Shown here one piece after another: positions 1 through 41,163 of a DNA stretch of 41,163 nucleotides. Source of the stretch: Gemmata sp. (GTDB taxonomy: Bacteria; Planctomycetota; Planctomycetia; Gemmatales; Gemmataceae); assembly GCA_022843445.1 (NCBI GenBank), contig JALHNS010000014.1:1-41163 (forward strand). The letters run 5' to 3'. Below the pieces are notes generated by a model. That model worked only from the letters and a program-made list of their open reading frames with translations, was not told the DNA's origin and made no database searches. A program made the position numbers and the translations under genes. Position 1 is the stretch's first letter, and the number at the start of each line of letters is the position of its first letter.

Positions 1-91
1 TGCGCCGGACGTGCGCGTCGGGGTGGGCGTCACGCTCGGCGTTCACGACCCGTTGCTCGTCCTCGGTCAGGGCGATCGGGAACCAGGCCAT
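1..91 (-). mobile_element. 5' end of an IS630-like/HTH transposase-type protein, running off the left edge
   Basis: Minus strand from ATG at 91 reads MAWFPIALTEDEQRVVNAERDAHPDAHVRR, resembling N-termini of HTH/IS630-type proteins that are multicopy in Gemmata genomes. Only 30 aa visible. Confidence 0.35.
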
Positions 92-347
92 CGGGGTGAC
101 TCCTGCGGGCGGGTTCCCCTGATCTACCGAACCGATTCCCAAATGGATCATTCACGGCCGGGCGGAGTATAACTCTTGCGTGGCACCGGGCCGAAGGTAT
201 GATCGTCTGTGCTAGTGTTGTTCACCGCGCGGGTGACTCCCGCCTTCAACACCGGACCCGCCCCCGACGATCTGCGCTCGCGAACCCGCCGAACCTACCA
301 AACACCCCGCCGCCCTTTCCCCGTTCACCGCTGAAAGGTGTCTTCGC

Positions 348-1667
348 ATGTCCCTGAACACTGGTGCCGCGTCCTACGTTCTCCCGGGCCGCCGCGAGTT
401 CCTCCGCGTGGGCGTCGTCGGCTCGCTCGGCCTTACGCTCGGCGACTACTTCACCATGCAGGCCCGTGGTGACCAGAAGACCTTCGTCAGCAAGGAGGGC
501 GTTGCCAAGAGCGTCATCCAGATCGTGCTACCCGGGGGGATGGCGCACCAAGAGAGCTGGGACCCGAAGCCGGACGCGGCGCTGGAGTACCGCGGACCGT
601 TCGGCGTCGTGAAGACGAAGCTGCCGGGCGTGGTGCTGAGCGAGAACTTCAAGAGCATCGCCGGCGTCGCGGACAAGATGACCATTGTGCGCTCCATCGC
701 CGGGAAGGAAGCGGACCACGGCCGCGCGTCGTACACGATGTTCACCGGCTACCGCAAAAGCCCGGCCCTCGAGCACCCGGCGATGGGGGCGGTCGTGTCC
801 CACGAGTTCGGGCCGCGCAAAGACCTGCCGCCCTACGTCACGGTGCCGAGCGCGTCCGAGTACGGCGGGACCGGCTACCTCGGCTCGCAGTTCGGGCCGT
901 TCGGCATCGGCAGCGACCCGGCCCGCGCCGGCTACAAGGTCCGCGACCTGATGCTCCCGCCGGGCGTGGACGACCGCCGGTTCAGCACCCGGCGCGAGAT
1001 CCGCGGCGTGGTGGACGACCACTTCCGCGCGCAGGCCAAGAGCGCCGAAGCGCTCGGCGCGATGGACGAGTTCTACGCTCGTGCCTACGCCCTCATCAGC
1101 TCGCCGGCCGCGCGCGAGGCCTTCGACATCGAGAAGGAGACCGCCGCGACCCGTCAGAAGTACGGCACCTCGGAAGCCGGCCCGCGGTTCCTGCTCGCTC
1201 GCCGCCTCGTGGAAGCCGGCGTCCGGTTCGTGACCGTGAGCTACGGCGGCTGGGACATGCACGCGGGCATCGAGAACGCGATGCGGCGCCAAGCGCCGGG
1301 CCTCGACACCGCGCTCGCGGGCTTGGTCCGCGACCTCGACGACCGCGGGCTGTTGGCCTCGACCATCGTCCTCGTGACCAGCGAGTTCGGTCGCACGCCG
1401 AAGATCAACGCGTCGGCTGGTCGCGACCACTTCCCCCGCGTGTTCTCGCTGGCCGTCGCGGGCGGCGGGTTCAAGAAGGGGCTGGTGTACGGTTCGTCGA
1501 ACTCGACCGCGAGCGAGCCGGAAGAAGACCCGGTGCGCGTGGAAGACGTGCTGACCACCGTTTACCACCAGCTCGGCATCAACGCCGACAAGGAACTGAT
1601 GGCCCCGGGCGCACGGCCCATCGAGATCATCGACGGCGGCACCGTGGTGAAGGACCTCATCGGCTGA
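348..1667 (+). CDS. DUF1501 domain-containing protein with Tat-like leader
   Basis: GRREFLRVGVVGSLGLTLGDYF leader; VTSEFGRTPKIN..GRDHFPRVFSLAVAGGGFKKGLVYG and VEDVLTTVYHQLGI..GTVVKDLIG are DUF1501 hallmarks. Confidence 0.9.
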   Translation: MSLNTGAASYVLPGRREFLRVGVVGSLGLTLGDYFTMQARGDQKTFVSKEGVAKSVIQIVLPGGMAHQESWDPKPDAALEYRGPFGVVKTKLPGVVLSENFKSIAGVADKMTIVRSIAGKEADHGRASYTMFTGYRKSPALEHPAMGAVVSHEFGPRKDLPPYVTVPSASEYGGTGYLGSQFGPFGIGSDPARAGYKVRDLMLPPGVDDRRFSTRREIRGVVDDHFRAQAKSAEALGAMDEFYARAYALISSPAAREAFDIEKETAATRQKYGTSEAGPRFLLARRLVEAGVRFVTVSYGGWDMHAGIENAMRRQAPGLDTALAGLVRDLDDRGLLASTIVLVTSEFGRTPKINASAGRDHFPRVFSLAVAGGGFKKGLVYGSSNSTASEPEEDPVRVEDVLTTVYHQLGINADKELMAPGARPIEIIDGGTVVKDLIG

Positions 1668-1683
1668 GCGTGACAAGACGTAT

Positions 1684-1782
1684 TTCACCGCGGAGACCGC
1701 AGAGGGCGCAGAGGAAGGCCGAAGCCAAGTACAGAATTCCAGTTCTGCCTTTCGCTGCGCCCTCTGCGGTCTCCGCGGTGAA
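1684..1782. repeat. Long perfect inverted repeat (28-bp arms, 43-nt spacer)
   Basis: TTCACCGCGGAGACCGCAGAGGGCGCAG (1684-1711) and its exact reverse complement CTGCGCCCTCTGCGGTCTCCGCGGTGAA (1755-1782); the spacer contains a smaller CAGAA..TTCTG hairpin. Confidence 0.9.
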
Positions 1783-1812
1783 TACCCCTGCCTTCACTCG
1801 CACTTCGCAGGA

Positions 1813-4299
1813 ATGATCACGATGCGCTCCCTTCGCACGACCCTCGTTTGCGCGATTCTGCTGCTGTTCGCGACGGGTGCCGCGGCCGGCACGCCGAAAC
1901 TCGCGCGGCTGTCGCCCCCGGGCGGGCAGCGCGGCACCACCGTCGAGGTCGAGTTCTTCGGCAAGCACCTAGAGCAACCCCGCGGCGTTCTCTTCTACGA
2001 GAGCGGCATCGCTCTCGAATCCATTGAGGTAGTCGAAAGCGCGGTCGGTCCGACGGGCAAGTCGGTGCCGGTCGAACCCGGACTACGCGTCCGCGCGAAG
2101 CTGAAGATCGCGGCCGACTGCGAACTCGGGGCGCACGGGCTGCGTCTTCGTACCGCCGACGGGCTGACCGAGTACCACCGGTTCTTCGTCGGGCCGTTTC
2201 CCACGGTCGAAGAGAACGAGGTCATCACCAAGCAGCGCAACGACAAGCGCGAGGCCGCGACCGTCGTGCCCGCGAACGTCACCGTTCTGGGCAAACTGAA
2301 CGACCCGACCGACGTGGACGTGTACCGCGTCGAGGTCAAGAAGGGCGAGCGCGTCTCGGCGGAAATCGAGGCCGCGAGGCTCGGTGTGGAGCGCGGCATC
2401 CCCGACCTGCACCTCACCATTTACGACGCGGACGGCAAGAAGCTTGCCGCGGCCGACGACTCCGCGCTGTTCGTGCAAGACCCGGTGCTCTCGATCCTTG
2501 CCCCGCGAGATAGCGCGTACTTCGTGGAGGTGCGCCACAGCATGTACAACGGCGCCAACGACGCGTACCGGCTCCACGTCGGCACGTTCACCCGACCGAC
2601 CGCGATCTACCCCGCCGGCGGGCCGGTCGGCGAAGAGCTGAAAGTGAATGTCCTCGGCGACCCGAAGGGCGCGTTGAACTCCACAGTGAAACTCCCGAAG
2701 ACCGTGGGCGACTTCGGGTTCGTCGCGGTCGCGGACGGCACCCCCGCGCCGTCCCCGAACAAGCTGCGCGCGTCGCCGTTCCCGAACGTGCTCGAAGCCG
2801 AACCGAACGACACTCCGGAGGCGGCGACAGCTCTCGCCGCGGCCCTGCCGGTTGCGTTCAACGGCATCATCGATAAGGCCGGCGACGTGGACTGTTTCCG
2901 GTTCAAGGCGAAGAAGGGCGAGCAGTTCCGCTTCCACGCGCTCGCGCAAGCCCTCGGCTCGCCGGTCGATCCGGTCATCTGGATCAAGCCTGTTGGCGCG
3001 AAAGCCGGAACGCCGGGGCAACGCGCGACCGAGTCGCGCCCGAACCAGCTCGGGCTCGCGCCCGCGGGCGGTCTGGACCGCGTGACCCACGACCCGGTTC
3101 TCGAATTCACGGTTCCCGCTGACGGCGACTACATCCTCGGCGTCGAGGACGAGCGCGGCGAGGGCGGCGCGGACTACGTTTACCGCGTCGAGGTCACGCC
3201 GCTGACGAACGCGGTTTACACCTACATCGCGCCGGAACCCGAGAACCAGTTCGCCCCGCAGTTGCGCCAGTCGATCGCGGTCCCGGCGGGCAACCGGACC
3301 ACGGTGCAGGTTGGTGTGTTCACCACCAACCGGCCGTTCACCGGCGAGTTGGAACTGGTCGGGCTGAATCTGCCGAAAGGCGTCACCATTCGCGCGCCGA
3401 AGATCACCGCGGGCGTGACCCGCGTGCCGGTGGTTTTCGAGGCGGCCGCCGACGCGAAGCCCGAGGCGCTCCTCATCGACCTCGTCGTGCGACCGGTCGG
3501 CGGCGGGTCGGAACTGGCGAGCGGCTACCGCCAAACCGTTCTGATGAACGCCTACGGCAACAACGACTACTACATGCACGTTCCCATCGAGAAGCTCGCG
3601 CTCGCGGTCGGCGAACCGGCTCCGTTCGCGGTGACGGTTGAGGAGCCGAAGTCGGCTCTCGTTCAGAACGGCGAGATGTCGCTCAAGTTCAGCGTGCAGC
3701 GCGCGAAGGGATTCGACGGCCCGGTGACTGTTCAACTGGAGTGGAAGCCGCTCGGCGTGAGTACCGCGACCCCGGTGACGGTCCCCGCGGGCCGGACCGA
3801 AGGCGTGTACCTTATCGGCGCGGCCCGCAACGCGACCGCCGGGGCGCACCAGCTCGCGCTGACCGCGATGAGCGGCACCGGGCGCCGCGGGTACGCCGAC
3901 GGCGAGGGTCGCGCGTACGTCGCGTCGCAGCCGTTCAAGCTGTCGGTGGCCGAACCGCACGTCGAGGCCCGCATCCCGCGCGCGTCCATCGAGCGCGGCA
4001 AGACCACAACGCTCGTGGTCAAGCTGAACCACCTGCAAGCGTTCGAGGGCAAGGCCGCGGTGACGCTCGCCCGGCTCCCGCGCGGCGTGGAGCTGGTCGA
4101 AGGCCCGGGCACCATCACCGCCACCGATAAAGAGATCAAGTTCACGCTGCGGGCCACACAGGAGGCGCTGGTGGGCAACTACCAAGGCGTGGTGCTCGAC
4201 GTGACCGTCACCGACAAGGGCCAAGCGGTGCGACAGCTCAGCGGCAGCGGCGTCCTACGGATCGACGTCGAGCGCGGCGCGCCGGCGAAGGACAAATAG
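1813..4299 (+). CDS. PPC (bacterial pre-peptidase C-terminal) domain-containing secreted protein
   Basis: N-terminal signal peptide; two PPC-like modules (EVITKQRNDKREAATVVPANVTVLGKLNDPTDVDVYRVEVKKGERVSAEIEA; EAEPNDTPEAATALAAALPVAFNGIIDKAGDVDCFRFKAKKGEQFRFHA). Confidence 0.8.
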   Translation: MITMRSLRTTLVCAILLLFATGAAAGTPKLARLSPPGGQRGTTVEVEFFGKHLEQPRGVLFYESGIALESIEVVESAVGPTGKSVPVEPGLRVRAKLKIAADCELGAHGLRLRTADGLTEYHRFFVGPFPTVEENEVITKQRNDKREAATVVPANVTVLGKLNDPTDVDVYRVEVKKGERVSAEIEAARLGVERGIPDLHLTIYDADGKKLAAADDSALFVQDPVLSILAPRDSAYFVEVRHSMYNGANDAYRLHVGTFTRPTAIYPAGGPVGEELKVNVLGDPKGALNSTVKLPKTVGDFGFVAVADGTPAPSPNKLRASPFPNVLEAEPNDTPEAATALAAALPVAFNGIIDKAGDVDCFRFKAKKGEQFRFHALAQALGSPVDPVIWIKPVGAKAGTPGQRATESRPNQLGLAPAGGLDRVTHDPVLEFTVPADGDYILGVEDERGEGGADYVYRVEVTPLTNAVYTYIAPEPENQFAPQLRQSIAVPAGNRTTVQVGVFTTNRPFTGELELVGLNLPKGVTIRAPKITAGVTRVPVVFEAAADAKPEALLIDLVVRPVGGGSELASGYRQTVLMNAYGNNDYYMHVPIEKLALAVGEPAPFAVTVEEPKSALVQNGEMSLKFSVQRAKGFDGPVTVQLEWKPLGVSTATPVTVPAGRTEGVYLIGAARNATAGAHQLALTAMSGTGRRGYADGEGRAYVASQPFKLSVAEPHVEARIPRASIERGKTTTLVVKLNHLQAFEGKAAVTLARLPRGVELVEGPGTITATDKEIKFTLRATQEALVGNYQGVVLDVTVTDKGQAVRQLSGSGVLRIDVERGAPAKDK

Positions 4300-4388
4300 G
4301 TTTTGCGCTCCGTGATGGCGCACAGGGTTCCGCCCGAGCGCCGCGAACCGAACGACCAGCACGAAACACCAAACGTAACCCACCCAAT

Positions 4389-7022
4389 ATGCGCACCCTT
4401 CTTACCATTGTCGCCGCTCTGGCCTTCGCGGCCCACGCGGCCGCCGCGCCTGCGCTCAAGGCGTTCCCCGCGGCCGTCGAATTGAAGGGGAAGGACGACC
4501 GGCAGACGCTCGTCGTGCAACTCGTTGACGACGCGGGCGTCACGAAGGACGTCACCACGACGGCGAAGTTCACCCTCGCCGATGACGCGGTCGCGGGCAC
4601 CACCGCTAACGCGCTGACGCCCAAGAAGGACGGGCGCACGAAGCTCGTCGTCGAGGCGAACGGCCTCAAGGTCGAGGTGCCGGTGACCGTCGCGGGCGCG
4701 GGCGAGTCGCGGGCGGTGAGCTTCCGGCTGGACGTAATGCCGGTGTTTATGAAGCACGGGTGCAACAACGGCAGTTGCCACGGCGCGGCGCGCGGCAAGG
4801 ACGGGTTCATGCTGTCGCTGTTCGGGTACGACCCGGCCGGCGACTACTATCGGCTCACGCGCGCTATCGTCGGGCGCCGCGTCGATCTCGCGGTGCCGGA
4901 AAAGAGCCTGCTGCTCGAAAAGGTCGTCGGCACTGTCGCGCACACCGGCGGCAAGCTCTTCGACACGAAACACGACGACTACAAGACGCTGCTCGCTTGG
5001 CTGAAGGCCGGCGCGCCGGACGACGGCACCAACACCCCCGAACCGGTCGGCGTGGAACTGTTGCCGTCGAAGGTCGTGTTCGCCGCGAAGGGCCAAACGC
5101 AGAAGACCGTCGTGTTGGCGAAGTACAGCGACGGTTCGACGCGCGACGTGACCCGGCTCGCGCTCTACATGAGCAACAACGAAGCCATCGCCGCGATCGG
5201 TAAGGACGGCAGCGTGACCGGTGGCGGGCGCGGCGGGGCGTTCGTGTTCGCCCGGTTCGGCAAGTTCACCGTCGGCGCGGAAGTGATCGTGCTTCCCACC
5301 GACGACAAGTTCACGTGGCCGAAAACGCCCGAACACAACTACATCGATACGCTCGTCTTCGACAAACTGAAGAAGCTCCACCTCGCGCCCTCCGAACTGT
5401 GCTCCGACGAGCAGTTCCTGCGCCGGGTGTACCTCGACCTGATCGGGCTGCCGCCGTCGCGCGAGGAGTTCGACGCCTTCCTTGCCGACAAGGACGCTAG
5501 GAAGCGCGAGAAGCTCATCGACGCGCTGATCGAGCGCCCGGAGTTCGTGGACATGTGGACGATGAAGTGGGGCGAGATGCTCCGCGTCCGCGCGTACAAC
5601 CAGGTGCCGCAGTACGGCCGCGACTCGAAGGCGATGTACTCCTACGCCGCGTGGCTCAAAGACCAGATGGCGAAGAACCGGCCGCTCAACGAGTTCGCCG
5701 CGGAACTGCTCGTCGGGAGCGGCAGCAACTTCAAATCGCCGCCCGCGAACCTTTACACCGCGGCCGAGCGGCTCACGCCCGAGAAGACCGCCGAGGACAT
5801 CGCGCAGGTGTTTTTGGGCACGCGCATCCAATGCGCGCAGTGCCACAACCACCCGTTCGACCGCTGGACGATGGACGACTACTACGGGTTCGCCGCGTTC
5901 TTCGCGGGCGTCAACCTGAAGCGCGGCGTGGAAGGCCGCGAGGTCGTCGTCGCGAACAACAATGCCGCGAACACGACCGCGCACCCGGTGGACGGCCGCC
6001 GCATGAAGCCGAAGTTCCTCGGCGGCAACGCGCCGGAGGTCGAGGGGCAAGACCCGCGTAAGGCGCTCGCGAAGTGGCTGACTTCGCCCGATAACGCCGC
6101 GTTCCGCGAGACAATGGCGAACAACATTTGGGCGCACTTCTTCGGTCGCGGGATCGTGGACCCGGTAGACGACGTGCGCATCAGCAACCCGCCGAGCAAC
6201 AAGGAACTGCTCACGGCCATCGGCCAGAAGCTCGCCGACTACGGGTTCGATAAGAAGAAGCTCGTGCGCGACATCTGCAACTCGCGGACGTATCAGTTCT
6301 CGGCCGCGACCAACGCCACCAACGAGCTGGACGAGAGCTACTTCTCGCACTCCTACGTCCGCCGGCTGCGGGCCGAGGTGCTGCTCGACACGATCTCCCG
6401 CGTGACCGGCACCGAGGACTGGTTCGCGCTGTCGCCCCCGGGCACGCGCGCGGTACAGATCCACACCGGCGAGGTGACCAACTACTTCCTAACCACCTTC
6501 GGCCGCGCCCCGCGCGAGACTGCCTGCTCTTGCGAGGTGAACAAGGAAGCCAATTTGTCACAAGCGCTGCACCTCGTCAACGGCGACACCATCACGTCGA
6601 AGGTGGCGCAGGGTAAGCTCATGCCGGCTCTGCTCGCCGAGAAGAAGACGCCTGAAGCGATCATCGAAGAGATGTACGTCCGCACGCTGTGCCGCAAGCC
6701 GACCGAGCGAGAGCTGAAGGGGCTGGCCGAGATCGTGCGCCGCGAGACCGCCCCCGAGCGGCTTCGGGAGATCGCCGACGCCCAACTGAAGACCGACGTC
6801 GCGTTCCAGCGCGCCGAAGATCGCCTCAAGGCGCTCAAAGCCGACCTCGCCAAACTGCCGAAGGACTCGAAGGAGGCCGCGGCGCTCGCCAAGCAGGTGA
6901 CGGCGCTCGAACAGACCCAGAACGCGACCCGCAAGCGGCTCGAAGGCGCCGCGGCGCCGACCGTCTACGGCGACATTCTGTGGGGGCTGTTCAACTCCAC
7001 AGAGTTCACGTTCAACCACTAA
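4389..7022 (+). CDS. DUF1549/DUF1553 domain protein with N-terminal Ig-like region and CX4CH cytochrome-like motif
   Basis: HGCNNGSCHGAARGKDGFMLSLFGYDP; DEQFLRRVYLDLIGLPPSREEFDAFL (DUF1549); IQCAQCHNHPFDRWTMDDYYGFAAFF; FGRAPRETACSCE (DUF1553). Confidence 0.88.
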   Translation: MRTLLTIVAALAFAAHAAAAPALKAFPAAVELKGKDDRQTLVVQLVDDAGVTKDVTTTAKFTLADDAVAGTTANALTPKKDGRTKLVVEANGLKVEVPVTVAGAGESRAVSFRLDVMPVFMKHGCNNGSCHGAARGKDGFMLSLFGYDPAGDYYRLTRAIVGRRVDLAVPEKSLLLEKVVGTVAHTGGKLFDTKHDDYKTLLAWLKAGAPDDGTNTPEPVGVELLPSKVVFAAKGQTQKTVVLAKYSDGSTRDVTRLALYMSNNEAIAAIGKDGSVTGGGRGGAFVFARFGKFTVGAEVIVLPTDDKFTWPKTPEHNYIDTLVFDKLKKLHLAPSELCSDEQFLRRVYLDLIGLPPSREEFDAFLADKDARKREKLIDALIERPEFVDMWTMKWGEMLRVRAYNQVPQYGRDSKAMYSYAAWLKDQMAKNRPLNEFAAELLVGSGSNFKSPPANLYTAAERLTPEKTAEDIAQVFLGTRIQCAQCHNHPFDRWTMDDYYGFAAFFAGVNLKRGVEGREVVVANNNAANTTAHPVDGRRMKPKFLGGNAPEVEGQDPRKALAKWLTSPDNAAFRETMANNIWAHFFGRGIVDPVDDVRISNPPSNKELLTAIGQKLADYGFDKKKLVRDICNSRTYQFSAATNATNELDESYFSHSYVRRLRAEVLLDTISRVTGTEDWFALSPPGTRAVQIHTGEVTNYFLTTFGRAPRETACSCEVNKEANLSQALHLVNGDTITSKVAQGKLMPALLAEKKTPEAIIEEMYVRTLCRKPTERELKGLAEIVRRETAPERLREIADAQLKTDVAFQRAEDRLKALKADLAKLPKDSKEAAALAKQVTALEQTQNATRKRLEGAAAPTVYGDILWGLFNSTEFTFNH

Positions 7023-7034
7023 ACAGGTCTACTC

Positions 7035-7062
7035 GCGGCACAGGCGTTCTAGCCTGTGCCGC
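7035..7062. terminator. Perfect 11-bp hairpin between genes (terminator-like or dispersed palindrome)
   Basis: GCGGCACAGGC-GTTCTA-GCCTGTGCCGC immediately after the stop codon of the 4389-7022 gene; no T run on the plus strand. Confidence 0.55.
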
Positions 7063-7089
7063 AAGAAAATTCACCCCACCGACACCACC

Positions 7090-8559
7090 ATGCCGACGCG
7101 CATCCTCTGTTTGTTCACGCTGGCTCTGGTTGCGTTCGGCTTCGCCCACGCGCAGCCGCCGAAGGACGCGCCAAAGGTTGACCCGAAGACCGAACCGCCG
7201 AAGAAGGCCGACGCGGTCACCTACAAGGACCACGTGCTGCCGATCCTGCGCAAGCACTGCCTGAACTGCCACAACGCCGATAAGGCGTCGTCCGATTTGG
7301 ACGTTTCGACCTATCAAGCGCTGATGGCTGGGGGCGCGAGTGGCCCGGCCGTGAAGCACGGGAACGTGGGACAGAGTTCGCTCTACGGCGTCACGTCGCA
7401 CGAACTCGAACCGAAGATGCCCCCGAAGGGCCCGAAGATCCCGGACGCGGACCTCGCGCTCATCAAGAAGTGGATCGAGGGCGGCGCGCCGGAAACCGCG
7501 GTGGGCGCCGCCAAGACCGCCGGGCGCAAGGTCGAGATCGACCCGGTCACGATGACGAAGGGCAAGCCCGACGGCCCGCCGCCGATGCCCGGTGTGCTGC
7601 CGGCGCTGAAGCTCGCGAAAACCGAACGCGCGCACCCGGTTACCGCGATGGCTTCCAGCCCGTGGGCTCCGCTCCTAGCCGTCGCCGGGCACGAGCGCGT
7701 CCTGCTCTACAACACCGACACGTTGAAGCTCGTCGGCGCTCTCGCGTTCCCGGAGCGCGTCCCGTACGTGCTGAAGTTCAGCCGCAACGGGAAGTGGCTG
7801 CTTGCCGGCGGCGGGCGCGGCGCCGCGCAGGGGCGCGTCGTCATCTGGGACGTGACCACCGGCAAGCGCGTGACCGAGATCGGCGACGAGGCCGACGTGG
7901 TGCTCGCGGCGGACGTCAGCCCGGACCACAAACTCGTCGCACTCGGCGGCCCCGGCAAACTCGTGAAGGTCTACGATACCGCGACCGGCGAACTGAAGCG
8001 CAAGATCAAGAAGCACACCGACTGGGTGACGGCGCTGGAGTTCAGCCCGGACGGGGAGACGCTCGCGAGCGGCGACCGCAACGGCGGCGTGTTCGTGTGG
8101 GAGGCGACGACCGGCGGCATCGTGTTCACGCTCGGCGACCACAAGGACGCGATCACCGCTCTCAGTTGGCGCGCGGACTCGCAAATGCTGGCCTCGTCGA
8201 GCGAAGACGGCAAGGTCATCCTGTGGTACGCCGAGGACGGCTTCCCCACGCGCTCGATCAACGCGCAAGTCGACGCGAAGGCTCCGCCCGCGCCGCGGGG
8301 CAAAATACCCGGTGTGCTCGCGGTGAGCTACGCGCGGAGCGGCCAGCTCGTCACCTGCGGGCGCGACAACACGGCCCGCGTGTGGAAGGCCGACGGCTCG
8401 CAAGTCGCGCGACTGGAAGGCTTCACCGACGTGCCCTCGAAGGTGGTGTTCTCGCACGACGGCGAGCGCGTGTTCGTGGGCGACTTCACCGGCAAGGTGC
8501 GGGTGTGGGAGATGAAGGACAAGAAGCCGGTCGGCGAACTGACCACCAACCCGGACTGA
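7090..8559 (+). CDS. PSCyt1-type c cytochrome domain plus WD40 repeat protein
   Basis: KHCLNCHNADKASSDLDVSTYQALMAGG (CXXCH, PSCyt1); repeated WD40-type units ..LEFSPDGETLASGDRNGGVFVWEATTG..ALSWRADSQMLASSSEDGKVILWYAEDG. Confidence 0.88.
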   Translation: MPTRILCLFTLALVAFGFAHAQPPKDAPKVDPKTEPPKKADAVTYKDHVLPILRKHCLNCHNADKASSDLDVSTYQALMAGGASGPAVKHGNVGQSSLYGVTSHELEPKMPPKGPKIPDADLALIKKWIEGGAPETAVGAAKTAGRKVEIDPVTMTKGKPDGPPPMPGVLPALKLAKTERAHPVTAMASSPWAPLLAVAGHERVLLYNTDTLKLVGALAFPERVPYVLKFSRNGKWLLAGGGRGAAQGRVVIWDVTTGKRVTEIGDEADVVLAADVSPDHKLVALGGPGKLVKVYDTATGELKRKIKKHTDWVTALEFSPDGETLASGDRNGGVFVWEATTGGIVFTLGDHKDAITALSWRADSQMLASSSEDGKVILWYAEDGFPTRSINAQVDAKAPPAPRGKIPGVLAVSYARSGQLVTCGRDNTARVWKADGSQVARLEGFTDVPSKVVFSHDGERVFVGDFTGKVRVWEMKDKKPVGELTTNPD

Positions 8560-8566
8560 CCGCACT

Positions 8567-8585
8567 CCGCGGAGGCGCTCCGCGG
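8567..8585. terminator. Short GC-rich hairpin after WD40 gene
   Basis: CCGCGGAG-GCG-CTCCGCGG, 8-bp perfect stem 8 nt past the stop codon. Confidence 0.4.
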
Positions 8586-8660
8586 CAACGACTTGCTCTG
8601 GTGTCGTCGGCGTGCGAAGATGTTGCTTCGCGCCCGCCGCGATTCCCAACCCGGCACGCC

Positions 8661-11021
8661 ATGCGAGCAACCCCGCTCTGCTTTCCTGTTGTCGTCCTTG
8701 CGCTGGCACCGCTGCTCGCCGCGCCCGCACGAGCCGCGGACCCGACGCCCGAGGACGTGAAGTTCTTCGAGGCGCGCGTTCGGCCGCTCCTAGCCGAGAA
8801 GTGCTTCAAGTGCCACGGCCCGGACAAGCAGAAGGGCGACCTGCGGCTCGACTCGGCCGCGGCGCTCGCGAAGGGCGGCGGGTCCGGCGTCCCGCTGTTC
8901 GCGAAGGGCAAACCGGACGAGGGGCTGTTGCTCCGCGCGGTGCGCCACGCCGACGGCGTCGAGAAGATGCCGCCCGACAAGAAGCTCACCGACGCCGAGA
9001 TCGCCGACCTCGCGAAGTGGGTCGCCCGCGGCGCGCCGTTCCCGACCGCAACGGCGGTGGGCGCGGACCCGGCCAAGCACTGGGCGTTCCAACCCGTCCG
9101 AGCGCCCGCGGCACCCGCGGTGAACGACGCGGCGTGGCCGAAGACTGATCTCGACCGGTTCGTGCTGGCGAAGCTCGAAGCCGCCGGGTTGAAGCCCGCG
9201 CCGCCCGCGGATCGGCGCGCCCTGATCCGCCGCGCGACGTTCGACCTCCTCGGGCTGCCCCCGACGCCGGAAGAAATCGACGCGTTCCTGAAGGACACCG
9301 CCCCCGACGCATTCGAGAAGGTCGTTGACCGGCTCCTCGCGTCCCCCGCCTACGGCGAGCGCTGGGGTCGGCACTGGCTCGACGTGGCCCGGTACGCGGA
9401 CAGCAACGGGCTGGATGAGAACGTCGCACACGGCAACGCTTGGCGGTACCGCGACTACGTCATCCAGAGCCTCAACCGCGACAAGCCGTACGATCTGTTT
9501 CTGCGAGAGCAGATCGCGGGCGACTTGCTTCCGGCCGCGACGCAGGCGGTGCGCAACGAACGGCTCGTCGCCACCGGCTTCCTCGCGCTCGGACCGAAGG
9601 TGCTGGCCGAGCCCGACGAAAAGAAGATGGAACTCGACATCATCGACGAGCAACTCGACACGCTCGGGCGCACGGTGCTGGGGCTGACACTCGGGTGCGC
9701 CCGGTGCCACGACCACAAGTTCGACCCGGTTACGCTCGCGGACTACTACGGGCTGGCCGGCGTGTTCGCGGGCACGAAGACGATGGAGCACTTCAAGAAG
9801 GTGGCGCGGTGGCACGAGAACCCGCTCGCCGCGCCCGAAGAGGTCAAGCGCAAGGCCGAACACGACGCCCGCGTCGCGCAACTGAAAGCCGAACTCAAAG
9901 CCCAGACCGCTAAACCCGACGACGCGTCCAAACAGGCCGCGAAGAAGCTGCAGGGGGAGTTGACGGCTCTGGAGCGGGCCGCCCCGGAGCTGCCGTCCGC
10001 GATGGGCGCGACCGAGGGCACGCCCACCGACGTTCCGCTTCTGCGCCGGGGCAACCACTTGACGCCCGGGCCGGTGGTGCCGCGCCGGTTCCCGGTCGCG
10101 CTCGCGGGCGAGAAGCAGCCCGCGCTCCCGAAGGGGCAAAGCGGGCGGCTCGAGCTCGCGAACTGGCTCACCGATCCCAAACACCCGCTCACCGCGCGGG
10201 TGATGGTGAACCGCGTGTGGCGCTGGCACTTCGGCAAGGGACTGGTCCGCTCGACCGACAACTTCGGGCTCATCGGCGAGAAGCCGACGCACCCGGAACT
10301 GCTCGATCGGCTCGCGACCGACTTCGTGAGCGACGGCTGGAGCCTCAAGACGCTCCACAAGCGGCTGATGCTCTCCGCGACCTACCGGATGAGTTCGGCC
10401 CACGACCCGAAGGCCGCGGTCGCGGACCCCGACAACCGCCTGCTGTGGCGCGCCAACGCCCGGCGCCTCGAAGCTGAGGCCGTGCGCGACGCGCTCCTCG
10501 CCGTGAGCGGCCTGATCGACCGCACCCCGGGCGGGCCGGCACTCGCGCACGTCAAGAACCGCGACTACCTCTTCGACCACACGTCGAAGGACAAGACGAC
10601 CTACGCGACCGACCGGCGCTCGGTGTACCTCCCGGTGATCCGGAACAACCTGTACGACGTGTTCCAGTTGTTCGACGCCCCGGACGCGGCGGTTCCGAAC
10701 GGCGACCGCGCCACCACCACCGTTCCGACGCAAGCGCTGTTCTTCATGAACAGCGACCTCGCGAGCCGCGCCGCGGACGCGCTCGCCGGGCGCCTCCTCG
10801 CGAAACCTGACCTCGACGACGCCGGGCGCGTGCGAACGCTGTTCGCGCTCGCGTACGGGCGCCCGCCGTCCGAGAAGGAACTCCGGCGCGTGACCGCGGG
10901 CGTCGCGGACCTTCGCTCGGAGTTCGCGAGCGAGCCGGACGGCGCGAAGCGCACCCGGAAGGCGTGGGCCGCGGTGTGTCAGGCGGTGCTCGCGGGCAAC
11001 GAGTTCATTCACGTTCAGTAA
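8661..11021 (+). CDS. PSCyt1-DUF1549-DUF1553 domain protein
   Basis: True start likely ATG 8661 (MRATPLCFPVVVLALAPLLAAPARA signal peptide); the 7470-11021 ORF is extended upstream through an overlapping out-of-frame region. KCFKCHGPDKQKGDLRLDS; RRATFDLLGLPPTPEEIDAFL; LGCARCHDHKFDPVTLADYYGLAGVF. Confidence 0.9.
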   Translation: MRATPLCFPVVVLALAPLLAAPARAADPTPEDVKFFEARVRPLLAEKCFKCHGPDKQKGDLRLDSAAALAKGGGSGVPLFAKGKPDEGLLLRAVRHADGVEKMPPDKKLTDAEIADLAKWVARGAPFPTATAVGADPAKHWAFQPVRAPAAPAVNDAAWPKTDLDRFVLAKLEAAGLKPAPPADRRALIRRATFDLLGLPPTPEEIDAFLKDTAPDAFEKVVDRLLASPAYGERWGRHWLDVARYADSNGLDENVAHGNAWRYRDYVIQSLNRDKPYDLFLREQIAGDLLPAATQAVRNERLVATGFLALGPKVLAEPDEKKMELDIIDEQLDTLGRTVLGLTLGCARCHDHKFDPVTLADYYGLAGVFAGTKTMEHFKKVARWHENPLAAPEEVKRKAEHDARVAQLKAELKAQTAKPDDASKQAAKKLQGELTALERAAPELPSAMGATEGTPTDVPLLRRGNHLTPGPVVPRRFPVALAGEKQPALPKGQSGRLELANWLTDPKHPLTARVMVNRVWRWHFGKGLVRSTDNFGLIGEKPTHPELLDRLATDFVSDGWSLKTLHKRLMLSATYRMSSAHDPKAAVADPDNRLLWRANARRLEAEAVRDALLAVSGLIDRTPGGPALAHVKNRDYLFDHTSKDKTTYATDRRSVYLPVIRNNLYDVFQLFDAPDAAVPNGDRATTTVPTQALFFMNSDLASRAADALAGRLLAKPDLDDAGRVRTLFALAYGRPPSEKELRRVTAGVADLRSEFASEPDGAKRTRKAWAAVCQAVLAGNEFIHVQ

Positions 11022-11035
11022 CCGAGGAAAGCCCC

Positions 11036-12433
11036 GTGAACACCGACTTTCGGTCCTCGCGGCGCCGCGTCCTGCGCGACACCGCGCTCGGGTTCGGCGC
11101 CCTCGCGCTGACCGACCTGCTCCACGCGGACGACGCGCCGGCCGCCGCGAAGACGCACTTCGCGCCGCGGGCCAAGCGGGTCATCTTCCTGTTCATGAAG
11201 GGCGGGCCGTCGCACCTCGACACCTTCGAGCCGAAGCCCCTGCTGGACCGCGACGACGGCAAACCGTACCCGGGTCCGCGCCCGCGGGTGGTGTTCGCCA
11301 AAACCGGAAACCTGCTCAAGTCGCCGTGGAAGTTCAAGAAGCACGGCGCGAGCGGCAGCCCGGTGAGCGAGCTGTTCCCGCACGTCGCGGGGTGCGTGGA
11401 CGACATCTGCTTCGTCCACTCGCTGCACGGCACCAACCCGGCGCACGGCGGCGCGGCGCTGAAGCTCCACACCGGGAGCGACAACTTCGTGCGCCCGAGC
11501 ATGGGCGCGTGGGTCGCCTACGGACTCGGCACCGGGAACGCGAACCTGCCCGCGTTCGTCACCGTGTGCCCGACCCTCGCGCACGGCGGGGTGAACAACT
11601 GGGGGTCCGCGTTCCTGCCCGCGTCGTGCCAAGGCGTGCCGCTCGGCAACGCCAGCACGCCCGTCGAACAGGCGAAGGTGAAGTACATCGAGAACGCGCA
11701 CCTCACCCGCGACGCGCAGCGGAAGCAACTCGACCTGCTCGCGGACCTGAACCGCGAGCACCTCGCGCGCACCGGCCCGGACGCGGCTCTGGACGGGCGC
11801 CTCGAATCGTTCGAGCTGGCCTTCCGGATGCAGAAGACCATGCCCGAGGCCGAAGACATCTCGAAGGAGACCGACAAGACGCGGACGCTCTACGGGTTGG
11901 ACGACCCGGTCACGGCGCCGTTCGGGCGCCAGTGCCTGCTGGCGCGGCGGCTCGCGGAACGCGGGGTGCGGTTCGTGCAGGTCACGCACAGCGACAGCAA
12001 CGTGCAGTGGGACCAGCACGGGAACCTCCGCAAGGGGCACGCGAAGAACGCGCTCGAGGTGGACCGGCCCATCGCCGGGTTGCTGAAGGACCTGAAGGCC
12101 CGCGGGCTGCTGAAGGACACGCTGGTGCTGTGGGGCGGCGAGTTCGGGCGCACCCCGACGGTGGAGGGCGGCGGGAACGACGGCCGCGACCACAACCCCG
12201 AGGGGTTCACGGTGTGGATGGCCGGCGGTGGCGTGAAGGCCGGGTTCCGGTACGGCGCGACCGACGATTACGGCTGGTACGCGGCCGAGAACAAGGTTCA
12301 CGTCCACGACCTGCACGCGACCATCCTCGCGCTGCTGGGGCTCGATCACGAGAGGCTCACCTACCGCCACGCGGGGCGCGATTTCCGGCTCACCGACGTT
12401 CACGGCACGGTGGTCAAGGATCTGTTCGCGTGA
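11036..12433 (+). CDS. DUF1501 domain-containing protein, Tat-like leader, GTG start
   Basis: GTG at 11036 gives MNTDFRSSRRRVLRDTALGFGALALTDLLHADD; FGRTPTVEGGGNDGRDHNPEGFTVWMAGGGVKAGFRYGATDDYGWYAAENKVHVHDLHATILALLGLDHERLTYRHAGRDFRLTDVHGTVVKDLFA. Confidence 0.9.
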   Translation: MNTDFRSSRRRVLRDTALGFGALALTDLLHADDAPAAAKTHFAPRAKRVIFLFMKGGPSHLDTFEPKPLLDRDDGKPYPGPRPRVVFAKTGNLLKSPWKFKKHGASGSPVSELFPHVAGCVDDICFVHSLHGTNPAHGGAALKLHTGSDNFVRPSMGAWVAYGLGTGNANLPAFVTVCPTLAHGGVNNWGSAFLPASCQGVPLGNASTPVEQAKVKYIENAHLTRDAQRKQLDLLADLNREHLARTGPDAALDGRLESFELAFRMQKTMPEAEDISKETDKTRTLYGLDDPVTAPFGRQCLLARRLAERGVRFVQVTHSDSNVQWDQHGNLRKGHAKNALEVDRPIAGLLKDLKARGLLKDTLVLWGGEFGRTPTVEGGGNDGRDHNPEGFTVWMAGGGVKAGFRYGATDDYGWYAAENKVHVHDLHATILALLGLDHERLTYRHAGRDFRLTDVHGTVVKDLFA

Positions 12434-12434
12434 G

Positions 12435-12455
12435 GGCGTGAACCAAGTTCACGCC
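12435..12455 (+). terminator. Hairpin directly after the stop of the DUF1501 gene
   Basis: GGCGTGAAC-CAA-GTTCACGCC perfect 9-bp stem starting 1 nt after TGA. Confidence 0.5.
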
Positions 12456-12473
12456 GCGTTGGGAGAATCGAAA

Positions 12474-12503
12474 CGAACGCATCGGAGTTCGCCGGTGCGT
12501 TCG
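12474..12503 (+). terminator. Second tandem hairpin closing the first gene run
   Basis: CGAACGCATCGG-AGTTCG-CCGGTGCGTTCG, 12-bp stem with one T.G wobble. Confidence 0.5.
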
Positions 12504-12619
12504 CTGCTGACGGTGTCAACGGTAACGCCTCCTTGAATTGGTATCGCAGCCGAAGGCGCGGGAGTCCGTCTCGCCCGGCGGTGCCGAGTGCCGTTCGCGC
12601 CGAGTCAGACCGTCACATC

Positions 12620-12760
12620 GTGTTTCCGGCCGCCGAGAATCGGTGTTCGGCCCGAACCCGAGGCGGTCCAGCACGGTCGCGATCAGGTCGCGCGGCTCGA
12701 CGCGGTCGTCGGTCGGGTACGCGGCGTGCCGGTCAGCCCGAAGAAGATGACAGACTCAGC
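12620..12760 (-). pseudogene. DUF1501 C-terminal fragment (relic), minus strand
   Basis: Minus-strand frame reads RADRHAAYPTDDRVEPRDLIATVLDRLGFGPNTDSRRPETRC, matching the DUF1501 pattern (AYP..D.V.P.D..AT....LG); no start codon or full domain. Confidence 0.65.
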
Positions 12761-12874
12761 CTTCGGGCGCATCGCGGGCGAGTCGGCCGCGGCGCGCCGG
12801 GCGAGCAGTGACACGGCGGAGCGCTGCGATTCTGACCGACCCGCAAGCCGTTGGCAACCCGCTTCGGAACTCGC

Positions 12875-12904
12875 TTGCACGGCCACAGCCCGATCCGCGA
12901 TAAT
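12875..12904 (+). promoter_or_regulatory. Sigma70-like promoter candidate
   Basis: TTGCAC (12875-12880), 18 nt, GATAAT (12899-12904), ~150 nt upstream of the 13058 gene. Confidence 0.35.
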
Positions 12905-12944
12905 TGGGCGGAAGTTCCCACCGTGACCGCGAACTGCGGGCGAG

Positions 12945-13010
12945 TACGCGAACGGCCGGGCGCGACCAGTGCCTTACCGACGTTCACGGGCGCGTCGTGA
13001 AAGGCGCCCG
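12945..13010 (+). pseudogene. DUF1501 extreme C-terminal fragment (relic), plus strand
   Basis: RTAGRDQCLTDVHGRVVKGARA aligns with RHAGRDFRLTDVHGTVVKDLFA of the intact gene ending at 12433. Confidence 0.7.
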
Positions 13011-13057
13011 GGCGCGACCGCCCGGGGCCGCAGCCGCATTCGAGAGAAAGGCACTCG

Positions 13058-14336
13058 ATGAGCAAGTTTTGGGCGATCGCGTGGGTTGCGCTGGCCGCCG
13101 GGCTCTGCGCCGGCGCCGATCCGGTCGGCGACCCGTCGCCTTGGGGGCAGTTCCGCGGGCCGGGCGGACAGGGGCACATCGGCGTGCCCGTGCCGAAGGT
13201 CTGGGGCGAGGGCAAAAACGTCGCGTGGAAGGCGCCGCTCGCGGGCAAAGGGTTGTCGTCCCCGGTGCTCGCGGGCGGCAAGGCGTGGGTGACCGCGGCC
13301 GTCCCGACGATGGGCGCTGGGCTGAGCCTCCGTCTGGTCGGGGTGGACCTGCGGTCGGGCGAGGTCAAGCACGAGGTCGAACTGTTCGCGATCCCCAAAC
13401 CGCCCCCGCTCCACGCGCGGAACTCGCCCGCGTCCCCGACCCCGGCCGTCGTCGGCGGGCGGTTGGTCGCCTCGTTCGGCAGCGACGGCGTGGGGTGCGT
13501 GGACGCGGCCACCGGCAAGGTACTGTGGCGGAACACCGAGTTCAAGGTGGACTACGAGAGCGGTCCGGGTAGCTCCCCGGTGCCGTACAAGGACCGCGTC
13601 ATCTTCCCGTGCGACGCGGCCGACGCGCAGTTCGTCGTCGCGCTCGACGCGGCCACCGGTAAGGTCACTTGGAAGACCGAGCGGCCGGGTGCCAACAAGA
13701 AGGCGCCCAACGAGCGCCGGGCGTTCTCCACGCCGCTGGTCATCACCGTCGACAAACAGGACCAAGTGGTCGTCCCCGGCGCACTGCGTGTACAGCTACG
13801 ATCCGGACACCGGTAAGGAAATGTGGCGGGTGACCTACACGGGGTTCTCGAACGTCCCCCGGCCGGTGTTCGCGAACGGGCCGGTCTATGTCACCAGCGG
13901 GTACTTCAACCACGAGCTGATGGCGATCCGCCCGGACGGCCGCGGCGACGTGACGGCAACCCACGTCGCTTGGCGGTTCAAGAAGAACGTGCCGAACGTC
14001 CCGTCCCCGGTGCTCGCGAACGGGCTGCTGTTCATGGTTTCGGATCAGGGCACCGCGACCTGTCTCGACGCCAAGACCGGGGAAACGAAATGGACCGAGC
14101 GGCTGCCGTGCACATACTCTGCCTCACTACTCGTTCGCGGCGACACGGTCTACGCGTTCGCGGACGACGGCAAGGCCGTTCTCTTCAAGGCGGCGGACGC
14201 GTTTGAAGAGGTCGGCCGGAACCAACTCGGCGGGCGCATTCAAGCCACACCTGCGGCCGTGAGCGACGGACTGATCGTCCGCACCGACGCGGCGCTGTAC
14301 CTGCTCACCGAGGTGAAGCCGCCCGCCAAGAAGTGA
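13058..14336 (+). pseudogene. PQQ-like beta-propeller repeat protein split by a frameshift
   Basis: 13058-13816 reads ..FSTPLVITVDKQDQVVVPGA then loses frame; homologous reading continues in the next frame as AHCVYSYDPDTGKEMWRVTYTGF... to 14336. Shift is near 13774-13784. DAATGKVTWKTE and DAKTGETKWTE are PQQ repeat units. Confidence 0.75.
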
Positions 14337-14368
14337 CTCGCCGTCGAACTCAAACGGGGACCGCGACG

Positions 14369-15580
14369 ATGAGCGAACGAACCGGACCGACCCGCCGAGC
14401 GGTTCTCGGCACCGCCGCCGCTGCTACGAGCGGGCTTCGGGCGAGCGGCGCGCCCGCGGCACCCTCGACCGCACTGCCCGAGAGCCTCGGCATCGACCCG
14501 AAACAACTTCAGGTCGCCTACGACCTGATGGACAAGTGGACGACCGGGAAAGACGCCCCGATACCGGGCGGGGCGATCCTCGTCGGCCGCAACGGGAAGG
14601 TGGTGTCGCCGCGGTTCTTCGGTCGTCAGGGACCGGAACCCGGCGCCGAACCGATCCGCAGGGACGCGATGTTCTACCTCGCGTCGGTCACCAAGCCGGT
14701 GATCTACATGGCCGCGATGCGCCTAGTCGAGCGCGGCAAACTCAACCTCAGCGACCGGGTCACGCGCTACCTCCCGGAGTTCACCGGCGGCGGGAAGGAC
14801 AACGCGCAGGTGCTGCACCTGTTCACGCACACGTCGGGGCTGCCCGACGAACTGCCGAACAACGCCGAGTTAAGACAGAAGCAATCCCCGCTGAAGGCGT
14901 TCGTCGAGTGCGCACTCAAGACGAAACTGGCGTTCAAACCGGGCACGAAGTCCAGCTACGCGAGTTGCGGCACGATCCTCGTTGCGGAGATCATTCAGCG
15001 GCTGTCCGGGCGGTCGGTGCGCGAGTTCGTGAAGAGCGAAATCATCGATCCACTGGGGCTAAAGTTTACGGGTCTGGGGTCGCAGGGGTTCGCGGCGGAG
15101 CGGTTGGTGCGGGCGGTGGTGCCGGACTACCAGAAGGACAAGGACGCCGACTGGAACAGCAAGTACTGGCGCGAATTCGGCTCACCGGCCGGCGGGATGT
15201 TCAGCGCGCCCGAAGACGTGGCCGTGATCTGCGCATTGATGCTGAACGGCGGCGCGTGGAACGGGGTCAAGGTGCTGTCGCCCGCCGCGGTGCGGATGAT
15301 GACGAGCAACCGGTTGGACGATATGCCTGACATGCCCGAAGGCGTGCGTCGGACGCAACCGTGGGGCCTCGGGTGGCGGCTCAACCACGCGGGCACGGCG
15401 GACAGCTGGGGCGACCTGCTGGACCGCCGCGTGTTCGGCCACACTGGGTCGGTGGGCAACCTCGTCTGGATGGACCCGCAGACGAAGGGCTTCTGCATCA
15501 TCCTGTCGAACTACCTGCGGTCGCGGGCACCGTGGCGCTTAGTCCACCTGTCGAACGCGATCGCGGCCGCGTTCGAGTGA
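14369..15580 (+). CDS. Serine hydrolase (beta-lactamase/transpeptidase-like, class C fold), Tat leader
   Basis: MSERTGPTRRAVLGTAAAA; MFYLASVTKPVIYMAAMRLVERGKLNLSDRVTRYLPEF (SxxK = SVTK); SSYASCGTILVAEIIQ; GLGWRLN..FGHTGSVGNLVWMDP. Confidence 0.88.
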   Translation: MSERTGPTRRAVLGTAAAATSGLRASGAPAAPSTALPESLGIDPKQLQVAYDLMDKWTTGKDAPIPGGAILVGRNGKVVSPRFFGRQGPEPGAEPIRRDAMFYLASVTKPVIYMAAMRLVERGKLNLSDRVTRYLPEFTGGGKDNAQVLHLFTHTSGLPDELPNNAELRQKQSPLKAFVECALKTKLAFKPGTKSSYASCGTILVAEIIQRLSGRSVREFVKSEIIDPLGLKFTGLGSQGFAAERLVRAVVPDYQKDKDADWNSKYWREFGSPAGGMFSAPEDVAVICALMLNGGAWNGVKVLSPAAVRMMTSNRLDDMPDMPEGVRRTQPWGLGWRLNHAGTADSWGDLLDRRVFGHTGSVGNLVWMDPQTKGFCIILSNYLRSRAPWRLVHLSNAIAAAFE

Positions 15581-15885
15581 GGCCGGGTCCGCGCCGATAC
15601 AACTTCTTGAGAAGAGCGGTGATTTTGTCGTAGAAGAGCTGTTCCCGCTCGGGCGCGAGGAGGCAGTAGCTGTCCTCTTGGGCGCCGCCGACGTTCGCGG
15701 TGCTCGCAGACGGCCGCAAAGATCAGCGCCCGCACGCCAAGCCGAATCACGCACGCTGCCCGGGTGAACGCGGAACGGGCGACACGAGCCGCAGAACGGA
15801 CGCCCGTTCGCTTGGTGGGAGTGCAACGAGCAGACCGAACCGTGCCACGGAAAGAACAACTTCCTCTCCTCCAACGAGAACCTTC

Positions 15886-16791
15886 ATGCGCATTCCCTTC
15901 TCCCTCGCGGGCATCGCACTCCTCGTCGGGCCGCTCGCGCCGTCCGCGGTTGCCGCCGAGCCGATCAAGCACGCGTTCCTCGCGACCGGTGGCGAGACGT
16001 ACATTCTCGACGAGTCCGGCAAAGTGACGTGGAAGTACCCGCATTCCTCACGGGACGGCTGGGTGCTCGACAACGGGAACGTGCTCCTCGCGCTCTCCAA
16101 GAGCAAGACGTCTCCCGGCGGGGCAGTCGTCGAAGTCAACCGCGACGGGAAGGCGCTCTTCGAGTTCAAGGGCACTCAGAGCGAAGTGAACACCGTTCAA
16201 CCGCTCGGCGGCGGGAAAGTCCTGCTCACCGAAGCCGGAGACAAGCCGCGCGTCTTAGAGGTCGATCGCGACGGGAAGGTGCTCGCCGAGGTGCCGCTCC
16301 AAGCGCAGACGAAGGACCACCACCTCCAGACGCGCATGAGCCGGAAGCTCGCCAACGGCAACTACCTCGTACCGCAACTGCTCGACCGCGTGGTCCGCGA
16401 GTACGACCCGAAGGGGAAAGTGGTGTGGGAGGTGAAGACCCCACACATGCCGTTCACCGCGATTCGACTGCCCGACGGCAACACGCTCATCGGATGCACC
16501 CTCGGCAATCTCGTGATCGAGGTGGACAAAGACGGGAAAGAGGTGTGGCTGCTGACCAACGACGACCTGCCGAACAAGCCGATCAGCGACGCCTGCGGGG
16601 TGCAGCGTTTAGAGAACGGGAACACGGTCGTCACTAGTTACCGCGCGACCGCCGGGCAGGTGAAGCTCACGGAGGTGACGCGCGAGAAGAAGGTGGTCTG
16701 GACGTACACAGACGACCGGAAGGCCGGCATCCACCACTTCCAGATCCTCGACGCGAAGGGCAAGCCCGCGGGGAAGTATTCCCTGCGCTGA
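15886..16791 (+). CDS. Secreted beta-propeller (PQQ/NHL-like repeat) protein
   Basis: Signal peptide MRIPFSLAGIALLVGPLAPSAVAA; repeated LxNGNxL..VxDKDGKxVWE units (VLDNGNVLLAL, KLANGNYLVPQ, LPDGNTLIGCTL, LENGNTVVTSY). Confidence 0.75.
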   Translation: MRIPFSLAGIALLVGPLAPSAVAAEPIKHAFLATGGETYILDESGKVTWKYPHSSRDGWVLDNGNVLLALSKSKTSPGGAVVEVNRDGKALFEFKGTQSEVNTVQPLGGGKVLLTEAGDKPRVLEVDRDGKVLAEVPLQAQTKDHHLQTRMSRKLANGNYLVPQLLDRVVREYDPKGKVVWEVKTPHMPFTAIRLPDGNTLIGCTLGNLVIEVDKDGKEVWLLTNDDLPNKPISDACGVQRLENGNTVVTSYRATAGQVKLTEVTREKKVVWTYTDDRKAGIHHFQILDAKGKPAGKYSLR

Positions 16792-16854
16792 CCACGACGG
16801 TGTCGGCACCAGCGCGCGCCACGCAACTCCGGCTGAACGCTCCGAGGGCCACGA

Positions 16855-16923
16855 CTGAGCGCCGACAACACCCGCCGCGAGTTCCTCCGGGCGTCCGCCG
16901 CCGGGTTGATCCTGCCAGCACCG
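16855..16923 (+). pseudogene. Tat leader fragment of an exported enzyme (relic)
   Basis: CTG AGC GCC... reads (M/L)SADNTRREFLRASAAGLILPAP, a twin-arginine leader; sequence continuity is lost immediately afterwards. Confidence 0.65.
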
Positions 16924-17096
16924 AATCGAACATCGTGCGGCCGGCGTCGAGGCACACGTCGACGAGGTGCGACGGCCCCCTTGGCGTCGGTATCGCCCCA
17001 CGCCTTGAAGAACTCGTTCCCGCCGCCGAACGTGCCAGTGCCGAGGCTCAGCGCCGGCACCTTCAACCCGGACCGGCCCAACTGACGGTATTCCAT
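16922..17096 (-). pseudogene. Aldo/keto reductase N-terminal fragment, frameshifted and truncated
   Basis: Minus strand MEYRQLGRSGLKVPALSLGTGTFGGGNEFFKAWGDTDAKGAV then, after a frameshift, LVDVCLDAGRTMFDS. These are AKR N-terminal motifs; ends abruptly at ~16922. Confidence 0.8.
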
Positions 17097-17254
17097 CGCA
17101 TCCTCGGAGTGCGTCACACGGGCGACCGGACGGTAGGCTGTTATAGCCCGCGTGGCGGCCCCGGCTTACGAACCGATGCGGGGCCGGATCAAGGCAGTCG
17201 GGAGCCCGCGTAAGATGGGTGCTGTTGAGTTCGTCGCGGACGGAGACGCAAATC

Positions 17255-18193
17255 ATGGCTGAGGACGAGCGCTTCACGCCCCGCCGCGAACTCGGCCGCA
17301 CCGGGTTCGTCGCCACGGCTCTGGGAGTCGGCGATCTGGCCGATCGTGCGGTGCCCGTCGAGACGTGCGTCGCGACCGCACGGCGGGCGCTCGACTCCGG
17401 GCTGAACGTGATCGACACGGCCCCGAACTACGAGGACGGGTACTCCGAGGAGATCGTCGGCCGGGCCGTCCGGGAACGGCCGCGGGATTCGGTGTTCGTG
17501 ATCGACAAGATCGACCACTACGACCGGCCCGTTGATACACAGATCGACGGCTCGCTCGCGCGGCTGAAACTCGACCACGCGGACCTGTTCGTGTTCCACG
17601 GCCTGTCCGCGATGGACGCCTTCGACCGCCTGTGCCAGTCGGGCGGCGGGTTCGATGAACTGGCCGACGCGGTGAAAGCTGGCAAGTGCCGGTTCCGCGG
17701 AATCTCGTCGCACAGCCCGGACGTGCTGCACGCGGCCCTTGCCGCGGGCGTGTGCGACGTGGTGATGTTCCCCGTGGGGCCGTTCGTCGATCCGCGATAC
17801 GTGACCGACATCCTTCCTCTGGCGAAGGCGCTGGGCGTCGGGACCGTGTGCTTCAAGACGTTCGGTGCCGGCAAACTCGTGGGCGACACCAGCGGGTACA
17901 ACCAGCCGCTCAAAACGCGACCGCGGGGCAAGCTGTCCAGCGGCGGGTCCGACGACGCGGAAGCGATCCTCCCACGGCTGTCGGTCGCGGAGTGCCTGCA
18001 CTACACGCTGACGCTCGACCCGGACGTGGCACTGCTGGGGTTGAGCTACCCGAACGAGCATGACGCCGCGTTTGCCGCCGCCCGCTCGTTCCGGCCCCTC
18101 ACGGCCGGTCAGATGGACGACGTCCGTCACCGGGCCGCGGACGCGAGGAGGGACAAGGGGCCGTGCTGGTGGAACCCGGACCCGAACGCGTGA
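17255..18193 (+). CDS. Aldo/keto reductase
   Basis: RRELGRTGFVATALGVGDLADRAVPVETCVATARRALDSGLNVIDTAPNYEDGYSEEIVGRAVRERPRDSVFVIDKIDHYDRP..DGSLARLKLDHADLFVFHG. Confidence 0.88.
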   Translation: MAEDERFTPRRELGRTGFVATALGVGDLADRAVPVETCVATARRALDSGLNVIDTAPNYEDGYSEEIVGRAVRERPRDSVFVIDKIDHYDRPVDTQIDGSLARLKLDHADLFVFHGLSAMDAFDRLCQSGGGFDELADAVKAGKCRFRGISSHSPDVLHAALAAGVCDVVMFPVGPFVDPRYVTDILPLAKALGVGTVCFKTFGAGKLVGDTSGYNQPLKTRPRGKLSSGGSDDAEAILPRLSVAECLHYTLTLDPDVALLGLSYPNEHDAAFAAARSFRPLTAGQMDDVRHRAADARRDKGPCWWNPDPNA

Positions 18194-18196
18194 CTG

Positions 18197-18598
18197 TTAT
18201 CGCTCGTACAGTTCGAGCGGCAATCCGTCCGGGTCGGCGAAGAAGGTGAACTGCTTGCCGGTGTATTCGTCCACCCGCACCGGCTCGACCGCGACCCCGT
18301 GCGTCTGAAGGTGCGCCACCGCCGCGCCGAGGTCGGCGACCGCGAACGCTAGGTGCCGCAGCCCGCACGCCTCCGGGTAACTCGGTCGCGGCGGTGGGTT
18401 CGGGAAGCTGAACAACTCGACCTGTGTGCCGTCCGGCAACTTGAGGTCGAGTTTGTACGAGTCGCGTGCGGCCCGATACACCTCGGAGATCACCTCCAGC
18501 CCCAGCACCTCCGTGTAGAACCGCTTCGAGCGCTCGTAGTCCGAGCAGATGATCGCGACGTGGTGCGTCCCCAAGACGAGCGGTTGTCGAGAGGTCAT
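18197..18598 (-). CDS. gloA2: VOC family protein, GloA2/YaeR-like
   Basis: HHVAIICSDYERSKRFYTEVLGLEVISEVYRAARDSYKLDLKLPDGTQVELFSFPNPPPRPSYPEACGLRHLAFAV..RVDEYTGKQFTFFADPDGLPLELYER closely follows the E. coli YaeR pattern. Start likely ATG at 18598. Confidence 0.85.
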   Translation of the reverse strand: MTSRQPLVLGTHHVAIICSDYERSKRFYTEVLGLEVISEVYRAARDSYKLDLKLPDGTQVELFSFPNPPPRPSYPEACGLRHLAFAVADLGAAVAHLQTHGVAVEPVRVDEYTGKQFTFFADPDGLPLELYER

Positions 18599-18692
18599 GC
18601 GATCACCGGATGCGTGGCGAGGGAGATCGCGGTATAGTCGGGACAACCCGCCGACCGTCCCGCCGGTTCGCAACTCCAAGGAATACGCTCTC

Positions 18693-20258
18693 ATGTTATA
18701 CCGTGCCGCTCTCGCTCTCCTCGCGGCCACTCTGGCTCAACCGCCCCTCGTCGCCGCGACCATCCGCGTCCCGGAAGACCACAAGACCGTCCAAGCGGCG
18801 ATCGACACCCCGCAACCCGGCGACACCGTCACGGTTGCACCGGGCAAGTACCCCGAACGCGTCCGCCTCAAAGCCGGCGTCGCTCTGCGGAGCCGCGGTG
18901 ACGATGCCAAGGGAACGGACGGCCTGAAACGAGCCGAGGCGACGGTCATCGACGGCGGCGGCAAGGAGGGCAAGCAGTCCGGCGTGGAGATGGCCGCGGG
19001 CAGCACACTCGACGGCTTCACGGTCACCAACGTCGGGGTGTACGACGAGGCGACGTGGAAGAAACACTTCGACTCGAAGGGCGAGGAACTCGGCGACGAG
19101 GAGGGGGCGGTCCGAGCCGAGGGCACGATCCCGGCGATCGGCATCCGGGGCGTGACCTGTACCGTCACCAACTGCGTCGTCCACCACAACGGGGACGTCG
19201 GGATCGGCGTTCTCGGGGCCGCGAAGACCCGGACCGCACCGCTCATCGCCGACAACGTCGTGTCCCGCAACATGGGCGGCGGGATCGGAATTGCCGAAGG
19301 GGCCGAGCCGATCGTCCGGGGCAACACCTGCCGGGAGAACCTGCGGGCCGGGATCGGGTGCCGGAAGGCGGACCCGGTCGTCACCGACAACGTGTGTACG
19401 GGAAACGTCCGGGCGGGGATCGGGTGTCGGGAAGGTGCGAAGCCCGTTCTGCGGGGCAACACGTGCGTACAGAACCGCCGGGCCGGGATCGGCATTCGGA
19501 TGGAGGGCACGGCCCCGGTCGTCGAGGGCAACACGTGCGACGAGAACGAGATGGCCGGGATCGGGTGCAGCGACGGGGCCAGCCCGATCATCCGCAAGAA
19601 CCTCTGCCGCAAGAACAAGCTCGCGGGGATTGGCTGCCGGGACGGTGCCAAGCCACTCATCGTCGGCAACGAGTGCAAGGACAACGAGGCGTCCGGGATC
19701 GGGCTCCAAGGTAAGGCCGAGGCCGTGATTCAGAAGAACACCTGCCTCGGGAACAAACTGGTCGCCATCGGGATCACGGAGGGCTCGAAGGCGACGATCG
19801 CAGACAACGAGTTGTCCCGCACGGGCGGACAGCCGCCACTCGTCGCCGTGAAGGACGGTTCGTCGGCCACCATCACCAACAACCGAATCACCGGCGGTGG
19901 CGTCGCGGCCGTTCTGGTTCAAGGCAAGGCCACGATCAGCGGGAGCACCTTCACCGGGGGCGGCAAGGGTCAGGGGACCGCCGTCTGGATCTGGGAGGGT
20001 TCGTCCGCGACCGTGTCCGACAACACCTTCGACGGCTACCGGACGGCCGTGTCCGCGACCAAGGCCGCGGTCGTCGTCACCGACAACACGATCCACAACT
20101 TCCAAGGCACCGCGATCGTCGTCAGGGACGGCCGGAAACCGGCCCGCGTGACCGGAAACACGGCGACGTCCGACGACCCGAAGGCGAAGGTGATCGACGT
20201 CCAGGGTCCGTCCGGGGCGGTCGAGGGCAACACGTTGAAGTCGGGCGACAAGAAGTAA
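18693..20258 (+). CDS. Secreted right-handed parallel beta-helix repeat protein
   Basis: Signal peptide; IRVPEDHKTVQAAIDTPQPGDTVTVAPGKYPERVRLKAGVALRSRG (Pbl/NosD-like start) and many NxCxxNxxAGIGCRxGAxPxVxxN coils. Confidence 0.88.
   Translation: MLYRAALALLAATLAQPPLVAATIRVPEDHKTVQAAIDTPQPGDTVTVAPGKYPERVRLKAGVALRSRGDDAKGTDGLKRAEATVIDGGGKEGKQSGVEMAAGSTLDGFTVTNVGVYDEATWKKHFDSKGEELGDEEGAVRAEGTIPAIGIRGVTCTVTNCVVHHNGDVGIGVLGAAKTRTAPLIADNVVSRNMGGGIGIAEGAEPIVRGNTCRENLRAGIGCRKADPVVTDNVCTGNVRAGIGCREGAKPVLRGNTCVQNRRAGIGIRMEGTAPVVEGNTCDENEMAGIGCSDGASPIIRKNLCRKNKLAGIGCRDGAKPLIVGNECKDNEASGIGLQGKAEAVIQKNTCLGNKLVAIGITEGSKATIADNELSRTGGQPPLVAVKDGSSATITNNRITGGGVAAVLVQGKATISGSTFTGGGKGQGTAVWIWEGSSATVSDNTFDGYRTAVSATKAAVVVTDNTIHNFQGTAIVVRDGRKPARVTGNTATSDDPKAKVIDVQGPSGAVEGNTLKSGDKK
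19200..19770 (+). repeat. In-gene 66-72 bp beta-helix coil repeats
   Basis: GGGATCGG/GGGATTGG core recurs at 19281, 19350, 19416, 19485, 19557, 19626, 19695 (22-24 aa period). Confidence 0.85.
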
Positions 20259-20472
20259 GCGGCTACCGTGACTTACCTTGAAGAGGGAGCAGGTCGGTTA
20301 CCGGGTGCGAACGGAGCGGGTTCGCGGTATAGTCTACCAACCTGCCTCGAACTGCCCGGTGCCCGAACTGGCGCACTGCCCCCTCGTGCGACCGCATCGT
20401 GACGAGGAACCGCAACATGCACGCCTTCTTCCGAACCGCTTCGAGCACGTCACTTCGTCGAGGAGCACGGAC

Positions 20473-21759
20473 ATGAAGAACGTGTACGGGATCGCTGCGA
20501 TCTGCGTGTCTTTCACGGCGGTTGCCAGTACGTCGCCGACTCTGTTCGCCCGGGACAAGAAGGGGCCGCTCGCCGAACTGCCCAGCAAACCGGGGGCGCA
20601 CGTCGAGAAGATCAAGGCGCTGGGCGACAACGAGTGGCTGAAACTCGGTGCGCCCGCCGCCGACCCGAAGTGGGGCAAGGCGCGGGGCAGTTCGTGGGGC
20701 GCCAAAGCCCTGATCCTCGCACCAGACAAGGGGGGAGCGTTCCTCTTCGGCGAGGGGGTCCACGCCTACGTCAAGCCGGACGGCCACGTCATGGACGACC
20801 TGTGGTTCTACGACATCAACGCCCACGCTTGGACGTGTCTCCACCCCGGAACGAACACGAAGACGTTCACGCAGCGGGTCAAGGACAAGGAACTACTCCT
20901 CGATGAGTACGGGCAGTTGATCGACAAGGACAAACAGCCCATCCCGGTCCACACGCTGGTTCATGCTTGGGGCTATCTCACCTACGATTCCGACCGAAGG
21001 AAGTTCGCCTTCCTGAGTTGGAACGGTACGGCAGGTGGGCCGATTCCCCGGTACTTTTTGGGCGGCGAGAAGGAGATGGACGAGGGGCTGAAGGTGCTCG
21101 AAGGGCAACTGAAGGACAAGAAGAAGCGGGTCTTCTCCCCGTGGTTTTACGACGTGGCGTCGGGCCGGTTCGAACGCTCCCCGGCGACCAACTCGACGGC
21201 CATCAACGCCGGAGGGTTTCCGCAGTTCCACTACCTCCCGTCCGCGAAGCAGTTCTTCGCCGTGGGTTCCGACACCGTGGCGGTCTTCGACCCGGCGAAG
21301 GACGAGTGGACCGACCTCAAGCCGAAAGGACCAAGTCCGAAGGGGTACGACGCCTGCGGTTGCTACGACTCCAAGCGGAACCGCTTCTATCGCAACGACG
21401 GCGACGGCTCCAAGGGGGAAGGGCTCATGGCGTATGACATCGGGAGCAATTCCTGGAGCCACCTGAAACCCACGGGAACCGCCCCGCCGCCGGCGAATAC
21501 GAACGCTGCGTTCTACGAGTACGATGCCCGACTCGACGCCGTGGTGGCGATCCACTTCCGGGGACCGTCGACCGGCATTTTCGTGTACGACCCGAAGGCC
21601 AATTCGTGGGCCGAGCCGATCCCGTTCCCGGCCAACGGTCCCAAGTTCCAGTACGCCGCCAACACCTTTTACGACCGGGAATTAAACGCCTACTGCTGCC
21701 ACGTCGCCAGTGACAGCAAGGACGACGGCGTGATGTGGGTGTATCGGTACAAGAAATGA
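20473..21759 (+). CDS. Kelch-like beta-propeller secreted protein
   Basis: Start MKNVYGIAAICVSFTAVAS; VAVFDPAKDEWTDLKPKGPSPKG..YDACGCYDSKRNRFY..LMAYDIGSNSWSHLKPTGTAPPP..VFVYDPKANSWAEPIPFP. Confidence 0.75.
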   Translation: MKNVYGIAAICVSFTAVASTSPTLFARDKKGPLAELPSKPGAHVEKIKALGDNEWLKLGAPAADPKWGKARGSSWGAKALILAPDKGGAFLFGEGVHAYVKPDGHVMDDLWFYDINAHAWTCLHPGTNTKTFTQRVKDKELLLDEYGQLIDKDKQPIPVHTLVHAWGYLTYDSDRRKFAFLSWNGTAGGPIPRYFLGGEKEMDEGLKVLEGQLKDKKKRVFSPWFYDVASGRFERSPATNSTAINAGGFPQFHYLPSAKQFFAVGSDTVAVFDPAKDEWTDLKPKGPSPKGYDACGCYDSKRNRFYRNDGDGSKGEGLMAYDIGSNSWSHLKPTGTAPPPANTNAAFYEYDARLDAVVAIHFRGPSTGIFVYDPKANSWAEPIPFPANGPKFQYAANTFYDRELNAYCCHVASDSKDDGVMWVYRYKK

Positions 21760-21760
21760 G

Positions 21761-21892
21761 GTCGTCTTCCTAGGTAACGGCTTCTTCGTGTTCAACGTCG
21801 TGCGGGACGGATTGTTGCCCAAGGGCATCAAGGGCGAAGCCGGGGTCGAGTGGCGGAAGGATTTTCAGCGGAAGTTCGGATACGAGCAGTAA
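21761..21892 (+). pseudogene. C-terminal relic of an unidentified protein
   Basis: Frame from 21761 reads VVFLGNGFFVFNVVRDGLLPKGIKGEAGVEWRKDFQRKFGYEQ*, with no ATG, straight after the preceding stop codon. Confidence 0.4.
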
Positions 21893-21911
21893 CGGATCGA
21901 GGCTCTGACCC

Positions 21912-22361
21912 ATGAATATCCTCTTCCTCCACGGCTGGCAGTCGGTCCCTCGCGGCGTCAAGCCGACGTACCTCGTCACGCACGGCCACACCGTCATCAA
22001 CCCGAAGCTGCCGGACGACGACTTCGCCGAAGCGATACGCATCGCCCAGGCCGAGTTCGACCAGCACCGGCCCAAGGTCGTTGTCGGTTCCAGCCGGGGC
22101 GGGGCCGTCGCCATGAACATCGACAGCGGCGGGACGAAGCTCGTGCTGCTCTGCCCGGCGTGGATGAATTGGGGAACGGTCAGGACGGTCAAGCCGGGCA
22201 CGGTGATCCTGCACAGCCGAGCCGACGACGTGATCCCGTTTGCCGACAGCGAGGAGTTGGCGAGGAACAGTGGGGCAACGCTGATCGAGGTCGGCACGGA
22301 TCACCGGCTGGCCGACCCGGAGCCGTTGGCGATGATGCTGCGGGCGTGCGAGGGAAACTGA
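21912..22361 (+). CDS. Small alpha/beta hydrolase
   Basis: MNILFLHGWQS; VVVGSSRGGAVAMNI (GxSxG); HSRADDVIPFADSEELARNSGATLIEVGTDHRLADPE (Asp and His region). Confidence 0.8.
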   Translation: MNILFLHGWQSVPRGVKPTYLVTHGHTVINPKLPDDDFAEAIRIAQAEFDQHRPKVVVGSSRGGAVAMNIDSGGTKLVLLCPAWMNWGTVRTVKPGTVILHSRADDVIPFADSEELARNSGATLIEVGTDHRLADPEPLAMMLRACEGN

Positions 22362-22362
22362 C

Positions 22363-22774
22363 ATGACCGCCGAGGACGCCCGGACCAAGCTGAAGTCCCT
22401 CGCACGCCCGCAGCGGCGACGGCGGTGCCCCGGTTCTTCAAGACGGGCCGGTGCAGTACGGCGAGGGCGACACCTTCATCGGGATCAAGGTGCCGACTCT
22501 CCGCACGATTTCTTGTGCGTTCCGGGCACTGCCGCTAGACGAGGTCCGGGCGCTCCTGAACTCGCCGGTCCACGAGGAACGGCACTTGGCACTGTTGATC
22601 TTGGTGCTCCAAGTGGAGAAGTGCGATGGCGATCACCGGAAGCGAGCTTACGACCTGTACCTTGGCAACACGCGGTTCATCAACAACTGGGACTTGGTAG
22701 ACTGCTCGGCCCCGCAGGTCGTCGGCGGGTTCCTGACGACCGGGCCGCGCGGGCAGGCTCTAATCGAGGCATGA
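22363..22774 (+). pseudogene. DNA alkylation repair protein (AlkD-like), double frameshift and C-terminal truncation
   Basis: MTAEDARTKLKSLARP / AATAVPRFFKTG / VQYGEGDTFIGIKVPTLRTISCAFRALPLDEVRALLNSPVHEERHLALLILVLQ..AYDLYLGNTRFINNWDLVDCSAPQVVGGF occur in three successive frames. Confidence 0.8.
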
Positions 22775-22824
22775 CCGGACCGCCCGTGGGGTAGTTCCTC
22801 CCTTACGCGGATGCTCTGCCGTCA

Positions 22825-26979
<4,155 letters not shown>

Positions 26980-27049
26980 GGTTCAGCTCCGGGGACGGGA
27001 TCTGCCCTCAATGCCCCGTCCGGGGGAGAAGTATCTCGCGGATTATGGA

Positions 27050-27595
27050 TTATTTGCCCAGAGCTTCGCGGAGCCAGGCCCGCGCGTACTTCCAGTTCCG
27101 ATACGCAACCGCTCGCGACACCCCCAGCGCCTCACCCGCATCCTCGACCGAGATCCCGCCGAACAGGTGCAACTGCGCGAGTTCCGCCGCGGCGGCATCT
27201 TCCGATCCGAGGTGGGTGAGTAGTTCGTCCAGCGACAAGACGAGGTCGGGGTCTTCGGCGAGGAATCCGATCTGGTCGAGCAGCTCGACCCGCACCCGCC
27301 CGCCGCCCCGCTTCTGCCGGTTCCGGTCGCGTGCGTGGTTCACCAGAATGCGCCGCATCGCTTCCGCCGCCGCCGCGAAGAAGTGCCCGCGCCCGTCGAA
27401 CTGCTGACCGCCGACGAGCCGCAGGTACGCCTCGTGAACGAGTGCGGTGGCGTCGAGGGTGTGCCCCGGGGCTTCCGCATTCATCCGTGCGGCGGCGAGC
27501 GCCCGCAACTCGTCGTACACGAGCGGCAGGAGGTCGGCGGCGGCCCGGCGGTCGCCGGCTTGCGCGGCTTCGAGGAGGCGGGTCACGTCGGACAT
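27050..27595 (-). CDS. ECF-type RNA polymerase sigma factor (planctomycete Sigma70_ECF family)
   Basis: MSDVTRLLEAAQAGDRRAAADLLPLVYDELRALAAARM..TLDATALVHEAYLRLVG..FFAAAAEAMRRILVNHARDRNRQKRGGG; 71 nt upstream of the same-strand kinase. Confidence 0.9.
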   Translation of the reverse strand: MSDVTRLLEAAQAGDRRAAADLLPLVYDELRALAAARMNAEAPGHTLDATALVHEAYLRLVGGQQFDGRGHFFAAAAEAMRRILVNHARDRNRQKRGGGRVRVELLDQIGFLAEDPDLVLSLDELLTHLGSEDAAAAELAQLHLFGGISVEDAGEALGVSRAVAYRNWKYARAWLREALGK

Positions 27596-27828
27596 GCGGC
27601 CGAGTGTAACGGCTCCCGACGGCAGCACCACACGAAAACGAGGGTGAGTGGGAGCGCGACGGGGCGATACCGACCGCTCAACGGTGTCGCGCACTCGGCC
27701 GGACGGAGTCCGACCCGAGCGTCTCCCGGCCCTTCAACGAGGACTCGTTGAGGAACGGTTGCCCGACGTTGTCGAAGGTCGCGTTGCCGGCAGGGCTGTC
27801 GGCGAGGAGCGCGGCCACCCGCCACCCG

Positions 27829-28125
27829 AGTGTGGATCAAACTGTTCTGCCGCAGGAGGGCGTCCTCGTAGTCGCGGACGCGGGCGGGGTCGGGGACGTG
27901 CCAGGTGAGGCCGTCGATCTCGATGGCGATCCGCTCGGCCACGGTCCGCAGGGCGAAGTCGATGTACCGGGTGGTGCCCTCGATGTCGGCGACCGGGTGC
28001 TGCGGCACGAGGCGCCGCCCCTGCTCGAGGCCGAAGACCTCGGCGAACAGCCCGGCGAACAGGTCCTCCGGCTGCGTGCTCGTCTCGGCCCGTGCGGTCG
28101 CGTCGCCCATAGCGTCCCTCTGCAC
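27829..28125 (-). pseudogene. N-terminal fragment of a restriction-endonuclease-like (DUF559/Vsr-like)/helicase-type protein
   Basis: EDLFAGLFAEVFGLEQGRRLVPQHPVADIEGTTRYIDFALRTVAERIAIEIDGLTWHVPDPARVRDYEDALLRQNSLIHT, then a one-base shift (LGWRV in the adjacent frame) and loss of homology. Confidence 0.5.
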
Positions 28126-28332
28126 ACTTCAATTCGCCAGCGACAACGGCGTCTTCTCACGAATGCCGCTCTCTGCAGATTACGAGATTGGCGCCCCCGC
28201 ACACGAGATGCGCCCACCGCCGACCCGGCAGTTGGAGAGCGCTACCGTCAGCGTAAAAGCGAGTCGACTCGCGGAGTGTATCTGCGGGGCAAACTGTTAC
28301 CCGCTTCAACAACCGCTTGGGAGGGCAATCCG

Positions 28333-28677
28333 ATGAGAAAGTGGCCCGGGCCGGTGGGCGTAATGTTCCTCATGGCCGGACTGGTGGTCGCGGCCGAGGG
28401 GACGATCAGCAAGGTCGATCTGGATAAGAAAACCGTCACGATCAAGGAAGGGGACAAGGACAACGAGTACAAGTTCACCGACACGGTGAAAGTGACCGTC
28501 GCCGGCGGGAAGGCGAAGGGCGGCAAGGGGCAGGCCAAAGAGGGCACCTACGCCGACTTCGAGAAGGCGCTGAAAGTCGGCGAGAAGCTGACGTTCGAGG
28601 CGAAGGACGGCGTGCTGACCGAGGTCAAGATCACCGGGATGGGCAAGGGCAAGGGTAAAGGTAAGGCGAACGAGTGA
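28333..28677 (+). CDS. Small secreted protein with Lys-Gly-rich tail
   Basis: Signal-like MRKWPGPVGVMFLMAGLVVAAEG; beta-rich TISKVDLDKKTVTIKEGDKDNEYKF; ends GMGKGKGKGKANE. Confidence 0.75.
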   Translation: MRKWPGPVGVMFLMAGLVVAAEGTISKVDLDKKTVTIKEGDKDNEYKFTDTVKVTVAGGKAKGGKGQAKEGTYADFEKALKVGEKLTFEAKDGVLTEVKITGMGKGKGKGKANE

Positions 28678-28697
28678 CGTAAACCGCATCCGCCGCT

Positions 28698-28723
28698 GAA
28701 CGCCCGGCGCGAGCCGGGCGTTC
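28698..28723 (+). terminator. Hairpin terminator candidate
   Basis: GAACGCCCGG-CGCGAG-CCGGGCGTTC perfect 10-bp stem 20 nt after the stop codon of the 28333 gene. Confidence 0.6.
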
Positions 28724-28800
28724 TCGCGTTCTTGCCCGGCCCACAGAACGAGGGGCGTAAAAACGTGTCGGCGTGCGGAGTGTATGGGTGGGGGTGAATG

Positions 28801-29334
28801 ATGAACGAGGAGCCGGCGTCACGGCACGAGCAGTTCTTGAGGCACTACTCGGCCCACGAACCCGCGATCCGGGCGTTCGTGCGGCGTCTGGTCCCCGCGC
28901 GTACCGACGTGCCGGACGTCATGCAGGAAGTGGCCCTCGTCCTGTGGAAGAAGTTCGAGAACGTGCCCGACCCCGACGACTTTCGCCGCTGGGCGTTCGG
29001 GGTGGCAAAGTACGAAGCCTTTTCGTGGCTCCGCGATAAGCGGCGAGATCGCCTCGTGCTTGCGGAAGACGTTCTCGAACAACTCGCACAGGACGCCACG
29101 GCACTCGAACCGGTCCTCGACTCCCACCGGGTTGGGTTGGAGGCGTGTTTGGAAAAGCTCCCTGCCGACCAAAGGGCGCTCCTGCTTGCCGCCTACGAAC
29201 CGGGCGCGCGCATTCAGGACGTCGCCGAGCGCAGCCGCCGAACGGTCGGAGGCTTCTACCAGTGGCTGCACCGCGTTCGGCTGCAACTGCTCGACTGCGT
29301 GCGCCGGGGAATCGCTCTGGAAGGTGCGAAATGA
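28801..29334 (+). CDS. RNA polymerase sigma-70 family ECF sigma factor
   Basis: FVRRLVPARTDVPDVMQEVALVLWKKF..DFRRWAFGVAKYEAFSWLRDKRRDRLV..LEKLPADQRALLLAAYEPGARIQDVAERSRRTVGGFYQWLHRVRLQLLDCVRR. Alternative ATG at 28798. Confidence 0.9.
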   Translation: MNEEPASRHEQFLRHYSAHEPAIRAFVRRLVPARTDVPDVMQEVALVLWKKFENVPDPDDFRRWAFGVAKYEAFSWLRDKRRDRLVLAEDVLEQLAQDATALEPVLDSHRVGLEACLEKLPADQRALLLAAYEPGARIQDVAERSRRTVGGFYQWLHRVRLQLLDCVRRGIALEGAK

Positions 29335-30371
29335 CCGACCCGCAACACGCGATCTGGCTGGAGCGGATCGCCCGCTACATCGAAGGGACGCTCCCGGCCG
29401 AGGAGTTGAAGCCACTCGAAGAGGCATTGCGAACCGATTCGGCACTCCGGCGGGTGTACTTGGAGTACGTCAATCTCGATTCGGCCATCGCTGCGGGTGC
29501 GGCGCTGCCGGAACACGAGTTCGTGGGGTTTGATGAACAGCCCGTCGAGCGTCCTCGCGCCCAGAATCTGCCAACAGTTCGTCGCCGCTGGGCGTCGTTC
29601 GCAGTAGGCGGAATGGCCGTGGCTGCCGCCGTCCTGATCGTCGTTTTCCTCGCACCCCCACAGCAAGTGCGAGCCGATCAGACCCTCCGCGATGCCGAGC
29701 AAGCGCTCCTCCTCCCCGTGGAGCGCGGATACGTCGTCGAGGTGCGGCGCGCGACGGACGACCCGGATGACACCCTGAGCACGCGGCGCATGCGGGTCTG
29801 GACGCACGGCGACCGTTTCCGCGTCGAGGTCGATCAGGACAACGACAGGTGGTCGTGGGGCCGCGACCTCGACGGGTCGGTGTGGGTCGTCGCCACCCCG
29901 CAGCGCGGCTTGAAGATCAACCCGGACGAAATCGGCCCGGCCCTGCAACGGCTCTGCGACCGCTACGGCCTGCAACCGAAATCGGTGCTGAACGACATGC
30001 TGACGGGTGCGGACCTGAACCAGCGCCCCGGCGACCCGAACCGCAAGACCGTGATCGTTCGCGGGCAGTTCCGCACCGGGTTCCACCGCCAGTGGCTCGA
30101 ATCGACCGAGCTGGAACTGGATGCCGCGACGAAGGTGATCCAGAAGTTCACCGTGAACCGGGCGGGCCCGGGCGGCGAGCAGGAGTCGCTCACCTTCGCA
30201 CTGACCGACACACGCCCGATCGACGAATCGCTGTACCGGCTCGAAGGCAACCTGACCCCGCCGTTCGAGGTTCTCGACCGGGACTCCCGGCCGGGGCGCC
30301 GCCGCACGATCCTCGGCACCCGGCTCGGCGGCGGCAACCACCGGTGGCTCGTCACCGGCAAAAAGCCCTGA
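29331..30371 (+). CDS. Anti-sigma factor-like membrane protein with LolA/RseB-like periplasmic region
   Basis: ATGA overlap with the sigma gene; N-terminal ERIARYIEGTLPAEELKPLEEALRTDSALRRVYLEYVNLDSAI; TM WASFAVGGMAVAAAVLIVVFL; periplasmic YVVEVRR..RMRVWTHGDRFRVEVDQDNDRWSWGRDLDGSVWV. Confidence 0.75.
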   Translation: MTDPQHAIWLERIARYIEGTLPAEELKPLEEALRTDSALRRVYLEYVNLDSAIAAGAALPEHEFVGFDEQPVERPRAQNLPTVRRRWASFAVGGMAVAAAVLIVVFLAPPQQVRADQTLRDAEQALLLPVERGYVVEVRRATDDPDDTLSTRRMRVWTHGDRFRVEVDQDNDRWSWGRDLDGSVWVVATPQRGLKINPDEIGPALQRLCDRYGLQPKSVLNDMLTGADLNQRPGDPNRKTVIVRGQFRTGFHRQWLESTELELDAATKVIQKFTVNRAGPGGEQESLTFALTDTRPIDESLYRLEGNLTPPFEVLDRDSRPGRRRTILGTRLGGGNHRWLVTGKKP

Positions 30372-30402
30372 ACAACACCGGCCGTGACCGGAGGAACGCA
30401 TC

Positions 30403-31704
30403 ATGCGGATCGGGTCCGTCTGTTTACTGGTCGGCTGTCTCTTCGCCGCGTCGGGTTCAACCGCGCGCGGGGAGGATTGGCCGCAGTTTCGTGGTCCGAG
30501 CCTGTCCGGTCGCAGCCCGGACACGACGCTGCCGACCAAATGGAGCGACACGGAGAACCTCGGCTGGAAGGCCAAACTGCCCGGCCCCGGTTCGTCCAGC
30601 CCCATCGTCGTGGGCAAGCAAGTGTTCGTGACTTGCTACTCGGGCTACGGCGCGGGCGGTTCTTCCGACGACCAGAAGAACCTGCGCCGGCACCTCGTCT
30701 GCGTGGACGCCGAGAGCGGCAAGGACCTGTGGTCGAAGTCCGTCGCCGCGGTGCTGCCGGAGGACAGCTTCCGGGGGTTCCTCGCTCAGCACGGGTACGC
30801 CAGCCACACGCCGGCCAGCGACGGCGAGCGCGTGTACTGCTTCTTCGGCAAGACCGGCGTCGTGGCGTTCGACCTCGACGGCAAACAACTCTGGCAGACA
30901 AGCGTGGGAACGGGGTCGGCCACGAGCGGTTGGGGAACCGGGGCCAGCCCCATTATTCACGGCGATCTTGTCATCGTGAATGCCAGCGCCGAGAGCGGCA
31001 CACTCCGGGCGTTGAACGCGAAGACCGGCAAAGAAGTGTGGAAAGCGGACGGGGTGAAGAACACATGGTGTACGCCGGTCGTGGTGCAGACCAAAGAAGG
31101 TAAGCCCGAACTGCTCGTCACGGTGCCGGATGAGGTGTGGGGGTTCGACCCAGCCACCGGGAAGAAGCTCTGGTGGGCGAAAGTCGGCATCGGCGAATTC
31201 CCGATCCCCGGTGTGATCGCCGAGAAGGACGTGGCGTTCGTCGCCGGGGGCCGCGGCAAGGGGAGCGGTGCGGTCGCGGCGGTGCGCGGCGGCGGTCGGG
31301 GCGACGTGACGAAATCGCACGTCGTCTGGAAGAGCAACGAGTATTCGCCCGTGCCGACGCCGGTGCTGGTCGGGGGCAAACTGTACTGCCTGAACGACTC
31401 GGGTTTCGCCTTCTGTGTCGATGCCGCGACCGGCAAGCAGGTGTACAAGGAACGGCCACTCGGCGGCGGTGGCGGCGGTAACCGCAGCACCTACGGTTCG
31501 ATGGTGGAAGCGAACGGCAAGCTCTACGCCCTCAGCCGCACGGCCGGGGCGTATGTGATTGCCTGCGGGAGCGAGTACGAACAAATCGCCCGGAACTCGT
31601 TCGCCTCGGACAAGACCGACTTCAACGGCACGCCGGCGATCAGCAACGGGCGACTGTTCCTGCGGTCCAACACCCACTTGTATTGCGTGCGGGCGAGCAA
31701 ATAA
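30403..31704 (+). CDS. PQQ-binding-like beta-propeller repeat protein
   Basis: Signal peptide; EDWPQFRGPSLSGRSPDTTLPTKWSDTENLGWKAKLPGPGSSSPIVVGKQVFVT; LNAKTGKEVWKADG; FDPATGKKLWWAKVG. Confidence 0.9.
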   Translation: MRIGSVCLLVGCLFAASGSTARGEDWPQFRGPSLSGRSPDTTLPTKWSDTENLGWKAKLPGPGSSSPIVVGKQVFVTCYSGYGAGGSSDDQKNLRRHLVCVDAESGKDLWSKSVAAVLPEDSFRGFLAQHGYASHTPASDGERVYCFFGKTGVVAFDLDGKQLWQTSVGTGSATSGWGTGASPIIHGDLVIVNASAESGTLRALNAKTGKEVWKADGVKNTWCTPVVVQTKEGKPELLVTVPDEVWGFDPATGKKLWWAKVGIGEFPIPGVIAEKDVAFVAGGRGKGSGAVAAVRGGGRGDVTKSHVVWKSNEYSPVPTPVLVGGKLYCLNDSGFAFCVDAATGKQVYKERPLGGGGGGNRSTYGSMVEANGKLYALSRTAGAYVIACGSEYEQIARNSFASDKTDFNGTPAISNGRLFLRSNTHLYCVRASK

Positions 31705-31718
31705 CCGGAGGACAACTC

Positions 31719-32168
31719 ATGGGTCGGTTCGGGATCGCGGCGTTCGGCTTCTCCGCCGCGCTGGTTGCGGTTCTCGCGTCATCGGGTTCGGCCGACGAGT
31801 CCATCGTCACCATCCAGAAGATCGAGAACGGCACCATCACGTTCGTCAAACGCAACACCGAAGACGGGGCGAAGGGGAAAGGGAAAGGAAAGGGCGGCGC
31901 GAAAGGCGGGGCCGGGGCGGTGACGCTCCCCGTGGCATCGGACGTTCAAGTGACGACGGCCCACCACACCCGCCGCACCGGGGCGTTCCACGTCGGTACG
32001 CCGGTCGGCGGCGGGCTGAAGAACAGCGCCCTTCGCAAACTCGAACCGGGGGCAATGGCCCGCATCGTGACGGACGGGAAGCAGGTGATCGAGTTGAACA
32101 TCGTGTTTGACGACGAGGACGGCAACACCGTCGTCGCCGTGCCGCCCAAACCCGCCCCGAAGAAATAG
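31719..32168 (+). CDS. Small secreted protein with internal Lys-Gly-rich tract
   Basis: Signal-like MGRFGIAAFGFSAALVAVLASSGSADE; TIQKIENGTITFVKRNTEDGAKGKGKGKGGAKGGAG. Confidence 0.75.
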   Translation: MGRFGIAAFGFSAALVAVLASSGSADESIVTIQKIENGTITFVKRNTEDGAKGKGKGKGGAKGGAGAVTLPVASDVQVTTAHHTRRTGAFHVGTPVGGGLKNSALRKLEPGAMARIVTDGKQVIELNIVFDDEDGNTVVAVPPKPAPKK

Positions 32169-32188
32169 GCCCGCTCGCGGAGGACACC

Positions 32189-34636
32189 ATGCGATTCCTG
32201 ATTGCCTGCTGCGGATTGCTCGCGTTCCTGTCGCCGGCGTTGGCCCAACCGGCTGGTGACGCCTTCTTCGAGGCGAAGATTCGCCCGGTGCTGGTGAAGC
32301 ACTGCTACAGTTGCCACTCGGACGAGTCCAAGAAGGCGAAGGGCGGGTTGAAGGTCGATACCCGTGCAACGCTGCTGAAAGGCGGCGACAGTGGGGCCGC
32401 CGTAGTGCCGAAGTCGGTCGAGAAGAGCCTGCTGTACAAGGCCGTCGCCTACCACGACAAGTCGATGCAGATGCCGCCGGACGGGAAACTGCCCGATTCG
32501 GTGATCGCCGACTTCAAGAAGTGGATCGAGATGGGCGCTCCCGACCCGCGCGGGGCCAAGTCCGGGGTGCCGGTTCAAGCCAAGATCGACATCGTCAAAG
32601 GGCGGGACTACTGGGCGTACCGCGCGCCCACCAAGCCCGGCCTCCCGGCGGTTCGAGATGCCAACTGGTCGCTCACCGACATCGACCGCTTCGTCCTCGC
32701 GGGATTGGAGCAGAACAAACTCAAGCCGGTGAAGGACGCCGACGCCCGCACGCTGGTCCGCCGCTTACACCTGACGCTCGTCGGCCTGCCGCCGACGCCG
32801 GAAGCCGTCGAGCTCTGGTCCGCTCGACTTGCTGCCGCCACGACCCCGAAGGCAAAGCAGGAGGTCGTGAGCACACTCGCGGACGAACTGCTCGCCTCGT
32901 CGCGGTTCGGCGAACACTGGGGTCGGCACTGGATGGACGTGGCCCGGTTCGGCGAATCGACCGGCGGGGACGTCAACAACGTCACGCCCCATGCGTGGCG
33001 CTACCGGGATTACGTCCTCGACTCGTTCAACGCCGACACGCCCTACGACCGCTTCATCCTCGAACAACTGGCCGGCGACCTGCTCCCCGCTGCGAACCCG
33101 AAGGAATTCGCCACGAACGTTGTTGCCACCGGGTTCCTTGCCACCGGCGTGAAGCTGGTCAACGAGGAGGAAGGCCGACGGTTCTTCGCCGACATGGTGG
33201 ACGAGCAGATCGACGCGACCACCCGCGTGTTCCTCGGCACCACCGTGGCGTGTGCTCGGTGCCACGATCACAAGTTCGACCCCATCCCGCAGACCGATTA
33301 CTACGCGATAGCCGGCATCTTCCGCAGCACCGAGACGCACTTCGGGCTGTTGAAGTCCCAGGCCCGGCAGGCGAACCCGCTCATCGACCTGACGGGGATG
33401 GGACTGCCCGTGGTCGGCAAGCCGATCACGAAGGAGCAACTGGCGAAGCTGAAAGACGAACGCGACAAGGCGGCGGCGCTAGTGGACGACATCTTCCGCA
33501 GGCGGCGGGCGGGCGAACGAATCGCCCAGAGCGTGTGGCTCCGTTCCCGCACCGACCGGGACCGCACGCAGTTCGCCTACCAGCAGTACGACGAGAAGGG
33601 GAACCCGCGCGTCTTCGCAATGGGCGTGCAAGACCGCGAGTTGCCGGTCGAGACGTGGCTGAACGTGCGCGGTGAGCCGGACAAGTTCGGGCCGAAGGTG
33701 CCTCGGGGCTTCGTGCAGGTCGTCGCCAAACCCGGCAAACACACTCTCCCCACCACGAAGGGGAGCGGGCGGCTCGAACTGGCAAAGTGGATGGCCAGCC
33801 CCGAGAACCCGCTCACTGCACGGGTGATGGCGAACCGTGTCTGGCACCACCTCTTCGGGAGCGGCCTGGTCCGCAGCGTCGATGACTTCGGCGTGACCGG
33901 GGAGCAGCCCTCGCACCCCGAACTCCTCGACCACCTCGCACTGCGGTTCGTGGAACACAAGTGGTCCGTCAAGGCTCTCATCCGCGAGATAGTGCTGACG
34001 CGGGCGTGGCAACTCGCCGGCGACCACGACGAGGCCAACTTCGCCACCGACCCGGACAACCGCTTCCTGTGGCGCATGAAGCCCCGACGGTTGACGGCGG
34101 AAGCGATCCGCGACTCGATGCTGGTCGTGTCCGGTCGCCTCGACGAGAAGCGCCCGCTCGGGACGTTCCTCGTCAGTGTCGGGGAAGGGACCATCGGGCG
34201 CTCGGTGTTCGAGCCTGAGATTCGCAAGATCGAGGCGGACTGCCGGTCGGTCTATCTGCCGCGCGTTCGAAACGTGCTGCCGGAAATGCTCGACCTGTTC
34301 GACGCCCCCGACGCCAGCTTGGTGATGGGCGTGCGGGAGACGACCACCAGCCCGCTGCAAGGGCTGTACCTGATGAACAGCCCGTTCGTTCGCCGTCAGG
34401 CCGAAGGGTTGGCCCGGCGCGTTCAAGAGGCGAAGGGCAACGACCCGATCGCGACCGCCCACCTGTTGGCCTACGGTCGCCCGCCGACCGACAAACAGCG
34501 AGCCACCGCGAACGACTTCATGGCGAGCTTCAAGAAGGCTGCGACCTCCGAGAAACTCGCCGACATCGACCGCCGCAGCCTGCAAGCGTACTGCCACGCG
34601 CTGCTTTGCTCGGCCGAGTTCCGCATCCTCAACTGA
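32189..34636 (+). CDS. PSCyt1-DUF1549-DUF1553 domain protein
   Basis: KHCYSCHSDESKKAKGGLKVDTRATLLKGG; RRLHLTLVGLPPTPEAVELW; VACARCHDHKFDPIPQTDYYAIAGIF; TTTSPLQGLYLMNSPFV. Confidence 0.92.
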   Translation: MRFLIACCGLLAFLSPALAQPAGDAFFEAKIRPVLVKHCYSCHSDESKKAKGGLKVDTRATLLKGGDSGAAVVPKSVEKSLLYKAVAYHDKSMQMPPDGKLPDSVIADFKKWIEMGAPDPRGAKSGVPVQAKIDIVKGRDYWAYRAPTKPGLPAVRDANWSLTDIDRFVLAGLEQNKLKPVKDADARTLVRRLHLTLVGLPPTPEAVELWSARLAAATTPKAKQEVVSTLADELLASSRFGEHWGRHWMDVARFGESTGGDVNNVTPHAWRYRDYVLDSFNADTPYDRFILEQLAGDLLPAANPKEFATNVVATGFLATGVKLVNEEEGRRFFADMVDEQIDATTRVFLGTTVACARCHDHKFDPIPQTDYYAIAGIFRSTETHFGLLKSQARQANPLIDLTGMGLPVVGKPITKEQLAKLKDERDKAAALVDDIFRRRRAGERIAQSVWLRSRTDRDRTQFAYQQYDEKGNPRVFAMGVQDRELPVETWLNVRGEPDKFGPKVPRGFVQVVAKPGKHTLPTTKGSGRLELAKWMASPENPLTARVMANRVWHHLFGSGLVRSVDDFGVTGEQPSHPELLDHLALRFVEHKWSVKALIREIVLTRAWQLAGDHDEANFATDPDNRFLWRMKPRRLTAEAIRDSMLVVSGRLDEKRPLGTFLVSVGEGTIGRSVFEPEIRKIEADCRSVYLPRVRNVLPEMLDLFDAPDASLVMGVRETTTSPLQGLYLMNSPFVRRQAEGLARRVQEAKGNDPIATAHLLAYGRPPTDKQRATANDFMASFKKAATSEKLADIDRRSLQAYCHALLCSAEFRILN

Positions 34637-34657
34637 CCGCCCACGGAGACACCACCC

Positions 34658-36058
34658 ATGTTGAATCTGACCCGCCGCGAGGCACTGAAAGCGGCGTCTG
34701 CCGGTTTCGGTTACCTCGCCTTCTCCGGGCTGGCGACGCTCCACGCCGAGGTGAAGAAATCCCTGCTGGCCCCCCGTACTCCGCACTGGGCGGCGAAGGC
34801 GAAGCGGGTGATCTTCCTGTGCATGCGGGGCGGCCCGTCGCACATCGACACCTTCGACTACAAGCCGCAGTTGAAGAAGGACGACGGCAAGGCGTCGAAG
34901 TACGCCGGGTCGAAACTGTTCACCTCGCCGTGGGCGTTCCAACAACGCGGCAAGAGCGGGCTGTGGATCTCCGACCTGTACCCGGAGTTGTCGAAGCACG
35001 CGGACGACCTGTGCCTGCTGCGGGGGATGCACTGCGACCAGCCGAACCATGCCCAGGCGTTCGTGCAGATGCACACCGGCAACTTCCAATTCGTCCGCCC
35101 GTCGCTCGGGGCGTGGACCCTGTACGGCCTCGGCACCGAGTCCGACAGCCTGCCGGGGTTCATCTCGATCAACCCGCCCACGAGCGTCGGCGGGGCACAG
35201 AACTACGGCAGCGCGTTCCTCCCCGCCGCGTTTCAGGGCACGCGGTTCAACATCGCCGACAGCAGCGCCCGGAACCGCCCGGTGGACCGGATGCGGCGGG
35301 GCGAGACGAACCCGCTCGGCGTCAACCATGTCCGCAACGACCAGCTTTCGCCGAACCTCCAACGGCTCGAACTCGACCTGATTCAGCAGATGAACGGCGA
35401 GGCGATCTACCGCAACGGCCCGTCGCCGCTCGTGGACGGGGCCATCGAGAGCTTCGAGTTGGCGTTCCGCATGCAAGACGCCGTGCCGAAACTGATGGAC
35501 CTGTCGAAGGAGACGAAGGAGACGCTCGACCTGTACGGCATCGGCTCGGACCTCACGGACGGGTTCGGTCGGCAGTGCCTGCTGGCCCGGCGATTCGCCG
35601 AAGCCGGGGTGCGCTTCATCGAACTCGGCCACGGCACTTGGGACCAGCACAACAACCTGAACGACGGCATGACCAAGAACGCCGGCAACACGGACAAGCC
35701 CATCGCCGGCCTACTCGCCGACCTGAAGCGCCGCGACCTGCTCAAGGACACGCTGGTGATCTGGGGCGGCGAGTTCGGCCGCACGCCGCACTCGGACAAC
35801 GGCGACGGCCGCGACCACAACCACAAGGGCTACACGCTGTGGATGGCCGGCGGCGGCGTGAAGGGCGGCGTCTCGCACGGTTCGACCGACGAGTACGGCT
35901 ACGAGGCCGTCGCCGGGAAGGTCCACATCCACGACTGGCACGCCACCATACTGCACCTGCTCGGTCTCGACCACGAGAAACTGACGTTCCGCCACGCCGG
36001 CCGCGCGATGCGACTGACCGACGTGGGAGGCACCGTCGTCAAAGACATCCTCATGTAA
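34658..36058 (+). CDS. DUF1501 domain-containing protein
   Basis: TRREALKAASAGFGYLAFSGLATLHAE; FLCMRGGPSHIDTFDYKP; WGGEFGRTPHSDNGDGRDHNHKGYTLWMAGGGVKGG; HAGRAMRLTDVGGTVVKDILM. Confidence 0.92.
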   Translation: MLNLTRREALKAASAGFGYLAFSGLATLHAEVKKSLLAPRTPHWAAKAKRVIFLCMRGGPSHIDTFDYKPQLKKDDGKASKYAGSKLFTSPWAFQQRGKSGLWISDLYPELSKHADDLCLLRGMHCDQPNHAQAFVQMHTGNFQFVRPSLGAWTLYGLGTESDSLPGFISINPPTSVGGAQNYGSAFLPAAFQGTRFNIADSSARNRPVDRMRRGETNPLGVNHVRNDQLSPNLQRLELDLIQQMNGEAIYRNGPSPLVDGAIESFELAFRMQDAVPKLMDLSKETKETLDLYGIGSDLTDGFGRQCLLARRFAEAGVRFIELGHGTWDQHNNLNDGMTKNAGNTDKPIAGLLADLKRRDLLKDTLVIWGGEFGRTPHSDNGDGRDHNHKGYTLWMAGGGVKGGVSHGSTDEYGYEAVAGKVHIHDWHATILHLLGLDHEKLTFRHAGRAMRLTDVGGTVVKDILM

Positions 36059-36121
36059 CCGCACGGTGTGTTGACCGAACTTGAACCAAGAACACCAACC
36101 CAACCTTCGGAGAAGACCGCA

Positions 36122-37345
36122 ATGAGATCGCTGACCGTTGGACTGATCGCGCTCGCCCTCAGCGGGCTGTATCCGGCTACCGCTTCGGCACAGAAAGGGA
36201 AGTTCCGCGACGACGCCGAGCGGTTCGGGTGGACCGAAGACCTGCCCGCCGCGATGAAGGAGGCGAAGCGGACCGGCAAGCCCGTCATCGTGATCCTGCG
36301 GTGCATCCCCTGAGCGGACTGTCAGGACTTCTACGGGCAGGTTGTCCGATTAGAGAAGTTCAAGGATCTTGCCGACCGGTTCGTCCGCGTGCGTCTGAGC
36401 CGCGTGATCGACGTCGATATCCACCAGTTGGAGTTCGACTTCGACCTGACCATGATGACGTTCTTCCTCAGCCCCGAGGGCCAGGTCTACAGCCGGTACG
36501 GCGGTCGGGATTCCAAGGACGCGGAGAACCGGCTGTCGCTCGCCGGCTTCCGCCACACGATGGAGTCGGTGCTGGCCGAGCACGCCAAAAAAGCTCCCCG
36601 GTTCGCCGAGCGGACGGTCGAGAAGCCTCAGTACCCGCGCGACATGAACATCGTGAAGCGAGGGTGCGTCCACTGTCACAACGTGAAGGAGCAACAGGAG
36701 AGTACCCTCGCCCGACTCGGTCGGTGGGACCGCGAGCAGGTGTGGCGGTTCCCGCCCCCGGACAACGTCGGCCTGATCCCCGACGTGGATCGCGGCAACG
36801 TGGTCAAGACGGTGACGCCGGAATCACCGGCCGCCAAGGCCGGTCTGAAATCCGGGGACCAACTCCGCTCCCTCAACCGGGTGCCGATCCACTCGTTCGG
36901 CGACGCCCTTTTTGCCCTCGACCGCGCTCCAGCGAAAGGCGGCATTGACGTGGCGTGGGAGCGGGACGGCAAGCCGATGACCGCCAAACTCGAACTGAGC
37001 GAGGGCTGGAAAAAGACGGACATCACTTGGCGGGCGTCGCAGCGGCATCGCATTCCGTCCCTCAAACTGTCCGGCGACGACCTGACGGCGGACGAGAAGA
37101 AGGCCCTCGGGTTGAAGCCGGGCCAACTCGCGTTCCGCCAGCAGAACGAGGTGAGTGCGCACGCGGCCAAGGCGGGATTCAAGGCCGGCGATGTCGTCGT
37201 GGGCGTCGACGACCTCGAACCCGAGTTGACGGTGTCGAAGTTCCTGAGTCTCGTTCGTCGCCAGTACCTCGTCGGCGATCAGGTGACCGTCCACATCATC
37301 CGGGACGGCAAGCGGCTCAAGGTTCCGATGAAACTCATTCAGTAG
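36122..37345 (+). CDS. Thioredoxin-like/PDZ candidate selenoprotein with CXXCH heme motif; in-frame TGA at 36311-36313 read as Sec
   Basis: MRSLTVGLIALALSGLYPATASAQ..AMKEAKRTGKPVIVILRCIP[TGA]ADCQDFYGQVVRLEKFKDLADRFVRVRLSRVIDVDIHQLEFDFDLTMMTFFLSPEGQVYSRYGGRDS..GCVHCHNVKEQ..two PDZ-like segments. 408 codons, one frame, one internal TGA. Confidence 0.75.
36314..36349 (+). promoter_or_regulatory. Possible SECIS-like stem-loop immediately 3' of the TGA
   Basis: CGGACUGUCAG ... GCAGGUUGUCCG can pair as CGGAC/GUCCG, then U.U, G.U, U.G, C-G, A.A, G-C; loop begins with G. Imperfect, judged by eye. Confidence 0.3.
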
Positions 37346-37368
37346 TCGCGCGCTCTGGAGGAGCAAAC

Positions 37369-37476
37369 GTGTCGATGCACAAGTTCGATCTGCGGGCGCT
37401 CAGGCTTCCGCACCTCGCCTTTCTGGCGTCCGCCCTGCTGGCGCAACCGTTCGCGGTCGCGCAGCCGGTGAAGCGA
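37369..37476 (+). pseudogene. Signal-peptide fragment of a secreted protein truncated at the integrase junction
   Basis: GTG/ATG start MSMHKFDLRALRLPHLAFLASALLAQPFAVAQPVKR, then reads into out-of-frame integrase DNA. Confidence 0.5.
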
Positions 37477-37477
37477 A

Positions 37478-38363
37478 CAGTTGGTCGAGTTGTACCTCGT
37501 GCCGATCCTCGGCGGCCTCAAACTGCATAAACTCCGACCGATGCACGTGGAGCAGTGTTACGCGACCATGCGAGACGGCACCGCCGACCGCAAGCCTGCT
37601 GGGGCCGACACCCGCAAATCCGCCGGCGGTGTGCTGTCGACCGCGCTCAAGCGGGCCGTCGAGTTGCGGCTCATCCCGTACAACCCGGCCGCCGACGTCA
37701 AGAAGCACCGTCCGAAGGCGCGCGAAATGGCGTTCATGACGCAACCGCAGGCGAAGCGGTTTCCTGGCCGCGCGGTCCAACCAGAACTACGCGCTGTTCG
37801 CGGCCGCCCTCGGCACCGGTGCGCGACAGGGTGAGTTGCTCGGTCTCACGTGGGCGGACATCGACTTCGACCGCGGGGTGATGGAGGTCCGGCGGGCACT
37901 CGCGCAGGTGAATGGGAGGTTCACGCTCAAGGAGCCGAAGACGAAGGCCAGCCGCGCCGTGACGCTACCGGCGTTCGTCCGCGACGCGCTCCGCCTTCAC
38001 CGCGAGCAGACCCTCAAAGGCGCGCCGATCGCCGGGCCCGTGTTCTGCACTCGGACGAGGGGCTATCTCGATCGGAAGAACGTGTTGCGGGCGTTTCGGA
38101 CGATTGTAGCCCGCGCCAACACCGCGGAGCGGGAACGGGCCGAACGGACGCAGACGCAACCCGACATGATTCCCGAGTTGCTGCGGTTCCACGACCTGCG
38201 GCACACGCACGCGACGGGGCTGATCACGGCCGGCAACTCGATCAAGGCCGTGTCGCGTCGGCTCGGTCACTGCAACATTGCCATCACCCTGAGCGTCTAT
38301 GCCCACCTGCTGCCGGACGACGACGCGAAACTCGCGGGACAAGCCGACGCGCTATTCGGCTGA
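37478..38363 (+). pseudogene. Tyrosine recombinase/phage-type integrase, N-terminally truncated and frameshifted
   Basis: QLVELYLVPILGGLKLHKLRPMHVEQCYATM..MTQPQAKR | FLAARSNQNYALFAAALGTGARQGELLGLTWADIDFD..LLRFHDLRHTHATGLI..RRLGHCNIAITLSVYAHLLPDDD. Frameshift at ~37760 (extra T); R, HxLR, H and Y residues present. Confidence 0.88.
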
Positions 38364-38415
38364 GATTGGGAGTACATTGGGCGTACGGACGTATTTTCGG
38401 CCCCACGGGTGCGAA

Positions 38416-38452
38416 ATGAAAAACGCCGCAACCCACTATGGTTGCGGCGTTT
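38416..38452 (-). terminator. Rho-independent terminator of the tRNA gene
   Basis: AAACGCCGCAACC-CACTAT-GGTTGCGGCGTTT, perfect 13-bp stem; minus-strand reading continues into TTTTT. Confidence 0.8.
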
Positions 38453-38460
38453 CAGTTCAG

Positions 38461-38534
38461 TGCGCGTTACTGGACTTGAACCAGTGACCCCCACAATGTC
38501 AATGTGGTACTCTAGCCAACTGAGCTAAACGCGC
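38461..38534 (-). tRNA. tRNA-Val (anticodon GAC)
   Basis: Minus strand GCGCGTT TAGCTCAGTTGGCTAGAGTA CCACA TTGACAT TGTGG GGGTC ACTGGTTCAAGTCCAGT AACGCGC A: 7-bp acceptor stem, anticodon GAC, TTCAAGT T loop; CCA not encoded. Confidence 0.93.
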
Positions 38535-38588
38535 GTCTGCTGTTTTTTTACGCGATCCGCGGCGCGCGTCAAGGCGAAACGTGCGCGG

Positions 38589-39380
38589 TCACTTCTTCAG
38601 CGGTTGCAACTCGAACCTGCGCACGAACAGCTCGAAGCCTTCCACCTGTAACAGCACCTTCCCGGACGCCGGGAACACGTCGTAGGCGCGGTTCACCTTC
38701 ACCCCGTTCACGAACACCGTGATGGTCGAACCGGCGCACTCCACTTCCACCTTCGTCCACTCGCCCAACTTGCTCTCCACGTCGTCTTTGCCGTTCGTGT
38801 CCAACAGTTCTTTGAAGTCCGGGTCGTGCTTGTGCCACCACAACTGACGCCCGGTGAACGTCACCTTCTCCCCCCCCTCGACCCACCGAGGGCGCTTGTC
38901 CGGGCCGAGTTTCACGTCGCTCGCGAAGCTCACCGGGATCACTTTTCCGTCCGCGCCCGTCCCGCGAATCGGGATCAGGTCGCCCACGCACCCTTGCGCG
39001 AGCTGCACTTCCACGCTCGCCATCCACGTGCCGCCCGCGGCGCCGTCCGGCCCGGTGCCGTGGACCAGCAGCCCGGAGTTGCGCACGTACTTCCCGCCGT
39101 CGGTCTTCTTCCCCCATTTGAATTCCAGCACCGCGCGGTAGTCCTTGTACTCCTTCGCGGTGGCGAGGTAGCCGAAGCCGTCGCCGGTCGCGTGCAAGAG
39201 GCCGTCGGTGACGCGGAACACTTTCTTCGGGTCTTCACGTTTCGTGTCTTTCAGCCAGCTCGAGAAACCGTCTAGGTTGTTCCCGTTGAAGAGCGCGACC
39301 GGTTCCGCCGGCGCGACCGGGGCCGCGGCAGAAAGCGCCAGCGGCGCGAGCAGCACGAGCGCGAGCAGCGTACGGACCAT
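38589..39380 (-). CDS. DUF1080 (3-keto-disaccharide hydrolase-type) secreted protein
   Basis: Start ATG 39380: MVRTLLALVLLAPLALSAAA; PVALFNGNNLDGFSSWLKD..GLLHATGDGFGYLATAKEYKDYRAVLEFKWG..RNSGLLVHGTGPDG. Confidence 0.88.
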   Translation of the reverse strand: MVRTLLALVLLAPLALSAAAPVAPAEPVALFNGNNLDGFSSWLKDTKREDPKKVFRVTDGLLHATGDGFGYLATAKEYKDYRAVLEFKWGKKTDGGKYVRNSGLLVHGTGPDGAAGGTWMASVEVQLAQGCVGDLIPIRGTGADGKVIPVSFASDVKLGPDKRPRWVEGGEKVTFTGRQLWWHKHDPDFKELLDTNGKDDVESKLGEWTKVEVECAGSTITVFVNGVKVNRAYDVFPASGKVLLQVEGFELFVRRFELQPLKK

Positions 39381-39486
39381 GCGGGAACCTCCGGCGGGTG
39401 CGCCGCGAGCATACCCTCGGGAAGGTCCGAGTTCCAGTCGTTCTCCACTGGCCCGGCGTGGAACTGGTCTCGCGACTCGGGGCGCG

Positions 39487-39527
39487 GGAACTTGGAACTT
39501 GGAACTTGGAACCGCGCCCGCGATAAT
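39487..39527 (+). promoter_or_regulatory. Promoter candidate overlapping a GGAACTT heptamer tandem repeat
   Basis: GGAACTT x3 plus partial copy (39487-39512); TTGGAA (39499-39504), 17 nt, GATAAT (39522-39527), upstream of ATG 39554. Confidence 0.35.
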
Positions 39528-39553
39528 GTCTTGCACCCACGAGGGCCGAACGC

Positions 39554-39985
39554 ATGACCGTTGGCGAGTTGGAGCGCGCGCTCGCGGCGCAGCCGCACGC
39601 GCCCCTGCACCTGATGCTGCCCGGTGGCGCGTTCGTGCCCGCCCACTTCCACGTCACGGAAGTGGGCCGCGTTCAGAAGGATTTCGTCGACTGCGGCGGC
39701 ACCGTGCGCTCGTCTGTATCGTGCGTGCTGCAAGTGTGGGTGGCGAACGACACCACCCACCGGCTGACCGCGGGGAAACTCGCGGGCATCCTGAAACTCG
39801 GCGCGCCGCTGTTGAAATCCGACGCCCTGCCCGTCGAAGTGGAATACGAGACCGTGGCGGTGTCGCAGTACCCGCTCGCGGGCGTCGAACTGACGCCGGG
39901 CGGGTTGCTGGTTCACCTCGGCGCGAAACACACCGACTGCCTCGCCCCCGACCGCTGCGGCGTCGGCGCGACGGCCTGCTGCTGA
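39554..39985 (+). CDS. DUF6428 family protein
   Basis: MTVGELERALAAQPHAPLHLMLPGGAFVPAHFHVTEVGRVQKDFVDCGGTVRSSVSCVLQVWVANDTTHRLTAGKLAGIL matches the DUF6428 pattern. Confidence 0.75.
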   Translation: MTVGELERALAAQPHAPLHLMLPGGAFVPAHFHVTEVGRVQKDFVDCGGTVRSSVSCVLQVWVANDTTHRLTAGKLAGILKLGAPLLKSDALPVEVEYETVAVSQYPLAGVELTPGGLLVHLGAKHTDCLAPDRCGVGATACC

Positions 39986-40008
39986 CCGACCCGCCCAGCG
40001 AGACCGCA

Positions 40009-41163
40009 ATGGCCGACGAGTTCCCGACGCTCGACGACTTGGGCGAAGTGCTGACCGCGGCGCGGGTGGTGTCGGCGGCCCGGTGGAAGCGCGCCGCGAC
40101 CCGCGCCAACGGCGACCTCACCCGCCTGCTGGGCGCGCTGGCCGCCGAGCCGCCGGAGTGGTGGAGCGGCAGCGAGGGCGCGTCCGACGAACCGGGACTG
40201 ACCGACTACCAGCGCGGCGTGATCGAGCTGTGGTTCGAGGGCGGGCCGAACCCGGCCAAGGCGCTCGCGCTCAACCAGTTCGTGCTGCTGGACCGGTTGG
40301 GGCAGGGCGGGCAGGGGGCGGTGTTCCGCGCGCGGCAACTGAACCCGTCGCGGTTCGTCGCGGTGAAGGTGCTCACGCAGCCCACCGACGCGGCGCGGGC
40401 GCGGTTCGAGCAAGAGGCCCGCGCCATGATGAAGGTGCGGCACCCCGCGGTCGCGCGGTTCTACCTGTACGAGCGCGTGCGCGACGCCGAGGGCAAACCG
40501 ACCGACCAGTACGCGCTGGCGATGGAGTTCGTGCCCGGGACCAACTTGCACCAGATGGTGCAGGCCCGCGGCGCGGTGCCGTGGCCGTTCGTGGTTCACT
40601 GGGCCGTGGAACTGCTGCGCGGGCTGGTTCACATTCACGAGAACGGCTTCGTGCACCGCGACGTGAAGCCGGCGAACGTGATGATCGCCGGCCCGCCGCC
40701 GGGCACCGGCTCGAAGCCCCGCGACACCGCCGCGAAGTTGCTCGACTTCGGCGCGGCGAAGCTGGCCTCGGCGGACACCGGCGGCGCGACCGGTACCAAA
40801 CGGGTGTTCGTGGGCACGCGCGAGTACGCCGCGCCGGAACAGTGGGACGAGCGCATCGTTCCGGAATCCGACGTGTACGCGCTGGGCGGCACGCTGTTCT
40901 ACGCGCTCACCGGTCGGCCCCCGTTTCAGATCGAGGGGCGCGACGCGGTCGCGTACATGCGCGCGCACGCCGACGCCCCGGTGCCGGACCCGCGCGAGTA
41001 CAACCCCAAGGTGCCCGAGCCGCTGGCGCGGCTGGTGCGCCAGATGCTCGCTAAGGGCACCACCACCCGCGGCACCGCCGCCGAACTGCTGGAACGGTTC
41101 GAGGCGCTTCAGGCGCGCCCGCCGGCCGACCCCAAGAGCGCGCGCGTGGCGGCCGTGAAGCCC
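40009..41163 (+). CDS. Serine/threonine protein kinase, partial at right edge (absent from the supplied ORF track because it has no stop in the window)
   Basis: ATG 40009 MADEFPTLDDLGEVLTAARVVS..LLDRLGQGGQGAVFRARQL..FVHRDVKPANVMI..LLDFGAAKL..VGTREYAAPEQWDE..DVYALGGTLFYALTGRPPF. Confidence 0.92.
   Translation, partial: MADEFPTLDDLGEVLTAARVVSAARWKRAATRANGDLTRLLGALAAEPPEWWSGSEGASDEPGLTDYQRGVIELWFEGGPNPAKALALNQFVLLDRLGQGGQGAVFRARQLNPSRFVAVKVLTQPTDAARARFEQEARAMMKVRHPAVARFYLYERVRDAEGKPTDQYALAMEFVPGTNLHQMVQARGAVPWPFVVHWAVELLRGLVHIHENGFVHRDVKPANVMIAGPPPGTGSKPRDTAAKLLDFGAAKLASADTGGATGTKRVFVGTREYAAPEQWDERIVPESDVYALGGTLFYALTGRPPFQIEGRDAVAYMRAHADAPVPDPREYNPKVPEPLARLVRQMLAKGTTTRGTAAELLERFEALQARPPADPKSARVAAVKP

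Follow-up and report, generated by a model that had tools for sequence, protein, structure and literature searches.

The stretch of DNA analyzed here, hereafter the window, comprises 41,163 nucleotides and is carried by contig 14 of a draft Gemmata sp. genome (7.39 Mb, 636 contigs, 94.6% complete). At 36122-37345 on the forward strand it holds a gene of 407 residues plus stop, which starts with an ATG at 36122, ends with a TAG at 37343-37345 and contains a single internal stop, the TGA at 36311-36313 (codon 64) within ...VIVILRCIP*ADCQDF.... An earlier note had described this frame as open save for one TGA, and the frame translation bears this out; the stub ahead of the TGA measures 63 aa and not the 60 aa given there. 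The read-through product begins with a putative export signal (residues 1-24, MRSLTVGLIALALSGLYPATASAQ, 36122-36193), which was read from the sequence and is modeled by AlphaFold2 with low confidence, as expected of a signal peptide. It is followed on the same strand by a Thioredoxin_7 domain (residues 37-94, 36230-36403; Pfam PF13899, 46 bits), by the putative c-type haem attachment motif CVHCH (residues 182-186, 36665-36679), and by two PDZ domains. The first of these spans residues 223-292 (36788-36997; Pfam PF13180), the second about residues 346-404 (37157-37333), where a second PDZ_2 stretch and an HtrA-type PDZ match (346-404) were found. An assignment to the HtrA/Deg proteases was rejected, because the PDZ parts alone match, with at most 70 bits against a cut-off of 416, and the trypsin-like protease domain of these enzymes was not found in the product.

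Directly upstream lies a DUF1501 gene (34658-36058, forward strand; Pfam PF07394), a neighbour that is kept beside the gene in four close relatives (L035, L048, L074 and L085), and Pfam also identified a PSCyt1/PSCyt2/PSD1 protein further upstream. Gene types such as PSCyt, PSD1 and DUF1501 presumably point to a planctomycete. The next gene downstream (37371-38419, forward strand) has an ORF start that reads like a signal peptide (MHKFDLRALRLPHLAFLASALLAQPFAVAQ), and a homologous start occurs downstream in L074. This ORF breaks into frame-shifted fragments reading like a tyrosine recombinase, beside a tRNA-Val gene on the reverse strand (38460-38534), and the region looks like an old element insertion adjoining the selenoprotein gene; the recombinase was not confirmed when two fragments from 37371-38419 were searched against Pfam. 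A protein of 1384 aa that carries a protein kinase domain (22825-26979, reverse strand) and an ECF-type sigma factor (28798-29334, forward strand) are ordinary neighbours in the window, with no link shown to the gene.

The read-through product matched the NCBIfam model NF041199, 'Trx7/PDZ domain-containing (seleno)protein', with 433.2 bits over residues 36-405 and profile positions 2-390 of 390, compared to a curated cut-off of 300 bits; the family name given in the earlier note does exist. Membership is further indicated by PF13899 and PF13180, which both score above their gathering thresholds, and by the active site C61-x-x-U64, which fits the pattern C-x-x-U/C-x-x-C. Taken by itself, the segment 3' of the TGA reached 379 bits and is what an ORF caller would show as a truncated gene; ordinary gene calling would split the gene. 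Weak local likeness of residues 28-80 was also observed to the VPGUxxT family thioredoxin-like (seleno)proteins NF041383 and NF041382, but the product scores of 22 and 14 bits are far under the respective cut-offs of 275 and 350, and these families have no PDZ match. The predicted prokaryotic selenoproteins compiled in a 2026 review include 'Trx7/PDZ domain-containing protein, NF041199, CxxU, 1' (PMC13188914), and a 2022 review has the entry 'PDZ domain-containing protein, pfam13899, CxxU' (PMC9312934). The Global Ocean Sampling study is named in the 2026 review as the source for the family (PMC13188914); the word PDZ does not occur in the text of that paper. Since the family is already found in reviews, the gene in the window is a further member of the catalogued, previously known family NF041199 and no new kind; it shares the full-length match, the CxxU motif and the one Sec, and nothing sets it apart.

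The codon column of the TGA was analyzed by searching 98 genomes from the same bacterial family, and 90 members including the window's gene were aligned. At codon 64 these members have TGA (62), TGC (27) or TGT (1) and no other codon. The same column is C or U in 143/143 members when further ones from the same bacterial family and phylum are added to the 90. Third-position G+C amounts to 0.857 upstream and 0.851 downstream of the TGA, hence both halves appear to be coding. Because the NF041199 match crosses the TGA and the column holds TGA or a Cys codon in 90/90 members, the TGA in 36122-37345 is, on this sequence evidence, not there by chance. If an otherwise normal Cys gene had recently acquired a nonsense mutation, or had been misread in sequencing, the TGA would be a true stop; one base indeed separates TGA from TGC or TGT, and the draft assembly comprises 636 contigs. 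Such an origin leaves 61 other loci in independent assemblies with TGA in the same column unexplained, as well as the coding signal that carries on past the codon and the hairpin described below, which is conserved in TGA members only. Both nonsense mutation and sequencing error were rejected, because conservation refutes them in practice, and their probability is vanishingly small.

Decoding of the TGA as selenocysteine should depend on a SECIS element, and a matching hairpin is found just past the codon on the forward strand. Its apical stem pairs 36334-36339 with 36343-36348 around the loop GGU at 36340-36342, which sits 26 nt 3' of the UGA. Within this bacterial family, Sec members have a common GACGGGCA-GGU-UGUCCGUC or a paired variant of it 3' of their TGA. 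In a set of 60 distinct sequences, pairing amounts to 95-100% for the six inner pairs and to 83-90% for the two outer ones, and the pair at TGA offsets 25/35 occurs as G-C (30), A-U (18), G-U (6) or C-G (6) without exception. When 32 held-out relatives were analyzed, 97.3% of the cells were paired and the covariation exceeded that of all 500 shuffles, while slid registers gave much lower values. Codon usage follows the same pattern: the valine in the loop is encoded by GTT in 56/62 cases, although only 13.5% of the other Val codons of these genes are GTT, and the arginine by CGT in 50/62 cases versus 12% elsewhere. These synonymous choices track the hairpin, so the RNA dictates, at least in part, the peptide GQVVR that is conserved in Sec members. 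The Cys members have a different peptide at this position.

A SECIS covariance model was built from these 32 sequences, leaving out the window's gene along with L085 and the three relatives closest to the gene. It matched 36323-36358 with 28.7 bits as the top site in the window (runner-up 12.9 bits), and the same site ranked first across the whole 7.4 Mb genome. The next-best matches in the genome that were inspected (L164-L168 and L171) have no open-frame TGA at the right spacing and were taken as chance. Over 28 Cys loci the model found no comparable site, the best reaching 14.1 bits. Two consensus pairs of the family, the outer ones, are missing from the window's hairpin, and an alternative lower stem is possible for this gene (36325-36332 paired with 36354-36361, thus spanning 36325-36361), which is seen in RNA folds of at least 54 nt. 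Folding just 48 nt from the window gave a result no better than shuffles (z 0.25), because the lower stem is cut off at this length; the point was settled by longer folds together with the comparative tests.

Genes for Sec insertion have been reported for planctomycetes including G. obscuriglobus (PMC4807772). The genome analyzed here contains one tRNA-Sec with the anticodon TCA (UCA in the tRNA), selB (372 bits over the frame, cut-off 242), selA (553 bits) and selD (377 bits), the latter two also above their cut-offs, and each of the four is located on its own contig. Among the matches listed for 399 genomes of the phylum, selA was found in 74 of the 78 genomes with the TGA form versus 13 of the 41 with Cys forms only. 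The Fisher p value of this link among the matches listed (2.6e-13) is indicative only, as kinship is ignored. A few genomes have the TGA form with selA undetected, for example G032 and G039, which are fragmented drafts. A non-exhaustive search of the own genome for a VPGUxxT family protein or Fdh-alpha gave no hit over cut-off, and a second selenoprotein was not identified.

In principle, the UGA might also be read as tryptophan or cysteine by a near-cognate tRNA, or two separate proteins might be made via downstream re-initiation, for which the GTG at 36389 offers an in-frame alternative start. A product initiated at 36389 would lack the active site together with the greater part of the Trx domain, and neither process explains the Cys/Sec column, the SECIS-like hairpin and the link to selA, which makes them very improbable; re-initiation was rejected. 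Instead, 36122-37345 most probably represents an NF041199 selenoprotein gene, in which UGA 64 is decoded as selenocysteine (probability about 0.96). The earlier note had favoured Sec over random decay and had proposed an alignment of the TGA column, a SECIS search and a search for the Sec genes as checks. All three speak in favour of Sec: the column is Cys or Sec in each of the 90 members, the hairpin is present, conserved, covarying and absent from Cys members, and selA, selB, selD and tRNA-Sec occur above cut-off in the same genome.

Regarding the active site, the Sec residue is flanked by two cysteines. Cys61 (TGC, 36302-36304), three residues ahead of Sec, is C or U in 143/143 members, whereas Cys67 (TGT, 36320-36322), three residues past Sec, is conserved in 127/143 and lost in 16. 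The earlier note had pointed to the Cys past Sec (U-x-x-C); of the two cysteines, C61 is the more conserved. Judged from the alignment, the site is C61-x-x-U64-x-x-C67 with C67 as the dispensable cysteine. One clade of Sec forms (L101, L102, L096-L100 and L089) has E, D or H at position 67 and keeps the Cys at position 61. In the AlphaFold2 model (mean pLDDT 82) the strand 55-59, the site and the helix 65-74 correspond to the thioredoxin active-site position. The incomplete conservation of C67, compared to a position 61 that is always C or U, suggests that U64 is likely the attacking residue and C61 its more dependable partner. The nearest solved relatives by sequence are the thioredoxin-like proteins TXNDC12/ERp18 and AGR2, with weak E-values of 0.015-0.1, and at this weak level the CxxC of TXNDC12 aligns with U64-x-x-C67 of the product. 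Unlike the product, they are eukaryotic ER proteins that consist of one domain and lack Sec, CxxCH and PDZ. When the complete model was used for a fold search, PDZ domains dominated the result, which is of little use for judging the Trx domain. The CxxCH motif is present in 143/143 members; its conservation equals that of the Sec column and suggests that binding of haem or metal belongs to the function; Pfam found no cytochrome c domain in the product, despite this motif and the signal-like N-terminus.

The comparative data strongly support a mechanism in which SelB with Sec-tRNA(UCA) recognizes the hairpin just past the UGA and Sec is inserted at residue 64 in place of a stop. The product would be exported via its predicted N-terminal signal. 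In the structural model U64 opens the active-site helix, at the spot of the attacking cysteine of thioredoxins, where it could attack a substrate of the disulfide or peroxide type outside the cytoplasm, with C61 or C67 as the resolving residue. Electrons might be handed on by the single CxxCH haem, while the two PDZ domains might tether the redox unit to a partner. Such a redox-relay role, i.e. an exported thiol-selenol unit with c-type haem and PDZ tether, is proposed tentatively, at somewhat less than even odds. The Sec site could also serve as a peroxidase or as a metal/selenium-binding site that performs no thiol-disulfide exchange, the CxxCH haem being structural only. The loss of C67 in 16/143 members and the UxxU forms described below, which are unusual for a plain thioredoxin, would fit such a function; it is considered less likely, because the partner C61 (or U61) is always kept and because TXNDC12/ERp18 and AGR2, although matching weakly, belong to the thiol-disulfide or PDI-like proteins.

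The same genome also holds a Cys paralogue of the NF041199 family (C173:11904-13091, L051). It resembles the window's gene in its domains, the CxxCH motif and the R-C-x-P-C-x-x-C at the site, but has a Cys codon in place of the TGA, no SECIS hairpin, another peptide past the site and a position in a separate clade of the tree. Hence, this paralogue may do similar chemistry without selenium.

Furthermore, TGA was found at both positions 61 and 64, nine bases apart (R-U-x-x-U), in 41/143 members, a number that is no frequency because matches with two stops were chosen on purpose. The 143 sampled members comprise the active-site states C-x-x-C (31), C-x-x-U (71) and U-x-x-U (41), while U-x-x-C did not occur. 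The U-x-x-U members come from other genomes (L072, L075, L110, L111, L112, L116, L119, L122-L145 in part, and L147-L156) and are spread over many families of the phylum; the tree requires 13 changes of the UxxU label, and well-supported branches enforce at least 10 of these. A stem of at least six pairs past the second TGA is present in 35/41 UxxU members, and searches with the SECIS model gave sites in the majority of the UxxU loci covered. The states CC, CU and UU could represent a natural series with a stepwise replacement of sulfur by selenium and a possible diselenide in an exported protein, maybe with haem, an interpretation for which the chances appear evenly balanced. The gene in the window has the middle (CxxU) state of this series. 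In the 2026 review NF041199 is given with one Sec and CxxU, and UxxU is absent there (PMC13188914); this concerns a single review, and someone may have seen the UxxU form already.

Collectively, the draft genome is equipped for making selenoproteins, and the analysis adds a SECIS element with clear covariation to a family so far known by prediction alone. The clade without C67 offers a test, set by nature, for identifying the Cys that partners Sec. Moreover, the Sec and Cys paralogues in one genome, together with the CC, CU and UU forms in one phylum, make up a set for asking what benefit selenium has in a thioredoxin-type site.
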